Of a stretch of DNA of 64,000 bases, positions 1 to 64,000 are shown piece after piece. The stretch's first letter is position 1, and each line of letters begins with the position of its first letter. The stretch covers positions 1 to 64,000 of the forward strand of contig NZ_JALPQG010000012.1 of NCBI RefSeq assembly GCF_023195695.1. Direction: 5' to 3'. The translations under genes were made by a program, and so were the position numbers. A model generated the notes under the pieces. The model was not told the origin of the DNA and did not search any database. It worked only from the letters and a program-made list of their open reading frames with translations. Source of the DNA: Aliiroseovarius sp. S1339. Its GTDB lineage: Bacteria; Pseudomonadota; Alphaproteobacteria; Rhodobacterales; Rhodobacteraceae.

Positions 1-122
1 GGATTTGCGCGGTGCGCTTCCGGCGAATGATCCACACCGGGAATAGCAGCAATGGCAATCGGCATAGTTCGGACAACCGTCACAATGGGCTCAAAGCCGA
101 CGTTGGCATAACCCTAGGTCCT
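1..122. other. window-edge stretch with no supported gene
   Basis: This stretch lies downstream of the rlmN stop codon. A minus-strand ATG at 63-65 opens a frame that runs off the edge (begins MPIAIAAIPG), but no ribosome binding site precedes it and 21 codons are too few to judge. I see nothing else here. Confidence 0.4.
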
Positions 123-1304
123 TCACCCCAACCCAGTTTCAGCCTCGATCTGCCGCTTTGATTTCCGCGCGCGCTCGGTTTCAGACTTCAACTGACCGCA
201 GGCCGCCATGATGTCCTCACCACGCGGCTTGCGGACCGGGCTCGCGTAACCGGCATTAAAGATAATATCCGCAAATGCCCGAATACGGTTGTTCGAGCTG
301 CGTGTGTAAGGCGAGCCCGGCCATTCGTTGAACGGGATTAGGTTCACCTTCGCAGGGATGCCCTTCAGGTGTTCGATCAGGCGGTGGGCGTCTTCATCGC
401 TGTCATTCACGCCGTTCAGCATCACATATTCAAACGTGATCCGTTCCGAGTTCGACAGGCGCGGGTATTCCCGCAATGTGTCCAGCAATGTCTTGATGTT
501 CCAGCGCTTGTTGATCGGCACCAGCTTGTCGCGCACCTCGTCCGTAGTGGCATGAAAGCTGATCGCCAGCAGGCAGCCGATTTCCTTGGCGGTGCGGGCG
601 ATTTCCGGCACAACGCCAGACGTGGACAGGGTGATCCGGCGGCGCGATAGCTGGATGCCCTCCGGGTCCATCGCGATCAACATCGCGTCGCGCACATTTT
701 CAAAATTATAAAGCGGCTCGCCCATCCCCATCAGCACGACGTTGGACAGAAGGCGGGCTTCGTCCTTGGGGGCACCGGGTTCGGGCCATTCGTCCAGATC
801 GTCCCGCGCCAACATGATTTGCCCGACAATCTCGGCGGCGGTCAGGTTGCGCACAAGTTTCTGGGTGCCCGTGTGGCAAAAAGAGCAGGTCAGCGTGCAG
901 CCAACTTGCGAGCTGATACACAGCGTACCGCGACCCTCTTCCGGTATATAGACGACTTCGACTTCATGGCCGCCTGCGATGCGGACGAGGTATTTGCGGG
1001 TGCCGTCTTCCGACACTTTGCGGGTCACGACTTCAGGGATCTCGATCACAAAGTTTTCCGCCAACATCGCGCGATAGGTCTTGGCAAGGTTCGTCATGGC
1101 GTCGAAGTCACGCACGCCCCATTGGTAAATCCATTGCCAGACCTGACCGGTTCGCATCTTGGCCTGCTTTTCAGGCGTCCCGACCGCGATCAGGGCCTCG
1201 CGCAATTGGTCACGCGTCAGGCCAACGAGGTTACGTTTGCCTGTCGTGTCGGACTTGCGGGGGATGGTCATAACATCCTGAGTGATCGGGGCGGTGGGTT
1301 CCAT
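123..1304 (-). CDS. rlmN: 23S rRNA (adenine-C2)-methyltransferase RlmN
   Basis: Radical-SAM enzyme that methylates C2 of A2503 in 23S rRNA; members of the family also act on A37 of some tRNAs. The radical-SAM motif CTLTCSFC lies at about residues 136-143, preceded by the family context [11 protein letters not shown] cysteine in MAACGQ near the C-terminus fits the second catalytic cysteine. Length is 393 aa, normal for the family. I chose the ATG at 1304 ([10 protein letters not shown]) over an upstream ATG seven codons earlier, because the extra residues do not look like family sequence. It stands alone on the minus strand, with a strong hairpin upstream. Confidence 0.96.
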
Positions 1305-1357
1305 AGCGCGTTCCATTCTGTGCAAGACGGCTTTTTAGTCTAGCAGACACAGCTTGT

Positions 1358-1383
1358 CACGCCATGGAATGCACCATGGCGTG
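1358..1383. other. 10-bp inverted repeat between ialB and rlmN
   Basis: Perfect arms CACGCCATGG (1358-1367) and CCATGGCGTG (1374-1383) enclose the loop AATGCA. It lies just past the ialB stop codon and about 55 bp before the rlmN start, both on the minus strand. No T-run follows, so it may be an inefficient terminator, an mRNA 3'-end stabiliser for ialB, or a structure in the rlmN leader. Confidence 0.55.
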
Positions 1384-1409
1384 TCAGAATGTCGTGATGA
1401 TCGGAAAGC

Positions 1410-1937
1410 TTAGCCGCCGCAGCGTTTGCCAGCTTCTTCAACGGCAGCCGTGAAACCAAGCAGGCTGAACGTGTCCTGGGTTTTGGTCCCGCGCGCACTT
1501 TGGGCGTTTGCGACAGCGCTTGCGCCCCGCTTCATTGCCGTAATGATCTTTGCGTCATCACCCGGCGATGCCGACCAAGCCCATTCACCATCGGTGAACA
1601 TCTGGAAAGTTGAATCGCCCACCGTCAGTGACACAGTCGATCCCGGTGCAAAGGGGTAGCCTCCGGTAAACGAAACCTCGCCCTTAACTTCTGCGCCGGG
1701 GCGATAGCTGACGAAAAGCAGGATATTACCCCGTTTTACGGCGACCGAGCGGCCATTCTTGGTGTTTACCGTCTCTTTCGGGCTCGACACGCTCCAACAT
1801 TCTTTTGGATTGTCCTCTACAAACACGCTCCAATCTGTGTTTGCAGCGACCCGGTTCGAGCTTTCCTGAGCGAAAACGCCCGTCGCGGAAAGCGACAGGC
1901 CCAGTGCGCAAATCGCGCCTGAAATCGTTCGTATCAT
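1410..1937 (-). CDS. invasion-associated locus B (IalB) family periplasmic protein
   Basis: Secreted protein of 175 aa. The ATG at 1937 gives a clean signal peptide (positively charged start MIRT, hydrophobic core, cleavage after VFAQ or so); the frame is open 11 codons further upstream but that would spoil the signal. Mature features fit the IalB family (PF06776): the early DWSVFVEDNPKECWSVS stretch with a cysteine and a late cysteine in KRCGG that could pair with it. The name comes from Bartonella, where the protein is linked to erythrocyte invasion. In free-living Rhodobacteraceae the function is unknown, and no role in invasion is implied here. Confidence 0.85.
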   Translation of the reverse strand: MIRTISGAICALGLSLSATGVFAQESSNRVAANTDWSVFVEDNPKECWSVSSPKETVNTKNGRSVAVKRGNILLFVSYRPGAEVKGEVSFTGGYPFAPGSTVSLTVGDSTFQMFTDGEWAWSASPGDDAKIITAMKRGASAVANAQSARGTKTQDTFSLLGFTAAVEEAGKRCGG

Positions 1938-2120
1938 GTTTAACACAGCCTCCAGCTGCCTCTGCCTCAAGCCCTTGCGTGTCCCAACCGTCTGACGCGG
2001 CCCTTGACTGTTGCGCTTGGGTCGTTTCCAAGTCTGTCCGTTGAGTTTAGCGCGAATTGTGCGCGTAATAAAAGCCCCTGTGGCGGATTTTCGCGCGTTT
2101 CACTGTGAAAGGAGTGTCTA

Positions 2121-3119
2121 ATGACCCAGCCAGAGCAACTTGTCGAGGTTTGGCGGGGTGATATCCTTGAAAGTCAGCACCAAGGTCACGCCGTGATTTG
2201 CAATGCCAAAGGCGAGATTGTCGAGGCGTGGGGCGATCCCGATAAGGTGATCCTGCCGCGCTCATCGGCCAAGATGTTGCAATCCCTTCCGTTGATTGAA
2301 AGCGGCGCTGCAGATGCTGCGGGCCTAACCACAGAACAGCTGGCGCTGTCTTGTGCCAGCCACCAAGGCGCGGCCATCCACACCGATCGCGTGACGCGTT
2401 GGTTGGCTGATATGGGGCTGGGCAATGATGATTTGCTCTGCGGGCCTCAGATGCCGGATGACAGGGCGGCGAAGGTTGGATTGATCAAGACCGATACCAG
2501 CCCTTGTCGGATACACAATAACTGCTCTGGCAAGCACGCAGGGTTTTTGACGCTAAGCCGTTATTTGGGCGGTGGGGCGGATTATGTTGCTCTCGACCAC
2601 CCGGTGCAAACTGCCATCAAAGCCGTGTTTGAAGATGTAACCGGCGAAGACAGCCCCGGATACGGGATCGACGGTTGTTCAGCGCCTAATTTCGCGTCCA
2701 CGCTGGCGGGCATGGGCCGGGCGATGGGTGCGTTTGCAGGGGCGAAGGCGGGGGCTGACAAACGTCAGGACGCAGCGGTCAGGTTGCGCGAGGCGATGAT
2801 GTTGCATCCCGAACTGGTCGCTGGTGAAACCCGTGCCTGCACCGAGCTGATGCGCGCCGCAAAAGGCAAGGCGGTGCTGAAAACCGGGGCAGAAGCGTTC
2901 TTTGTGGCGATTCTGCCGGATCAAGAGCTTGGCGTTGCGCTGAAAATCACCGACGGGGCCACGCGCGCGTCTGAATGCGCGATTGCGGCGATCCTTGTGA
3001 AACTGGGTGTTTTGGATGCGCGCGACCCGATGGTGAAGAAGCGGATGAACCCGGACGTCCTTAACTATGCCGGGCTACATACTGGCGAGATAAGGCCCTC
3101 AGCCGCGTTGCTGCGCTAG
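2121..3119 (+). CDS. asparaginase, type II-like (AnsA/PF06089 family)
   Basis: Predicted to hydrolyse L-asparagine to aspartate and ammonia. The 332-aa protein matches the Asparaginase_II family throughout: early VEVWRGDILESQHQGHAVI, PRSSAKMLQSLPLIESGAAD at about 47-66, SCASHQG at about 77-83, and NNCSGKHAGFL at about 133-143. The family is unrelated to the classic periplasmic type II enzyme, and no signal peptide is present, so it is cytoplasmic. A good ribosome binding site (AAAGGAG) sits about 8 bases before the ATG. Its 3' end overlaps the convergent TSUP transporter by 4 bases. Confidence 0.9.
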   Translation: MTQPEQLVEVWRGDILESQHQGHAVICNAKGEIVEAWGDPDKVILPRSSAKMLQSLPLIESGAADAAGLTTEQLALSCASHQGAAIHTDRVTRWLADMGLGNDDLLCGPQMPDDRAAKVGLIKTDTSPCRIHNNCSGKHAGFLTLSRYLGGGADYVALDHPVQTAIKAVFEDVTGEDSPGYGIDGCSAPNFASTLAGMGRAMGAFAGAKAGADKRQDAAVRLREAMMLHPELVAGETRACTELMRAAKGKAVLKTGAEAFFVAILPDQELGVALKITDGATRASECAIAAILVKLGVLDARDPMVKKRMNPDVLNYAGLHTGEIRPSAALLR

Positions 3120-3874
3120 AACCATTCGGCGAGCAGCTTCAGGGCCAGCGCAGTTGACGCGATCACAAGCACCGGTTTGATCAGCTTGGCGCCAATCCGG
3201 CTGGCCAGTGTTGAGCCCAGATAGGCCCCGGCCATCTGGGCCACGCCCATCGCCAGCCCAAGCGCCCACAGGGGTGGGGCGACCAGCATGAAGCCGACCA
3301 GCCCACCAACATTTGACGCGAAGTTCAAAAGCTTGGTGTGCGCCGTCGCGCGCAGGATGCCGTAACCTGCAAGGCTGACGAACCCGATCATGAAGAAGGC
3401 CCCTGTGCCCGGCCCCAGCAGCCCGTCATAAAAGCCGATCAGCGGCACGAAGGTGACCGTAAACAGAAAAGGCGTGATTCGCTCGAGTTTGTCGATGTCG
3501 TCCAAACCGGGTTTCACCGCAAAGAAAATCGCAACTGCGATCAGCAGGACAGGCAGGCCCAATCGGATCACGTCTGTGGGCAACGTGCTGGCCAACAGGG
3601 CACCGATCACGGCACCTGCAAAGGACAGTGCTGCGGGTCGCAGTTGGCGGCGCAGGTTTACGTGTCCCGCACGTGCATATGTGACTGCGGCCATGCCCGC
3701 CCCAAAAAGCCCCTGAACCTTGTTGGTCGCCAGCGCGGTGATGGGCGGCACGCCTGCCAGCAACAAGGCGGGCAGAGTGATCAACCCACCCCCGCCCGCG
3801 ATGCTGTCCACAAAGCCAGCCACGAAGGCCGCCCCCAGCAGTAACAGGACGATCTCAGTTGTCAGATCAAACAC
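3116..3874 (-). CDS. TSUP-family (TauE/SafE) membrane transporter
   Basis: Integral membrane protein of 252 aa with about eight hydrophobic segments, of the TauE/SafE (TSUP, PF01925) family. The N-terminal glycine-rich SIAGGGGLITLPALL motif (about residues 24-38) and its second-half counterpart GPGTGAFFMIGFV are characteristic. Family members export sulfite, sulfoacetate or other small anions; the substrate here is unknown. Its start overlaps the 3' end of serB by 8 bases, which suggests translational coupling and co-transcription with serine biosynthesis. That linkage is inference and does not identify the substrate. Confidence 0.9.
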   Translation of the reverse strand: MFDLTTEIVLLLLGAAFVAGFVDSIAGGGGLITLPALLLAGVPPITALATNKVQGLFGAGMAAVTYARAGHVNLRRQLRPAALSFAGAVIGALLASTLPTDVIRLGLPVLLIAVAIFFAVKPGLDDIDKLERITPFLFTVTFVPLIGFYDGLLGPGTGAFFMIGFVSLAGYGILRATAHTKLLNFASNVGGLVGFMLVAPPLWALGLAMGVAQMAGAYLGSTLASRIGAKLIKPVLVIASTALALKLLAEWF

Positions 3875-4745
3875 TTGCGAATTCGCTATTGGCGTAGCCC
3901 TGAATGTAAAGCAACGCGGTCAGGTCGCCGTGGTTGATGCGAATGTCACATTGAGCAGCGACCGACGGTTTGGCGTGCAGTGCCACACCAGCCCCCGCCA
4001 GTCCCAACATACCAAGATCGTTTGCGCCGTCACCGACGGCCATAACTTCGTCATGGGTCAGGCCAAGCCGGGCCGAGATGTCTTGCAGCGCAGCAACCTT
4101 CGCCTCGCGCCCCAATATGGGCATTGCAACCTCGCCCGACAATTTCCCATCGGCAATCAAAAGTGTGTTGGCACGGTTTTCGTCAAAGCCAAGGGTTTGG
4201 GCCACATGCGCGGTGAACGCGGTAAACCCGCCCGATACCAGCGCCGCATACGCGCCGTCTGCTTTCATCGTTGCCAGCAAAGCGCGCCCACCGGGCATGA
4301 GCGTGATCCGGTTGGTGAGCACGTCGCCGATGACCGTTTCTGGCAGATCAGCCAGCAGACCAACACGCTCTTTCAACGCGCCGTCGAAATCAAGCTCGCC
4401 ATTCATCGCACGCGCGGTGATATCTTTCACACGGTCGCCAACGCCCGCTTCGTCCGCCAGTTCGTCTATGCATTCCTGCTGGATCATGGTCGAATCCATA
4501 TCTGCAAGCAGCATCTTTTTGCGTCGCCCCTGTTCTGGCTGGATAACTAGGTCAACGCCCATACCTTGAAGGTCCGCCCACACGTCCCACTGATTATCCG
4601 GGCGCTTGGGCAGCGTAAACTCAACAGCCTCGTCGGGGGCCAGCCACTGCGCGTCCCCACCGCCCCAGGCGTTGCGAAGCGAATCCACCAGTGCGGCATC
4701 TAGCGTCGCGGCACTTGGCGCTGTCAAAAGTGTGGCAATGAACAT
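3867..4745 (-). CDS. serB: phosphoserine phosphatase SerB
   Basis: HAD-superfamily phosphatase catalysing the last step of L-serine synthesis, phosphoserine to serine. The nucleophile motif DMDST is at residues 82-86, followed by SGGFTAF (motif II) and GDGANDLGML (motif III). Length 292 aa, with an N-terminal ACT-like regulatory region of about 75 aa as in other SerB proteins. The frame is open upstream for 92 codons, but MFIATLLTAP at 4745 is the sensible start because the upstream part overlaps the serC leader on the other strand. Divergent from serC-serA, so all three pathway steps cluster here. Confidence 0.96.
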   Translation of the reverse strand: MFIATLLTAPSAATLDAALVDSLRNAWGGGDAQWLAPDEAVEFTLPKRPDNQWDVWADLQGMGVDLVIQPEQGRRKKMLLADMDSTMIQQECIDELADEAGVGDRVKDITARAMNGELDFDGALKERVGLLADLPETVIGDVLTNRITLMPGGRALLATMKADGAYAALVSGGFTAFTAHVAQTLGFDENRANTLLIADGKLSGEVAMPILGREAKVAALQDISARLGLTHDEVMAVGDGANDLGMLGLAGAGVALHAKPSVAAQCDIRINHGDLTALLYIQGYANSEFASV

Positions 4746-4835
4746 GCGAAAGTTTCCGATCGTAGACTGTTTGCGCCACATTCCGACGCACGGCGCGGCT
4801 ATAGCGACATTTTTGATCTTGTGCCAGACGGTTGT

Positions 4836-4879
4836 GCCCCTTAGGTCGGTTCGTGGGACACCCCTCCCCAACGAGGGGC
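4836..4879 (+). promoter_or_regulatory. candidate serC leader RNA with mutually exclusive stems
   Basis: Just upstream of serC, AGGGG(C) at 4874-4879 can pair either with GCCCCT at 4836-4841 or with CCCCT at 4861-4865, but not both. The ribosome binding site (GGAAGGG, about 4888-4894) follows within 10 bases. The location matches the 'serC motif', a conserved cis-acting RNA described upstream of serC in alphaproteobacteria. I identify it by position and by the alternative pairing, not by a covariance-model match. Confidence 0.55.
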
Positions 4880-4898
4880 TCATATCTGGAAGGGTATC

Positions 4899-6044
4899 AT
4901 GACTGATATTGCTCAACCGGCGACGCGGCCGGCAAATCCGCGTTTTTCTTCTGGCCCCTGCGCCAAACCCCCCACATGGACCTTGGATGCTTTGTCGGAC
5001 GCCGCCCTTGGCCGTTCGCACCGTGCCGCTATTGGCAAGGACAAGTTGAAAGCGGCGATCGAAGGCACGCGCGAGGTGCTGGGCATTCCGGCAGACTACA
5101 AAATCGGCATCGTTCCTGCGTCAGATACTGGCGCGGTCGAGATGGCGATGTGGTCGCTTCTGGGCGCACGCGGGGTCGAAGTGCTGGCATGGGAAAGCTT
5201 TGGCGCCGGTTGGGTTACGGATGTGACCAAGCAACTAAAGCTGGATGCGGTGACAAAGACTGCCGATTACGGCGAGCTGCCTGACCTGGCGTCGGTCGAT
5301 TTCAACAATGATGTTGTGTTCACATGGAACGGCACCACCTCGGGCGTGCGCGTGCCGAATGGTGACTGGATTCCGGCGGGGCGCGAGGGTCTGACGATTT
5401 GCGACGCGACCTCTGCCGCGTTTGCCATGGACCTGCCGTGGGACAAGCTGGATGTAACCACGTTCAGCTGGCAGAAAGTGCTGGGCGGCGAGGCTGCGCA
5501 CGGTATCCTGATCCTGTCGCCGCGCGCGGTTGAGCGTCTGGAAAGCTACACCCCCGCATGGCCGCTGCCGAAAATATTCCGCCTGACCAAAGGTGGTAAG
5601 TTGATCGACGGTATCTTCTCCGGCGCGACGATCAATACGCCGTCGATGCTGGCGGTCGAGGACTATCTGTTCGCGCTGAACTGGGCGCGGTCGGTGGGCG
5701 GGCTTGAGGGCTTGATCCATCGTGCGGATGCCAACACCAAGGCCATCGCGGATTTTGTCGAGATGCGCGATTGGGTCGACTTTCTGGCGCATGACCCGGC
5801 GACGCTGTCGAACACGTCTGTCTGCCTGAAGTTCACCGATGATCGCATCAAGGACGGGGCTGCGTTTGCAAAGGCCGTCGCCAAGCGGTTGGAAGCCGAA
5901 GGTGTGGCGCTAGATGTCGGCGCATACCGTGACGCACCCGCTGGTCTGCGCATCTGGTGCGGTGGCACGGTCGAGGCGTCTGATGTCGAGGCGCTGATGC
6001 CGTGGCTCGACTGGGCGTTCAACACCGAGATCGCCGCGCAATAA
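4899..6044 (+). CDS. serC: phosphoserine aminotransferase SerC
   Basis: PLP-dependent class-V aminotransferase converting 3-phosphohydroxypyruvate to phosphoserine with glutamate. The 381-aa protein is of the divergent alphaproteobacterial/archaeal-type SerC subfamily: [11 protein letters not shown] at residues 15-25, GRSHRA at about 38-43, and the PLP lysine in [11 protein letters not shown] (K193). ATG 4899 has a strong upstream GGAAGGG. It precedes serA by 64 bases on the same strand, and the two are probably one operon divergent from serB. Confidence 0.96.
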
Positions 6045-6050
6045 GTTTTA

Positions 6051-6073
6051 GCCCTGCGCGAACAGCGCGGGGC
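6051..6073 (+). other. serC-serA intercistronic hairpin
   Basis: GCCCTGCGC (6051-6059) pairs with GCGCGGGGC (6065-6073) around the loop GAACA, with one G-T wobble. It is followed by TTCCCCC rather than a T-run, so it is more likely an mRNA-processing or stability element, or a partial attenuator between the two cistrons, than a full terminator. Confidence 0.5.
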
Positions 6074-6108
6074 TTCCCCCACTCATCTTTGTGAAAAGGA
6101 CCAGACAC

Positions 6109-7701
6109 ATGGCCCCCAAAGTACTCGTATCTGACAAACTGTCCGAAACCGCCGTCCAGATTTTCCGTGATCGCGGGATCGAGGTCGACTTCGAACCCGC
6201 GCTGGGCAAGGACAAGGACGCTTTGCTTGCCAAGATCGGCGATTATGACGGTCTCGCGATTCGCTCGGCGACCAAAGTGACGGATAAACTCCTTGACGCC
6301 GCGCCGAACCTGAAAGTGGTTGGCCGCGCTGGGATCGGCACCGACAACGTGGATAAAACGGCTGCGTCGAAAAAGGGTGTGATCGTCATGAACACACCGT
6401 TCGGCAACATGATCACCACCGCTGAACATGCGATTGCGATGATGTTCGCCGTGGCGCGCCAGATCCCTGAAGCCTCAGCATCGACCCATGCAGGCAAATG
6501 GGAGAAATCCAAGTTTATGGGGGTCGAGCTGACGGGCAAGACCCTTGGCGTTATCGGTGCGGGCAACATCGGCGGCATCGTTTGTGATCGGGCGCTGGGC
6601 CTGAAAATGAAGGTCATCGCCTATGACCCCTTCCTGAGCGAAGAGAAGGCGAACAGCATGGGCGTCGAAAAGGTCGAGCTGGATGACCTTTTGAAACGTG
6701 CCGACTTCATCACCCTACACGTTCCGCTGATTGAACAGACCCGCAATATTCTGAGCCGCGAGAACCTTGAGAAAACCAAGAAAGGCGTGCGTATCATCAA
6801 CTGTGCCCGTGGTGGTCTGGTCGATGAAGAAGCCTTGGCTGATCTGCTGAAATCCGGACACGTGGCAGGCGCGGCGTTTGACGTGTTTGCGGTCGAGCCC
6901 GCAAGCGAAAACCCGCTGTTCAACCTGCCCAACGTGGTCTGCACCCCGCATCTGGGGGCCGCAACGACAGAGGCACAGGAGAACGTGGCGCTTCAGGTGG
7001 CCGAGCAGATGTCGGACTACCTTCTGACGGGTGCCGTGCAAAACGCGCTGAACATGCCGTCGGTCACTGCCGAAGAAGCCAAGGTCATGGGGCCGTGGAT
7101 CAAACTGGCCGAACATCTGGGCGCTTTTGTAGGTCAGCTGACCGAAGGGCCGATCAAGGCGGTAAACATCCTATATGATGGTGTCGCTTCGGAAATGAAC
7201 CTGAAGGCGCTAGACTGTGCCGTCTTGGCAGGTTTGATGAAGCCCGTCTTGCCGGATGTGAACATGGTGTCCGCCCCTGTTGTGGCGGCAGATCGCGGCA
7301 TCAAATGTTCAACGACGACCCAAGCCAAGGGCGGGTCGTTTGATGGCTATATCAAGCTGACCGTGGTGACCGAAAACCGCGAACGCTCGATTGCGGGCAC
7401 GGTGTTCTCGGACGGCAAGCCGCGGTTCATCCAGATCAAGGGCATCAATATCGACGCTGAGATCGGCAGCCACATGCTTTACACCACCAACAACGATGAG
7501 CCCGGCATCATCGGCGCGTTGGGAGCGACGATGGGCAAGCATGGCGTGAACATCGCAAACTTCACCTTAGGCCGCAAAGACACCGGAGGCGATGCCATTG
7601 CATTGCTTTATGTCGACAATCCGACGCCCGAGCCGGTTTTGAAAGCCCTGTGCGACACGGGTCTGTTCAATTCGGTCAAACCGCTGGCGTTCGACGTCTA
7701 A
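6109..7701 (+). CDS. serA: D-3-phosphoglycerate dehydrogenase SerA (long form)
   Basis: NAD-dependent oxidation of 3-phosphoglycerate, first step of serine synthesis. Residues: GRAGIGTDNVD at 72-82, Rossmann motif GVIGAGNIGG at about 147-156, catalytic Arg in CARGGLVDE, Glu in VFAVEPA and His in CTPHLGAAT. The 531-aa length includes the ASB domain (about 320-450) and a C-terminal ACT domain (about 455-531, DEPGIIGALGATMGKHGVNI), i.e. the long form, which in other organisms can be serine-regulated. I chose ATG 6109 (MAPKVLVSDK) over 6091 because AAAAGGA lies 8 bases ahead of it. Confidence 0.97.
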   Translation: MAPKVLVSDKLSETAVQIFRDRGIEVDFEPALGKDKDALLAKIGDYDGLAIRSATKVTDKLLDAAPNLKVVGRAGIGTDNVDKTAASKKGVIVMNTPFGNMITTAEHAIAMMFAVARQIPEASASTHAGKWEKSKFMGVELTGKTLGVIGAGNIGGIVCDRALGLKMKVIAYDPFLSEEKANSMGVEKVELDDLLKRADFITLHVPLIEQTRNILSRENLEKTKKGVRIINCARGGLVDEEALADLLKSGHVAGAAFDVFAVEPASENPLFNLPNVVCTPHLGAATTEAQENVALQVAEQMSDYLLTGAVQNALNMPSVTAEEAKVMGPWIKLAEHLGAFVGQLTEGPIKAVNILYDGVASEMNLKALDCAVLAGLMKPVLPDVNMVSAPVVAADRGIKCSTTTQAKGGSFDGYIKLTVVTENRERSIAGTVFSDGKPRFIQIKGINIDAEIGSHMLYTTNNDEPGIIGALGATMGKHGVNIANFTLGRKDTGGDAIALLYVDNPTPEPVLKALCDTGLFNSVKPLAFDV

Positions 7702-7718
7702 CAAGCTACCAAGATCAC

Positions 7719-7755
7719 GAAAAAGGGCCCCGGATTATCGCCGGGGCCTTTTCTT
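7719..7755. terminator. bidirectional rho-independent terminator (serA / aqpZ)
   Basis: Perfect arms GGCCCCGG (7726-7733) and CCGGGGCC (7741-7748), loop ATTATCG. They are flanked by AAAAA on the left and TTTTCTT on the right, so the hairpin works in both orientations. It sits between the convergent serA and aquaporin genes and overlaps the last codon of the latter. Confidence 0.9.
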
Positions 7756-8437
7756 ATTCTGCGTCCAGAAGGCCTGTTTTGAACAGGATGCCAGCCGCAA
7801 TCGCACCCAGGATTGGGGCGACGATAAACAACCATAGCTGCCCGATGGCATGGCCACCGGCGAACAACGCCGGGCCGAACGAGCGTGCTGGATTAACGGA
7901 CACGCCGGTCACGTTGATGCCAACCAGATGGATCACAACCAGCGTCAGGCCAATAGCGATGCCAGCAACTGCGCTGGGCGCTCCGGCTCCTGTTGCGCCA
8001 AGAATGACGACCACGAACAGGAAGGTCGCGACCAGCTCAAAGATGAACGCTGCAACCATGGTGTATTCACCAAGATAACCAGTTCCCCAGCCGTTCTGAC
8101 CAAGGCCTGAAGTGGCCACGTCGAAGCCACCACCCTTGCCGGACGCGATCAGATACAAGATCGCGGCACCAACCGTTGCACCCGCGACCTGAGCGGCGAT
8201 ATAGCTGCCAGCCTTAGAAGCGGGCAGGCGACCGGCAACAACGGCGCCGATGGTCACCGCAGGGTTGATGTGGCACCCCGATACGCCGCCGATACCATAG
8301 GCCATGCCGATCAGCGCAAGGCCGAACGCAAAGCTGATCCCTGTCAGACCAATATCGGCCCCGGCAATCACTGCTGCGCCGCAACCGAACAAGACAAGAG
8401 TCATTGTTCCAATAAATTCCGCTGTCGCTTGTTTCAT
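7754..8437 (-). CDS. aqpZ: aquaporin Z-type water channel
   Basis: MIP-family inner-membrane channel of 227 aa with six predicted membrane segments. Both pore NPA boxes are present: HINPAVT in the first half and VNPARSFGPAL in the second. The ending LLDAE is cytoplasmic. The longer open frame (to 8545) is discounted: MKQATAEFIGT at 8437 is the standard N-terminus and AGGGAGAC precedes it. The two narrow NPA loops fit a water-selective AqpZ rather than a glycerol facilitator, which usually carries an Asp after the second NPA-R. Confidence 0.93.
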   Translation of the reverse strand: MKQATAEFIGTMTLVLFGCGAAVIAGADIGLTGISFAFGLALIGMAYGIGGVSGCHINPAVTIGAVVAGRLPASKAGSYIAAQVAGATVGAAILYLIASGKGGGFDVATSGLGQNGWGTGYLGEYTMVAAFIFELVATFLFVVVILGATGAGAPSAVAGIAIGLTLVVIHLVGINVTGVSVNPARSFGPALFAGGHAIGQLWLFIVAPILGAIAAGILFKTGLLDAE

Positions 8438-8543
8438 TTCGCGTCTCCCTGATAAGTGTGCGTCAAGGTCACTATCGCGATGCGATTGTGGCTGGTCGCG
8501 GGGAAAACACATGAACTTAGCACCGCAAATCAAAGGGCAAACC

Positions 8544-9293
8544 ATGGTTCGGACATACGCTATCGGGGATATTCACGGGCATTTGGACAAGTTGAAGGCT
8601 GTTCACGCGTTGATCGACGAAGATCGTGCGCGCTGCAGTGACGACAATGCGCCGGTGATCCATATCGGCGACCTTGTTGATCGCGGACCCGATGCGCGCG
8701 GCGTGATCGACCATTTGATCGCAGGCCAAGCGCGCGGTGAAAACTGGGTCGTCCTCAAAGGCAATCACGACCGCATGATGGAGATGTTTTTGCGTGATCA
8801 TCCGATGGTCGATACCCATCTTCTAATCGACTACAACTGGTTGCACCCGCGCATTGGCGGCATCGAAACGCTGGCAAGTTATGGTGTTGAGGTGCCCGAC
8901 GGCATCCGCACCTATCAGCTACACCCAACAGCCCGCGCTGCAGTGCCAGAACACCATCGCGAATTCCTGTCCGGCCTGCCTGCGATGCACCGAGAAGGGG
9001 ACTTGTGCTTCGTTCATGCCGGTATCCGCCCCGGTGTAGCGCTGGAAGATCAGACCGAAGATGACCTTTGCTGGATTCGCGAAGAGTTCCATGCCTCGAC
9101 GGCCGATCACGGACCGCTGATTGTTCACGGGCACACGCCGGTTGATCGTGTGACGCATTACGGGAACCGCGTGAATATCGACACCGGGGCAGGCCATGGC
9201 AAAGCGCTGTCCGCCGTGGTGATAGAGGGGCGCGAGGTTTGGCTTTTATCGCCCGAAGGCCGTGTGGCCGTGCAGCAGGCGGGCACGCAATAG
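8544..9293 (+). CDS. metallophosphoesterase, PPP-type serine/threonine or Ap4A phosphatase
   Basis: Cytoplasmic calcineurin-like phosphoesterase of 249 aa. Metal-binding motifs appear in order: GDIHGH (8-13), GDLVDRGPDARG (about 41-52), GNHDRMM (about 74-80), and the late HGHTPVD and GAGHGKALS. This set is shared by bacterial PrpA/PphA-type protein phosphatases and by ApaH-like hydrolases, so substrate is open. ATG 8544 is preceded by AAAGGG; an in-frame ATG at 8511 is possible but lacks a good site. It is transcribed divergently from aqpZ. Confidence 0.88.
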   Translation: MVRTYAIGDIHGHLDKLKAVHALIDEDRARCSDDNAPVIHIGDLVDRGPDARGVIDHLIAGQARGENWVVLKGNHDRMMEMFLRDHPMVDTHLLIDYNWLHPRIGGIETLASYGVEVPDGIRTYQLHPTARAAVPEHHREFLSGLPAMHREGDLCFVHAGIRPGVALEDQTEDDLCWIREEFHASTADHGPLIVHGHTPVDRVTHYGNRVNIDTGAGHGKALSAVVIEGREVWLLSPEGRVAVQQAGTQ

Positions 9294-9315
9294 ATATCAC
9301 GCCCGCGCAGACGCC

Positions 9316-9591
9316 TTATTCGGCGTCGTCCAACCGGTTGAACCAGTCGATATCCTCGACCGTGATCCAACCCGACAGGATGATCCCTGTGACGGCCGCC
9401 CAGACAATTGTGCCGACGATTGTGACAATAATCATTGTGCGCCCGAGCTTAAAGTTGGCGGGCGCACCCGCATGCGTGCCGGGCACGATCTCGCCCTCGT
9501 CGCCTTGGGTGCGCAGGCCGATGGGCAGCACAACGAACATGGTCACAAACCAGATGACCACATACAGCACGATAGCAGCGGTGATGGACAT
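9316..9591 (-). CDS. DUF1467 family small membrane protein
   Basis: 91-aa protein with two transmembrane segments (about residues 4-26 and 52-74) separated by a short loop LRTQGDEGEIVPGTHAGAP. This matches the DUF1467 family, which in alphaproteobacteria is regularly found directly after methylmalonyl-CoA epimerase. Its ATG overlaps the mce stop codon in TGATG, so the two are translationally coupled. Function unknown; the coupling hints at a role linked to propionate or methylmalonyl-CoA metabolism but does not prove it. Confidence 0.85.
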   Translation of the reverse strand: MSITAAIVLYVVIWFVTMFVVLPIGLRTQGDEGEIVPGTHAGAPANFKLGRTMIIVTIVGTIVWAAVTGIILSGWITVEDIDWFNRLDDAE

Positions 9592-9995
9592 CAGACCTGC
9601 TCCAGCTCGACCAGCGTGCCGTTGAAGTCTTTGGGATGCAGGAACAGGACCGGTTTGCCGTGAGCGCCGATTTTCGGCTCGCCGGTGCCCAGCACGCGCG
9701 CGCCAGAGGCTTGCAGTTTGTCACGCGCCGCGATGATGTCGTCGACCTCGTAGCAAATGTGGTGAATGCCGCCAGAAGGGTTCTTTTCCAGAAAACCAGC
9801 GATGGGCGAGGCGTCACCAAGTGGGTAAAGAAGCTCGATCTTGGTGTTGGGCAGGTTGATGAAGACAACTGTCACGCCGTGGTCGGGTTCATCTTGCGGT
9901 GCGCCGACCTCGGCGCCGAGCGTGTCGCGATACTGCGCGGCGGCAGCGTCAAGATCCGGCACGGCAATCGCCACGTGATTAAGGCGTCCAATCAT
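9591..9995 (-). CDS. mce: methylmalonyl-CoA epimerase
   Basis: Small VOC-fold metalloenzyme (134 aa) interconverting (S)- and (R)-methylmalonyl-CoA in propionyl-CoA assimilation. Motifs: RLNHVAIAVPDLDAA at 4-18 (first metal His), GGIHHICYEVDD at about 82-93 (second metal His), and the C-terminal FLHPKDFNGTLVELEQV with the metal Glu. The frame extends 27 codons upstream, but MIGRLNHVAIAV at 9995 is the family start and has AAGGGAGA ahead of it. The GTPase chaperone gene meaB of the same pathway lies at 28785; the mutase itself is not in the window. Confidence 0.95.
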   Translation of the reverse strand: MIGRLNHVAIAVPDLDAAAAQYRDTLGAEVGAPQDEPDHGVTVVFINLPNTKIELLYPLGDASPIAGFLEKNPSGGIHHICYEVDDIIAARDKLQASGARVLGTGEPKIGAHGKPVLFLHPKDFNGTLVELEQV

Positions 9996-10155
9996 GTCTT
10001 CTCTCCCTTTGCAATTCTGGGGTTGGTTATGGCGGGCTTGCAGCGCACGGGCAAGTGCTGCGGTGCCGCATTGCAAAAAACCGCACCCGCGTGTGCTGGC
10101 TTAACCAGTTGTTAGGCAGTTTTCGCGCAGGCTGATCGGTGGAAGGAGACAGCCG

Positions 10156-10875
10156 ATGAGCGATGACCTTGAACAATTGATGATGGCTCACCCCCCAACC
10201 GCAGACCGTCCCTTGCAGGGGTTGACGGTTCTGGTGGTCGAAGACAGCCGCTTTGCGTCCGAGGCGATCCGGCTTTTGAGCCTGCGATCCGGGGCGCGCA
10301 TTCGACGGGCCGACAGCCTGCGCGCGGCACACCGGCATTTGCGAGTCTATCGACCTTCGATTGTCATAATCGACATGGGGCTGCCGGATGGATCAGGTGC
10401 CGACCTGATTGCCGAATTGGCTGCTGATCGCGTCCGTGTGCCGGTGTTGCTGGCGATGAGCGGTGATGACACCACCCATGATCGGGCGATCAGTGCGGGG
10501 GCAGATGGGTTCCTGGCAAAGCCTGTCGACAGTCTAGCGGTGTTTCAAAGCAGCATCCTATCTGTTCTGCCACCCGCCGAAGGCCCGCCTGCGCCCCGCG
10601 CCGTTCCGCAAGAGATTATCGAGCCGGACAAGATTGCCTTTCAGGACGACTTAAGCCATGCCGCAGCACTGATGCGCGCGGGCGTTGACGGGCCGATGCA
10701 AGACTATATCGCGCAATTCCTTGGGGTGCTGGCGCGCAGTGCCCACGACAACCCGTTAGAGGCCGCCGCCACAAATCTGGCGCAGGCCCGTGCCGCAGGG
10801 CGCGGAACTGGCCCGGATTGGGCACGCGTCGAAGGGATGGTTCAGGACCGGTTGGCCCAGCGAAAAGTGCTGTGA
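10156..10875 (+). CDS. response regulator with receiver domain and helical C-terminal region
   Basis: 239 aa. Residues 23-140 form a CheY-like receiver: acidic pair ED at 29-30, phospho-acceptor Asp in VIIDMGLPDGSG (D73), and the conserved Lys in GFLAKPVDS. The remaining 95 aa are helical (LSHAAALMRAGVDGPMQDYIAQFLG) and match no DNA-binding or enzymatic output domain that I recognise, so it may signal by protein-protein contact. AAGGAGAC precedes the ATG. No histidine kinase is adjacent. Confidence 0.82.
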   Translation: MSDDLEQLMMAHPPTADRPLQGLTVLVVEDSRFASEAIRLLSLRSGARIRRADSLRAAHRHLRVYRPSIVIIDMGLPDGSGADLIAELAADRVRVPVLLAMSGDDTTHDRAISAGADGFLAKPVDSLAVFQSSILSVLPPAEGPPAPRAVPQEIIEPDKIAFQDDLSHAAALMRAGVDGPMQDYIAQFLGVLARSAHDNPLEAAATNLAQARAAGRGTGPDWARVEGMVQDRLAQRKVL

Positions 10876-11077
10876 ACGCGGCCGGCCGAGCAGCCGAAAG
10901 CATGCTTTGCCAGCGCCGCCGCGGCATCGTTGGATTACGTAGCGGCACCCCCTAACCTGCCGCGAAAATACCTTTGCGGTGCACGAAATTGGCTGCGCAG
11001 CACCTCATTTCCGCCCAATTCTGGTGGCAAAAAATCATCAGACGGGGTGAGCAGAGTGTTAAGACGAGGGTTATATT

Positions 11078-11197
11078 ATGAAAAGCCTAATTAAACGTTT
11101 CGCGGATGATGAGTTTGGCAATGCTGTGATCGATTGGACGGTCTTGGTGTCCGGTGCAGCCATGATGGCAATCGCGCTGGTTCTGACTGTAGCCTGA
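11078..11197 (+). CDS. very short Flp/class IVb pilin-like peptide, possibly truncated
   Basis: A 39-aa product beginning MKSLIKRFADDEFGNAVIDW. A basic start, the acidic DDEFG, then a hydrophobic helix (TVLVSGAAMMAIALVLTVA) resemble the prepilin region of Flp-type pilin-like proteins, which usually run to 55-70 aa. Beyond the TGA the same frame stays open and reads QHDSLSDAIDDVIKARPVI, which would suit the C-terminal part of such a protein. It may therefore carry a nonsense mutation. The frame does not meet another stop before the terminator, so the original 3' end is uncertain. No ideal ribosome binding site is seen (GACGAGGG about 12 bases upstream). Confidence 0.55.
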   Translation: MKSLIKRFADDEFGNAVIDWTVLVSGAAMMAIALVLTVA

Positions 11198-11295
11198 CAA
11201 CACGACAGCCTAAGCGACGCAATAGATGATGTAATCAAGGCCCGTCCGGTAATCGGTTCTTTGGTAAGAGTGGTTTTCGGTGAGCTGCCGCCGAA

Positions 11296-11337
11296 AAAAC
11301 GAGGGTGCGTGTGTTTCACACGCACCCTTTCTTTTTT
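11296..11337. terminator. bidirectional rho-independent terminator before aspS end
   Basis: Perfect 11-bp arms GGGTGCGTGTG (11303-11313) and CACACGCACCC (11317-11327) with loop TTT, then TTTCTTTTTT. AAAAAA precedes the left arm, so the element can also terminate aspS transcription from the other strand. Confidence 0.93.
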
Positions 11338-11363
11338 CGGTCCGCTCTGTGTCGCACGCGCCC

Positions 11364-13214
11364 TTATTCTTGCGGGATCACGCGCAGGTGCAATTCACGC
11401 AGCTGTTCGTTCAGCGGCTCATTCGGTGCGTTCATCATCAGATCTTCGGCGCGCTGGTTCATCGGGAACATCACCACTTCGCGAATGTTTTCCTGATCAG
11501 CCAGCAGCATCACGATGCGGTCGACACCCGCGGCACAGCCACCGTGCGGCGGCGCGCCGTATTGGAAGGCGTTGACCATTCCGCCAAAACGCTTGCGCAC
11601 TTCGTCTTCGCCATAGCCCGCCAGATCAAAGGCCTTGAACATGATCTCGGGTTTATGGTTCCGGATCGCGCCCGACACCAGTTCATAACCATTACAGGCA
11701 AGATCGAATTGATATCCGCGGACGGCCAGGGGGTCGCCCTCCAGCGCCTCCATCCCGCCTTGCGGCATGGAAAACGGGTTGTGGTCGAAGTCCAGCTTGC
11801 CGGTCTCGTCGTCCATCTGGAAGATCGGGAAATCGACGATCCAGGCGAAGGCGAAACGATCTTTGTCCAAGAGGCCCAGTTCTTCGCCGATCACATTACG
11901 TGCGCGACCAGCGACGGCCTCAAACGCTTTGGGTTTGCCGCCAAGGAAGAACGCCGCATCACCGACATTTAGCCCCAATTGCTGGCGGATCGCCTCTGTC
12001 CGTTCGGGGCCGATATTCTTGGCGAGCGGTCCGGCGGCTTCCATGCCACCTTCGACTTCGCCGGATTTCAGCTTGGCTTGCGCTTCTTTGACTGGAATAC
12101 CCAGTTCCTGCGCCACAGAATCCGCCGTTTTGTCGCGCCAGAAGATGTAGCCCATACCCGGCAGGCCCTGTTCCTGCGCGAACTTGTTCATCCGGTCGCA
12201 GAACTTGCGCGACCCGCCAGTGGGGGCGGGGATGGCGCGGATTTCGGTGCCGTCCTGCTCCAACAGCTTGGCAAAGATCGCAAAGCCCGAGCTGCGGAAA
12301 TGGTCCGAGACGACCTGCATCTTGATCGGGTTGCGCAGGTCAGGCTTGTCGGTGCCATACCAAAGCGCCGCTTCCTTGTAAGAAATCTGCGGCCAGTCCT
12401 GATCGACCTTGCGACCACCACCAAATTCTTCGAACACGCCTTTCAACACAGGTTGGATCGTGTCAAACACGTCCTGCTGGGTGACAAACGACATCTCCAT
12501 GTCAAGCTGATAGAAGTCGGTCGGCGAACGATCGGCGCGCGGGTCTTCGTCGCGGAAACACGGTGCGATCTGGAAGTACTTGTCGAAACCGGCGACCATC
12601 ATCAGCTGTTTGAACTGCTGCGGAGCCTGCGGAAGCGCATAGAATTTACCGGGGTGCAGACGCGACGGCACAAGGAAATCGCGCGCGCCTTCGGGGCTTG
12701 AGGCCGTGATGATCGGTGTCTGATACTCGCGGAAGTCTTGTTCCCACATCCGCTTGCGCATCGAGGCGACAACGTCAGACCGCAGCTTCATATTCTCTTG
12801 CATCACTTCACGACGCAAATCGAGGAAGCGGTATTTCAGACGCGTTTCTTCCGGATATTCCTGATCGCCAAAGACCATCAACGGCAGCTCTTCTGACGCG
12901 CCCAGCACCTCTAGGTCACGCACGAACACCTCGACCTCGCCGGTTGGGATCTTGTCATTCACCAAATCGGCGTCGCGGGCCTTTACGTTGCCGTCAATAC
13001 GAATGCACCATTCTGCGCGCACCTTTTCCATCTCGGCAAAGACTGGGCTGTCAGGGTCGCACAGCACCTGCGTGATCCCGTAATGGTCGCGCAGGTCGAT
13101 AAACAGGATACCGCCATGATCGCGGATCCGGTGGACCCAACCAGACAGGCGCACCATGTCGCCAACATTCGATTTGTTCAGTTCAGCGCAAGTATGGCTG
13201 CGAAAGGCGTGCAT
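11364..13214 (-). CDS. aspS: aspartyl-tRNA synthetase
   Basis: Class II aminoacyl-tRNA synthetase of 616 aa, bacterial type: N-terminal OB-fold anticodon-binding domain ([19 protein letters not shown] at about 25-43), catalytic core with motif 2 ([21 protein letters not shown] at about 220-240), a GAD insertion domain (about 310-430), and motif 3 at the C-terminus ([18 protein letters not shown]). In alphaproteobacteria AspRS is commonly non-discriminating and charges tRNA-Asn too, working with GatCAB; this cannot be told from sequence here. Single gene ending at a strong terminator. Confidence 0.97.
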
Positions 13215-13298
13215 GTCGGTTGTCCTAGTTCGTCAGAAAACGGGTTGCGCTGATCAACCGCGCTTGCGCGCAGAAGTCAAGTCCACCGCGAAGACTAA

Positions 13299-14267
13299 TC
13301 AGGCGCATTCAGTAGACTTCAGGTCGCGCCGACGCAAAAAAATCCACACGCCGATCACAACCGCGATCGAGACATAGCCATCGACCGCATAGTGATAGCC
13401 GGTGTAAACGGACATAAAAAGGATCGCCGCAACCCCAGTCAGCGCGAGGGGAAGCAGGAAGCGTGATCGCTCATACAGATAAATTGCAGCTAAGGTGGCA
13501 ATTGATACATGGACACTGGGAAACGCTGAAATTCCAGGTCCTTTGGTTTGGTCCATCTGCTCGTATGCGATCCACAGGAAATCTTGTGCGTTGCTTATCT
13601 TTTGCAAATTCGGGCCGGCAGGGAGCATTGAGGCGGTCAAACCCGAGAAATGGTCGCTGCCATGCAGACGTTCAAAAAAGATCGGCCCCGCCGACATGCC
13701 TGCAAGCGCAAGAATGTTTCCAACCACAATCCAAGCAGACAGATACACGAGCAGAATGCGACGCACACGCTTGGGATCGCTGTCCAGGGTGGCAAGGATG
13801 ACAGGTAACAGGATCGCGGGAATCAACCAGCCATACATGTAGATTCCAGCAAGCCATTCGACGGGCAGAACATCATGAAATCTGTGGGTCAATATCCACG
13901 GGTCCAATCCCATGTGCAACAGCTTGTCGAGTTCGGCGAAAGCTGAGTCAGCATAAAACGGAATCACGAATGGCAGGGTGGTCTTGACGAGTATGAAACC
14001 AGCTTGAAACAGCAATGTCGCAGCGGTCGCGAAAAGAGCGTCGGCGATCGTGTCACGCGGCGCCTTATTTTGGAAAACAGCATTGATCAACAACCCCAAA
14101 CAGACCAGTGTGAATACCCAAAACAAGAGCAACGGCGTCAAGTCCCTCAGGACGCGCCCGACCTCGGAAAACGTTTGTAACGCTCTTTCCCGGATTGAGA
14201 ATGTGATCACGATTGCGAAGGCAAAATAGCCTAAACTAAATCTAAGAAACTGGGTCATCGACTTCAC
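13299..14267 (-). CDS. PAP2 (Aur1/Ipt1-like) membrane phosphatase
   Basis: Polytopic membrane protein of 322 aa. The C-terminal half has the acid-phosphatase motifs of the PAP2_3 type: FPSVHVS at about 246-252 (catalytic His) and YTGYHYAVD near 290-298 (second His and Asp). KGPGIS precedes the first motif. Members act on lipid phosphates or transfer head groups between lipids, e.g. inositol-phosphoceramide-type synthases; a bacterial lipid role is likely but the substrate is unknown. It stands alone, ending about 85 bp upstream of the aspS start and divergent from carB. Confidence 0.85.
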   Translation of the reverse strand: MKSMTQFLRFSLGYFAFAIVITFSIRERALQTFSEVGRVLRDLTPLLLFWVFTLVCLGLLINAVFQNKAPRDTIADALFATAATLLFQAGFILVKTTLPFVIPFYADSAFAELDKLLHMGLDPWILTHRFHDVLPVEWLAGIYMYGWLIPAILLPVILATLDSDPKRVRRILLVYLSAWIVVGNILALAGMSAGPIFFERLHGSDHFSGLTASMLPAGPNLQKISNAQDFLWIAYEQMDQTKGPGISAFPSVHVSIATLAAIYLYERSRFLLPLALTGVAAILFMSVYTGYHYAVDGYVSIAVVIGVWIFLRRRDLKSTECA

Positions 14268-14391
14268 TTGAAAAAAAATGGTGTTCGAATTTCGCCACCC
14301 TCTAATCTACCACCGGTTGATTGGCAATCGCGAAACCGCGACTTTCGGAACTGGCCTGCAACACTTTCTTGAGTTTCGCGAGGTGGTCCCC

Positions 14392-14419
14392 TTGCACCTT
14401 CCCGCATCATCTCTATAAC
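14392..14419 (+). promoter_or_regulatory. candidate sigma-70 promoter for carB
   Basis: TTGCAC (14392-14397) and TATAAC (14414-14419) are separated by 16 bases, 64 bases ahead of the carB ATG. The transcript would begin near 14426 and start with a GC-rich hairpin formed by GCGCGC at 14432-14437 and 14451-14456. Confidence 0.6.
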
Positions 14420-14482
14420 CCACGACAATTTGCGCGCGGGTGAGAATCCGGCGCGCGATCCAGTCTGCCGATGGGGGTCATC

Positions 14483-17400
14483 ATGCCTAAAAGAACCGAT
14501 ATCAACTCAATTATGATCATCGGCGCGGGGCCCATTATTATTGGACAGGCCTGCGAGTTCGACTATTCGGGTGCTCAGGCGTGTAAGGCGCTGCGCGAAG
14601 AAGGGTATCGGGTCATTTTGGTGAACTCGAACCCGGCGACGATCATGACCGACCCGGACATGGCGGATGCGACGTACATCGAACCGATCACCGCGGATGT
14701 GGTGACCAAGATCATCGAAAAAGAACGCCCCGACGCGCTGTTGCCCACGATGGGCGGGCAGACCGGTTTGAATACGGCGTTGGAGTTGGACGATCTGGGT
14801 GTGCTCGACAAATACAATGTTGAGCTGATTGGGGCTAAGCGCGACGCGATTGAAATGGCCGAGGATCGGAAGCTGTTTCGCGAGGCTATGGACCGTCTGG
14901 GCATCGAAAACCCAAAAGCCACCATCGCTAATACGATGCAGGAATGTCTGGATGCGATTGATTATGTCGGTCTGCCCGCCATCATCCGCCCTGCGTTTAC
15001 GCTCGGCGGCACCGGTGGTGGCGTGGCGTATAACCGCGAGGAATACGAGCATTATTGCCGCACCGGGCTAGATGCCTCGCCGGTAAGCCAAATTCTGATC
15101 GACGAAAGCCTGCTTGGCTGGAAGGAATACGAGATGGAGGTGGTGCGCGACACCGCTGACAACGCCATCATCGTGTGTTCCATCGAAAATGTGGACCCAA
15201 TGGGCGTGCACACAGGTGATTCAATCACCGTGGCCCCGGCGCTGACATTGACGGACAAAGAATACCAGTTGATGCGCTCGCTTTCGATCAGCGTACTACG
15301 CGAAATCGGTGTGGAAACTGGCGGGTCGAACGTGCAATGGGCGGTGAACCCGGCAGACGGCCGTATGGTCGTGATCGAGATGAACCCGCGTGTCTCGCGG
15401 TCGTCAGCGCTCGCATCGAAAGCCACAGGCTTCCCGATTGCTAAGATCGCCGCGAAACTCGCCGTGGGCTATACGCTGGACGAGCTGGACAATGACATCA
15501 CCAAAGTCACGCCCGCCAGTTTTGAGCCGACCATCGACTATGTCGTCACCAAAATCCCGCGTTTTGCGTTCGAAAAATTCCCCGGTGCCAAACCCGAATT
15601 AACCACCGCGATGAAATCGGTGGGCGAGGTTATGTCCATCGGCCGCACGATCCATGAAAGCCTGCAAAAAGCGCTGGCGTCGATGGAAACCGACCTGACC
15701 GGTTTTGATGAAATCGACATCCCCGGCGCGCCCGATCAGGCCGCCATCATCAAGGCGATTTCCGAACAGCGTCCAGACCGCATTCTGAAAATCGCGCAGG
15801 CCATGCGCTTTGGCATGTCGGACGAAGACATCAACGCCTGCACCGCATTCGACCCGTGGTTCTTGACCCGCATTCGCGAGATTATTGAGACCGAAGCCCA
15901 AGTGAAAGAAGCGGGCCTGCCATCGGACGAAGCTGGCTTGCGCAAGCTCAAGATGATGGGCTTCACAGATGCGCGTTTGGCCAAGTTGACGGGCTTCACT
16001 GAAAAGGACGTGCGTAACGCCCGCCGCAAAGTTGGCGTGACAGCAGTGTTCAAACGCATCGACACCTGCGCGGCCGAATTTGAGGCGCAGACGCCCTATA
16101 TGTATTCCACCTACGAGGCTCCGATGATGGGCGAGGTTGAATGCGAAGCACGCCCGTCTGACCGCAAGAAAGTCGTCATTCTGGGCGGTGGCCCGAACCG
16201 GATCGGGCAGGGGATCGAGTTCGATTACTGCTGCTGTCACGCTTGTTTTGCGCTGACGGATGTCGGCTATGAAACCATCATGGTCAACTGCAACCCCGAG
16301 ACTGTTTCGACTGACTATGACACCTCGGACCGGCTGTATTTCGAACCGCTGACGTTTGAACACGTCATGGAAATTCTGACGAAAGAGATGGAAAACGGCA
16401 CGCTGCACGGCGTCATTGTTCAGTTCGGCGGACAAACGCCCCTGAAGCTGGCCAATGCGCTAGAGGCTGAGGGCATCCCGATCCTTGGCACCACACCCGA
16501 CGCTATTGACCTAGCGGAAGACCGCGAACGTTTTCAGGCGCTTGTCAACCAGTTGGGTCTGAAGCAGCCGAACAATGGTATCGCATCGACCGACGCAGAA
16601 GCCCTCGCCATTGCAGGCGATATTGGCTTCCCGCTGGTGATCCGCCCGTCCTATGTGCTGGGGGGCCGCGCGATGGAAATCGTGCGCGACATGGCGCAAC
16701 TGGAACGTTACATCGCCGAGGCCGTGGTGGTATCGGGCGACAGCCCCGTTCTGCTCGACAGCTATCTGTCCGGCGCGGTCGAGGTGGATGTTGACGCGCT
16801 TTGCGATGGCGAAAATGTCCATGTGGCGGGCATCATGCAGCATATCGAAGAAGCGGGCGTCCATTCGGGTGATAGTGCCTGTTCGCTGCCGCCCTACAGC
16901 CTCAGCCCCGAGATTATCCTTGGGTTGCGCGAGCAGACCAAGGCGCTGGCACTGGCGCTGAACGTGGTTGGCCTGATGAATGTGCAATTCGCTGTCAAGG
17001 ACAACGAAATTTACCTGATTGAGGTAAACCCGCGCGCGTCCCGCACGGTGCCTTTCGTGGCGAAAGCGGTCTTGTCGCCCATCGCCTCGATCGCGGCGCG
17101 GGTGATGGCGGGTGAAAAGCTGGATGCGTTCGATCTGGTCGATCCCGAGATTGACACCTACGCCGTGAAAGAAGCGGTCTTGCCGTTTGCTCGTTTCCCT
17201 GGCGTAGATACCATCCTTGGCCCGGAAATGAGGTCGACCGGCGAGGTCATGGGCGCGGATAAAAGCTTCGCCATGGCATTCCTGAAGGCCCAGCTTGGGG
17301 CTGGCACCGTATTGCCGACCGAAGGCAACGTCTTCTTGTCGATCAAAGAAAGCGACAAGACTGATCAACTGGTCGAGACGGCAAAGATGCTTAAGGAGCA

Positions 17401-17713
17401 GGGTTTCAACATCCTTGCCACCCGTGGCACAGCGTCGTTTCTGTCGAATAGCGGCGTGGAAACGGAAACCGTCGCCAAGGTTTATGAACCCGGTCGAAAC
17501 ATCGTCGATCGCATGAAAGACGGTGAAGTGCATCTGGTCATGAACACGACCGAGGGCACGCAGTCGGTGAATGACAGCCGTGAAATGCGCAACGTCGCAT
17601 TGATGGACAAGATCCCCTATTTCACCACGCTTGCCGCCAGCCACGCCTCGGCGCGCGCTATAAAGGTTCGGTCCGAGCGTCAGATCGAAGTGAAGCCGCT
17701 TCAAGAGATGTGA
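14483..17713 (+). CDS. carB: carbamoyl-phosphate synthase large subunit
   Basis: Makes carbamoyl phosphate from bicarbonate, ATP and glutamine-derived ammonia for arginine and pyrimidine synthesis. At 1076 aa it has the standard duplicated ATP-grasp layout: first half [17 protein letters not shown] with FTLGGTGGG and [16 protein letters not shown]; second half [19 protein letters not shown] with [13 protein letters not shown] and [16 protein letters not shown]. The C-terminal MGS-like allosteric domain (about 940-1076) carries [12 protein letters not shown] start at MPKRTD (14483), four codons into the open frame. carA is not adjacent. argF, the consumer in arginine synthesis, is 5 kb downstream. 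Confidence 0.97.
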
Positions 17714-17790
17714 GTTTGCCTTTCGGCGACGCTTTTGCCGTGGGGTCTAAATCTATGCTAACATGGGGTCGCATTTTTAGGAGCGATCCC

Positions 17791-18078
17791 ATGAAACATA
17801 GCTTGTTCACTGTATTTTCCATCGGCTTTCTGGCTGCCTGTGAAACCGTCGCACCGGCGACCGACCTGCCGCTTATGGGCGGCTATCGCGATGTCGCGGA
17901 CCAATGCCAGCGGGTGGGTGAAAGCGCCGCAACCGTCGAATATCTGGACCACACTGCCGACCTAGTCGCCTGTCCTGCGGAATACGAAGGGCTGGGTGTG
18001 TTTACCCATGAAACCGGCGGGGTAGAAGTCGCGCGGATTGATGGCTGGGTGCTGTTTAGTGTGTCGACAGAGGGGTAG
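17791..18078 (+). CDS. small lipoprotein of unknown function
   Basis: 95-aa protein with a lipoprotein signal: MKHSLFTVFSIGFLAAC, lipobox LAAC with the acylated cysteine at residue 17. The mature part has two more cysteines (DQCQRVGE and LVACPAEYEG), probably a disulfide, followed by a short beta-rich end. No domain is recognised. AGGAG lies 8 bases before ATG 17791; upstream in-frame start codons are ignored because they remove the signal peptide. It follows carB by 77 bases on the same strand but has no obvious functional link. Confidence 0.75.
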   Translation: MKHSLFTVFSIGFLAACETVAPATDLPLMGGYRDVADQCQRVGESAATVEYLDHTADLVACPAEYEGLGVFTHETGGVEVARIDGWVLFSVSTEG

Positions 18079-18101
18079 CGAACAAAGACGCATCCTGTGC
18101 G

Positions 18102-18317
18102 TCAGGTCACTTGCGCGACAACAAGTCCCAAAACAACGAGCATTACGCCCAACACCGGATAGGTCAGCTTGTAGTGTTTGTGATGGAAGGCCCAACCGGC
18201 TTTACCCATGCCGGGGCCCGTCGAAACGGCGTCAATCAATGCCGCGGGACGCAACAGCACATACGTCGCTGCGTAGCCGCCGCTTCCATATATCAAGGTC
18301 TGTATTAGATCCTGCAT
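18102..18317 (-). CDS. small membrane protein of unknown function
   Basis: 71-aa protein starting MQDLIQTLIYGSGG. It has a moderately hydrophobic N-terminal helix, a central stretch GPGMGKAGWAFHHKHYKLTYPV, and a strong C-terminal membrane segment (VLGVMLVVLGLVVAQVT). A longer start at 18341 is possible, but its first eight residues add nothing. It is the next gene after rimO on the minus strand (165 bases apart). Its end faces the lipoprotein gene, with a weak 6-bp hairpin (18087-18103) between them. Confidence 0.6.
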   Translation of the reverse strand: MQDLIQTLIYGSGGYAATYVLLRPAALIDAVSTGPGMGKAGWAFHHKHYKLTYPVLGVMLVVLGLVVAQVT

Positions 18318-18482
18318 TTCTGTTCTTCTTGCTGGTCCCACTGAGCGCCTACAATACCCAGAAAGAATGAGGTGTCTAAGGCACCAGGATGGCGATTTTG
18401 GGGTGATGGCTGGTCGCCGCCTTCGAGCGATATGGGCTGACCAGCGGTGTCATTGGTCCACAGCTATCTCATTGCGATTATG

Positions 18483-19880
18483 TTAAACATGGTTTGTGCG
18501 CCCCCACAAATCATACTCCCCGGCCTCATCCACCTCGACGCTGACAATCTCACCAACCTTCAGCCCTTCGGTGCCTTCGTCGATGAACAGGTTCCCGTCG
18601 ATCTCGGGTGCGTCGGCTTTGGTGCGGCAGGTGGCGATGCCGTCCTCATCAATATCGTCGATGATCACGTCCATGCGTTGCCCGACCTTTGCCGCCAGTT
18701 TGGCTTCGGAAATCGCCTGTGCCTTCTGCATGAACCGATCCCAACGGTCTTGTTTGACCTCGGCGGGGACGTGGTCGGGCAGATCGTTTGACCGGGCACC
18801 ATCGACATTTTCATACTGAAAGCAGCCGACGCGATCCAGTTGCGCCTCGTCCATCCAATCCAGCAGGGTCTGGAATTCGGCCTCGGTTTCGCCGGGATAG
18901 CCGACGATGAAGGTCGAGCGCAGGGTGATGTCGGGGCAGGTCGTGCGCCAAGCCGCGATCTCGTCCAGCGTTTTCGACGCGGCCGCCGGGCGGGCCATGC
19001 GTTTCAGAACGTCGGGGTGGGCGTGTTGGAACGGGATGTCCAGATAGGGCAGGATCAGCCCGTCCGCCATCAGCGGGATCAACTGGCGCACATGCGGATA
19101 AGGGTAGACATAATGCAGCCTGACCCACAGGTCGCGCCCGGCACCAAGCGCCCCAAGATCACGCGCCAGGTCGGTGATATGGGCGCGGTGGCCGCGGTCT
19201 TCGGCGTGTTTGATGTCGACCCCATAGGCCGAGGTGTCTTGGCTGATCACCAGCAGTTCTTTTACGCCAGCCTCGACCAGTTTTTCAGCTTCGCGGACCA
19301 CCGCATGAGCAGGGCGGCTCGCCAGACGCCCGCGCATATCGGGGATGATGCAGAACTTGCACTTGTGATTGCAGCCCTCGGAAATCTTCAGATAGCTGTA
19401 GTGGCGCGGGGTTAGCGACACGCCGGTCGCGGGCAGCAAGTCCACAAACGGGTCAGGCGACGGCGGCACAGCACCGTGCACGGCGTCCAGCACCTGTTCA
19501 TACTGATGCGGACCGGTGACGGCCAGCACGCTGGGATGGGTGCCGCGAATGTAGTCTTCCTCTGCGCCCAGACAGCCGGTGACGATCACGCGGCCGTTTT
19601 CGTTTAGTGCTTCTCCAATCGCTTCAAGGCTTTCCGCCTTGGCCGAGTCCAGAAACCCGCAGGTGTTCACGATCACTGCGTCCGCCCCGGCATAATCGGG
19701 GCTGATTGCATAGCCTTCGGCGCGCAGCCGCGTCAGGATGCGTTCGCTGTCGACCAGCGCCTTGGGGCAGCCAAGGCTGACCATGCCGATGGTGGGCTGG
19801 CCGTCGCGCTTAGGCTCGGAAAACCGGGCTTTCGGGGCAAGGTCGGGGCGCAGGTTGGGTGGGTTCACTGGATGTGTCAT
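18483..19880 (-). CDS. rimO: ribosomal protein S12 methylthiotransferase RimO
   Basis: Radical-SAM enzyme that adds a methylthio group to an aspartate of ribosomal protein S12. Three N-terminal cysteines for the auxiliary 4Fe-4S cluster (C38 in SLGCPK, C74 in VNTCGF, C103 in TGCLGA), radical-SAM motif CNHKCKFC at 170-177, and a C-terminal TRAM domain ending GEYDLWGR. Start [10 protein letters not shown] at 19880 is preferred to one three codons earlier. Length 465 aa is typical; the S12-specific RimO branch is favoured over MiaB by [17 protein letters not shown]. Confidence 0.95.
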
Positions 19881-19948
19881 GGCGCGCATATAGCCCCCTG
19901 CGGTCAGTCTGGAAAGGGGAAGTGCACGCGGCGGCGTGCGCAGGCACG

Positions 19949-19980
19949 AAAAAAGGCGCGCTGGTTGCTCAACGCGCCTT
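19949..19980 (-). terminator. rho-independent terminator after gcrA
   Basis: On the minus strand AAGGCGCG and CGCGCCTT form an 8-bp stem (plus-strand 19973-19980 and 19953-19960) and run into TTTTTT (plus-strand AAAAAA at 19949-19954). It ends transcripts from gcrA and separates it from rimO. Confidence 0.85.
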
Positions 19981-20002
19981 TGGTCTGATCAATGTGGCTG
20001 CC

Positions 20003-20575
20003 TTACCGTTTTCGGTCGCGGCGCGAGCTCATCGGCTGGAACGCGACGCCGACATGCGCCTCGCAATAGGGTTTGCCTTGTTGCGCAGGCAGACCACAGA
20101 ACCAAAATTCTTCGGTCGCGGGGTCGCCGATGGGCCATTTGCAGGTGCGTTCCGTCAGTTCCATCAGGTGCAGCTTCTTCGCACCTTTTTCAACTTCGCG
20201 CACCGATGCCAGCGCTTCGGGGCTGATTTCGTTCGCAGACGGTTGCGGCGGCAGGGGTTGGCCTGCCGGGATGATCTGCTTGCGCGCCGGGATTGGTCTG
20301 GTTTCGGCAGCGGGCTTGGCGGCTGGTTCCGCCTCTTTCTTTGGCGCGGCTTTCTTGGGCGGCGCCTTAGGCTTGGCTGCCACCTTCGGCGCGGCTTTTT
20401 CCTTGGCAGGCGCTTTCGAGCCACCGCCCGACCGGTTTGACAAGCCCAAACGGTGCACTTTGCCAATCACAGCATTGCGGGTCACACCCCCAAGCTCTTT
20501 TGCGATGACAGAGGCTGATTGCCCCTCGCCCCACATCTTTTTCAGGATTTCAACGCGCTCGTCGGTCCAGGACAT
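20003..20575 (-). CDS. gcrA: GcrA cell cycle regulator
   Basis: Alphaproteobacterial sigma-70 cofactor that activates promoters bearing CcrM-methylated GANTC sites (known from Caulobacter). The 190-aa protein has the DNA-binding N-terminus SWTDERVEILKKMW followed by GQSASVIAKELGG and TRNAVIGKVHRLGLS (residues 2-45), a low-complexity Ala/Lys/Pro linker (about 50-105), and the C-terminal sigma-binding region LMELTERTCKWPIGDP with CGLPAQQGKPYCEAH. A longer open frame upstream is not used. Followed by a clear terminator. Confidence 0.96.
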   Translation of the reverse strand: MSWTDERVEILKKMWGEGQSASVIAKELGGVTRNAVIGKVHRLGLSNRSGGGSKAPAKEKAAPKVAAKPKAPPKKAAPKKEAEPAAKPAAETRPIPARKQIIPAGQPLPPQPSANEISPEALASVREVEKGAKKLHLMELTERTCKWPIGDPATEEFWFCGLPAQQGKPYCEAHVGVAFQPMSSRRDRKR

Positions 20576-20636
20576 ATTTTTTCCCGTTTTTGGGTCGCCG
20601 TCCAGCAATAGCCCGGACAGCCCAGTGAATTCACAA

Positions 20637-20659
20637 GCGCCTATTTTAATCATAGGCGC
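20637..20659. promoter_or_regulatory. inverted repeat upstream of gcrA
   Basis: Perfect 8-bp arms GCGCCTAT (20637-20644) and ATAGGCGC (20652-20659) with a 7-base AT-rich centre. It lies 62-84 bases before the gcrA ATG and just after the EamA stop. No T-run follows in either direction, so an operator or a leader hairpin is more likely than a terminator. No GANTC site is present in this intergenic interval. Confidence 0.45.
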
Positions 20660-20684
20660 GGGGGATACAAGCGCAGATACTGTA

Positions 20685-21560
20685 TCAGCGTGACTTGCGG
20701 CTTTCGCGCCATGCAAGCAAAGCGCCACCTGCAATGATGATGGCTGCGCCCAACAGGCTTGTGTGCACCGGCACCACGCCGAACGCGGCGAAATCGTACA
20801 GTCCGGCAAACAGCAACGTGGCGTATGAGAACGGCACGACGAAGCTGGCATCCGCGCGTTTCATTGACTGGATGAAACAGGCTTGCGCCAGCGCCATCAT
20901 GAAACCAAGCGCCGCCAGCGCAACCCATTGCGCAGCCGTCGGCGACTGCCAAATCCAGATAACGGCCGACGTTGCGACCGACAGGCCAATGCCATTGTTG
21001 ATCCACAAGATCTGCAACGGCGCCTCGCGCCCGCTGAGCCTTTTGATCAGGGTGATTTCAAGCCCCATGACAACGGCGGCAGTCAGTGCCAGAAGTGCGG
21101 CCGGGTGGAAGCTGCCCGCGCCGGGCTGGATCAGAACAAGCGCGCCCAACAAAGCGATGGCGGCGGCAGAAAATCTGAGCGGCCCCACACGCTCGCCCAA
21201 CAGGGGAATGGCAAGCACCATTGCAAAGACGGGATTCAGAAAGCTGATCGCCGTCGCATCTGCCAGCGGAATGAAAGCCACAGCTGCGAACAACAGCGAA
21301 ATCCCGGTCCAGCCGGAAACCGAGCGTGCGATGTGCAGGGGCAGGTTTGCGCTTTTGAGCGCAGGGCGCTTGACCCCCACAACAGTGCTGATCACCAGAA
21401 ACGCAAACAGGAACCGGCCGTGGCTGATCTGCAATGGATGCAGTGGCTCGCCCAGCACGTCACGCCCGACAAGCTTTGCCATTAACGTCGTGCCCGCGAT
21501 CAATGACGAGGCCAGCAGCATGAAGCCCGCGGCGGCAAAGGGGGTGTGACGCGTTTCCAT
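20685..21560 (-). CDS. EamA/DMT-superfamily transporter
   Basis: Ten-segment inner-membrane protein of about 291 aa made of two EamA repeats (roughly residues 10-140 and 150-285). Typical features are the repeated small-residue rich helices (LNPVFAMVLAIPLLGERVGPLRF at the end of repeat 1; VPFSYATLLFAGLYDF in repeat 2) and a basic tail WRESRKSR. Such proteins export metabolites or amino acids; the substrate is unknown. I start at METRHTPF (21560); an ATG two codons earlier is equally possible. Confidence 0.88.
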   Translation of the reverse strand: METRHTPFAAAGFMLLASSLIAGTTLMAKLVGRDVLGEPLHPLQISHGRFLFAFLVISTVVGVKRPALKSANLPLHIARSVSGWTGISLLFAAVAFIPLADATAISFLNPVFAMVLAIPLLGERVGPLRFSAAAIALLGALVLIQPGAGSFHPAALLALTAAVVMGLEITLIKRLSGREAPLQILWINNGIGLSVATSAVIWIWQSPTAAQWVALAALGFMMALAQACFIQSMKRADASFVVPFSYATLLFAGLYDFAAFGVVPVHTSLLGAAIIIAGGALLAWRESRKSR

Positions 21561-21794
21561 CCGCACCGCTTATCGGGTGACGCGGGGCTTGAAAAGTCTG
21601 GACAGAAGAATTGCCTTCCCGTAAGCCCGCCTTATGAACAAACGCCTGCATATCGCTAACAACCGACGCCGACGCATCTGCGCCTGACGTCCCGTCCCAT
21701 TTGTTCGTGCGCATTTGCGCATATCCCCTTTGAAATTGTTGACTTGAAGCCAGCCATACGGCACCCAAGGGCTTCTTTTGTAAAGGATACCGAC

Positions 21795-22979
21795 ATGATC
21801 GCGTCGCTTCTTCCGACCTATAACCGTGTTGATCTTGCGTTTGAGCGCGGGCAGGGCAGTTGGCTGATCACGAGGGATGGTGAACGATACTTAGATCTGG
21901 GCGCAGGCATCGCAGTGAATGCTTTGGGCCACGCGCATCCCGCACTGGTCAAGGCGTTGGCTGAGCAAGGCGCGAAGCTGTGGCATGTGTCCAACCTTTA
22001 TACCATTCCTGAGCAGCAAAAGCTGGCGGATATGCTGGTTGATTTGACCTTTGCAGATACCGTGTTCTTCACCAATTCGGGCACCGAGGCGTGCGAGCTT
22101 GCTGTCAAGATGGCGCGCAAATACTGGCACGAAAAAGGCCAACCGGAGCGCGCGCGGATCATCGGGTTTGACGGCTCGTTTCATGGCAGGTCATCTGCCG
22201 GGATCGCGGCAGCAGGCGGTGAAAAGCTGACCAAAGGGTTTGGCCCGCTTCTGCCCGGATTTACCCATCTGCCATTTGGCGATCTGGACGGTCTGACCAG
22301 TGCGTTGGCGGACGAAGACGTTGCCGCGGTGATCATCGAACCGGTGCAGGGCGAGGGTGGTATCCGCCCCGTGCCTGACGACGAATTGAAAGCAATCCGT
22401 GCGGCGTGTGACACGGCGGGTGCGCTTCTGATTTTTGACGAGGTGCAATGCGGTATGGGACGGACCGGCAAATTGTTCGCCCATGAATGGTCGGGCGTGA
22501 CGCCCGACATCATGATGGTCGCCAAGGGTATCGGCGGGGGCTTCCCACTAGGCGCAGTTCTTGCGACCGAGGATGCGGCAAGCGGCATGGTCGCGGGCAC
22601 CCACGGGTCGACCTATGGCGGGAACCCGCTGGCCTGTGCTATCGGGGCCACGGTCACGCAGATCGTGTCGGACCCAGCCTTTCTTGACGACGTGCGCCGT
22701 AAATCCGGGCTGCTGAGGCAGAAACTCGAAGGTTTGGTGGCCGCTCATCCGGAAGTGTTCGCGGGTGTGCGCGGGTCGGGCTTGATGCTGGGGCTGGTCT
22801 GCAAGGCCCCCAATACCGACGTGTTGAGTGCTTGTTATGATGCGAGAGTTCTGTGCGTTCCTGCGGCCGATAATGTGCTGCGTATCCTGCCAGCCTTGAC
22901 CATTGAAGACGACGATATCACCGAGGCCGTGAGCCGTCTTGAAACCGCTGCCAAGGCTGTGGAGGGCCAGATTAAATGA
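21795..22979 (+). CDS. argD: acetylornithine aminotransferase
   Basis: Class-III PLP aminotransferase of 394 aa. Motifs: [14 protein letters not shown] at about 33-46, [19 protein letters not shown] at about 93-111, [19 protein letters not shown] at about 215-233, and the PLP lysine in [15 protein letters not shown]. It overlaps argF by 4 bases (ATGA), which makes ArgD, acting in arginine synthesis on N-acetylornithine, the best call; it may also serve succinyldiaminopimelate in lysine synthesis. ATG 21795 has AAAGGA 8 bases upstream, whereas the open frame from 21744 has no such site. Confidence 0.94.
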
Positions 22980-23902
22980 GACATTTTCTTGATATTAACA
23001 AGACCGATAAATCTGATCTGAAGGGCATGATCGCGCAAGCACACCAGATCAAGACGGCGCGTGCGGGCAGGCCCAAGGGTGCGTTGGATGACGAACTGCC
23101 GCTAAAGGACCACATGGTTGCGCTGATTTTCGAAAAGCCCTCGACCCGGACCCGCGTCAGTTTTGATGTGGGCGTGCGTCAGATGGGCGGGCAGACGATG
23201 GTTCTGTCCGGCTCCGAGATGCAGTTGGGTCATGGCGAGACCGTGGCCGACACTGCACGCGTGCTCAGCCGCTATGTAGACATGATTATGATCCGCACAT
23301 TTGAGGAAGCAACTTTGCTTGAACTGGCGGAACATGCCGATGTTCCGGTGATCAACGGGCTGACGAACCGCTCGCACCCTTGCCAGATCATGGCCGACAT
23401 TCTGACCTATGAGGAACATCGCGGTTCGATCGCGGGTAAAAAAGTGGTGTGGGCGGGAGATGGTAATAACGTCTGTGCCTCGTTCCTGCACGCGGCGGGG
23501 GCGTTCGGGTTTGACCTGACTTTCACCGGCCCGGACGTGCTGGATCCCGAGGCGGTTTTCGTCGAAGAAGCGCGCCGCAATGGTGCAATGGTCGAGATCG
23601 TGCGCGATCCGGTGAAAGCCGTGGACGGTGCCGACCTGATTGTTGCAGACACATGGGTGTCAATGCATGACGCGCCGTCGGCACGCGAACGGCGCCACAA
23701 CCTGTTGCGCCCCTATCAAATCAACGACGAATTGCTGGCCCACGCCAAGCCCGACGCATTGTTTATGCATTGCCTGCCCGCCCACCGGGAAGAGGAAGTG
23801 ACGAATTCGGTCATGGATGGCCCGCAATCGGTGATCTTTGACGAGGCGGAGAACCGACTGCACGCCCAAAAAGCAGTCATGCGCTGGTGTTTGAGGAAAT
23901 AA
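22976..23902 (+). CDS. argF: ornithine carbamoyltransferase
   Basis: Transfers the carbamoyl group to ornithine to make citrulline. Carbamoyl-phosphate-binding motif STRTR (in [14 protein letters not shown]), HPCQ in [12 protein letters not shown], ornithine-binding DTWVSMHD, and HCLPAHRE near the C-terminus. 308 aa, anabolic size. Translationally coupled to argD through a 4-base overlap. Confidence 0.97.
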
Positions 23903-23923
23903 TAATCGCCTGAAGTGGTGTAG

Positions 23924-23964
23924 CAGGGGCATTGCCCCTACGGTGTCACGCAGCGCGTGGCACC
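23924..23964. repeat. tandem-hairpin intergenic element (argF / PiT)
   Basis: Two adjacent hairpins lie between convergent genes: AGGGGC-ATT-GCCCCT (23925-23939) and GGTGTCACGC-AGC-GCGTGGCACC (23942-23964, one wobble). No T-run follows. The arrangement is like the element at 63670-63708 and resembles the dispersed palindromic sequences common between genes in Rhodobacteraceae. Confidence 0.5.
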
Positions 23965-24017
23965 TACCCGTGGACATTTGGGACCAGAACAAGTCTAGTC
24001 GCGGTCGGCCTTCCGGA

Positions 24018-25502
24018 TCATGCCATGAAGGCATTTAGCAGATAGAAGATCACTGCGGACATGACGGCGGCAGCCGGAACCGTGATCACCCATGCGGCAA
24101 CGATGGTCATGAAATGCGAGCGACGCACCAGTTTGCGGCGGCGGCGTTCCTCGCGGGCGATGCGTTTGATTTCGGGTAAGGCGACGTTTGAGCGGCGCAA
24201 GCGGCGCTCCATATGGAACTCACGATAGAAGCCGACACCGAACACCCCGCCCACCGCGATGTGGGTCGAGCTGACCGGCAGGCCCAGCCAGCTGGCGACA
24301 ATCACCGTGATCGCCGCGGACAGCGCCACACAATAGGCGCGCATTGGGTTTAGTTTGGTGATCTGGCTTCCGACCATACGAATGAGTTTCGGGCCAAACA
24401 GCATCAGGCCAAAGCTGATGCCGAATGCGCCGATGACCATGACCCATGTTGGAATGGTGACTTTGGCTGCAAAATCGCCAACGCTTTCCACGTGCACGAT
24501 GGCGGCCAGTGGGCCAACTGCGTTCGCAACATCATTTGCACCATGAGCGAAAGACAGAAGAGCTGCCGAAAAGATCAACGGTAGGGCAAAGAGTGTTTTC
24601 AGTGACTTGGTGCGGTTTTCAAGCCCTTTGGCCTGGCGCGCAATCAGCGGGGTGGTCACGACATAAGCGATAACGCCGGTTGCGGCACCAATCAGCAGAG
24701 CTGTTGTAAGATCAATTGAGACGACGCGTTTTAGCCCCTTGATCGAAAGATAAGCGCCAAAGGCGGCGGCCATGATGGCGATCAGCACCGGAACCCAGCG
24801 TTTTGCGGCTGCGATCTTGTCTTCTTGATAGATGATTTTGTGTTTGATCAGCGCCAGAAAAAGCGCGGCAATCGCGCCGCCCAATACCGGTGAAATTACC
24901 CATGACGCGGCAATCATCCCCATCGTGGGCCAGCTGACCGCGGCGAATCCGGCGGCGGCGATACCCGCCCCCATGACGCCCCCCACGACCGAGTGCGTGG
25001 TGGATACAGGCGCGCCCACCCAAGTGGCCAGATTTACCCAAAGTGCCGACGATATCAGTGCCGCCATCATCGCCCATACGAACGTGCGCGACTGTTCGAA
25101 CCCTGAAGGATCAATGATCCCTTTTGAGATCGTCGAGACAACATCGCCCCCGGCCAACAGCGCCCCAGCACTTTCGCAAATAATGGCGATGACGATGGCA
25201 CCGCTCATGGTCAGCGCGTTTGCCCCAACCGCAGGCCCCATATTGTTGGCCACATCGTTGGCCCCAATGTTCAGCGCCATATACGCGCCAAAGGCCGCAG
25301 CGATAACGACCACAAGCGAGGTCGGAGTCTGACCAAAGAACACAGCCGCACCCAAGGCTGCAATGACGATGAAAGCAAGCGCGACACCCATGCCAACCAA
25401 TGGGCGCGCAACATATTGCGTGGCGTATTCGACCTGACTGATGCGATTGAGGTCTTTGTCCAGCGTTTTCCACTGGCTGCCGCGGTTGTCTACGCTCATC
25501 AT
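24018..25502 (-). CDS. PiT-family inorganic phosphate transporter
   Basis: 494-aa membrane protein with the duplicated PHO4 signature (PF01384): GANDVANNMGPAVGANALTMSGA in the first half and GANDVANAVGPLAAIV in the second, plus paired VSTTHSVVGG and VSSTHIAVGG motifs. These identify low-affinity H+- or cation-coupled phosphate uptake. The C-terminus has a basic cytoplasmic loop (LPEIKRIAREERRRRKLVRRS) before the last two segments. An N-terminal extension of about 50 aa precedes the first transmembrane segment. No PhoU-like gene is adjacent, which is unusual for many PiT operons but not diagnostic. Confidence 0.92.
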   Translation of the reverse strand: MMSVDNRGSQWKTLDKDLNRISQVEYATQYVARPLVGMGVALAFIVIAALGAAVFFGQTPTSLVVVIAAAFGAYMALNIGANDVANNMGPAVGANALTMSGAIVIAIICESAGALLAGGDVVSTISKGIIDPSGFEQSRTFVWAMMAALISSALWVNLATWVGAPVSTTHSVVGGVMGAGIAAAGFAAVSWPTMGMIAASWVISPVLGGAIAALFLALIKHKIIYQEDKIAAAKRWVPVLIAIMAAAFGAYLSIKGLKRVVSIDLTTALLIGAATGVIAYVVTTPLIARQAKGLENRTKSLKTLFALPLIFSAALLSFAHGANDVANAVGPLAAIVHVESVGDFAAKVTIPTWVMVIGAFGISFGLMLFGPKLIRMVGSQITKLNPMRAYCVALSAAITVIVASWLGLPVSSTHIAVGGVFGVGFYREFHMERRLRRSNVALPEIKRIAREERRRRKLVRRSHFMTIVAAWVITVPAAAVMSAVIFYLLNAFMA

Positions 25503-25530
25503 CGGTTCCCTTGGCTGGCGCGCTGTCTTA

Positions 25531-25568
25531 CGGCTGGGTTACAGCCGCTGCAATTAGCGCATGCGCTA
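25531..25568. promoter_or_regulatory. hairpin plus 14-bp palindrome upstream of the PiT gene
   Basis: Upstream of the phosphate transporter start (25502) are a hairpin CGGCTG-GGTTA-CAGCCG (25531-25547) and a perfect palindrome TAGCGCATGCGCTA (25555-25568). The latter has the form of a dimeric operator. No recognisable Pho box is seen. Confidence 0.4.
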
Positions 25569-25633
25569 GACGGTCGGGCACGAAAATGCAACAGATTCGC
25601 GGCAATTCCAACCAAGCCAAAAAGGGATGTGTC

Positions 25634-26092
25634 TTAGAATTCGCGCAAGATTTTCTGGAGGTCTTTTTCAGCCACCATTTCGGCGGCTTGTTCTGCCGGA
25701 ACCCAAGCGCGCGTGCGTTCGTCTGCTTCCGGGAAATCATCAACAAGTTTCTCAACCTTCAGCGGAAAAACAGAGGTCGTGCAGCGGGCAACGCCGCCGA
25801 AATCCATCTCTTTTTCGGAGCTGAATGCACCGATTGGCGCGCGGTCCAACTGTCCTTCGGACACGCCGGCCTCTTCCCAGGCTTCTTGGCGGGCGGCTTC
25901 AGCGGCGTTCATGCCGTCCATTGGCCAGCCTTTGGGCAGAATCCAGCGCCCGGTCCCGCGAGATGTCACCAACAGCACTTCTTTATCATCGCCTGCGTCG
26001 CGATAGCAAAGCGCCGCGACCTGCACCCGTTTGGGTCGTTGGAACAATGGGGTGACGACCTGTTCCCAAGCCTGTTTTAGCAATGGTGTCAT
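25634..26092 (-). CDS. NUDIX hydrolase
   Basis: 152-aa hydrolase of nucleoside-diphosphate-linked compounds. The NUDIX box is nearly canonical: GMNAAEAARQEAWEEAGV (about residues 58-75), matching G-x5-E-x7-R-E-x2-E-E-x-G. The preceding GRWILPKGWPMD and the later phosphate-type context (FPLKVEKLVDDFPEADERTRAW) resemble the diphosphoinositol-polyphosphate/Ap-n-A subclass, so the substrate may be a dinucleoside polyphosphate. It is on the same strand as the PiT gene, 131 bases upstream of it. Confidence 0.87.
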   Translation of the reverse strand: MTPLLKQAWEQVVTPLFQRPKRVQVAALCYRDAGDDKEVLLVTSRGTGRWILPKGWPMDGMNAAEAARQEAWEEAGVSEGQLDRAPIGAFSSEKEMDFGGVARCTTSVFPLKVEKLVDDFPEADERTRAWVPAEQAAEMVAEKDLQKILREF

Positions 26093-26216
26093 TTTGTACC
26101 TGCGCGCTTTTGGGCTTTTCGCCCGTTTTTTCTATCCATTAGGATATGGGGTAATGAGGGTGAAATGCAAGTAAACGCCCTGTGAGGGGAGTTTTTGCGC
26201 GGTTTTGTTGCCGGAT

Positions 26217-28670
26217 TCAGTTTTTTCGTGATTTCGCGCGCAGGGTCGGATCGGCCTGCGTCGGATCCTCGGGCCAAGGGTGCTTGGGATAGCGCCCACG
26301 CATATCTTTGCGCACATCCTGATAGCTTGTGGCCCAGAAATTTGGAACATCCGTCGTGGTTTGAACCGGGCGCTGGGCGGGCGACAGAAGCGTGACGCGC
26401 AGAGGGGTATTGCCGATCATCGGGTGACGAGTGGTGCCGAACATCTCTTGCAGGCGCAAGCTGATTTCGGGGGCATCACCGGAATAGTCGATCGGCGTCT
26501 TGCGGCCCATTGGCGTTGTGAAATGGGCGGGCGCGTCCCGGTCCAGCCGCGACATTTGGGTCCAGTCAAGGCGGGCGCGAAGGGTATCCAGCAGGTCAAA
26601 GCGTTTCCAGTCAGCGCTGGTTTTGACCCCCGTGAGGTGCGGGAGAAGCCAATCCTCCAACGCCTCCATCAGCGCTGCGTCGGACATGTCGGGCAGGTCA
26701 TCGCCGCCCGCCCTTAACAGTTCGACGCGGGCAATGAACCGGCGCGCGGCGTCCGAGGGGCGCAAGCCAAGCTCACGCACGCCGTCCAGCATGGCGCGCG
26801 CCACCTCGGCTTCAGGTGCGTCTTTCCACATCCGGTCATCCAGCACCAAAGCGCCCAGCCGTTCTTGGCGACGCGCCACCACGCGGCCATCGCGTTTGGA
26901 CCATGCGCAGTGATCGACCCAGTTGATCTGGTCTGCAAACAACTCGCGCAATTCGCCGTCACTGATCTGGATGGCTTGGCGCATGCAGGCCTCGCGCGGG
27001 TTGCCGTCGGTATCGGTGACGACGATCAGGCGCGCGCCAGCAAGGGGGTCGCCTTCGTCGATCACGGCCCCTTTGCCGCCGGACAAAACGAAACGCGGCG
27101 TGTCACCGGGGCGACGCAGCCCCACGCGGTCAGGATAGGCCAGCGCGGCCATTTGGGCTTCGCTGAACGTGGTTTTTTTGGGTGGAACAAGTTTGCGAAG
27201 GCGTCGGGCTTCAGAGCGGATGCGTTCTATCGCGCCTCGGTTTGGCGTGATGGCACGGCGCGCCTCGAACGATTTCGGGTCGCGAATGGCCTCGAGACTT
27301 AGGGAAAGATCACGGGGCGCGTGACGGGGCAGTGGATCACGCTCGCCCCACAGTGCAGCAAGATCGGCGGCATCGGGGCCGGCGGTTGCCAACATATGCC
27401 CGAGGCGTGGATGCATCGGCAGGCGGGCAAGCGTCTGGCCGTGCGGGGTAATGCGACCATCTCCATCCAGTGCGCCGAGCGCTTGCAGCAACGATTGCGC
27501 CTCGGCCAGCACGCCGGCGTTAGGCGGCGTCAGGAACGCCAGATCTGACCCATCCGGAGACCCCCATTGCGCAAGCTCAAGCGCCAGAGGGGCAAGGTCG
27601 GCGGTTTCAATCTCGGCGGGTGGGAAGGGGGGCAGGCCACCCTCTTCGCCCTTAGTCCAGAGCCGATAGCATACGCCCGGTGCAACGCGGCCAGCGCGGC
27701 CCCGGCGTTGCGTAGCCTCGGCCTTTGACACGCGTTCGGTGACCAGCCGTGACATGCCTGACCCTGGGTCGAACCGGGCGCGGCGCGACTGGCCCGCGTC
27801 GACCACAACGCGAATGTCCTGAATGGTCAGCGATGTTTCAGCGATCGAGGTTGCCAGCACTATTTTTCGCCCCGATGTGGCCGGTGCAATCGCGGCGCGC
27901 TGGGCCGCGAAATCCATCGCGCCGAACAGCGGATGAAGGTGGCAATCAGAGGGCAGATGTGGGCGCAGCGCGGCTTCCGTCCGTCGGATTTCGCCTTCGC
28001 CGGGTAGGAACACCAACACGCCGCCCTCGGTCTGCGTCAGTGCTTCGCGAACCAGGTCTGCGGTCGCGTCAGGCAACCGTGCGGTCTTTGGCAAGGGCGT
28101 GGACAAGTGGCGTGTTTCGACCGGAAACGCGCGCCCATCCGAGCGCACGATGGGTGCGTTGTCCAAAAGCTGAGCGACCGGGTCCGCGTCCAGCGTGGCG
28201 GACATGACGACCAGCTTCAGATCCTCACGCAGAGCCTGCATCGCCTCCCACGTCAGGGCAAGGCCAAGGTCCGCATTCAGCGAACGTTCGTGGAATTCGT
28301 CAAAGATCACCGCGCCGATCCCGGCCAGCGACGGGTCGGATTGCAACATCCGGGTCAGAATGCCTTCGGTGACGACCTCGATCTTTGTGGTTTTGCTGGT
28401 TTTGGCCTCGCCGCGAATGCGATAGCCGACGGTATCCCCCACCCGTTCGCCTAAAGTTTGCGCCATACGCTCGGCGGCCGCGCGGGCGGCCAGACGGCGG
28501 GGCTCCAGCATGATCAGCTTGCCCGCAAAGGCTTTCGCCTCAAGCATGGCTAGCGGCACCACAGTGGTTTTCCCCGCCCCAGGCGGCGCCATCAGCACGG
28601 CGCGGCCCGCTTGGTGCAGGGCAGCCATCAGGTCGGGCAGAGCGTCGTGAATGGGTAAGGTGTCGTGCAT
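26217..28670 (-). CDS. hrpB: ATP-dependent helicase HrpB
   Basis: DEAH-box RNA helicase-like protein, 817 aa, the usual HrpB length. Motif I GAGKTT (about 32-37), motif II DEFHERS (about 121-127), SATLD (motif III, about 158-162), ATSIAETSLTI (motif V region) and QRRGRAGRVAPG (motif VI). The C-terminal HrpB-specific region ends with FWATSYQDVRKDMRGRYPKHPWPEDP, typical of the family. Biological role is not well defined. It is divergent from meaB with a short shared intergenic region. Confidence 0.95.
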   Translation of the reverse strand: MHDTLPIHDALPDLMAALHQAGRAVLMAPPGAGKTTVVPLAMLEAKAFAGKLIMLEPRRLAARAAAERMAQTLGERVGDTVGYRIRGEAKTSKTTKIEVVTEGILTRMLQSDPSLAGIGAVIFDEFHERSLNADLGLALTWEAMQALREDLKLVVMSATLDADPVAQLLDNAPIVRSDGRAFPVETRHLSTPLPKTARLPDATADLVREALTQTEGGVLVFLPGEGEIRRTEAALRPHLPSDCHLHPLFGAMDFAAQRAAIAPATSGRKIVLATSIAETSLTIQDIRVVVDAGQSRRARFDPGSGMSRLVTERVSKAEATQRRGRAGRVAPGVCYRLWTKGEEGGLPPFPPAEIETADLAPLALELAQWGSPDGSDLAFLTPPNAGVLAEAQSLLQALGALDGDGRITPHGQTLARLPMHPRLGHMLATAGPDAADLAALWGERDPLPRHAPRDLSLSLEAIRDPKSFEARRAITPNRGAIERIRSEARRLRKLVPPKKTTFSEAQMAALAYPDRVGLRRPGDTPRFVLSGGKGAVIDEGDPLAGARLIVVTDTDGNPREACMRQAIQISDGELRELFADQINWVDHCAWSKRDGRVVARRQERLGALVLDDRMWKDAPEAEVARAMLDGVRELGLRPSDAARRFIARVELLRAGGDDLPDMSDAALMEALEDWLLPHLTGVKTSADWKRFDLLDTLRARLDWTQMSRLDRDAPAHFTTPMGRKTPIDYSGDAPEISLRLQEMFGTTRHPMIGNTPLRVTLLSPAQRPVQTTTDVPNFWATSYQDVRKDMRGRYPKHPWPEDPTQADPTLRAKSRKN

Positions 28671-28784
28671 CCCCCCTTATCGGGCGTGGCGCGGCTTTGG
28701 TCCAGACGTCAGCGGGCTGTTAGCGCTGGACCTCTGGACAGACCGCAACTTGCGCGCCATGACTGTGCGAAAGTTGGAGGCGAC

Positions 28785-29771
28785 ATGGACATTCAGGATC
28801 TGGCAACACGCGTGGCTGCGGGCGAACGGCGGGCTTTGGCGCGGGCGATTACTTTGGTGGAAAGTGGACGGTCAGATCACCGCAAACAGGCGGGCGAATT
28901 GCTGGATTTGTTGGCACCGGCCGGGCGTCAGGCGTTGCGCATTGGCTTGTCGGGCACGCCGGGTGTTGGCAAGTCGACCTTCATCGAAGCTTTCGGCATG
29001 TTCCTGATTGAAAAGGGGTTGAGGGTCGCTGTTCTGGCTGTTGATCCCAGTTCCGCCCGATCTGGCGGATCAATCCTTGGTGATAAAACGCGGATGGAAA
29101 ACCTGAGTCGCGAGAAGAACGCGTTTATCCGCCCTTCGCCCGCACAATCCCAATTGGGTGGTGTGGCGCGACGCACACGCGAAGCGGTGGCCCTGTGCGA
29201 AGCGGCCGGGTTTGACATCGTGCTGATTGAAACCGTCGGCGTTGGCCAGTCCGAAACCATGGTGGCGGAAATGTCTGACCTGTTTTTGCTTCTGCTCGCC
29301 CCTGCCGGCGGAGACGAGCTTCAGGGCGTCAAGCGCGGGATCATGGAGATCGCGGATATTATCTTGGTGAACAAGGCGGATGGCGATCTGAAACCATCAG
29401 CAATGCGGACCTGTTCGGATTATTCCGGCGCGTTGCGGCTGTTGCGCAAGCGCGTTTATGACCCCGAAGGGTTCCCCAGAGCGATGACGGTGTCGGCGGT
29501 AACGCAAGACGGATTGCCCGAGGCATGGGACGCGATGAGCGAACTTGTCGACTGGCGCCGCGCCCAAGGGCATTGGGAAAAACGGCGTGCTGAGCAATCG
29601 CGCCACTGGTTTGAAGAAGACGTCCGTATTGGGCTGCTATCCGTGCTGGAGCGCGCAGAAACCCGTGCACAGATCGACCAATTGGGCACGCTGGTTGCGC
29701 GCGGTGAAATGTCAGTCACCCGCGCGGCGGAAGAAGCCATTGCACATCTTCAGGACGCGCGCCTGCGTTAA
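28785..29771 (+). CDS. meaB: methylmalonyl-CoA mutase-associated GTPase MeaB
   Basis: G3E-type GTPase that protects and reloads methylmalonyl-CoA mutase with adenosylcobalamin. Walker A GTPGVGKST at 57-65, then DPSSARSGGSILGDKTRM, ETVGVGQSE (switch/Walker B region) and NKADGD (G4). 328 aa. ATG 28785 has TTGGAGG ahead of it; the longer frame from 28665 overlaps the hrpB start and is not used. The mutase gene is outside the window, and epimerase mce is at 9591. Confidence 0.95.
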   Translation: MDIQDLATRVAAGERRALARAITLVESGRSDHRKQAGELLDLLAPAGRQALRIGLSGTPGVGKSTFIEAFGMFLIEKGLRVAVLAVDPSSARSGGSILGDKTRMENLSREKNAFIRPSPAQSQLGGVARRTREAVALCEAAGFDIVLIETVGVGQSETMVAEMSDLFLLLLAPAGGDELQGVKRGIMEIADIILVNKADGDLKPSAMRTCSDYSGALRLLRKRVYDPEGFPRAMTVSAVTQDGLPEAWDAMSELVDWRRAQGHWEKRRAEQSRHWFEEDVRIGLLSVLERAETRAQIDQLGTLVARGEMSVTRAAEEAIAHLQDARLR

Positions 29772-29959
29772 ACCCGCGCTCCCAGCCGGGGGTTGATGGG
29801 CGCTAACATCTGGGCTAGCGTTCCTTCACGAACATGAGGGAGAGATGCCGGATGAATCATTTCAGGATGCCATACTGCGACTAAGACGCAGGTCCTGTTG
29901 GGCTGTCGTCGGCCCCGTTCATCCCATCTTATCCCCCCATCAGCGCACGGAGCGCATTC

Positions 29960-31789
29960 ATGTTTCGTCTTTTTGAGAACCTCGTTGACCCTTTTGCACC
30001 GCACGATACCAGCACGCCGCCCAAGACTCTTTGGCCGTTCTTCAAGTCGCACTTCGGACCCTTCCGCAAGTGGATGATCTGGATGGCGCTGACTGGCGTT
30101 CTGGTCGCGCTGATCGAAACGGGATTGATTTTCTATACCGGTCGGGTCGTCGATATGATGAACCTGTCCGAACCCGAAAGCTTTTGGCGCACCAATGGGA
30201 TGGAGCTGTTTCTGGCAGCGCTGTTCATCATCTTCCTCAGGCCGCTTGCCATCACCCTGAACCGGTTCTTTCTTGAACAAACCCTTGCGGGCAACATGCA
30301 AGAACAGGTGCGTTGGCGCGCCCACCGCCACCTGCTGGGCCAGTCGCTTGGCTTTTTCCAGAACGATTTCGCGGGGCGTTTGTCCAACCGCGTGATGCAG
30401 CTTGGCCCGGCGGTCGAGGACAGCACCTATATGTTTTTCGAGGGCATTTTTTATGCCACGACCTATGTGCTCAGCGCGATGGTGATCCTTGGCCAGGTTG
30501 ATGTGCGGCTGGCGCTTCCGTTGGGCATCTGGCTGGTTTTCTACGTCCTCTACACGCGCTACATCGCCAAACGCGTGGCGGTTGCGTCTGAGAAATGGTC
30601 CGACGCCCGGTCGCTGGTCACCGGCCGGATCGTGGATGCCTATGCCAATATCGAAAGCGTGAAGCTGTTTTCGCAAGGCGCGGGCGAGGAACGCTATGCC
30701 CTATCCTCGCTCAAACGGCTGCGCCTGCGGTTTCAGCGCTTCTTGCGTCTGATGACCGAACTTAGCTTTGGGCTGAACCTTCTCAATGGCCTGCTGATCG
30801 TTGGCGTGCTGGGGTCTGCGGTGTGGCTGTGGACGCTGGGCGAAATCACGGTCGGCGAGGTGGCGGCGGCCTCGGCACTGGTTGTGCGGTTGAACGGTAT
30901 GTCCGGGTGGATCATGTGGGTCACGATCCGGCTGTTTGAGCACATGGGCGTGATCCGCGAGGGTTTACGCTCGATCGCCGTCGCGCATGAGCTGACGGAT
31001 GCCGACGATGCCAAAGACTTGGTCATGACAGAAGGGCAGATCGTTTTTGACGGCCTGACTCATCACTATGGCAAAGGATCTGGCGGGTTGGAAAATGTAT
31101 CGTTGACGGTACATCCGGGCGAAAAAGTCGGGCTGGTGGGGCGGTCAGGGGCAGGCAAGTCCAGCCTTGTGAACCTGTTGATGCGGTTTCGCGACCCCGA
31201 AGGTGGCCGCATTCTGATCGACGGTCAGGACGTGACGCGGGTAACGCAGGACAGCCTGCGCGCGCAAATCGGCATGGTGACACAGGATAGCAGCCTGCTG
31301 CACCGCTCGGTCCGGGCCAATATCCTGTATGGTCGCCCAGATGCGAGTGAAGACCAGATGATCGCCGCCGCAAACCGCGCCGAGGCGCATGAGTTCATTC
31401 AATTGCTGGAGGACCCAAGGGGGCGCACAGGCTATAATGCGCATGTCGGCGAACGCGGTGTGAAGCTGTCGGGCGGGCAACGTCAACGGGTCGCCATTGC
31501 GCGGGTCATGTTGAAGGATGCACCGATCCTTGTGTTGGACGAGGCGACATCGGCACTGGACAGCGAAGTTGAAGCCGCAATCCAGAAAACCCTGTATGGC
31601 ATGATGCAAGGCAAGACGGTGATCGCGATTGCCCACCGCCTGTCGACCATTGCGCAGATGGACCGGATCGTCGTGCTGGACGAAGGCCGGATCATCGAAA
31701 GCGGCAGCCACGATGAACTTCTGGCCGCGGGCGGCACCTATGCAAGCTTGTGGGATCGGCAATCTGGCGGGTTCTTGGCGGATGACTGA
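29960..31789 (+). CDS. ABC transporter, fused permease and ATPase (exporter type)
   Basis: 609-aa half-transporter: an N-terminal six-helix membrane domain (about 30-330) and an ATPase domain (about 355-600) with Walker A GRSGAGKSS, Q-loop VTQDSSLLH, signature LSGGQRQR, Walker B ILVLDEATSALD and the H-loop AIAHRLSTI. It works as a homodimer or heterodimer in the inner membrane, as in the MsbA/multidrug exporters. Substrate is not inferable. It stands alone; the next gene is rpmB. Confidence 0.93.
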   Translation: MFRLFENLVDPFAPHDTSTPPKTLWPFFKSHFGPFRKWMIWMALTGVLVALIETGLIFYTGRVVDMMNLSEPESFWRTNGMELFLAALFIIFLRPLAITLNRFFLEQTLAGNMQEQVRWRAHRHLLGQSLGFFQNDFAGRLSNRVMQLGPAVEDSTYMFFEGIFYATTYVLSAMVILGQVDVRLALPLGIWLVFYVLYTRYIAKRVAVASEKWSDARSLVTGRIVDAYANIESVKLFSQGAGEERYALSSLKRLRLRFQRFLRLMTELSFGLNLLNGLLIVGVLGSAVWLWTLGEITVGEVAAASALVVRLNGMSGWIMWVTIRLFEHMGVIREGLRSIAVAHELTDADDAKDLVMTEGQIVFDGLTHHYGKGSGGLENVSLTVHPGEKVGLVGRSGAGKSSLVNLLMRFRDPEGGRILIDGQDVTRVTQDSLRAQIGMVTQDSSLLHRSVRANILYGRPDASEDQMIAAANRAEAHEFIQLLEDPRGRTGYNAHVGERGVKLSGGQRQRVAIARVMLKDAPILVLDEATSALDSEVEAAIQKTLYGMMQGKTVIAIAHRLSTIAQMDRIVVLDEGRIIESGSHDELLAAGGTYASLWDRQSGGFLADD

Positions 31790-31898
31790 CTCGGGCGTTT
31801 AGGGGGGGCTTCGCTGGTGTTCATTCCACTCGATTTTCTAGCGTCAACCACCTTGGTTGCAGCGCGAAGTTTTGTCGGTAAAAGCGCATGCTCTCTAC

Positions 31899-31927
31899 TT
31901 GACGTGCCCCGGAATCAGGTCTATTCA
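31899..31927 (+). promoter_or_regulatory. candidate sigma-70 promoter for rpmB
   Basis: TTGACG (31899-31904) and TATTCA (31922-31927) are spaced by exactly 17 bases, about 124 bases ahead of the rpmB ATG. The 5' leader of roughly 115 nt contains GC-rich palindromic sequence (around 31985-32005) that may fold. Confidence 0.65.
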
Positions 31928-32050
31928 CCGCGGACGGAATTTGGGGCGCTGCCACTGCGGCGCCCATTTGTATTGACCGGCTGGACGTGAGAGGCGCGAG
32001 GGCGCGCAGAACACCTCACCAATCTGGCCCGAGAGAGCAAGGAAAAAACC

Positions 32051-32338
32051 ATGTCGCGCGTTTGCGAACTGACCGGAAAAGGCCCGATGTCTGGCAACAA
32101 TGTCAGCCACGCCAAAAACAGAACCCGCCGCCGGTTTCTGCCGAACCTGAACGATGTGACGCTGCAGTCCGAAGCTCTGGGCCGTGGGTTCAAGTTTCGC
32201 ATTTCGGCAGCCGCACTGCGTTCGGTCGATCACCGCGGTGGTCTTGATGCGTATCTGGCAAAAGCCAAAGACGTCGAACTGTCGGCCAATGCGCTGAAGG
32301 TTAAGAAAGAAGTCGCGAAGGCTTTGGCAACCGCCTAA
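32051..32338 (+). CDS. rpmB: 50S ribosomal protein L28
   Basis: Large-subunit ribosomal protein of 95 aa. The N-terminus [20 protein letters not shown] and the following [17 protein letters not shown] are characteristic of L28. The extension past the core ([23 protein letters not shown]) is usual for alphaproteobacterial L28. AAGGAAAAAA precedes the ATG, and a strong terminator follows. Confidence 0.98.
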
Positions 32339-32368
32339 GCTCACCCGCGCCCCGGATCAACCGGATTG

Positions 32369-32403
32369 AAACCGCCCAAGCCTTGCCGCTTCGGGCGGTT
32401 TTC
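32369..32403 (+). terminator. rho-independent terminator after rpmB
   Basis: Perfect 9-bp arms AAACCGCCC (32369-32377) and GGGCGGTTT (32393-32401) with a 15-base loop; the stem runs straight into TTTT. Confidence 0.85.
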
Positions 32404-32467
32404 GTATGTCCGCGCCTGTTACGTTTTGTCGCTTGTGCCGTATTGAAAAGACGCATAGCTCTTGCAC

Positions 32468-32815
32468 ATGATCCGCGCGCTCTTTGCATATGTTCTGGCT
32501 CTGACGCTGACCGTCACCAGCTTTTCGCTGGCAAACGCGCGTGGCAGCAACCCCGACATTGGCAACGCGATTGATATGGTGATCTGCACCGGGATCGGGA
32601 TGACGGTTTTGACGGTTGGCCCGGACGGCGAGCCCATCGAATCGGTCCACCTGTGCCCGGACGGCGCGCAAATCTTTGCGGCTGCGTTCACGGTTCCCAC
32701 TGTGCACATGCCGGAAGATCGCTTGGTTATGCGGATCGTCGCGCTGCGCGCGGAATCGCATATCGGCCGCACCGGGCTTACGCCATCTGCCCGAGGTCCG
32801 CCTACGTTGATCTGA
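32468..32815 (+). CDS. small secreted protein with two cysteines, upstream of the copper chaperone
   Basis: 115-aa protein, start MIRALFAYVLALTLTVTSFS with a signal peptide ending near LANARG. The mature part has CTGIGMTVLTVGPDG and HLCPDGAQ (two cysteines about 25 residues apart) and MPEDRLVMRI. No domain is recognised. It sits 46 bases upstream of the PCu(A)C gene on the same strand, so a role in periplasmic copper handling is plausible. That is an inference from position. Confidence 0.65.
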   Translation: MIRALFAYVLALTLTVTSFSLANARGSNPDIGNAIDMVICTGIGMTVLTVGPDGEPIESVHLCPDGAQIFAAAFTVPTVHMPEDRLVMRIVALRAESHIGRTGLTPSARGPPTLI

Positions 32816-32861
32816 CCCCAACCCTCAGATCAATTCAACGACGGACCAAAGGAAAATAACG

Positions 32862-33362
32862 ATGTCCCCTATGAAAACCCTTCTTGCCGCAACTGCGGCC
32901 ACCCTGCTTGCGCTTCCCGCTTTTGCGGAAGGTACGATTATGATCAAGGATGCCTATGCGCGCGCGTCTGGCCCTAAAGCGATGGCAGGTGCTGCGTTCT
33001 TTCAGATCATGAACCAAGGTGAAGAAGATGACCGCCTGATCGCCGCGAAATCGGATGTGGCCAAGCGGGTCGAGCTGCACACCCACAAAGAAAGCGCCGA
33101 AGGTGTTATGCAGATGATGGAAGTCGAAGAAGGCTTCCCCATTGCTGCAGGCGGTATGCATGCGCTGCAACGAGGTGGCGACCATGTGATGTTCATGGGC
33201 CTGAACCAACCGTTTGAAGATGGATCGACCATCAGCGTCACGCTCGTCTTTGAAAAGGCTGGCGAAATGACCGTCGACATCCCCGTTGATCTGAACCGCA
33301 ACCCCATGGGTGGCGGTATGGATGGCGGCGAGATGAAGCAAGACGCCGCGCCCACCAACTGA
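32862..33362 (+). CDS. periplasmic copper chaperone, PCu(A)C family
   Basis: 166-aa protein with a signal peptide (MSPMKTLLAATAATLLALPA, cleavage near AFAEG). The copper-binding histidine/methionine pattern of the family is visible: VELHTHKES, then VMQMMEV, then GGMHALQRGGDHVMFMGL. PCu(A)C proteins deliver Cu(I) to the Cu-A or Cu-B centres of cytochrome c oxidase. A Met/Gly-rich C-terminal tail (NPMGGGMDGGEMKQD) may add copper sites. Preceded by a small cysteine-containing secreted protein, likely the same transcript. Confidence 0.9.
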   Translation: MSPMKTLLAATAATLLALPAFAEGTIMIKDAYARASGPKAMAGAAFFQIMNQGEEDDRLIAAKSDVAKRVELHTHKESAEGVMQMMEVEEGFPIAAGGMHALQRGGDHVMFMGLNQPFEDGSTISVTLVFEKAGEMTVDIPVDLNRNPMGGGMDGGEMKQDAAPTN

Positions 33363-33459
33363 GTTTGGGGCAGGGAGGGGCTTTATCTGCGTCCCTGGCC
33401 CTTTCCAACGCCCTTTGGGGCCTCGTCATCCCCGGTTGGCCGCACCGATGCAGGTGCGG

Positions 33460-34164
33460 TCATACCTGTCCGGTTCGCTCTAGAACCTCGGTAACCCACA
33501 TCGGCACCACATCGGTTGCTGGCCCGAAACGAGCCGCATCAAAGGTGCCTGCTACGGCGGATGGTTCAAGATTGAGCTCTAACGTCTCGACCCCTGCCGC
33601 ACTGGCTTCTGCCGCGAAACCAGCCGCCGGATAGACATTGCCGGACGTACCGATGGCGACGAAAAGATCGGCCTCAGTCAGGTGTTCGTAAATATCATCC
33701 ATGTGATAAGGCATTTCGCCGAACCATACGATATCGGGGCGCGTCGCGGTTGCTTTGCAGGACGGGCAGAGGTGATCGGGCGACATTTCAGGTGGCGCGA
33801 CCCAACGGTGATCACACGCCGCACAAAGCGCCCTGAATAGCTCTCCGTGCATGTGGATCACGTCGGTTGCGCCGCCACGTTCATGCAGGTCATCGACGTT
33901 CTGGGTGATGATCGTGACGCGACCCGTATGGTCTGATTGCAGCTGTGCCAGCGCCTCGTGTGCGGCGTTGGGCTGCGCGGTTCGGCAATTGGCGCGACGC
34001 GCGTTGTAGAATTCGTGCACAAGGTCGGGATTTCGTGCAAACCCTTCGGGGGTCGCGACCTCGTTCAGGTCGTATTTGGTCCACAGCCCATCCTTGTCGC
34101 GAAACGTCCCCAGCCCGCTTTCGGCTGAAATGCCCGCGCCTGTAAGAATGACGATGCGGCTCAC
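33460..34164 (-). CDS. cobB: NAD-dependent protein deacylase, sirtuin class (CobB-like)
   Basis: Sirtuin of 234 aa: GAGISAESGLGTFRD at 9-23 (NAD site), TQNVDDLHERGG, catalytic His in HMHGELF, and four zinc cysteines in CAACDHRW and CPSCKA. Residues Y53 and R56 in HEFYNARRANC match the Tyr/Arg pair that gives SIRT5-type sirtuins and CobB their desuccinylase/demalonylase preference. It overlaps the upstream HxlR regulator by 4 bases (ATGA), so the two are coupled. Confidence 0.93.
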   Translation of the reverse strand: MSRIVILTGAGISAESGLGTFRDKDGLWTKYDLNEVATPEGFARNPDLVHEFYNARRANCRTAQPNAAHEALAQLQSDHTGRVTIITQNVDDLHERGGATDVIHMHGELFRALCAACDHRWVAPPEMSPDHLCPSCKATATRPDIVWFGEMPYHMDDIYEHLTEADLFVAIGTSGNVYPAAGFAAEASAAGVETLELNLEPSAVAGTFDAARFGPATDVVPMWVTEVLERTGQV

Positions 34165-34811
34165 TTGAACCCACCGTAGATGTCCATGGCCTTTTGAAGC
34201 AGGTCCAGTAGGGCGGCAACCTGAAGCGGATCTTCGGCGGTGATCTCGCGTTCAGCGGCGAAGTTGGCGACGCGTTTGTCGCCGCGGGCGACAGCTTCGA
34301 CATCCGACCAGCTAAAGGCCAGTTGCACCGGGGCAAGCGGCATGGACCCGGCCTGTAACGCGGCACGTCCACCTGCGACGGTCAGGGCGAAAGGTTCATC
34401 GTCCAACCAAATCTCGGCGCGGATATCATCAAGTGGCCCGGCGGCCCGCTCTATCGCGCCGGCCAGAACGACTGCGTGGTGCGACACGCCTTCAGGATCG
34501 GTGGGCGCGTCGGGCTTGGGCAGACTCCGCCCAAAACGCGCCAGTTCAAACAGGATCGCGCGGGTCGACTGACCTGTGTCGGTCAGGGTGTAAAGGCGAT
34601 GGGTTTTGTCGACCAGTCTCGCCTCGCACAGCTCAGACAAGCGTGCAGACAACATGTTTGACGCAATGCCCGGCAAGCCCGCCTTGATCTGTGCAAAACT
34701 GGCGGGACCTGCGTGAAGTTCACGAAGAACATGGATCGCCCATCGGTTGCCCAAAAGATCGAGCGACAGTGAAACAGGGCAGGACATAGCATAGGGTTTT
34801 AAGCGTGACAT
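34161..34811 (-). CDS. HxlR-family transcriptional regulator with C-terminal SCP2-like domain
   Basis: 216 aa. Residues 1-110 are an HxlR winged helix: CPVSLSLDLLGNRWAIHVLRELHAGPASFAQIKAGLPGIASNMLSARLSELCEARLV, interrupted here only for description. HxlR proteins usually end near 110-130 aa. The extra 90 aa (EIWLDDEPFALTVAGGRAAL, FSWSDVEAVARGD, then a leucine-rich end) resembles an SCP2-type ligand-binding domain. It is translationally coupled to the sirtuin gene downstream. Confidence 0.8.
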   Translation of the reverse strand: MSRLKPYAMSCPVSLSLDLLGNRWAIHVLRELHAGPASFAQIKAGLPGIASNMLSARLSELCEARLVDKTHRLYTLTDTGQSTRAILFELARFGRSLPKPDAPTDPEGVSHHAVVLAGAIERAAGPLDDIRAEIWLDDEPFALTVAGGRAALQAGSMPLAPVQLAFSWSDVEAVARGDKRVANFAAEREITAEDPLQVAALLDLLQKAMDIYGGFK

Positions 34812-34935
34812 GGCGCGGTTTTGACGGTGTTAGCAGGGGTTTGCAAGGGCTGGGTTAGCCTGTTGGCGAAGCTGCGCCGTTCGCATTTACGCACCCGGAC
34901 TTGACGCCGCCACCAGTCAAGTGAGACGTTTATAT

Positions 34936-35169
34936 ATGGCTCTGCAACGACCTATCCAAACGATGCCGCCAGACATCGAAGAGCGGCTTAAATCGCGCGG
35001 ACTGCGTGCCGCTTATGACGCGCGACCACCCTATCAACGCAATGATTATCTGGCGTGGATCGCACGAGCCAAACGGGTTGAGACACGCGAAAGGCGGCTG
35101 GCTCAGATGTTAGAGGAACTGGCGGGTGGCACCCATTACATGAAGATGAAATGGCGACCCAAAGCTTAG
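34936..35169 (+). CDS. YdeI/OmdA-type small protein
   Basis: 77-aa protein resembling the stand-alone OmdA domain of the YdeI ('bacteriocin-protection') family: AYDARPPYQRNDYLAWIARAK followed by ETRERRLAQMLEEL. In full YdeI proteins this forms the C-terminal part; here it is the whole gene. Role unknown. An in-frame GTG at 34921 is a weaker start than ATG 34936. It is divergent from the HxlR/cobB pair. Confidence 0.7.
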   Translation: MALQRPIQTMPPDIEERLKSRGLRAAYDARPPYQRNDYLAWIARAKRVETRERRLAQMLEELAGGTHYMKMKWRPKA

Positions 35170-35237
35170 CGCTGGGCGCGTCAGTATGGTCTTCTGAGGC
35201 GGGTGACAGGCTCAATTCTGCAAGATAGAACAGGCGT

Positions 35238-35696
35238 ATGACACACCGCATCCTTTTCGTCTGCCTTGGCAATATCTGCAGATCTCCTACGGCTGAAGGC
35301 GTTTTTCGTGCGCTGGCGGCTGCTCACCCAACTCTGAGCGTCGAAATTGACAGCGCGGGTACGTCAAACTGGCATATCGGCGATCCGCCTTATGGTCCGA
35401 TGCAGCAAGCTGCGCAGGCGCGTGGCTATGATCTGTCATCGCTGCGCGCGCGCCAGTTTCAGCCTGCCGATTTCGACCGGTTCGACTTGATTATCGGGAT
35501 GGATGACAGCAACTTGACCGACATTGAACAGATGCGACCCAAGGGGTCAGATACGCGGGTCGAACTGTTCACCGCGTTTGCGCCGGACACCGGCATGGAT
35601 CACGTCCCGGACCCATATTTCACGCGTAATTTCGACGAGACACTGGACCTTGTCGAAGCCGCAGCGCGTGGATTGATTGCAGAGTTGGGCGCGTAA
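35238..35696 (+). CDS. low-molecular-weight protein-tyrosine phosphatase
   Basis: 152-aa phosphatase. The P-loop CLGNICRS starts at C9 (nucleophile) and has R15, the C-x5-R signature; the general-acid loop is DHVPDPYF near residue 120. The family also includes arsenate reductases, but those lack the DPYF context, so a tyrosine phosphatase is favoured. Its stop codon abuts the stop of the convergent gene at 35697. Confidence 0.92.
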   Translation: MTHRILFVCLGNICRSPTAEGVFRALAAAHPTLSVEIDSAGTSNWHIGDPPYGPMQQAAQARGYDLSSLRARQFQPADFDRFDLIIGMDDSNLTDIEQMRPKGSDTRVELFTAFAPDTGMDHVPDPYFTRNFDETLDLVEAAARGLIAELGA

Positions 35697-36008
35697 TCAG
35701 CGACGGCAGTAAGACGTCACCGCCTGCCCAAACCTTTTGTATTTCTTCCAAAACCTCTCGTCCGAGCTGCGGTCGGACTGTCGGGTTGCCTGACTTCGAT
35801 GGGGGTCTTTGAAGAACTTCGCGACTTTCGAGCGTTCGGTGCCCGTCAGCATCGAATCCGCGACTTTCTGTATGCAACCGCACAGCGCACGCGATGCGTT
35901 GGCGCGGTCGGCGCTTAGGCACGCCCGCTCAATTGACCCGCCAGCGAAGGCCGCTTGGCTGGGAAGAAAAATTGTCAAAAGTGCAAATGAGAGAAGAACC
36001 CGTTTCAT
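35697..36008 (-). CDS. secreted cysteine-containing protein of unknown function
   Basis: 103-aa protein with a signal peptide (MKRVLLSFALLTIFLPSQAA, cleavage near AFAGG). The mature part has four cysteines (ERACLSA, RALCGCIQ and the final TSYCRR), probably two disulfides, and a basic stretch FFKDPHRSQATRQSDRSSDE. The pattern CxCIQxVAD...FW.RYK...Y.C recurs in Rhodobacteraceae proteins with no solid functional assignment. Confidence 0.7.
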   Translation of the reverse strand: MKRVLLSFALLTIFLPSQAAFAGGSIERACLSADRANASRALCGCIQKVADSMLTGTERSKVAKFFKDPHRSQATRQSDRSSDERFWKKYKRFGQAVTSYCRR

Positions 36009-36110
36009 TGCTGTCCTCGTTAAAAATCTGCCTCGGTCGATCGGGTCTTGTGTGCCCGTTTTCCAAACAGGATACCTAAAGTTGTGCCCGGATGCAATTT
36101 CTCTTGCGCT

Positions 36111-37070
36111 TCAAAGCTTCGTGAACGTCACCTGTGGCAACAACGCGCGCAGGTCGTTGACGCGACACAGCTCGGTCGCGGGGCTCATGACGGCGGCACT
36201 TGCCGCGGCGGTGCCGTGGCGCAAGGCTTCAGCCCAGTCGCCACCCTGCGCGCGCGCCTTCGTGAATGCGCCGACAAAGCTGTCACCCGCGCCAACTTTG
36301 CTGGCCACGGGCACCGGGGGCGTCACGGCGTGCAGCACTTCGTCCCCGGTTGCCAAAACCGATCCGTCAGCACCCAATGCCAAGACCACGGCGTGCGCAT
36401 GTTTGTTAGCGACCAGATCGCGGGCAAAGGTTGCAACATCGGGAAGTGTCGTGAGCTTGCGACCCGCCAATGCCTCACTTTCTGCGCCATCAAGCCTGAG
36501 GATGTCGGGCCTGGCACCGTCACGCGTCATCTGCATCAACAACGCAGCGCCCGAAGTATCAAGCGTCAGCTTAGCCCCATTGGAGCGGGTGATATCGGCC
36601 AAAGTCTTGGGAAACCCGTCAGGCACGCCGGGCGGGTGAGAGCCTGACAAAACGACGTGCATGCCGGGCATGATGGCCTGTGTAAGTTGCTCACTCAGTT
36701 CGGTCAGGTCACTCTTGGTCCAGCCCGGCCCGGGCATGACGAAGCGAAATTGGGTTTTGGCCTGCCGGTCGCTGACGGCCAGCGAAAAACGGGTTTCGCC
36801 GGTCAGCGGGAAAGCGATCATCGGAACGGCTTCAGCCTCAAGTAACGAGGCCAATTGTTGCCCCCGAAACCCGGCCAGTGCCACAAAAGCCGTCGCGGTG
36901 CCGCCGGTCTGGCAAATGGCGCGCGCCACGTTGATCCCGCCACCACCCGGATCAAGAACCGGCGCGTCGCAGCGCAGCTTTTCTTCCGCGCGCACGGCAT
37001 CAACACTGGTGGACATGTCCAGCGCGGGGTTCAGCGTGATCGTCAGAATGTCGGCGGAAGGGCGGGTCAT
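36111..37070 (-). CDS. PfkB-family sugar kinase (1-phosphofructokinase/LacC-like)
   Basis: 319-aa ribokinase-superfamily kinase. LTITLNPALDMSTSVD at the N-terminus and GGGGINVARA at about 42-51 place it in the FruK/PfkB/LacC group; the catalytic motif GAGDSFVGAF (base Asp) is near residue 265. Substrate may be fructose-1-phosphate, fructose-6-phosphate or tagatose-6-phosphate. No sugar transporter or PTS gene is adjacent, so the choice is open. Confidence 0.85.
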   Translation of the reverse strand: MTRPSADILTITLNPALDMSTSVDAVRAEEKLRCDAPVLDPGGGGINVARAICQTGGTATAFVALAGFRGQQLASLLEAEAVPMIAFPLTGETRFSLAVSDRQAKTQFRFVMPGPGWTKSDLTELSEQLTQAIMPGMHVVLSGSHPPGVPDGFPKTLADITRSNGAKLTLDTSGAALLMQMTRDGARPDILRLDGAESEALAGRKLTTLPDVATFARDLVANKHAHAVVLALGADGSVLATGDEVLHAVTPPVPVASKVGAGDSFVGAFTKARAQGGDWAEALRHGTAAASAAVMSPATELCRVNDLRALLPQVTFTKL

Positions 37071-37145
37071 GGTGTCTCTGATATCGGTTGCATATTGCAG
37101 AGACTAGGCGGTCAGGGAAGGCGCGGCAACGCCTTCCCCCGCCAA

Positions 37146-38195
37146 TTATGCAGCGCGGGCCTTGATGGTCTTTGCAACCACGTCTTGCGCAACGGCGGCG
37201 GGGCTGACGCCTTTCTTGGCGGCTTGGGTCAGGATCGCCTCCATCGTGTCGTCCAGCGCCACCAGCTTTTTGGCAACCCAGTCGACCCGGCCTTCAATCT
37301 GCAACACTTCGGTCGCGACATTGATGATACCGCCGCCATTGGCCACGAAGTCAGGGGCGTAAAGGATGCCGCGTTCGGCCAGCAAGATGGCGTCCGACGG
37401 TTTGGAAAGCTGGTTGTTCGCCCCACCAGCCACGGCCTTTACGTTCAACAGCGGGATCGTGTCTTCGTTCAGGATGCCGCCGATAGCGCAGGGCGCGAAA
37501 ATGTCGGCTTGAACTGCATAGATGTCGTCCAATGCCACAGCCTTCGCGTCGAAGGTTTCAGTGGCAGCAGTGACGCGGGCGGGGTTGATATCGGTGACGA
37601 TCAGTTTGGCACCTGCTTCGGTCAGCAACCCGCACAGGTTCCAACCCACATTTCCCAACCCCTGAACCGACACGATCCGGCCAGTCAGGTCTGCGGCACC
37701 AAACTGGTGTAATGCAACGCGGCGGATCGCATTGAATATACCACGCGCAGTGATAGGCGAGGGGTCGCCGGACGCAAATGCACCGTCAGCCAGACCGGCG
37801 ACATACGGCGTTTCGCGCGCCAGTTCGGCCATGTCGGAGGGGCTCATCCCCATATCTTCAGCCGTCCAGTAACGACCTTCGCAGGCGTTGACCGCGCGGC
37901 CGAAGGCGTGCAGCAGTGCGGGCGTTTTGATCGTTGTGGGATCGCCCATGATCACGGCTTTGCCCCCGCCCAGGCGCAGACCCGCGGCGGCGTTCTTATA
38001 GGTCATCCCCTCGGACAGGCGCAGCGCATCGGTCAGCGCGGCGTCTTCGCTGTCATAGGGGCGCATCCGCAGGCCACCAGCAGCGGGGCCAAGTGTGGTC
38101 GAGTGAATGGCGATAAAGCCGATCAAACCGCTGTCGGCGTCTTCGACACGGTACACTTCTTCATGGGTGGCGGAAGCCACTGGGGTGATGTTCAT
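37146..38195 (-). CDS. Leu/Phe/Val (Glu-type) amino acid dehydrogenase
   Basis: 349-aa NAD(P)-dependent oxidative deaminase of the Glu/Leu/Phe/Val dehydrogenase family. Lysines K67 (GMTYKNAAAG) and K79 (RLGGGKAVIMGDP) match the substrate-binding and catalytic lysines; the Rossmann motif VQGLGNVGWNLC is near 170. The branched-chain or leucine dehydrogenase type is likeliest from length and from ATLGPAAGG-like context. It is divergent from an Lrp/AsnC regulator that probably controls it in response to an amino acid. Confidence 0.85.
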   Translation of the reverse strand: MNITPVASATHEEVYRVEDADSGLIGFIAIHSTTLGPAAGGLRMRPYDSEDAALTDALRLSEGMTYKNAAAGLRLGGGKAVIMGDPTTIKTPALLHAFGRAVNACEGRYWTAEDMGMSPSDMAELARETPYVAGLADGAFASGDPSPITARGIFNAIRRVALHQFGAADLTGRIVSVQGLGNVGWNLCGLLTEAGAKLIVTDINPARVTAATETFDAKAVALDDIYAVQADIFAPCAIGGILNEDTIPLLNVKAVAGGANNQLSKPSDAILLAERGILYAPDFVANGGGIINVATEVLQIEGRVDWVAKKLVALDDTMEAILTQAAKKGVSPAAVAQDVVAKTIKARAA

Positions 38196-38277
38196 GATGT
38201 CCTCCCATCGTTTCGCGCGACTTTACTCCGGGTCAATGGCGAATAATCACCTATTTTCGGCGTGTGCTCAGCAAGAA

Positions 38278-38293
38278 TTAGTGATAAAACTAA
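38278..38293. promoter_or_regulatory. candidate operator between dehydrogenase and Lrp genes
   Basis: Inverted repeat TTAGT-GATAAA-ACTAA (5-bp arms, 6-base spacer), 30 bases before the Lrp ATG at 38323 and about 82 bases before the dehydrogenase start. Lrp-family proteins bind AT-rich dyads of this kind, often at their own promoter. Confidence 0.45.
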
Positions 38294-38322
38294 GTCGCGA
38301 GATGATATGCGAGAGAAATCTT

Positions 38323-38778
38323 ATGGACTCCACCGACCGCCGCATCATTGCCGCCCTACAAAAGAACGGCCGCCAAAAGCTTGGTGACCTTGCCGAGACC
38401 GTCGGCCTGTCGCCCACCCCCTGCGCCCGCCGGGTTGCCGCGTTGGAGGATGCGGGCGTCATCACTGGCTATGGCGCGCGGGTCGATCAGGCCAAGCTGG
38501 GCTTGCCTGTGTCGGTGTTTATCTCGGTCGAACTGGAAAGCCAGAACCGCGATGCGCTGACCCGTTTCGAACAGGCGGTGTCGCGGATGGATGAGGTGAT
38601 GGAATGCCACCTGATGACTGGCAACCGTGACATCCTTCTGCGCGTTGTCGTCGCCGATCTGACCGCGTTCGACCGTTTCATGGAGGACCGTCTGATGCGG
38701 GTCGCCGGGATCAGCCGCATGCGGTCCAGCTTCACGCTCAGAACGATGGTGCGAAGGAACGTGCTGCCGATGGGGTAA
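38323..38778 (+). CDS. Lrp/AsnC-family transcriptional regulator
   Basis: 151 aa: N-terminal winged helix ([13 protein letters not shown]-like [17 protein letters not shown], then [28 protein letters not shown] shown in part) and a C-terminal RAM ligand-binding domain ([25 protein letters not shown] shown in part). Start MDSTDRR at 38323 is the usual Lrp N-terminus; an ATG at 38302 is also in frame. Position suggests it regulates the divergent amino acid dehydrogenase. Confidence 0.9.
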
Positions 38779-38828
38779 CGCCGCTTGATTTGCTTGACTG
38801 CCCTGCATTTCCCCCTCATATCCCGCAC

Positions 38829-40628
38829 ATGACTGACCTTAAACATATCCGCAATTTCTCGATCGTCGCGCATATCGACCACGGGAAATCCACGCTTGCT
38901 GACCGACTGATTCAGGAAACGAACACCGTTTCTTTGCGGGACATGAAAGAGCAGATGCTCGACAGTATGGATATCGAGCGGGAACGCGGGATCACCATCA
39001 AGGCGAACACCGTTCGGATCGAATACAAGGCGGATGATGGCGAGACATATATCCTCAACCTGATCGACACCCCGGGCCACGTGGATTTCGCTTATGAGGT
39101 TAGCCGCTCGATGCGCGCGGTCGAAGGCTCGCTGCTCGTTGTGGACTCGACCCAAGGGGTTGAGGCGCAGACGCTGGCCAATGTGTATCAGGCCATCGAC
39201 GCGGATCACGAGATTGTGCCGATCCTGAACAAGATCGACCTGCCGGCGTCCGACTGTGACCGCGTGGCCGAACAGATCGAGGATGTGATCGGTATCGACG
39301 CCTCGGGCGCCATTCAGGTATCGGCCAAGACGGGACAGGGCATCCATGAAACGCTGGAGGCTATTGTCCAGCACCTGCCCGCCCCAAAGGGCAATGCCGA
39401 CGCGCCGCTGAAGGCGATGCTGGTGGACAGCTGGTATGACTCGTACTTGGGTGTGATCGTTCTGATCCGCGTGATCGACGGCAAGCTGAAAAAGGGCGAG
39501 CGTATTCGCATGATCTCGACCAACGCCGTTTATCCGGTGGATCGGATCGGCGTGTTCACCCCCCAGATGGTTCCGATTGACGAGCTGGGGCCGGGCGAAA
39601 TCGGCTTCCTGACCGCCTCGATCAAGCAGGTGCGCGACACGCGGGTTGGCGACACGATCACCCACGAGAAGAAGGGCACCACCGATGCGTTGCCGGGCTT
39701 CAAACCCGCGCAGCCCGTGGTGTTCTGTGGCCTGTTCCCCGTTGATGCGGCCGAATTTGAAGACCTGCGCGACAGCATCGAAAAGCTGGCCCTGAACGAC
39801 GCGTCTTTCAGCTATGAAATGGAGACTTCGGCCGCGCTGGGCTTTGGCTTCCGCTGTGGCTTCCTTGGCCTTCTGCACCTTGAGGTGATCCGCGACCGGA
39901 TTGAACGCGAATATAACATTGATCTGATCACCACCGCGCCCAGCGTGATCTATCACATCTTCATGCGCGACGGCACGCAGTTCGAACTGCACAATCCCGC
40001 CGACATGCCCGACCTGTCAACGGTTGATCACCTGGAAGAGCCGCGCATCAAGGCGACGATCCTTGTGCCCGACGAATACCTTGGCGACGTGCTGAAACTG
40101 TGTCAGGACCGCCGGGGCATCCAGCTGGACCTGACCTATGCCGGGTCGCGCGCGATGGTTGTCTATGACCTCCCGCTGAATGAAGTTGTGTTCGACTTCT
40201 ATGATCGTCTGAAATCCGTAACAAAGGGTTACGCATCGTTTGATTATCAAATGCTGGGCTATCGCGAGGACAATCTGGTCAAGATGTCGATCCTTGTGAA
40301 TGACGAACCCGTCGACGCGCTGTCCACCATGGTTCACCGCGACCGCGCCGAAATGCGTGGCCGCGCGATGGTTGAAAAACTGAAAGACCTGATCCCCCGC
40401 CACATGTTCAAAATCCCGATCCAAGCGGCGATTGGCGGCAAGGTCATCGCGCGCGAGACGCTGTCCGCCCTGCGCAAAGACGTGACCGCGAAATGTTACG
40501 GCGGCGACGCGACCCGGAAGAAGAAACTGCTGGAGAAGCAGAAGGCCGGTAAGAAGAAAATGCGCCAGTTCGGGAAAGTGGATATCCCGCAGGAAGCGTT
40601 TATCAGTGCGCTTAAGATGGACGACTAA
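38829..40628 (+). CDS. lepA: elongation factor 4 (LepA)
   Basis: Translational GTPase, 599 aa. G1 AHIDHGKST near residues 13-21, G2 region [12 protein letters not shown]3 DTPGHVDF, G4 NKIDLP. The LepA-specific C-terminal domain ends with [21 protein letters not shown]. Start [10 protein letters not shown] at 38829; the extra 13 codons upstream are not conserved-looking. A single gene between the Lrp regulator and the AT-rich orphan gene. Confidence 0.97.
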
Positions 40629-40919
40629 GAGTCGGCCAGCTTATGCGCGCAGTGCGCGGCAGCGAATTGCGAAGCAAATCGCGTGCGCACCCCGTGCATG
40701 CTTTTTGACAGCGCCAGCAAAAACGGGTTTGATTTCTTCCGACTATTGGTACCGCGCTATACCGTTCAAATTGGTTGCTCTGTTTAGCCGGCTCGTCCTC
40801 GAACATGCTTCATGTTGTGCAGAGCTAACACAACATTGGGTAATTCTTAACGAGGCTGCTTAAGAGCGGTTGCGAAATCTCCTTATTGGTGTTTCCATCA
40901 ACCAAAACGAGATTAATTG
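40629..40919. other. AT-shifting intergenic stretch before the orphan gene
   Basis: 291 bases between lepA and the AT-rich gene. The first half is GC-rich; composition drops toward AT from about 40800, consistent with a junction with foreign DNA. An ATG at 40698 opens a 30-codon frame (MLFDSASKNGFDFF) ending at TAG with no ribosome binding site, so it is not called. No direct repeat or attachment site is apparent by eye. Confidence 0.4.
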
Positions 40920-41957
40920 ATGGAAAAAGTATTTCTAAAGTTTGATGGCCGTGAGGCATCGCAAGGACGCTTACATTACTACGAATATACAAGATCTCAG
41001 TACGCAACTGCGCGCTTCATATCGACAGTTGAGCATTTCCGAAGAACGCAAAAAGTTGCACAACGGATAACCCGTTCAGTGGCGGTTGAGATTTTGGTTG
41101 AAACACCCAAAGAGGGCTCGTTTCTCGAAGTGCTGTTCATAAAAGCGCAAGAAACTGCGGCGTCAGCAATAGCCGCGCCTCTGGGACCCCTAATATCTTT
41201 CGTTTGGAGTACTATCCTCCCGCGGTCGGAAAAAACGGATTCTGACCTAATCGAGATGGCGAGAATCCAACTAGCTACAGAGAAAGAAAGAACTAAGCAG
41301 GGTTTTCAAGAATCTGAACGAATGAATGCCTTACAAAATATTATTGAGAGTCAGAGTGCCACAACTCTCCAAGCATTGACGCTTCTCCAAAACACTCTTC
41401 CAGAGAATGCTGCATATGGTCGGGCCAATCTAGATTCCTCGAGACTGTCGGAAATTAACTCCGAAATGCAGCAAGAACATGAAAATCAAAAACTGCTCCT
41501 TCCGCATAAAGCAGCTTTTCAAAATATCGATTCTGACGCTCTTGCCCAACTTACCAGCCGTATCAGGCCGATGGTCCCGGAAATGGCGCTACCTCTGAAG
41601 AAAAGTGCTAATACATTGTCGATTGGGGGTGATAACGAAAGCAAGCCGTATGTGCTGCTAAACCCAACCAATGTTGCAGAGATCACAGAAAAATCGCTGG
41701 ACGATGAGGTTACAGAACTCGAGATTCATGTCAGAAGTTATGATCGTGATAGAGGGATCGGTAAAGTGACCTCTCCGGAGCTTAAAAGACAACTTAACTT
41801 CGCAGTACCTCCGGCCAAACAATTTGCGCTACTGGAAAACATCCTTGAGTCGATGGCCGTTGACAAAGCATTGCTGGAATGCCGGACCTATCGGGATAAG
41901 AGTGGGGAAATCTCATCACTGTTGTTGGTAGATATTTCGCCCATTTACGGTAGATAG
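40920..41957 (+). CDS. AT-rich orphan gene, protein of unknown function
   Basis: 345 aa, start MEKVFLKFDG. Base composition and codon use (AAA, AGA, TTA, ATA frequent) differ clearly from every neighbour. I see four parts: an N-terminal alpha/beta-looking domain (1-75) containing TPKEGSF at about 62-68; a hydrophobic segment (79-100, possible membrane helix); a long helical, charged linker (105-205); and a C-terminal beta-rich domain (about 250-345, HVRSYDRDRGIGKV, then SSLLLVDI). A GSF motif after a first domain recalls uncharacterised accessory-island proteins, but I cannot place it in a named family. Followed directly by a palindromic repeat. Confidence 0.75.
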   Translation: MEKVFLKFDGREASQGRLHYYEYTRSQYATARFISTVEHFRRTQKVAQRITRSVAVEILVETPKEGSFLEVLFIKAQETAASAIAAPLGPLISFVWSTILPRSEKTDSDLIEMARIQLATEKERTKQGFQESERMNALQNIIESQSATTLQALTLLQNTLPENAAYGRANLDSSRLSEINSEMQQEHENQKLLLPHKAAFQNIDSDALAQLTSRIRPMVPEMALPLKKSANTLSIGGDNESKPYVLLNPTNVAEITEKSLDDEVTELEIHVRSYDRDRGIGKVTSPELKRQLNFAVPPAKQFALLENILESMAVDKALLECRTYRDKSGEISSLLLVDISPIYGR

Positions 41958-41995
41958 CTTTTTTGTAAGCTAAGATTGCTTTGTTTGGCCCCGCA

Positions 41996-42060
41996 CGGGC
42001 AGCGCCCGACCCTCCCCACGGGAGGGCGCTTAGCACCCACGCAGGGTCAGGCGCCGCCCT
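41996..42060. repeat. intergenic palindromic repeat after the orphan gene
   Basis: Back-to-back stems: CGGGC-AGC-GCCCG (41996-42008), CCCTCCC-CAC-GGGAGGG (42010-42026), and an outer pairing of GACCCT (42008-42013) with AGGGTC (42044-42049) as an alternative fold. Similar sequences occur between many genes of Rhodobacteraceae. It marks the boundary of the AT-rich gene and may also act as its transcription end. Confidence 0.6.
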
Positions 42061-42156
42061 CTGAAACGACGCACCCAAAGTTCGGCGTGACTCCCACTCC
42101 CCTTCCCCTCCTCTCCATAGCTCCGTATACGGACACCACCCAACCCCGGAGCCTCC

Positions 42157-42663
42157 ATGACCTGCCCCCTCTGCGCCTCAGATGCCCCTCTATCATCCTT
42201 CCCTGTCCCCGGCGGACCCGAGGGCGCGTCCGTGGACATTTGCGCCACCTGTGCCGCTCAGATCGACGGCACGCCCGAGGAGACCCATTGGCGGGGGCTT
42301 GCGTCCTCGATGTGGTCCGAGGATGTGGCGGTTCAGGTGGTGTCTGTGCGGATGTTGAAGCGGATTGCCGCGCCTTGGGCGCAGGATTTGCTGGATCAGG
42401 TGTATCTGGACGAGGACACGCAGGCGTGGGTCGACAATCAGGCCGCCGCGTCCCAGCACAAGGATGCCAACGGGGCGGTGCTGAACCAAGGTGACAACGT
42501 GGTGTTGATCAAGGACCTGCCCGTGAAGGGCGCGGGGTTCACGGCGAAACGCGGCACTCCGGTGCGGGGGATCAGCCTTGTGGCCGACAACCCCGAGCAT
42601 ATCGAGGGTCGCGTTGAAGGGCAGCGCATTGTCATACTGACGCAGTTCGTGAAGAAGAAGTAG
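42157..42663 (+). CDS. PhnA/YjdM-like protein
   Basis: 168-aa protein with an N-terminal zinc-ribbon (CPLC at 3-6 and CATC at about 29-32) and a C-terminal SH3-like PhnA domain (NGAVLNQGDNVVLIKDLPVKG in part). The family is historically called alkylphosphonate utilisation protein, but a direct role in phosphonate use is not supported; no phn genes are near. A basic end (KKK) closes the protein. Confidence 0.88.
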   Translation: MTCPLCASDAPLSSFPVPGGPEGASVDICATCAAQIDGTPEETHWRGLASSMWSEDVAVQVVSVRMLKRIAAPWAQDLLDQVYLDEDTQAWVDNQAAASQHKDANGAVLNQGDNVVLIKDLPVKGAGFTAKRGTPVRGISLVADNPEHIEGRVEGQRIVILTQFVKKK

Positions 42664-42706
42664 GCAGGGCAGGGTCGGTCGGCTATGTCGCCGGGCAAGG
42701 AGGCCC

Positions 42707-42904
42707 ATGATGCGTTCACCGCTTTTCAAGATCGTCATGACATTTTACGGGATCATCGGGTCCACGCTGGCCTCGGTTCTGGTGGTGGTCGCGCTGGTCA
42801 ACGGCGTGTCGGGCCTGTGGCCTTTGCTGGGCGCGGCGGGCGTCGGGTTCGTGGTCGGGCTGCCGGTGAGCTACTTTGTCGCAAAGGCAATGATCGGCGA
42901 CTGA
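42707..42904 (+). CDS. small two-helix membrane protein (first of two paralogues)
   Basis: 65 aa with two membrane segments (about 10-32 and 38-58) and end SYFVAKAMIGD. The second half GLPVSYFVAKAMIG resembles ALPVSWIVAKQING of the next gene. Function unknown. AAGGAGG lies just before the ATG at 42707 or 42710. Confidence 0.7.
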   Translation: MMRSPLFKIVMTFYGIIGSTLASVLVVVALVNGVSGLWPLLGAAGVGFVVGLPVSYFVAKAMIGD

Positions 42905-42978
42905 TCCAGATCAAAGAGGCGCGGCGGTGCCCGGTCCACAACACGTGCGTGTTCGCGAATATATCTAAGGAGAACGCC

Positions 42979-43158
42979 ATGTTCCGTCTCGCCGCCGTCA
43001 TCTATATCCTGCTCAGTGCAACGCTCGCCGGGATATTCATTGTCGCCGCCCTGACCGTCGGTATGGATACCGCGCAGCCGATCATCTACGCCGCCGTCGC
43101 GGGTTTTGCCGTGGCATTGCCGGTTTCGTGGATCGTGGCCAAGCAGATCAACGGCTGA
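42979..43158 (+). CDS. small two-helix membrane protein (second of two paralogues)
   Basis: 59 aa, start MFRLAAVIYILLSATLAGIF, with two membrane segments. AAGGAG lies 7 bases before the ATG. Length, topology and the ending LPVS.VAK..NG match the preceding gene, so it looks like a tandem duplication. Similar 60-aa proteins occur in other Rhodobacteraceae and have no defined function. Confidence 0.72.
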   Translation: MFRLAAVIYILLSATLAGIFIVAALTVGMDTAQPIIYAAVAGFAVALPVSWIVAKQING

Positions 43159-43213
43159 TCGGTCGATTTTCGGTTGAAACGGAAGGCGCGCCGGGGGTAA
43201 GGCTCTGGTGTGC

Positions 43214-43290
43214 GGTCCCATAGCTCAACTGGATAGAGCATCTGCCTTCTAAGCAGAGGGTTGCAGGTTCGAGTCCTGCTGGGATCGCCA
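43214..43290 (+). tRNA. tRNA-Arg (anticodon TCT)
   Basis: Cloverleaf read directly: acceptor GGTCCCA (43214-43220) pairs with TGGGATC near the 3' end (one G-T wobble); anticodon arm TCTGC-CTTCTAA-GCAGA gives anticodon TCT, decoding AGA; T-arm GCAGG-TTCGAGT-CCTGC; encoded CCA at 43288-43290. Total 77 nt including CCA. Confidence 0.97.
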
Positions 43291-43457
43291 TTTCATTTTT
43301 TCGAAACCGGACCTGCGTCTGAAGCGTCGTATATCGACAGCAGCAAGGGTTGAATTCGGGGCACGGCGCCTATTCACATCGCGCACCCTAGACGCTGCAT
43401 TGTGAGCGTTTCGACGTACTGCAAAGTAGGATCACATGGCGTTCCAAAGACACGTGC

Positions 43458-44324
43458 TTAATCCGCGGTGGCGCCCAACAGCGTGGCACTTTGATCAGCC
43501 AGGAACTCTCCAAGCCGTTTGCGAACTGCGCGCAGTTGCTGTGTTTCAATCGTATCGACATGGCGCGCCATCCAAAGTGGCACGGACATATGAGGCATGG
43601 CTTTGTGCAGTCTTATCAATCGCTTTTCGCGGTCACCGATGAAGCAAGGAAGCACAGCGATGCCGCCGCCGAGTGCCGCCATTTCGCGCAATGTCAGGAA
43701 GCTGTCGCAGGCTGTTGAGAAATGATCGGGGCTCACGTTGTCGCCCATCCACTTCGCGGCAATAGATCGCGACAGGGCCCCTGTCATCACGAACCATTCG
43801 GTCTCATTTTCGTGTTTGGCATAGGCCGCAAAGCCAAGCTCGGCGACGGCTGTGCCCACCAAGTCGTCTGACAAAGCGACTGACGGACGCACCACAATAT
43901 GGGCTTGCTCGCGTATAAGATCCAAATGTGCGTTGCTGCTCAGAAGCGTCACACTCAGGTTCCGGTCACCCGCCGATATGTCCTTCGCAAATTGCGACAG
44001 AACTGCAGCGCAGAGTGTATCTGTCGATGTGATCCTGATTGTGCCCGAAAACCCCTGCCGGCCCCCGCTTGCCAATCGGCTGACCTCACGGATTGCGACC
44101 TCGGCGTCTTGTGCTGCGCGGATAACGTGCACGCGATCGGGCATGAGCTGATAGCCCCGCGCTGTTCGCTCAAAAACCGCGGCGCCGTGGCGTTCTTCAA
44201 ATGCCGCAACGTGGCGCAGCACGGTCGCGTGGTTTACGCCCAAGTGTTTCGCGGCCTGCAAAACCGATCCGGTTTCGGCTACGGTCAGGACATATCGCAG
44301 GTCATCCCAATTTTCGTTGTGCAT
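43458..44324 (-). CDS. LysR-family transcriptional regulator
   Basis: 288 aa. Winged helix at residues 1-65 (NWDDLRYVLTVAETGSVLQA then GVNHATVLRHVAAFEER), followed by a LysR substrate-binding domain. Divergent from the cytochrome c' pair, which it probably controls. The 101-bp gap holds a direct repeat (CTGTTACC at 44356-44363 and CAGTTACC at 44375-44382). Confidence 0.9.
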   Translation of the reverse strand: MHNENWDDLRYVLTVAETGSVLQAAKHLGVNHATVLRHVAAFEERHGAAVFERTARGYQLMPDRVHVIRAAQDAEVAIREVSRLASGGRQGFSGTIRITSTDTLCAAVLSQFAKDISAGDRNLSVTLLSSNAHLDLIREQAHIVVRPSVALSDDLVGTAVAELGFAAYAKHENETEWFVMTGALSRSIAAKWMGDNVSPDHFSTACDSFLTLREMAALGGGIAVLPCFIGDREKRLIRLHKAMPHMSVPLWMARHVDTIETQQLRAVRKRLGEFLADQSATLLGATAD

Positions 44325-44355
44325 ATTTTCGCAGTCTATTTCGCTATATTGCGCA

Positions 44356-44382
44356 CTGTTACCATATTTTCGAACAGTTACC
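44356..44382. promoter_or_regulatory. direct repeat in LysR/cytochrome intergenic region
   Basis: CTGTTACC (44356-44363) and CAGTTACC (44375-44382) lie 19 bases apart, about two helical turns, between the divergent LysR and cytochrome genes. Two in-phase copies suit a dimeric or tetrameric activator. Confidence 0.4.
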
Positions 44383-44425
44383 CTTTAGGCAATAAAATTC
44401 GAAACGCGCAACAAGGAGGATTGAG

Positions 44426-44905
44426 ATGCGGAACTATATGTTGGCGGGCTTCGCCGTTGGGGTTTTATCGATTGGTACGCTGGCCCTAGCGGACGGACAT
44501 ATCACCGAAAAACAGCTCGAGTCTGCGACCAAAGCGCGCCAAGCTCAAATGCAGCTCTACTCATTCAATCTTGGGACACTTGGTGCCATGGCGAAGGAAG
44601 AGGTTGCCTATGACAGCGCATCAGCCCAAACCGCAGCCGATAATCTGGCGACGTTGACCAGCCTGTCACAAGCGGGTTATTGGCTTCCCGGCAGCGATAA
44701 CGAGAGCATGGAAAAAACACGTGCGCTTCCTGCGATATGGGCCGACGGCAGCGAAGTTGGCGCAAAGGGAAAGGACTTTGTTGATGCTGTTATGGCAATG
44801 CAAGCTGCGGCCGGAACAGATATTGATGCCCTCAAGGCCGCAATGGGACCATTGGGTGCAGCCTGCAGCGCATGTCACAAGGATTATCGTCAGTCGGACG
44901 ACTAG
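44426..44905 (+). CDS. class II cytochrome c (cytochrome c'/c556 type)
   Basis: 159-aa periplasmic haem protein: signal peptide (MRNYMLAGFAVGVLSIGTLA, cleavage near LADG), four-helix body, and a single C-terminal haem motif CSACH (about residues 148-152). The Met in KARQAQMQLYSF sits where c556-type proteins have their axial Met. Preceded by AAGGAGG. It ends at the base before the next gene opens, so it is co-transcribed with the dihaem cytochrome. Confidence 0.88.
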   Translation: MRNYMLAGFAVGVLSIGTLALADGHITEKQLESATKARQAQMQLYSFNLGTLGAMAKEEVAYDSASAQTAADNLATLTSLSQAGYWLPGSDNESMEKTRALPAIWADGSEVGAKGKDFVDAVMAMQAAAGTDIDALKAAMGPLGAACSACHKDYRQSDD

Positions 44906-44917
44906 GTGCACGCGTCC

Positions 44918-45814
44918 ATGCGGAAGCTTTCGATGAAACGTTGGGCTTTCGGGCTACTGCTATTCGGGGGCGTGTTGTGTGCCGTGGGTCTGTTTGTCAC
45001 ACGGCCACAGCAGCTGCCAGCAGATGCATTGGCTGGCATCACCCCAGATGCCGCCAATGGCGCGTTGGTCTTCGCGGCCATGGGGTGCGCAAGTTGTCAT
45101 ATGGCGCCGGAGTCCGAGGACCAAACGCGGCTGAGCGGCGGTAAATCGTTCAAGACCGATTTTGGGACATTTTATGCGCCTAACATTTCGACTGATGTCG
45201 CACTGGGTATCGGCGGGTGGACCGATTTGGAAATCGCGAATGCGATCATGAAGGGCACCTCACCCAACGCACAGCACTATTTTCCTGTATTTCCTTACGG
45301 CTCCTATGTGCGTGCCGACCTTGCAGATGTAGTCGATCTTATTGCGCATTTGCGCAGTTTGCCCCCCGATCAAACGCCCAGCCTGCCGCACGACGTGGCC
45401 TTTCCGTTCAACATCCGCGCCAGCTTGGGCGGGTGGAAAATGCTCTTTTTGCGTCCAAGTTGGGTTGTGACCGGCACGCTAACGACCGAGGAAACGCGGG
45501 GGCGCGAACTGGTCGAGGCATTGGGCCATTGCGGCGAATGCCATACGCCGCGCAACGCGCTGGGCGGCATGAAGTGGGACGCGTGGCTTGCTGGTGCCTC
45601 CATTCCAGGCAGCAAGGGGCGGACGCCCGATATTCGGGCCGAAACGCTGCAATGGTCCGCCAACGACATCGTGGCCTATCTGAAAACCGGCCTGACACCA
45701 GACTACGACTCCGCCGGGGGCGAGATGGTCGAAGTCATCGCAAATACCAGCCAATTGCCCGAAAGCGATTTGAAAGCGATCGCCGCCTATCTGCTTTTGG
45801 CCCCGAAAAACTGA
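44918..45814 (+). CDS. dihaem c-type cytochrome, membrane-anchored
   Basis: 298 aa. An uncleaved N-terminal hydrophobic segment (about 9-28) anchors it in the membrane. Two haem sites: CASCH at 57-61 and CGECH at 205-209. PNISTDVALGIGGWTDLEI after the first haem is typical of cytochrome subunits of membrane-bound alcohol, aldehyde or gluconate dehydrogenases. No dehydrogenase subunit is adjacent, so the electron donor is unknown. An in-frame GTG (44906) is possible, but ATG 44918 is preferred. Confidence 0.88.
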   Translation: MRKLSMKRWAFGLLLFGGVLCAVGLFVTRPQQLPADALAGITPDAANGALVFAAMGCASCHMAPESEDQTRLSGGKSFKTDFGTFYAPNISTDVALGIGGWTDLEIANAIMKGTSPNAQHYFPVFPYGSYVRADLADVVDLIAHLRSLPPDQTPSLPHDVAFPFNIRASLGGWKMLFLRPSWVVTGTLTTEETRGRELVEALGHCGECHTPRNALGGMKWDAWLAGASIPGSKGRTPDIRAETLQWSANDIVAYLKTGLTPDYDSAGGEMVEVIANTSQLPESDLKAIAAYLLLAPKN

Positions 45815-46075
45815 GAAATGAGATAAGAGACGGCGTTTGATGCAACGAGCCTTATGTATGCGTTGCATAAGGCACTTGCCGCGTTCTGATCGTTCTTACC
45901 AATAGGCAAGGTTGAGGCGGTGGCCGCGCCGATGATTGGCCGCAGTCACCGACCGATCAATGAACAGCGGCACGATCGGGTGCCCAACGTGGCGCATGCA
46001 CTTTAGATTACTCCATCACTGATCGCGCTGGGCAGTGTTCGCAGAGGCAATGACGCCTCACCCTTTTTGACGCGG
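45815..46075. other. intergenic region with hairpin and possible gene remnant
   Basis: Contains a perfect 8-bp inverted repeat GCCTTATG/CATAAGGC (45849-45856, 45866-45873) that competes with TGCAACG/CGTTGCA (45841-45847, 45861-45867). Minus-strand positions 45896-46015 hold a 35-40 codon frame ending at TAA (includes MRHVGHPIVPLFIDRSVTAA), which could be the tail of a lost gene. Further on, GAGGC-AATGAC-GCCTC (46044-46059) precedes CCCTTTTT and could end plus-strand transcription. Confidence 0.4.
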
Positions 46076-46915
46076 CTATTTGCGAGCCAACGCTTGTTGC
46101 GCCTTAATCTGTTCCATCGTAGCAATCACGATCTCGATGCGCTTTTCATCGGCTGGATGGGTTCCCCAGAAAGACAGTTGTCCGGCCTTGGAACGCGTGG
46201 CCTCATCACGAGCAAAGAATTTAGCACCCTTTACCGGATCGTATCCTGCCGCAGCAGCAATGCGTGTGCCAATCATGTCGCTTTCAAGTTCATATGTTTG
46301 CGAGAATGCCTTTTGTCCAAACGCTGCCCCAAGTTCGACTGAACGATCTACGTCGTTGGGGTCATAATATGCGCCAACGAATGCTGCCTGAGCGTTTCCG
46401 TAGGCTGTGATTGCCCCCAGAACAAGCGCCCCAGCGATTGCTTGTTGATCCCCCTTGCGGATGTGTTGGCCGATCAGGTGCCCGTACTCGTGGCCCAGAA
46501 TGAAGGCAACTTCATCATCGCTTGTGGCGTCGCGCAATATTGGAAGCGAGAACCGGATCACAGGGTTTTTGTAACCTTTGCCAGCATAGGTAAAATAGGC
46601 GTTCCGTTCTTGCATTTTGCGATCAATCTCAATGCGAACGTTGCAATCAATGTCCTTCCCTTGTGCAAGTTCTGTTTCACACAGTTTTTTAGCGACGGGT
46701 TCTATCCGTCGCGCCACACGGTGGAACCGCGCGGCCCCAGTTTTAGGGCTTGCCAGCTTGCGCGAAGGAGAGGCCTTCGCTTCGGCAAAAAGAGAGTTCG
46801 CGCGGCTTGTCACGTTTTCGCTGACATTCGGCATTTCATATGTTGTGCCGCAGCTCATCAGCAATGCGGTGGAGGCGATAAGGCTGATCAATCGCAAGGG
46901 GGGTGATCTGGACAT
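46076..46915 (-). CDS. M48-family metallopeptidase lipoprotein
   Basis: 279 aa with a lipoprotein signal (lipobox LMSC, acylated cysteine C22). The zinc site HEYGH lies at 142-146 with E143 as catalytic base; the third ligand is likely the Glu in YELESDMIGTRIA. The last part carries SFWGTHPADEKRIE, typical of BepA/YfgC- or LoiP-like outer-membrane quality-control peptidases. It is divergent from the antiporter gene. Confidence 0.9.
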   Translation of the reverse strand: MSRSPPLRLISLIASTALLMSCGTTYEMPNVSENVTSRANSLFAEAKASPSRKLASPKTGAARFHRVARRIEPVAKKLCETELAQGKDIDCNVRIEIDRKMQERNAYFTYAGKGYKNPVIRFSLPILRDATSDDEVAFILGHEYGHLIGQHIRKGDQQAIAGALVLGAITAYGNAQAAFVGAYYDPNDVDRSVELGAAFGQKAFSQTYELESDMIGTRIAAAAGYDPVKGAKFFARDEATRSKAGQLSFWGTHPADEKRIEIVIATMEQIKAQQALARK

Positions 46916-47270
46916 GGCGTTTTCCTTGAATTGGGTTGGTGGCCAGAATTATGTAGTAGGGACACGCAATCTATGCGTGTGGTCGTCAAATGGCATCTGG
47001 CCTTGTGTGTAAAACGCACGACGCGGCAACTCAGCGTTTCTCACTTAGAAACATTAATAAAATCAGTACGTAATACATGATTTTTCGACATAGACGTGGC
47101 GTGGGTTTTTCGACCTGCGTACTCAACTGGTCGCGATAGACCGCCCAGCAACAGCGACATCAGTCGGGCGCGGATTTGCAGGGTCAAGGCATTTGCTTGC
47201 CGCGCGCCCAACGCTGCGAATTTATGTCAGACCTGTTCCCACTTTCGTTTGGTTCAGATATTCCCTTTGC
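46916..47270. other. 355-bp divergent regulatory region
   Basis: No gene. An inverted repeat ACACGCA-ATCTA-TGCGTGT (46962-46980) lies 47 bases before the peptidase start and may be a leader hairpin or operator. A direct repeat TTTTTCGAC occurs at 47081-47089 and 47106-47114. The AT-rich stretch around 47040-47080 is the likeliest place for the divergent promoters, but I cannot assign a convincing -35/-10 pair. Confidence 0.45.
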
Positions 47271-49784
47271 ATGGACATCGTTCTGATCACTGCGGTCATC
47301 TCGTCGCTTTTCCTTGTCATTGGCGCAGCAGAGCCGTTGGCCGCCCGTTTGCGGCTGCCCTATACCGTGATCCTTGCCATTCTCGGCATTCTTATTGGGT
47401 CGGGTGCGATCTTTTTTCTGCGCACCGATCTGACAGATGCGCTGAACCCGGTGGCCGAGGCGATCCTTGGGTTGCCGATCCGGTCGAATGTCTTCCTTTA
47501 TGTTTTCCTGCCGACGCTGCTGTTTCAGGCTACGCTGGAAATGAACCTGCGCCGGATGCTTGACGATTGGGTGCCGATCCTCGTTCTGGCTGTCGTGGCG
47601 GTGATCGTGGCCACGCTAAGTGTCGGCTATGCGCTGTCTTGGGTCAGTGCCTTGCCGCTGGCAGCGTGCCTGCTGATCGGCGCAATTGTTTCGACGACCG
47701 ACCCGTCTGCGGTGGTTTCGATCTTCCGGTCAATCTCGGCGCCACGCCGACTTTCCCGCATCATTGAAGGCGAAAGCCTGCTGAATGACGCCGCTGCCAT
47801 CGCGCTGTTTGGGTTGTTCATGGGCTTTGTCATGCTTGGCATGCCGGAACCCAAACTCTCTGACGCACTTGCCCGTTTTCCGGTTCTGATCGCTGGCGGC
47901 GCGCTGACCGGTTGGCTGGTAACGCGTATCGCAATTTGGGTAATGGCGATGTTTGGACGTCACGAGAAAGCGCAAATTTCGATTTCGGTTGCGCTGCCCT
48001 ACCTTGCTTATATCGGCGCGGAACAAAGCGTTGGTGCCTCGGGTGTGATTGCTGTGGTCGCGGCTGGGTTGACGCTTAATCTGACCGGTCCGGGGCGCCT
48101 GCCGCCACAGGCGTGGGCCAGCCTGCGCGAAGTCTGGGACCTGCTGGCGCATTGGGCCGGCGCACTGATCTTTATTCTGGCGGCACTTCTAATTCCGCGA
48201 CTGCTGGAAGAGGTCAGGATTGGTGATTTCCTTTTGCTTATTGTGGTGATCCTTGCGGCGATTGCGGCGCGCGCGGTGATCCTGTTCGGGTTGCTGCCGT
48301 TGCTGACGTTTTTGCGCATGTCACCCGTTGTCGACCGGCCTTATCGTGTCGGGATCCTTTGGGGTGGACTGCGGGGGGCGGTCACACTGGCGCTTGCCCT
48401 TGCCGTGACCGAAAGCTTCCGTGTTCCGATCGAGGTTAAGCGACTGGTTGGTATCCTTGCAACTGGCTTCACATTGTTCACGCTGATCGTGCAAGGGACG
48501 ACGCTGCGCACTGTCATCGGCAGGCTTGGGCTTGATCGGCTGTCACCCATTGACGAAGCGCTGTCACGGCAGGTCGTTGCCGTCGCACTTCAGACCGTGC
48601 GCGAGGATGTGGCGCGGACCACCGACGACTATAAATTGACGCACGATATCGTGCGATCCGAGGCAAAAGTGTTCGGCGTACGGCTGGAAGAAGCGGTCAA
48701 GGTCGCCGAAGACAGTGACGATATCCTTGACCGAGACCGGATCACGTTGGGGTTGATCGCTCTTGCGGGACACGAACGCGATATGATTCTGGCGCGGGTG
48801 CGGGAACGGACGATCTCGGCGCGGATGGCGGAAAAAATACTGTCGGACGCCGACCGGTTGATTGAGGCTGCGCGTACCGGCGGGCGCAGTGGTTATCAGC
48901 GTGCGACCCGCCGTTCGGTCGCTTATGGGCGCACCTTCAGGGCAGCGTTGATGCTTCACAGCAAATTGGGCGTGTCGGCGCCCTTGGTGCGTATGACCGC
49001 AGATCGCTTCGAACATCTGCTGTCGCAAGGCTTGATCCTGCGTGACCTTGACGCCTTCATCAACGGGCGCATCCGACGCATTCACGGGCGGCGGGTCGCC
49101 GATCTGCTGCAAGAACTGCTTGCCCGGCGTATTGAAACGGTTGAGACCGCGATGGAAGGGCTTCGCCTGCAATATCCCGGCTATGCCGAGGAGCTGGAAC
49201 GCCGCTTTATCCGGCGCACCGCCCTTCGGCTGGAAGAACGCGAATATGTGGCTATGCGCGAAGACGGTTTGATTGGTGCCGAGGTTTATACCGTGCTGAT
49301 GCATGACCTTGGCGATCGCCGCAACGCTGCAGAAGCACGCCCGCGCCTGGACATAGCGTTGCAGCGGATGGAGCTTGTCAGGCAGTTTCCACTGTTTGCC
49401 GATCTTGACGATACACCGCTTAAGCGGCTTGGCCGAACCTTGCGGACCCGATACGTCAATGAAGGCAAAATCATCGTTCGCAAGGATGGAGCGGTGAAAA
49501 ATGTTTTCTTCATTGCCTCGGGTGCGGTCGAACTGGAAAGCGCAGGTCAGACATGGCGCTTGGGCAGGGGCGAGATGTTCGGGCAAGTGGCGATCCTGAC
49601 CAAGAACGCCGCCCGCGCCGAGATACGCGCCATTGCCCCATCGACGCTGCTTGTGCTTGACGTGGCGCGGTTTCGCGCGCTGCTTGCCAAAAGTACGGCG
49701 CTGCAAAAAGCGGTGCGCGCAAGTGCTGAGAAGCGCGGAATAGATCCCGATGTGGTGTTCAGGGAAACCACGAAGGAGAGCTAA
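47271..49784 (+). CDS. CPA1-type Na+/H+ antiporter with cyclic-nucleotide-binding-like domain
   Basis: 837 aa. Residues 1 to about 410 form a 12-segment CPA1 exchanger: FLPTLLFQATLEMN, STTDPSAVVSIF, EGESLLNDAAAIALFG. A long cytoplasmic helical part follows (about 420-710, LysArgGlu-rich), then a cNMP-binding-like beta barrel (about 715-830: FFIASGAVELE, LGRGEMFGQVAIL, ARAEIRAI). The phosphate-binding cassette reads FGQVAILTKNAARAE; the Glu that contacts the ribose in most cNMP domains is Gln, so binding may be altered or lost. ATG 47271 has no ideal ribosome site; the frame is open from 47193. Confidence 0.9.
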   Translation: MDIVLITAVISSLFLVIGAAEPLAARLRLPYTVILAILGILIGSGAIFFLRTDLTDALNPVAEAILGLPIRSNVFLYVFLPTLLFQATLEMNLRRMLDDWVPILVLAVVAVIVATLSVGYALSWVSALPLAACLLIGAIVSTTDPSAVVSIFRSISAPRRLSRIIEGESLLNDAAAIALFGLFMGFVMLGMPEPKLSDALARFPVLIAGGALTGWLVTRIAIWVMAMFGRHEKAQISISVALPYLAYIGAEQSVGASGVIAVVAAGLTLNLTGPGRLPPQAWASLREVWDLLAHWAGALIFILAALLIPRLLEEVRIGDFLLLIVVILAAIAARAVILFGLLPLLTFLRMSPVVDRPYRVGILWGGLRGAVTLALALAVTESFRVPIEVKRLVGILATGFTLFTLIVQGTTLRTVIGRLGLDRLSPIDEALSRQVVAVALQTVREDVARTTDDYKLTHDIVRSEAKVFGVRLEEAVKVAEDSDDILDRDRITLGLIALAGHERDMILARVRERTISARMAEKILSDADRLIEAARTGGRSGYQRATRRSVAYGRTFRAALMLHSKLGVSAPLVRMTADRFEHLLSQGLILRDLDAFINGRIRRIHGRRVADLLQELLARRIETVETAMEGLRLQYPGYAEELERRFIRRTALRLEEREYVAMREDGLIGAEVYTVLMHDLGDRRNAAEARPRLDIALQRMELVRQFPLFADLDDTPLKRLGRTLRTRYVNEGKIIVRKDGAVKNVFFIASGAVELESAGQTWRLGRGEMFGQVAILTKNAARAEIRAIAPSTLLVLDVARFRALLAKSTALQKAVRASAEKRGIDPDVVFRETTKES

Positions 49785-49850
49785 GCCCAACAGCAACCGA
49801 TCTGCACATGTAAAGCGTGGCAGACCTTACATGCTCGCCCTTTTCCAACC

Positions 49851-50521
49851 GTCAACGCGCTAGAAGACATCAAATACAATGAACCATTGCTGCGCATTAC
49901 CGCGCCGCTGACCTTCGGCAACCTTGAACTCGTGCCAGCCCTGACCCAGTTCGCCGCTCAATACCCTGATATCGATGCGATGTGAGTTTTTCGGACCGGA
50001 TCGCAAACGTGGTGGATGAAGGGTTCGACATGGCTATTCGTGTCGGCAAGCCGGGCGATTCCAGCCTTATCATCCGAAAACCGTGCGTTGTCCGCATAGT
50101 GGTTGTCGCGGCGCCGGAATATTTGAAAAGCCACGGCACGCCAGAAGCATCCGACGATTTAGGGAGTCATAGCTGTATCATCGACACAAATATCGCCGAT
50201 TCCAACAAGTGGCCGTTCAGAACCGCGACCGGGCAGGCGAAGACCGTGAGCGTCGATGGCCGCATTCGCTTTTCCAACGCCGAAGCCGGTATTCGGGCCG
50301 CCGAGGCGGGGCTGGGTCTGGCCTGCGTGCCTGGTTTCGTGGCGGGCGATGTCATCCGATCGGGCCGTGTTATGCGTATTCTGCAGCCCTTTGAACCAGA
50401 GCCCTATGACGTCTATGTCCTTTACCCCCACAGCCGCCATCTTTCTGCCAAGGTGCGATTGCTGGTCGATGCCCTTGTGGAACGGTTTTGGGGTCAGCCG
50501 GAACGGGAGGCCGGATGGTAA
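49851..50521 (+). pseudogene. decayed LysR regulator (headless and frameshifted)
   Basis: The effector-binding half of a LysR protein survives: NALEDIKYNEPLLRITAPLT, then LTQFAAQYPDIDA in one frame (to TGA 49983-49985), and SFSDRIANVVDEGFDMAIRV onward in the next (from 49985). A single missing base after GCGAT near 49981 restores continuity (YPDIDA-x-VSFSDR). The roughly 80-residue DNA-binding domain is absent; before 49850 no family sequence is seen. A protein from GTG 49982 would lack any DNA-binding part. Confidence 0.85.
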
Positions 50522-50636
50522 GATCACTTCCAAAATAGTTTAATCATCTTCCATTTGCCCAGATCATCGCTGAATAGGATTAAGGCCATGTTGTTTTTGA
50601 AGACGCAACGCCGCGTCCCCAATAAGGAATACGACA

Positions 50637-50875
50637 ATGACCTTTACAACCATTCAGAACGCCACCTGGACCGACCTTGTCGCAGGCGTGGCCAATCCCA
50701 ATATTGCCGCAACGATCTTGTGTGTCTCGATGGGTATTCTGATTGTTGCCCATGCCGGGCTGAAGCTTTTCGTTTTCGCGCCGGCTGGGAACTTCCGGTA
50801 TTCTGGGCAGTGGCTCTGATCGTGCAAGCGTTGCTTGGTGATTGTGCTTATGCACTGAAGCGCGCAAACGTCTAG
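50637..50875 (+). pseudogene. DoxX-family membrane protein with internal deletion
   Basis: From ATG 50637, the frame encodes a DoxX-like start (ATILCVSMGILIVAHAGLKL then FVFAPAG) and stops at 50819. The C-terminal DoxX-like end (ALIVQALLGDCAYALKRANV) is present in a different frame and ends at TAG 50873-50875. The whole interval is about 240 bp against about 390-450 bp for an intact gene, so the middle is deleted and the joint is out of frame. A 60-aa peptide could still be made. Confidence 0.75.
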
Positions 50876-50936
50876 CTGCCACATCCGGGCGCGAGGCATT
50901 GTCTCGCGACCGCAACCCGTCTTAAGGAGTGACGCC

Positions 50937-51800
50937 ATGACCAGCTCAGCCGAGTATTTCGACATGTCCGCCGCCCCAATGCGGATCGCGAGCGTGCGAT
51001 TGAAAGTGCAGGACCTAGATGTGGTTTCTGAATTCTATCAATCTGTTCTTGGTCTAAAGCCTATCAAGATTGAGGACCGTCGCGTCACGCTTGGCACCGG
51101 CTCGACGGTGCTTGTTGAATTGGTGGGCGATCCCACGCTTTCGGCGAATGATCTGCGGCAGGCCGGACTGTTTCACACCGCGTTTCTGTTGCCCACGCGC
51201 GCCGATCTTGCCCGCTGGCTGGCCCATGTGGTCGCGGTGGGCGTGCCGCTTCAGGGCGCGTCTGACCATATCGTTAGCGAGGCAATCTATCTTGCCGACC
51301 CCGAAGGCAACGGGATCGAGGTCTATGTAGACCGCCCAATGTCGCGCTGGAACGATACCAATAGCCAAATCCAAATGGCGACGGACCCGCTTGATGTGCA
51401 GGACTTGCTGAACGCGACGGGCGGAACGGAATGGTCGGGCTATCCGCTGGACGGTGTCATCGGTCACGTCCATTTGCAGGTGGGTGACACCGCGGACGCC
51501 AACGGCTTTTACCGCGATATCCTTGGCTTTGAGGTTGCTTTTAGTTACCCCAGCGCAAGCTTTTACGGAAGCGGTGGCTATCACCACCAAATCGCTGGCA
51601 ATGTTTGGAACAGTCGTCGCGCGGGCACACGACCCGAGGGGATGATCGGGCTTGATGGTGTCAAGATCATCCTCCGCGACGCCGCTGACCTTGCCAAGAT
51701 CACCGCGCGCGCGCAAAGCGCTGGCATCGCGATCATGAAACACACTGGCACCACCACCCTGCACGATCCATGGGGCACCACCATCACATTGATAGTTTGA
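50937..51800 (+). CDS. CatE-like two-domain VOC extradiol dioxygenase
   Basis: 287 aa with two VOC modules (about 15-130 and 170-287). Layout matches Bacillus CatE-type catechol-2,3-dioxygenases: LPTRADLARWLAHVV, SDHIVSEAIYLADPEGNGIE, DRP.SRW, then IGHVHLQVGDTADANGFYRD, GGYHHQIAGNVWNSR and a terminal DPWGTTITLIV. Predicted to cleave an aromatic diol using Fe(II) or Mn(II). AAGGAG precedes the ATG. It is the only intact member of a formerly larger LysR-DoxX-dioxygenase group. Confidence 0.85.
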   Translation: MTSSAEYFDMSAAPMRIASVRLKVQDLDVVSEFYQSVLGLKPIKIEDRRVTLGTGSTVLVELVGDPTLSANDLRQAGLFHTAFLLPTRADLARWLAHVVAVGVPLQGASDHIVSEAIYLADPEGNGIEVYVDRPMSRWNDTNSQIQMATDPLDVQDLLNATGGTEWSGYPLDGVIGHVHLQVGDTADANGFYRDILGFEVAFSYPSASFYGSGGYHHQIAGNVWNSRRAGTRPEGMIGLDGVKIILRDAADLAKITARAQSAGIAIMKHTGTTTLHDPWGTTITLIV

Positions 51801-51847
51801 TGAGGCAACAACAATGCCGGTCGAGCCGAATTCCGCCTCGACCTGCG

Positions 51848-53809
51848 TCAAACGTCTACTTCGTTGCGTTTGGCATCATGCGATCCGGGTTCCAGAAATG
51901 TTCGCGCCTGCTCTTGCGTCTCGAAGATATGAGAGCGGGCATCAGGAAAGGTTTCCCCAAGCTTCATCCGTATGAAGGCCGATCCAGAATAGCGTGTGAC
52001 GGTGCCGTAGTACTGCGCCTCAAGGCTGGCAACCATCTTAGCCCACGCCGCCGTGACCTCTTCATCCAGACGGAAGCCGTCGTAATTGACGGTGACATCC
52101 ACCCGTTCCGACAGCGGCTCGCAAACAGATGCCACCTGACGGCGGATCAGATCGACATCGGCTTCGGTGCGTACGCGCATGTTTTCGAAATTCAGGAACA
52201 GCCGGTTGGTGGCGGGGTCAATGGCCACACGATCAGGCAGGTCCAGATGCAACAGGTCAGTGCGCAGATCCATTTCCTCTGGGCGGAAGATGCGTGGGTC
52301 CATCTGCGCGATCTCGTCGATCAGGGGTTTGGTCTCCATCAAGGCCAGCACGTCGTGCTCTACATCAATACCGGGCGCGACCTCGGTCAGTTTCAGCCCT
52401 TCGCGCGTCAACTCAAAGACACACCGCTCGGTCACATAAAGCACTGGGCGACCCAAGCGGGCGGCGCGGGTGCCTGAGAATGTAATTTGCTCAACTGCCT
52501 TCAGGAATTTCCGCGCACGGCCTTCTTGGATGATCTCAAGCCCGCCGTCGTTCACTGCGACTTCCAGCCCCAGCGCTGTGAATGTCCCGGCGAAGACCAC
52601 AGCGTGGGCGTTTTGGCTGATGTTGATGAAGCCGCCAGCACCGGCCAGCCGCGACCCAAACCGTGACACGTTGACGTTGCCAACGGCGTCGGTCTGCGCC
52701 AGTCCAAGACACGCCATGTCAAGCCCGCCACCATCGTAGAAATCAAACTGTGCGTTCTGGGGTATCACCGCGTCGCAATCAACCGCGGCCCCGAAATCCA
52801 AGCCGGATGCAGGCTGTCCGCCCACGACGCCGGGTTCTGCCGTCAGTGTCAAATGCGCAAGCAGCCCTTCTTCTTGCGCGATAGAGGCGACGCCTTCCGG
52901 CATACCGATCCCAAGGTTGACCACACCGTTGACCGGCAATTCGAATGCGCAGCGCCGGGCGATCACCTTGCGCACATCAAGTGGCATCGGTGGAATTTCC
53001 CCAGCGGGCGGGCGAATTCTGTTGGTGAAAGCCTGACTGAAGGCCGTGCTGTAAGTTTGCAAATGGTATTCAGGTTTGGCGACGACCACCGCGTCGACGA
53101 GGATACCGGGGATATGAACCTCGCGCGCGGGCAGGGTGCGCGCACGGGCCACGCGCTCGACCTGCACGATCACCACACCACCCGAGTTTTTGACCGCCAT
53201 GGCTTGGGCAAGGCTGTCGATGGTCAACGCTTCACGCTCCATCGTCACGTTGCCAGCCTCATCTGCTGTCGTGCCGCGCAGCAGTGCGACCGTCAGCCTT
53301 TGTGCCGGGTAAAACAGCATCTCTTCGCCGCCAATTGTCGTAAGTTCGACCTGAGGTTCCACCGAGATGTCGTTGATCGCGCCACCGCCCTTGCGGGGAT
53401 CGACGAAAGTTTCAAGCCCGACCTTGGACAGCATCCCGGGTTTGCCCGCCGCGATGTCACGAAAAAGTTGGCTGATGCAGCCTTGCGGCAGGTTCCAACC
53501 CTCAATCTTGCCGCCGGTGGCAAGTTTGGCAACTTTCGGAATCAGTCCCCAATGCCCGCCAACTACCTTTTTCAAAAGGCCTTCATGGCCAAGCCGGTTC
53601 AACCCTTTTTCCTTGCCGTCCCCTTGTCCGGCAGCAAAGACCAGCGACAGGTCACGCGGGTGACCGGTTTCAAGAAACCTGGCTTCCACGGCTGCGAGAA
53701 GTTCGTCCGGCACGCCGATGCCGACAAAACCGGATGTGGTCAGGCTATCGCCGTCCTTTATCAGGGCGGCGGCTTCTTGAGCGGAAACGATCTTGTTGTG
53801 CTTGGACAT
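51848..53809 (-). CDS. family I CoA-transferase (acetate/3-ketoacid or propionate type) with C-terminal extension
   Basis: 653 aa. Fused alpha and beta halves: SGFVGIGVPDELLAAV near 27-42 and the active-site strand LTAEPGVVGG with catalytic Glu E325. The family (YdiF/Pct) usually ends near 520 aa; here about 125 more residues follow (DLPDRVAIDPATNRLFLNFE then SERVDVTVNYDGFRLDEE), which may be an extra substrate or regulatory domain. It is the last gene of a minus-strand series; 193 bases separate it from the enolase-superfamily gene. Confidence 0.88.
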   Translation of the reverse strand: MSKHNKIVSAQEAAALIKDGDSLTTSGFVGIGVPDELLAAVEARFLETGHPRDLSLVFAAGQGDGKEKGLNRLGHEGLLKKVVGGHWGLIPKVAKLATGGKIEGWNLPQGCISQLFRDIAAGKPGMLSKVGLETFVDPRKGGGAINDISVEPQVELTTIGGEEMLFYPAQRLTVALLRGTTADEAGNVTMEREALTIDSLAQAMAVKNSGGVVIVQVERVARARTLPAREVHIPGILVDAVVVAKPEYHLQTYSTAFSQAFTNRIRPPAGEIPPMPLDVRKVIARRCAFELPVNGVVNLGIGMPEGVASIAQEEGLLAHLTLTAEPGVVGGQPASGLDFGAAVDCDAVIPQNAQFDFYDGGGLDMACLGLAQTDAVGNVNVSRFGSRLAGAGGFINISQNAHAVVFAGTFTALGLEVAVNDGGLEIIQEGRARKFLKAVEQITFSGTRAARLGRPVLYVTERCVFELTREGLKLTEVAPGIDVEHDVLALMETKPLIDEIAQMDPRIFRPEEMDLRTDLLHLDLPDRVAIDPATNRLFLNFENMRVRTEADVDLIRRQVASVCEPLSERVDVTVNYDGFRLDEEVTAAWAKMVASLEAQYYGTVTRYSGSAFIRMKLGETFPDARSHIFETQEQARTFLEPGSHDAKRNEVDV

Positions 53810-54002
53810 CGCTTTATGCCGCCGTCCAGCAGCCGCCGACCGGCAATGCGATACGGGTGATGGTCTTTGCGCTTAATTCATCCATGTGAACAACTCCTTC
53901 AATGCCCGTCGACTCTTTTTGCGACCGACACGTGCGTCTGCCCTTTGATAACAGGGACGCGAGCATACGGCTACGATTGGCAGGGCGCGAGGGTCGAAGT
54001 TC

Positions 54003-55238
54003 TCACCCGTCAGCAGGTGCGCCGCCTTCGAACTGGTTTCCCTTGGAATAGTCGCAAGGTTCTTCTTGCGGCTCAAGATGCAACGCGGCGCCGGTATAAG
54101 GATGGGCGCGCATCAGGGCCTCGTCTGGCTCAATGCCCAAGCCGGGTGTTTCCGGCGGCAGGACATAGCCGTCTTCCCAGCGGATCGTGTGGTTGATCAG
54201 GGCTTGGTGGAAATCGCCGCCCTGTTCGATCGTCTCGACCATCAGCAGATTGGGGATCGAGGTGCCAAGGTGGATGTTCGCGGCCCATTCGATGGGCCCC
54301 GCGTATAGGTGCGGGGCGATCAGGGCGTTGTGAACCTCGGCGATGGCCGCGATCTTTTTGGCCTCCCAGATGCCGCCGACCCGTCCAAGCGCGGGTTGCA
54401 GGATCGAGGCGGCGCCTTGGCGCAGAACTTCGGCAAACTCGGCCTTGGTTGAAAGCCGTTCTCCTGTTGCCACCGGGACCGTGCTGGCGTGCGCCACCTT
54501 TGCCATTTCGGCGATGTTGTCGGGGGGGACAGGTTCTTCGAACCATAGCGGAGAATAAGGCGCAATGGCGTCAGCGATGCGGATCGCGCCGCCTGTGGTG
54601 AACTGCCCATGCGTGCCAAACAACAGGTCCGCCTTGTCACCAACGGCCTCGCGGATGGCTTTGCAAAAGGCGACGGATCGGGTGATATCCTTCATTGACG
54701 GCATGTGGCCCGAACGGATCGTATATGGCCCGGCAGGGTCGAATTTCAGCGCAGTGAAGCCTTGATTGACGCGCGTTATGGCGGCCTCGGCGGCCATTTC
54801 TGGCGAGGTCCAGAAGTCGGGCAGCGCATGATGCGGATCGGGGTAGAGATAGGTGTAGGAGCGCAGCCGCTCGTTCATCTTGCCACCCAGAAGCGCCCAG
54901 ACCGGGCGAGCTCGTGCCTTGCCAAGAATGTCCCAGCAGGCGATTTCCAACCCTGAGAATGCGCCCATCACGGTTGGGTCAGGACGCTGTGTAAAGCCCG
55001 CAGAATAGGCGCGGCGAAACATCAGCTCGATGTTTTCGGGGTTTTCGCCCTGCATGTGGCGGGCGAAGACATCCTCGATCACCGCGCGCATGGCTTTGGG
55101 ACCGACGGCGGCAGCGTAGACCTCGCCCCACCCGTTGATGCCGTCATCGGTGGTGACTTTTACGAAAATCCAATAGCGGCCTCCCCAGCCGGGCGCAGGC
55201 GGGGCGACGACGAAAATCTCAAGGTCTTGCAGGCGCAT
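54003..55238 (-). CDS. enolase-superfamily (mandelate racemase/muconate lactonizing) sugar-acid dehydratase-like enzyme
   Basis: 411 aa. N-terminal capping domain (1-125) and TIM barrel. Candidate catalytic residues: K165 and D167 in ALKFDPAGPYT, metal ligands E235 (WFEEPVPPD) and E260 (ATGERLSTK), and H310 (APHLYAGPIEWAAN). The first metal ligand normally sits in a D-x-N/H motif; here the equivalent strand reads LLFGTHGQF (G208-T209-H210). The start MRLQDLEIFV at 55238 replaces a longer frame. Only 11 bases separate it from the alcohol dehydrogenase. Confidence 0.85.
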   Translation of the reverse strand: MRLQDLEIFVVAPPAPGWGGRYWIFVKVTTDDGINGWGEVYAAAVGPKAMRAVIEDVFARHMQGENPENIELMFRRAYSAGFTQRPDPTVMGAFSGLEIACWDILGKARARPVWALLGGKMNERLRSYTYLYPDPHHALPDFWTSPEMAAEAAITRVNQGFTALKFDPAGPYTIRSGHMPSMKDITRSVAFCKAIREAVGDKADLLFGTHGQFTTGGAIRIADAIAPYSPLWFEEPVPPDNIAEMAKVAHASTVPVATGERLSTKAEFAEVLRQGAASILQPALGRVGGIWEAKKIAAIAEVHNALIAPHLYAGPIEWAANIHLGTSIPNLLMVETIEQGGDFHQALINHTIRWEDGYVLPPETPGLGIEPDEALMRAHPYTGAALHLEPQEEPCDYSKGNQFEGGAPADG

Positions 55239-55249
55239 ACGCGGCCCCC

Positions 55250-56341
55250 TTAATCCCGATCGAACACGATCACGTTGCGGTGCGCGGCACCGGATTTGGT
55301 GTCGGCAATTGCCTCGTTGATCTGATCCAAGCGCCAACGGCCCGAGATCAGTTCGTCCAGTTTCAGGCGCCCCTGTTGATACAGGTCGATCATCCACGGA
55401 ATGTCGCGCTGGATCACCACATCGCCCATTTTACTGCCCACCATGCCTTGGCCAAGGGCGGCTAGGATCACGGGTTCATAGCGGGATTCACCTCCAGAAT
55501 GTGGCATGCCGACCATGACGACCTTACCACCGGGGGCAAGGTAACGCGGGGCCGCGTCATAGGCCGGGATCGCGCCCACGGTCACAAGCACCGCATCTGC
55601 CCCGCGCCCCGCCGCTTTGTATGCGGCTTTCCATGGGGTGTCCGAGGTTGCCAGAATGCCGTCTGTCGCGCCGAATTCAATCGCTGCGTCCAGCTTGTCT
55701 TCGCTCATGTCGATGGCAATAATGCGGGCGGCCCCTGCGATGCGGGCCCCTTGGATCGCATTCAGACCGACGCCGCCTGCGCCGATGATCACAACAACCT
55801 CGCCCGGTCTGATATTGGCGGCATTCACAGCGGCACCCACGCCGGTGATCACCCCACAGGCCAGAAGCGAGGCCACGTCCATCGCCATCCCGTCGGGCAG
55901 TTTCACCACTTGGCTTTGTTCGACCACGACACGTTCGGCAAAGCCGCCGGTGGCCATCGCCTGATGCAGCTTGCCGCCATCGGTCGTTGTGATCGGCCCG
56001 TGGTCACCGTCATAGGGCGTTGTGCAGGTTACGGGCGACCCAGAAGCGCAACTGGGGCAGGATTGGCAGGCGCGGATCAGCGTGACGACAACCGGGTCGC
56101 CAACCGAAAGACCCTTCACAGAGCCGCCCGTCCGCGTGATCCGCCCTGCGGCCTCGTGACCGTAGACGGCGGGCAGCGAGCCGCCCCAATCGCCGTCCAT
56201 ATAGGATATATCGCTGTGACAGATCGCAACCGCGTCCAATGTCACCTCGACCTCGCTGCCTTCGGGGGGGCGGATCGAGATATCCTCGATCACAAGGGGA
56301 GCGCCAAACGCGTGGCAGACGGCGGCCTTGATCTTCTCCAT
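55250..56341 (-). CDS. Zn-dependent medium-chain alcohol dehydrogenase
   Basis: 363 aa. Catalytic zinc: C41 (AICHSD), H62 and E63 (YGHEAAG). Structural zinc: four cysteines C92, C95, C98, C106 in CQSCPSCASGSPVTC. Rossmann motif IIGAGGVGLNAIQGARIAGA. The class resembles the formaldehyde/aryl alcohol dehydrogenase branch but substrate is open. Start MEKIKAAVCH at 56341 is preferred to the longer frame. Ends 11 bases before the enolase-superfamily start. Confidence 0.92.
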   Translation of the reverse strand: MEKIKAAVCHAFGAPLVIEDISIRPPEGSEVEVTLDAVAICHSDISYMDGDWGGSLPAVYGHEAAGRITRTGGSVKGLSVGDPVVVTLIRACQSCPSCASGSPVTCTTPYDGDHGPITTTDGGKLHQAMATGGFAERVVVEQSQVVKLPDGMAMDVASLLACGVITGVGAAVNAANIRPGEVVVIIGAGGVGLNAIQGARIAGAARIIAIDMSEDKLDAAIEFGATDGILATSDTPWKAAYKAAGRGADAVLVTVGAIPAYDAAPRYLAPGGKVVMVGMPHSGGESRYEPVILAALGQGMVGSKMGDVVIQRDIPWMIDLYQQGRLKLDELISGRWRLDQINEAIADTKSGAAHRNVIVFDRD

Positions 56342-56441
56342 CTGGGTCTCCTGCTTGTGTTCTGGGGCATGGTTGCGCAGTTTTGGGGCATTTGCCAAGC
56401 CGGAATAACTGACCTGTCTAGAACGGAAGTCTGCGGTTGGT

Positions 56442-57239
56442 TCACAGATGCCCGATGCCGCCCAGAAATTCCGTCAGGATACGCGCGAATTCGTCGGGCT
56501 TTTCAACGGGCGGCATGTGGCCCGTGCCGCGGATCAAATGGAACCGCGAACCGGGGATCAGAGCGGCCGTTTCGCGCACAAGATCGGCGGGGGCGGAGCC
56601 ATCTTCGGATCCGGCGATGGCCAGTGTGGGCAGTCGCAGCCGCGCGGTGCTTTCGTAAAGGTCGGTGTCGGCAATGGCCTCCATGCAGCCCACATAGCCC
56701 GCGAGCGGCGTGGCAAGCAGCCGAGCACGCGCTGCGTTGACAATTTCAGGGTGATCGCGACGGGTGGCGTGGGAAAACCAGCGCTCCATGTTAGCCTCGA
56801 CAACGCTTTCGATCCCGTCTTTACGCACCGCCGCAATCCGGTCGGCCCAGATGGCGGGGGTGCCGATCTTGGCCGCAGTGTTTGCGATGACCAGCCCGCG
56901 CACAAGGTCCAGCCGTTCGGCCGCCAGCCCCTGCGCGATGATCCCCCCAATGGACAGGCCGACAAAGACGCAATCGCACACATCTAGTCTGTCGAGGCTA
57001 CGCGCTGCATCGACCACAAGATCACCCATTGGATATGGCCCGTCAGGGCAGGGGCTTTGCCCATGTCCGCGCATGTCCAGACGGATCAGTCGCAGGCCAG
57101 AAGGAAGCAGTGGAACAATCGCGTCCCACATGGTCAGGTCTGACCCCAACGCATGGGCGAACACCACAGCGGGGCCGTCCGGCGGGCCGCTTTCGACCAC
57201 ATGCAGGTCGGGGCCAACCGCGTCGGGAATGACGATCAT
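56442..57239 (-). CDS. alpha/beta hydrolase, 3-oxoadipate enol-lactonase-like
   Basis: 265 aa. Nucleophile S96 in GLSIGG, oxyanion region AHALGSD near 29-35, and a C-terminal His in GTGHMPPVEKPDEF. GLSIGGIIAQGLAAERLDLV and the following VIANTAAKIG match PcaD-like lactonases. The start overlaps the stop of the EEP gene by 4 bases (ATGA). In this context it may open a lactone formed by the dehydrogenase or the enolase-superfamily enzyme. Confidence 0.85.
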   Translation of the reverse strand: MIVIPDAVGPDLHVVESGPPDGPAVVFAHALGSDLTMWDAIVPLLPSGLRLIRLDMRGHGQSPCPDGPYPMGDLVVDAARSLDRLDVCDCVFVGLSIGGIIAQGLAAERLDLVRGLVIANTAAKIGTPAIWADRIAAVRKDGIESVVEANMERWFSHATRRDHPEIVNAARARLLATPLAGYVGCMEAIADTDLYESTARLRLPTLAIAGSEDGSAPADLVRETAALIPGSRFHLIRGTGHMPPVEKPDEFARILTEFLGGIGHL

Positions 57240-58441
57240 TCATCGCCCCCGCGCATGGTCAGATAGGCCATGATTTGCCCGTGATCGGACGCCAGCTTGT
57301 TATACGGCGCTTCAGGGTGCGAGCCATCGGTGATGTGGTCGTTTAACACACTGAAATAGGTCATATCCGCGATGCGCTGATCGTTTTCCGGGTGAAAATG
57401 ACGGCTGAGATATATCTGGTCGATACTTTCAAATACCCCGCCAAAGGCCGAGGTATAGACCATGTCGCGCAGCGATTTGCGCACGAACAGTTTTTCGGCC
57501 GAGTGAAGGCGCATAGCTTCTACCGCACGCGTGATCTGGACATTTTCCTTTTTTGAATAGCGGTCGTGTTCGGATTTGGCGTCATGGCGCAGCATCCAGG
57601 AATAGTTCTTGAATGGCACCTCGCCCGAGACAATCTCGGAACTCACCGCATGTTCGCCATCGTTGAAGTCACCCAGAACCGCAACTGGATTGCCCATCCG
57701 CAATTCTTCGACGATGAAGCTGCGCAACACCCAAGCCTCGGCCATGCGGCGCATGGCGGCGCGGGCGGCCCCAAGGGCGCGGCCAACGGGGTCATAATTG
57801 GTCAGATCCTCTTCGGGGGCGAAATCTGCCCCGGGGGGGCGGATGAACTCGCCCAGTTTCGATTTCAGGTGGCAGTTGAACACGGTCACAACCTGCCCAT
57901 TGATGGGTATGCGCGCGCGCAGGATAGGGCGCGACAAGCGGGTCAGTGTGTAGTGGCCCGCGTCACCTTCGAGCCCGCGCAGGGGTGTGAAAGGGATCGT
58001 TAGTGGTTCGGGCATATCCTGAATGACCTGCGGGGGCTCAACGAAGCCAAACCGTGACAGGATTGCGACGCCGGGGCGACGTTGGCCGGGGCCAGCATCG
58101 GCCGCGTTCGGCGCGAAGGCCAGTTTATCCTGATCCCATGGCCGGATAGCCAGCTTTCGAAAAATTGCCTTGCGATGATAGCCCTTGCTTTCATCCGGGA
58201 TGGTGGCTGCGTTCAAAATGGCAGTGCGTTTGTTTGCTTCACCAATCACATCACGCAGGGCGTCTTCTTCAAAGATCTCCTGAAAGCCGATGATATCGGC
58301 GTCCAGCGCCATCATCTGGTCGGCCATCCAGTCGCGTTTCCACGCGTATTCCTCGGGTGTGTAGCGTTGAAATTCGTAATATTCCTGATCTGCGCCGATC
58401 AGATTTTTGACGTTGAACGAGGCGATTGTGAAGTCTGTCAT
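57236..58441 (-). CDS. endonuclease/exonuclease/phosphatase (EEP) superfamily protein
   Basis: 401 aa. EEP motifs: ASFNVKNL near 8-15, GFQEIFEE (metal Glu) near 53-60, FNCHLKSK, LGDFNDGEHA, and a late SDHGQIMAYL. Family members are nucleases or phosphodiesterases/phosphatases. It is embedded, with overlap or near overlap on both sides, in a run of small-molecule enzymes, which suggests a non-nucleic-acid phosphoester substrate. No signal peptide. Confidence 0.83.
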   Translation of the reverse strand: MTDFTIASFNVKNLIGADQEYYEFQRYTPEEYAWKRDWMADQMMALDADIIGFQEIFEEDALRDVIGEANKRTAILNAATIPDESKGYHRKAIFRKLAIRPWDQDKLAFAPNAADAGPGQRRPGVAILSRFGFVEPPQVIQDMPEPLTIPFTPLRGLEGDAGHYTLTRLSRPILRARIPINGQVVTVFNCHLKSKLGEFIRPPGADFAPEEDLTNYDPVGRALGAARAAMRRMAEAWVLRSFIVEELRMGNPVAVLGDFNDGEHAVSSEIVSGEVPFKNYSWMLRHDAKSEHDRYSKKENVQITRAVEAMRLHSAEKLFVRKSLRDMVYTSAFGGVFESIDQIYLSRHFHPENDQRIADMTYFSVLNDHITDGSHPEAPYNKLASDHGQIMAYLTMRGGDE

Positions 58442-58453
58442 AGAGCCCTCCGA

Positions 58454-59425
58454 TCAGGCAAAACGGTTAAGCGCGTTGGCGAATATTGGCGCGTCTACGT
58501 TGCCGCCGGACGCGACCGCTATCACCGTGTCGCCATCAATCTTGTCACGGTGAAACAGAGCCAAGGCCAATGCCACGGCCCCACCAGGTTCAACCACGAT
58601 CTTCAGACAGTTGAACGCGGCGGCCATGGCGCGCAGGCAATCATCTTCACTGACCACCATACCCCGTCCGCACAGTTTTTGCATGATCGGAAAGGTCAGA
58701 TCACCGGGCGACGGTGTGATGATCGCATCGCAAACCGACCCGGATCGCCGCGTGTTTTGTTCGATGCGCCCTGACGCCAGTGATCGCGCGACGTCGTCAA
58801 ACCCTTCTGGTTCGACCGGGTGGACGCGCATGCCTGGAGCATCTGCGTCCAGCGCCAGCGCGATCCCCGATGTTAGCCCGCCGCCGCCACAGGGAACCAA
58901 AACCGTCGCTGCGCCCACACCCGCCGCGCGGGCTTGCGCGGCAATTTCCAGACCGACGGTTCCTTGTCCGGCGATCACATCGGCATTGTCGAAAGGTTTG
59001 ATCAGCGTCAGTCCGCGTTCCCCTGCGATTTCTGCGCCGATTTGATCACGGTTGCCGCTTTCACGATCGAACAGCACCACTTCGCCCCCCAGCGCGCGGG
59101 TGTTGTCGATTTTTTGGCGCGGGGCGTCCGATGGCATCACGATCACGGATGGCGCGTTGACCTGGCTGGCGGCCAGCGCGATCCCTTGGGCGTGGTTGCC
59201 TGAGGAATAGGCGATGATCCCGCGCGCGCGTTGGGCGTCGTCCAGTTTCGAAATCGCATTGCGCGCACCGCGATACTTGAAGCTGCCGGTGTGTTGCAGG
59301 CATTCGGGCTTCACATAAATGCGTTTGCCTGCGATCTCGTCCAGAAAAGGAGAGGTCAGCAGCGGCGTGCGTCGCACATGCCCTTCAAGACGGGCGGAGG
59401 CGGCGCGGATTTCGCCGATGTTCAC
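58454..59425 (-). CDS. serine/threonine dehydratase-like PLP enzyme
   Basis: 323 aa, fold-type II. PLP lysine K50 in TGSFKYRGARNA, phosphate loop PCGGGGLTSGI near 178-188, SSGNHAQGIA near 74-83. No C-terminal ACT domain, so catabolic type: threonine or serine ammonia-lyase, serine racemase, or 3-hydroxyaspartate ammonia-lyase are all possible. Overlaps the upstream hydrolase by 4 bases; 12 bases separate it from the EEP gene. Confidence 0.88.
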   Translation of the reverse strand: MNIGEIRAASARLEGHVRRTPLLTSPFLDEIAGKRIYVKPECLQHTGSFKYRGARNAISKLDDAQRARGIIAYSSGNHAQGIALAASQVNAPSVIVMPSDAPRQKIDNTRALGGEVVLFDRESGNRDQIGAEIAGERGLTLIKPFDNADVIAGQGTVGLEIAAQARAAGVGAATVLVPCGGGGLTSGIALALDADAPGMRVHPVEPEGFDDVARSLASGRIEQNTRRSGSVCDAIITPSPGDLTFPIMQKLCGRGMVVSEDDCLRAMAAAFNCLKIVVEPGGAVALALALFHRDKIDGDTVIAVASGGNVDAPIFANALNRFA

Positions 59426-60249
59426 CGCATATCCTCCAACCAGTCATGGATCACCTCCAGCGCTTTGGGTTCGTCCAGAAACGGCACATGGCCGCGATCC
59501 GTCACGCGACCATAGCGCAGGTCGGGGTTGCGCCGTCGCATTTCGTCGACCGTCTCATCGATCAGAATGTCTGAGTTTTCGCCATGGATCAGCGCCAGCG
59601 GCAGATCGTTCAGCGCGTCGAAATAGGGCCAGAGATCCGGTGCGGGTTGAGCGCCCGACTCAATAATTGCATCGCGCAAAGCAGGGTCATAACGTATCTG
59701 AAGCCCCGTTTCGGTTTGGGTGAAAAGATGGCGGACTTCTGCCTCCCAGCGCTCCATCGGGACGTTGTGAAAGCCTGACTCCTCCATGATCTGCGCGCGC
59801 CCTTCGGCGGCATCCTTGAAAAACCGCGCCGAGGGGCGACGGCCCAAAAAGCCCTTGATGTAATCCAACCCGCGCGGGTCGATCACCGGACCGATATCGT
59901 TCAGACAGGCACCCAGCAGACGGTCTTTCGCAGCCGCCGCGATCCCCATTGCAATCAATCCGCCACGCGACGTGCCAAGGATCGCTGCGCGGTCAATCCC
60001 CAGATGGTCCAGCAGCATCAATGCGTCATCCGCTTCTTGCGGAACGGTATAGGTCTGATGCGGCCCCCAATCCGATGCGCCACGTCCGCGGTAATCCATA
60101 CGGATCAAACGGATACGCGATAAATATGGGGCCACGAAGTTGAAGTCATCTGAATTTCGAGTTAGCCCGGACAGTGCCAGAACTGGCAATCCCTCGCCCT
60201 CGTCCCGATAGGCAAGTGTCAAGCCATCCCGTGCAGTGAAATTTTGCAT
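59422..60249 (-). CDS. alpha/beta hydrolase
   Basis: 275 aa. Nucleophile elbow GTSRGG (S94), oxyanion region LSGLTRN near 27-33, MDYRGRGAS near 51-59, and the C-terminal His in DRGHVPFLDEP. Start MQNFTARDGL at 60249 is chosen over six codons earlier. It is the first gene of the minus-strand series and overlaps the dehydratase-like gene (ATGA). Substrate unknown. Confidence 0.87.
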   Translation of the reverse strand: MQNFTARDGLTLAYRDEGEGLPVLALSGLTRNSDDFNFVAPYLSRIRLIRMDYRGRGASDWGPHQTYTVPQEADDALMLLDHLGIDRAAILGTSRGGLIAMGIAAAAKDRLLGACLNDIGPVIDPRGLDYIKGFLGRRPSARFFKDAAEGRAQIMEESGFHNVPMERWEAEVRHLFTQTETGLQIRYDPALRDAIIESGAQPAPDLWPYFDALNDLPLALIHGENSDILIDETVDEMRRRNPDLRYGRVTDRGHVPFLDEPKALEVIHDWLEDMR

Positions 60250-60333
60250 GTTCGATCCCGTCCGCAACCTGTTTCGGTCACAGTAAGCACCGGATGGGGA
60301 AGGGGCGCAAGCAGAAGGCGTGGGGTCGATAAA

Positions 60334-60366
60334 CGCAAAACACCCGCCCAGATTGACGGGTGTTTA
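60334..60366 (-). terminator. rho-independent terminator after fabI
   Basis: Arms AAACACCCG (60338-60346) and CGGGTGTTT (60357-60365) with a 10-base loop. Read on the minus strand, the stem ends in TTTTGCGTTT. It isolates the fab genes from the catabolic series downstream. Confidence 0.8.
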
Positions 60367-60396
60367 CGTTGTCAGTTCAAGGTATCGGGCGGCAGG

Positions 60397-61185
60397 TCAG
60401 AGGTTCTCGGGCTGCGGCATGCCCAGCACATGGAAGCCACAGTCGACCGTGATGATCTCACCCGTCGTGCACGCGCCATAATCCGAGGTCAGATAGACCG
60501 CCGTGCCGCCGATGCTTTCCAGCGTCGCATTCTGACGCATGGGCGAATTCGCCTCTGTGTGGCGGAAGGTTTTGCGGGCGCCGCCAATGGCCGCACCAGC
60601 CAGTGTTTTCATCGGGCCGGGCGAGATGGCGTTGACGCGAATCCCATCCGGGCCAAGATCATTCGCCAGATAGCGAACAGATGATTCAAGCGCCGCTTTT
60701 GCCACACCCATCACGTTATAAAACGGAGTCACGCGGTTTGACCCGCCATAGGTCAGGGTCAGGATCGTGCCGCCCTGGGTCATATGGGGTGCGGCACGGC
60801 GCGCGACCTCAATCAGGGAATAGCAGCTGATATCCATCGAGTGTTTGAAGTTCGCCCGGCTGGTGTCGACAAAGCGGCCTGTCAGTTCGTTCTTGTCGGA
60901 AAAAGCGACGGCGTGGACCAGAAAGTCGATGCTATCCCATTTCGACCACAGGTCGGCAAAGCCTTTGTCCAGCGCGGCATCGTCGGTCACGTCCATATCA
61001 ACCAAAAGGTCCGACCCGACAGATGCGGCCAACGGCGCGACACGCTGTCCGAACGCGTCGCCCTGATAGGAAAACGCAAGTTCAGCCCCTTCATTCGCCA
61101 TCGCCTGCGCAATGCCCCAAGCAATCGAACGATTGTTGGCAACCCCCATGATGAGGCCGCGTTTTCCTTGCATAAGCCCTGCCAT
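60397..61185 (-). CDS. fabI: enoyl-ACP reductase (NADH) FabI
   Basis: 262-aa SDR enzyme performing the last reduction of fatty acid elongation. NAD motif GVANNRSIAWGIAQ near 14-27; active-site FYNVMGVAKAALE (Tyr-x6-Lys); substrate loop TLAGAAIGGARK. Third gene of a fabA-fabB-fabI block, 27 bases after fabB. Confidence 0.95.
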   Translation of the reverse strand: MAGLMQGKRGLIMGVANNRSIAWGIAQAMANEGAELAFSYQGDAFGQRVAPLAASVGSDLLVDMDVTDDAALDKGFADLWSKWDSIDFLVHAVAFSDKNELTGRFVDTSRANFKHSMDISCYSLIEVARRAAPHMTQGGTILTLTYGGSNRVTPFYNVMGVAKAALESSVRYLANDLGPDGIRVNAISPGPMKTLAGAAIGGARKTFRHTEANSPMRQNATLESIGGTAVYLTSDYGACTTGEIITVDCGFHVLGMPQPENL

Positions 61186-61212
61186 GTCAGTTCCTCAAAT
61201 CTGTTTCAAACA

Positions 61213-62442
61213 TCAGTCGCGGTATTTGCTTAGAAGCATCGACCCATTGGTCCCGCCGAACCCAAAACTGTTGGTCATCACAGTGTCCAAACCGGCATTC
61301 TCGACCAGCGATGTCGCGATCTCTTCCGGTTTGATCGCCGGGTCCAGCTCGTCGACATTGATCGAGGGCGTGATGAAGTCGTGCTCCAACATCAACAGGC
61401 AATATACAGCCTCTTGCGCGCCAGTGGCGCCTTGGCTGTGGCCAGTCATCGACTTGGTCGAGCTGATCGGCGGCGTTGATCCTTCGCCAAAGACCTGGCG
61501 CACCGCTTCAACCTCTCCCACATCGCCAACAGGGGTCGAGGTGCCGTGCGCGTTGATATAGCCAACTTTGCGCCCTTCGGGCAGCATATCCAGCGCCAGA
61601 CGCATCGCGCGTTCGCCGCCTTCACCTGACGGGGCGACCATGTCGTGGCCGTCCGATGTTGCGGCGTATCCGGTCACTTCGGCATAGATTTTCGCACCGC
61701 GCGCCTTGGCATGTCCAAGGTCTTCAAGAACCAAAATCGCGCCACCGCCACCGATGACGAACCCATCGCGGTTGGCATCAAAGGCGCGGGATGCCTTTTC
61801 TGGTGTGTCGTTATATTTCGACGACATCGCGCCCATCGCATCAAACAGACAGGACAGTGTCCAGTCCAGCTCTTCGCCGCCGCCCGCGAACATCACATCC
61901 TGCTTGCCCATCATGATCTGCTCAGCCGCGTTGCCGATGCAATGCAGCGACGTCGAGCAGGCCGAAGTGATCGAATAGTTGATGCCCTTGATCTTGAACG
62001 CCGTCGCAAGGTTCGCGGAAATGGTCGAGCCCATGCATTTCGGCACCGCAAACGGGCCGATCCGCTTCGTCGCGCCGGTTTTCAGCGCCGTCTGATGCGC
62101 TGCAAACATCGCGCTGGTCGATGGTCCGCCCGAGCCCGCCACCAGACCGGTGCGGGGGTTCACAACGTCGTCTTCGGCAAGGCCCGCATCGGCAATCGCT
62201 TGCGTCATCGCAATATGCGCATAGGCCGCGCCCGGTCCCATGAACCGAAGCGTGCGTTTGTCCACATGCGCGGCGATGTCGATATCCGGCTTGCCTGCGA
62301 TCTGGCTACGGAACCCGTGTTCCACCATATCCGCATTGGCAGAAATGCCTGATTTGCCGGCTTTAAGCGAGGACAGAACCTCGTCTTTGTTGTTGCCGAT
62401 GGCCGAGACGATGCCCAGACCGGTAACGACGACACGACGCAT
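61213..62442 (-). CDS. fabB: beta-ketoacyl-ACP synthase I
   Basis: 409-aa condensing enzyme. Nucleophile Cys in SACSTSLHC, His in NAHGTSTPVGD, His and Lys in KSMTGHSQGATG, and the glycine-rich end FGFGGTNGS. Adjacency to fabA supports the FabB (unsaturated fatty acid) type over FabF. It follows fabA by 56 bases on the same strand. Confidence 0.95.
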   Translation of the reverse strand: MRRVVVTGLGIVSAIGNNKDEVLSSLKAGKSGISANADMVEHGFRSQIAGKPDIDIAAHVDKRTLRFMGPGAAYAHIAMTQAIADAGLAEDDVVNPRTGLVAGSGGPSTSAMFAAHQTALKTGATKRIGPFAVPKCMGSTISANLATAFKIKGINYSITSACSTSLHCIGNAAEQIMMGKQDVMFAGGGEELDWTLSCLFDAMGAMSSKYNDTPEKASRAFDANRDGFVIGGGGAILVLEDLGHAKARGAKIYAEVTGYAATSDGHDMVAPSGEGGERAMRLALDMLPEGRKVGYINAHGTSTPVGDVGEVEAVRQVFGEGSTPPISSTKSMTGHSQGATGAQEAVYCLLMLEHDFITPSINVDELDPAIKPEEIATSLVENAGLDTVMTNSFGFGGTNGSMLLSKYRD

Positions 62443-62498
62443 ATGCGCACTCCTTCGCGTGGTGGCGCCGACTTTCCGGCGCCTGATCTCTTGTCCCG

Positions 62499-63008
62499 TC
62501 AGCTTTCTGACAGGGCGACTTTCATGTCCTTGACCTGATAAATAACCTCTCCATCAGCTTCCACAATCCCGTCTGCAACCCCCATGGTCAAGCGACGGGT
62601 CTGGATGGCTTTGGTGAAGTTGATCCGATAGGTCAGCATTTTCCGGTCTGGACGAACCATGCCAGTCAGCTTGACTTCACCCACACCCAACGCATAGCCG
62701 CGTCCTTGCCAGCCGCGCCAGCCAAGGTTGAAGCCGGTTAACTGCCACAGTCCATCGAGACCAAGGCAGCCGGGCATGATCGGGTTGCCGGGAAAATGGC
62801 AGTCAAAGAACCAGAGGTCTGGTGTGATGTCGAATTCGGCAATGACATGGCCCTTGCCATGTTCGCCACCGTCGCCAGAAATGTCGGTGATGCGGTCCAT
62901 CATCAACATGGGCGGGGCCGGAAGCTGCGCGTTGCCAAGGCCAAACAACTCGCCCCGCGAACATTTCAGAAGATCTTCCTTGTCAAAACTCGTCGGATAA
63001 TCCGCCAT
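62499..63008 (-). CDS. fabA: 3-hydroxydecanoyl-ACP dehydratase/isomerase
   Basis: 169 aa, makes the cis double bond for unsaturated fatty acids. Catalytic H71 in [14 protein letters not shown] and D85 in [10 protein letters not shown]. The open frame extends upstream, but [10 protein letters not shown] at 63008 is the family start. Divergent from irr across about 190 bp. Confidence 0.96.
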
Positions 63009-63131
63009 TCCCGCCGCCCCATATCTTGTGTGTTCCTTCCCTTCTCCCTCTATCACCCGGCCCAAGCCAGACGCAAGGGTGGGCCGAAAGCGGCGCGGCA
63101 ACGTGGCCACACTGCCAGATCAGAATTAATT

Positions 63132-63153
63132 GGCGCTTTGACGGTTGAGCGCC
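63132..63153. promoter_or_regulatory. inverted repeat operator candidate between fabA and irr
   Basis: GGCGCT (63132-63137) and AGCGCC (63148-63153) flank a 10-base centre containing TTGACGG. It is 48 bases upstream of the irr ATG, beside TATATT (63154-63159), and could control either divergent gene, including Irr autoregulation. Confidence 0.5.
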
Positions 63154-63200
63154 TATATTCAACAGGGACTTTTGATCACTGCGGACCAGATAACAGACCA

Positions 63201-63617
63201 ATGGATGATATCGACCACGAAATGGAAGCGACCTGGCTGGCAAGCGCGGACCTGCGCCCGACGCGGCAGCGCCTTGCCTTGGCGCAACTTCTGATTGGCG
63301 ATGGCCAGCATCGCCACGTGACAGCTGAAAGTCTTTTTGAAGCATCGCGCGACAGTGATGAAAGAGTGTCCCTTGCCACCGTCTACAACACGCTTCGCGT
63401 TTTTTCCGAAGCGGGACTTCTGCGCGAAATCACCGTGAACGGTGCGCGCAGTTACTTTGACACCAACGTAACAAACCACCCGCATTTCTTCTGGGAAGAC
63501 ACAGAAGAATTGATGGATGCCCCGAACGAAGATCTGAAAATCGCGCGCCTGCCCACAGCGCCCGAAGGGACCGAGATCGCCAAAGTTGATGTGGTGATCC
63601 GCCTGCGTCGCAAATAA
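63201..63617 (+). CDS. irr: Fur-family iron response regulator Irr
   Basis: 138 aa. DNA-binding N-terminus (LRPTRQRLALAQLLIGDGQH then TVYNTLRVFSEAGLLREI), and a dimer/metal domain with NHPHFFWEDTEELMD. The latter differs from Fur's His cluster and matches Irr, the haem-responsive iron regulator of alphaproteobacteria. A haem regulatory Cys-Pro motif, as in Bradyrhizobium Irr, is absent. ATG 63201 is chosen over a very long upstream extension. Confidence 0.92.
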   Translation: MDDIDHEMEATWLASADLRPTRQRLALAQLLIGDGQHRHVTAESLFEASRDSDERVSLATVYNTLRVFSEAGLLREITVNGARSYFDTNVTNHPHFFWEDTEELMDAPNEDLKIARLPTAPEGTEIAKVDVVIRLRRK

Positions 63618-63669
63618 CACCCAGCGACTACACTAAGCAGTTTCTTTTGGCCCCAATTATCCTGGGGGT

Positions 63670-63708
63670 GAGGGGCAAAGCCCCTCGAACGCGCGCAAAG
63701 AGCGCGCG
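63670..63708. repeat. tandem-hairpin intergenic element (irr / FKBP)
   Basis: GAGGGGC-AAA-GCCCCTC (63670-63686) and CGCGCGC-AAAGA-GCGCGCG (63690-63708) are adjacent, between the convergent irr and FKBP genes. The preceding ATCCTGGGGGT is common in Rhodobacteraceae intergenic repeats. No T-run immediately follows. Confidence 0.6.
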
Positions 63709-63728
63709 CCCTACTTTCTCAACGGCGC

Positions 63729-64000
63729 TTAGCCCACGCTGACGATTTCGAAATCGAAAATCAGGGTCTGACCTGCCAGCGCGTGGTTGGCGTCCAGCGT
63801 TACGCTTTCGTCAGACATCTCTGTCACCGTCACCGGAATGGGCTGACCTTGTTGCCCTGTCATCTGCAGCTGCAGACCAACCTCAAGCGGAATTTCCGCC
63901 GGAATGTCGCTGCGCGGCACCTCAAGCAGGGCTTCGTCCTGGCGGGGACCATAAGCTTCTTCTGGGGCGATGGTCACTTTCTTCTGCTCGCCCACCGCCA
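63729..64000 (-). CDS. FKBP-type peptidyl-prolyl cis-trans isomerase, SlyD-like (partial)
   Basis: Only the C-terminal 90 residues lie inside the window; the 5' end is beyond 64000. Seen: GEQKKVTIAPEEAYGPRQDE, the insert-in-flap part (IPLEVGLQLQMTGQQG), VTLDANHALAGQTLIFDFEI at the end. The NHALAG-LIF pattern is typical of SlyD-type FKBPs. A GTG near the edge is internal, not the start. Confidence 0.9.
   Translation of the reverse strand, partial: AVGEQKKVTIAPEEAYGPRQDEALLEVPRSDIPAEIPLEVGLQLQMTGQQGQPIPVTVTEMSDESVTLDANHALAGQTLIFDFEIVSVG

Follow-up and report, generated by a model that had tools for sequence, protein, structure and literature searches.

Turnover of genes between two core genes is known from a system described in 2017 (PMC5635113), in which, according to the part of that report considered here, no recombinase was recognised and a sign of exchange was left in the flank. 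In addition, the part considered of a report on Pseudomonas aeruginosa (PMC10250203) describes core defence hotspots. The slot behind lepA analysed here resembles the former system in its gene turnover and, as far as the cargos scanned and the close lepA pairs compared suggest, in the other two respects, and the latter hotspots as a fixed chromosomal site rich in defence systems. Compared with what these parts describe, it also differs from each: unlike the system of 2017, the lepA slot holds only one or two genes, adjoins the same core gene across many genera of one family, the Rhodobacteraceae, and often has its cargo hard against the lepA stop codon, and unlike the P. aeruginosa hotspots it belongs to another bacterial class, lies at another site and carries single-gene cargos. 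As in integrase-less recombination hotspots, variable genes lie between conserved core genes and an empty version of the site is present. No lepA hotspot was found described in the literature searched. Our results revealed that the slot behind lepA is variable both in the genus and family-wide, and that a filled slot typically carries one or two AT-rich genes.

The lepA-phnA interval in the genus

The cargo gene of the window, by which we mean the whole 64,000-nucleotide stretch of Aliiroseovarius sp. S1339 that was analysed, starts 291 bp behind lepA on the same strand (Table 1), with an ATG codon (a TTG 3 bases upstream would add 1 residue). Its GC content is 0.458 (GC3 0.431), against 0.587 for the window, 0.578 for lepA and 0.637 for phnA, and five of 1260 segments of 1038 bp, taken along the window at a step of 50, were as low in GC, none of them outside the slot. 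The sharp difference in composition from both flanks, from which the original prediction had started, is therefore real. Between positions 40600 and 42160, a promoter scan detected no sigma-70-type site against 1.3 expected, with the reservation that promoters of Alphaproteobacteria may differ from this type, and five terminator-like sites were found against 1.9 expected, two of which, on the forward strand, overlap at 40681-40701. No Rfam family reached its gathering score within positions 40000-43000. Some 0.55 kb past phnA, at 43214-43290, lies a tRNA-Arg (TCT) gene, a kind of gene that often serves as an integration target.

Table 1. Features of the lepA-phnA interval and of the cargo protein, in window coordinates.
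Feature	Coordinates	Strand	Description and basis
lepA (elongation factor 4), left arm of the slot	38829..40628	+	ORF; family-wide match at E 1e-200
Resident repeat R1	40656..40691		In 13/19 genus gaps including empty L072 (<=7 mismatches in 36)
Foreign segment	~40694..41995		1302 bp, GC 0.455; replaces 99 bp of empty site L072; pairwise alignment, composition
Cargo gene	40920..41957	+	ORF, 345 aa: DUF7946 N-terminal domain, helical linker, C-terminal OB fold
N-terminal part, residues 1-105	40920..41234	+	GSF motif 66-68, conserved hydrophobic helix 88-99; AlphaFold2, alignment
Helical linker, residues 106-230	41235..41609	+	AlphaFold2; low confidence at 129-145 and 162-170
C-terminal beta domain, residues 232-343	41613..41948	+	Residues 262-343 match OB folds (SilF, SSB, cold-shock)
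Resident GC-rich inverted repeat R2	42003..42028		In 11/19 genus gaps (<=5 mismatches in 26)
phnA/yjdM-like gene, right arm of the slot in the genus	42157..42663	+	PF03831, E 7.8e-28

A protein search across 21 genomes of the genus, one of which is only 56% complete, detected the gene in its own genome and in no other. A phnA match was present in 20 of these genomes, two of the matches being partial; G006 and G016, without a usable phnA match, stand outside the gap comparison, which covers 19 lepA-phnA gaps, those of the window and of 18 genus mates (L049 among them). In all 19 gaps lepA and phnA lie on one strand, and the gap measures 306 to 2162 bp. An AT-rich ORF, defined as one of at least 100 aa that starts in the first kb and lies at least 8 GC points below the lepA end, was observed in 16 of the 19, and these cargos are mostly different from each other: each of the four genomes nearest by lepA (L061-L064, 97.5-98.7% identical) carries a different one. 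Cargos held in common are a 150-aa protein (L069, L071 and L077), a 119-aa protein (L073 and L077) and a Phd-type gene (L074-L076). In these last three genomes, the Phd-type gene stands 5' of phnA and has near-copies of a short TTTAAAGAGTTTACAGTTT-like motif in front of it.

The original prediction had pointed to a single AT-rich cargo gene beside a housekeeping gene; the gene would instead have been ancestral if every member of the genus had carried it at this position with a composition like that of its surroundings. None of the 20 genus mates has the gene, and most of the intervals read hold another AT-rich gene, which strongly supports the cargo reading. It is thus well supported that the AT-rich gene of the window is foreign cargo in a chromosomal slot, which explains its anomalous composition. 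The term orphan, also used originally, is apt within the genus and not in general, as the gene has relatives elsewhere (see below).

The empty version of the slot is that of L072, whose 306-bp gap has no cargo. The gap of the window aligns with it at positions 2-65 (89%), 1368-1495 (83%) and 1509-1528 (85%), leaving the foreign segment of Table 1. The repeats R1 and R2 are both present in empty L072 and therefore belong to the site, not to the cargo. R2 is the palindrome that had been noted directly downstream of the gene; the inverted repeat exists, but it is not a feature of the gene, since the empty site also has it. A role of this palindrome as the end of an integron-like or transposon cassette was considered and rejected: R2 is resident in the empty site, its 18-base core has three exact copies in the genome, it stands on either side of the cargo depending on the genome, and its predicted folding does not exceed that of shuffled sequences (z -1.33). 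The cargo is positioned hard behind lepA in L061 and L049, between R1 and R2 in the window and L065, and behind R2 in, for example, L064, L067 and L071, and these several positions relative to R1 and R2 argue against a single site-specific integration point.

Seventeen cargo proteins of the genus were scanned with Pfam and 10 with PADLOC. They include DUF4062/PDC-S60 matches (DUF4062 in L061), an SLFN_AlbA_2 protein (L062), a SIR2-like protein that PADLOC matched weakly (L065; 0.0015), a DUF4747 protein accompanied by a second protein (L066), a DUF2335 protein (L075), Fic proteins with a Phd-type gene nearby (L074 and L076) and an AAA/PDC-S59 match, while several cargos had no match at all. 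L068 carries an outer-membrane barrel whose composition is close to ordinary and which does not look like defence. The cargo of L070 is an AAA ATPase scoring above the cut-off of TniB, a family of transposition ATPases (25.0 vs 22.4 bits), so that some cargo may have come from transposons.

The slot across the family

The family sample comprised 61 genomes, one per genus, and lepA was matched at E 1e-200 in 58 of them, the genome of the window included. Downstream DNA was read from 40 other genera, those with the highest lepA scores among the 57 other lepA-bearing genomes, so that nearer genera are over-represented; G036 and G050 were skipped as too near a contig end, and for L123 and L142 the downstream DNA extends over no more than about 1 kb. 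Genes in this GC-rich DNA were called as greedy ORFs, without a gene finder. An AT-rich ORF was found behind lepA in 19 of the 40 genera and none, by the rule stated above, in the remaining 21, which together with the genus gives 35 of 59 lepA-downstream regions with such an ORF. Behind glyA, in the same family sample, the count was 1 of 29 (Fisher 3.9e-5; 30 loci of 57 genomes with a match, where some glyA genes within about 10 kb of lepA were kept in), and behind lepA in Acetobacteraceae it was 0 of 27 (Fisher 1.1e-5); L153, L183, L189 and L198 were left out of the control counts because of short flanks. The mean GC content in the family relative to the lepA end is -0.060, -0.054 and -0.021 in the first three 500-bp intervals and positive thereafter, so that the dip is limited to the first 1-1.5 kb. 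In addition, an ORF on the same strand starts within 12 bp of the lepA stop in nine of the 40 genera, and all nine of these ORFs are AT-rich; behind glyA, one same-strand ORF in 29 starts that close, and it is not AT-rich. The cargos of L063, from the genus, and L134, from another genus, are 59% identical.

From the family cargos, 10 were scanned with Pfam and 10 with PADLOC. Matches were obtained to PDC-M32A (L111), a TIR-type effector (L130), AAA with TIR_2 (L138) and HARE-HTH (L118), and in L124 (308-2084) a GmrSD_N/NsnA-like gene and a HEPN_MAE_28990 gene lie behind lepA. Counting both sets, 5 of 20 scanned slot cargos matched PADLOC at 1e-10, a share that is biased upward because the family cargos were picked by eye. 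The Pfam scan recognised no recombinase among 17 genus and 10 family cargo proteins, L070 being above the TniB cut-off. The AT-rich pair of L124 begins 3 bp past the lepA stop, with a phnA-like gene after it. In L110 (313-1591), a SocA_Panacea antitoxin-like gene starts 2 bp past the lepA stop and overlaps a second, unannotated gene, possibly as a toxin-antitoxin pair in the slot.

The DUF7946 protein and its relatives

The window protein is a divergent member of DUF7946 (PF25678): residues 6-149 match the profile with 42.2 bits against a curated cut-off of 27 (E 1.2e-10), the GSF/GSW motif is present, and identity to 26 aligned relatives is 21-26%. No paper naming DUF7946 was found in the literature searched, and two functionally unannotated PHROG families match the N-terminal part (1.3e-5 and 3.2e-4). 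In the alignment of 27 sequences, 21 columns are invariant, including F8, G10, Y21, E22, R25, G66, S67, G279, G281 and K282, and F68 is conserved in at least 90%, which bears out the GSF motif singled out in the original prediction. The helical linker and beta-rich C-terminal domain predicted with it are equally recovered in an AlphaFold2 model (pLDDT 79.9, pTM 0.76), with an alpha/beta part at the N-terminus, helices at 108-228 that are weak in places, and a beta domain at the C-terminus; predicted alone, the N-terminal domain folded poorly (pLDDT 73.8, pTM 0.47). The modelled C-terminal domain is a predicted OB fold, closest to SilF (Z 9.8, rmsd 2.0 over 73), with SSB and other OB domains at Z of about 8, and the best PDB rows of Foldseek are SilF and cold-shock domains, all with E above 0.001. 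For the hydrophobic stretch at residues 82-100, the best 19-residue Kyte-Doolittle mean is 1.56, under the usual membrane cut-off of 1.6, a value that does not establish the membrane link suggested in the original prediction.

A viral fold library gave three long matches below 0.001, the best of which is a phage protein named for DUF6575, A0A8S5QA00 (Foldseek E 5.6e-7, probability 1.00, 364 columns, but an overall TM-score of 0.30/0.28). According to the part considered of Vassallo et al. 2022 (PMC9519451), of 21 validated anti-phage systems of E. coli, one carries a DUF6575 domain; the link of the window protein to it is the fold match of its model to the DUF6575-named phage protein, not a sequence match. 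As hmmscan to E 10 gave no match of the window protein to the DUF6575 profile (PF20215), the tie to DUF6575 is a structural lead, not membership. The same profile was found in none of 149 family genomes (a search without a control match) and as two partial matches in 398 genomes of the phylum. The PADLOC name PDC-S42 was also rejected, being weak for the window protein (E 0.0074) and matched by none of 10 relatives at E 0.01. Searches with the window protein gave no match in phages or viral contigs and one weak match to a PDB sequence (E 0.076), and a single-protein scan of genome contigs found nothing.

A seven-sequence alignment, used to scan named genomes, yielded 27 loci, 26 of them with a full-length gene. 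These 26 relatives, all in Alphaproteobacteria, align along the whole window protein with the same architecture, and every one is AT-richer than its own flanks, which in the hosts of the members read have a GC content of 52-71% (0.43 in 0.68 in Azospirillum). A PF25678 match was present in 6 of 295 family genomes, and four of the six genes lie directly behind lepA on the same strand, in four genera, at distances of 291 bp (window), 59 bp (L010), 162 bp (L012) and 164 bp (L014). The proteins of L010 and L012 are 58.7% identical. As for the other two, the gene of L013 lies 2.7 kb from the lepA start, and L011 has no lepA within the 16 kb read. The DUF7946 members L030-L034, from the order search, and L035-L039, from other families, do not adjoin lepA. 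Of 120 neighbours of the relatives, two match PADLOC at 1e-10, both to PDC-S15, so defence islands are not the rule, and the copy on an Azospirillum plasmid sits among ordinary genes. Another DUF7946 branch (L036:6850-7752, L037:6502-7371 and L038:8790-9674) lies beside similar transposase genes (47-52% identical), of which the one scanned, that of L037, is DDE_Tnp_IS1595 (8.9e-42), suggesting that this branch travels there as a transposon passenger. An IS1595 passenger origin for the window gene was rejected, the arrangement being seen in that other branch and not at the window.

Beside 18 of the 26 relatives lies a conserved head-to-head gene for a membrane protein; an automatic reading shows a pair of strongly hydrophobic segments in 16 of these proteins and was halted early at a stop codon in the other two, for which it is uninformative. 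One such partner protein scanned with Pfam had no match, and the partner gene was not found within the 64-kb window. In the tree, all carriers of the partner group together (87/94 support, one change, 0/500 shuffles as low), so the pair looks secondary, with the reservation that the window protein sits on a very long branch and its place is unsure. L088 (7001-8856) and its sister L092 (6995-8853) have instead a close downstream gene, overlapping in L088, which we take to be FRG-like, and no membrane partner, and DUF7946-OB with this gene is possibly an alternative two-gene system. The other six relatives and the window have neither a head-to-head nor a close downstream partner. The hydropathy of the N-terminal helix ranges from 0.63 to 1.59 in the nine lone rows and from 0.53 to 1.36 in the 18 partnered ones (Mann-Whitney p 0.027, the rows not being independent); the tendency of lone versions to a more hydrophobic helix would fit a membrane role that the protein itself or its partner fills, as a suggestion only.

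Exchange of cargo and its possible function

The silent sites of lepA carry a possible sign of exchange. Identity of the window lepA to five close mates at four-fold sites is higher toward the 3' end, in the last third of the gene: 96/102 in codons 401-600 vs 153/192 in codons 1-400 for L061, 88/98 vs 136/190 for L062, 91/102 vs 130/189 for L063, 86/100 vs 137/188 for L064 and 89/100 vs 120/183 for L066, where the split at codon 400 was chosen after the data were seen and was computed for 5 of 17 genus mates. The other 12 were compared by plain identity only; over the last 300 bp of lepA, the plain identity of the window to all 17 is 0.88-0.97, which is not always the top block. Genus-wide, the two final blocks have a silent-site identity of 0.69-0.71, compared with 0.59-0.68 for most of the preceding blocks and 0.76 for one of them, and as this rise is modest, constraint is also a possible cause. 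The rise in the five close pairs suggests homologous exchange near the lepA 3' end.

We propose that cargo is exchanged through homologous recombination within the core genes on its flanks (lepA and, in this genus, phnA), and not by an integrase, and that cargo abutting the lepA stop may be read through from lepA. The window protein may be an anti-phage factor of the abortive-infection type, in which the C-terminal OB fold would recognise nucleic acid or another ligand that arises during infection; the acting or adaptor part, working at the membrane, would be the N-terminal DUF7946 domain. Membrane contact would be made through the protein's own hydrophobic helix in lone versions, or through the two-helix membrane partner in paired ones. 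That both parts hold, exchange of slot cargo through the flanking core genes and a single-gene anti-phage factor in the window, is in our view fairly probable. The anti-phage role would itself be a reasoned guess, drawn from the other slot cargos and from the fold lead: the defence or toxin function originally suggested is made likelier by the company in the slot and less so by the relatives elsewhere, which lie outside defence islands. In a wider form, which we put forward tentatively, the site behind lepA would be a plug-in slot throughout the Rhodobacteraceae for single anti-phage genes swapped by ordinary homologous recombination, many of them promoterless because they are expressed as the next cistron on the constitutive lepA transcript, and DUF7946-OB would represent a new defence family whose membrane or FRG-like partner can be exchanged.

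The slot could also be real and its cargos, the window gene included, a mixture of tolerated foreign genes without a defence role, such as a stress or envelope gene or a decaying passenger. Several cargos without annotation, the outer-membrane barrel of L068 and relatives placed among ordinary genes, as on the Azospirillum plasmid, would fit such a mixture, which we nevertheless hold to be rather unlikely: domains of defence type turn up repeatedly in slot cargos that belong to unrelated protein families, and the gene family has been kept as open frames across Alphaproteobacteria with its 21 invariant columns. Toxin-antitoxin or immunity cargo, with DUF7946-OB as one half of a pair whose other half (membrane or FRG-like) was lost or replaced in the window, seems improbable, given that partnerless versions occur with open frames on several branches (the window, Thalassospira, Rhodothalassium and a Sphingomonadales group); in its favour are the head-to-head partner in 18 of 26 relatives and the close downstream gene that replaces it in two.

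The presence of DUF7946 genes behind lepA in four genera, that of the window included, might also reflect an ancient family gene at this place, lost in most lineages and AT-rich through relaxed selection. We regard this as very improbable, as the gene occurs once in 21 genus genomes while unrelated cargos fill the same place, and as all members read are AT-richer than their flanks, over the whole range of flank GC. Exchange of cargo through the flanking core genes, with an anti-phage role for the window protein, is thus the reading that we prefer.

The lepA slot provides a clean system in which to ask how very small islands may move without an integrase. As a fixed address at which a bacterial family trades single AT-rich genes, it makes guilt by location testable gene by gene, and several of its cargos have no known domain. 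As the slot holds several antiviral-type genes, it points to new candidate anti-phage genes, and the combination of DUF7946 with an OB fold is a candidate defence protein with alternative partners.
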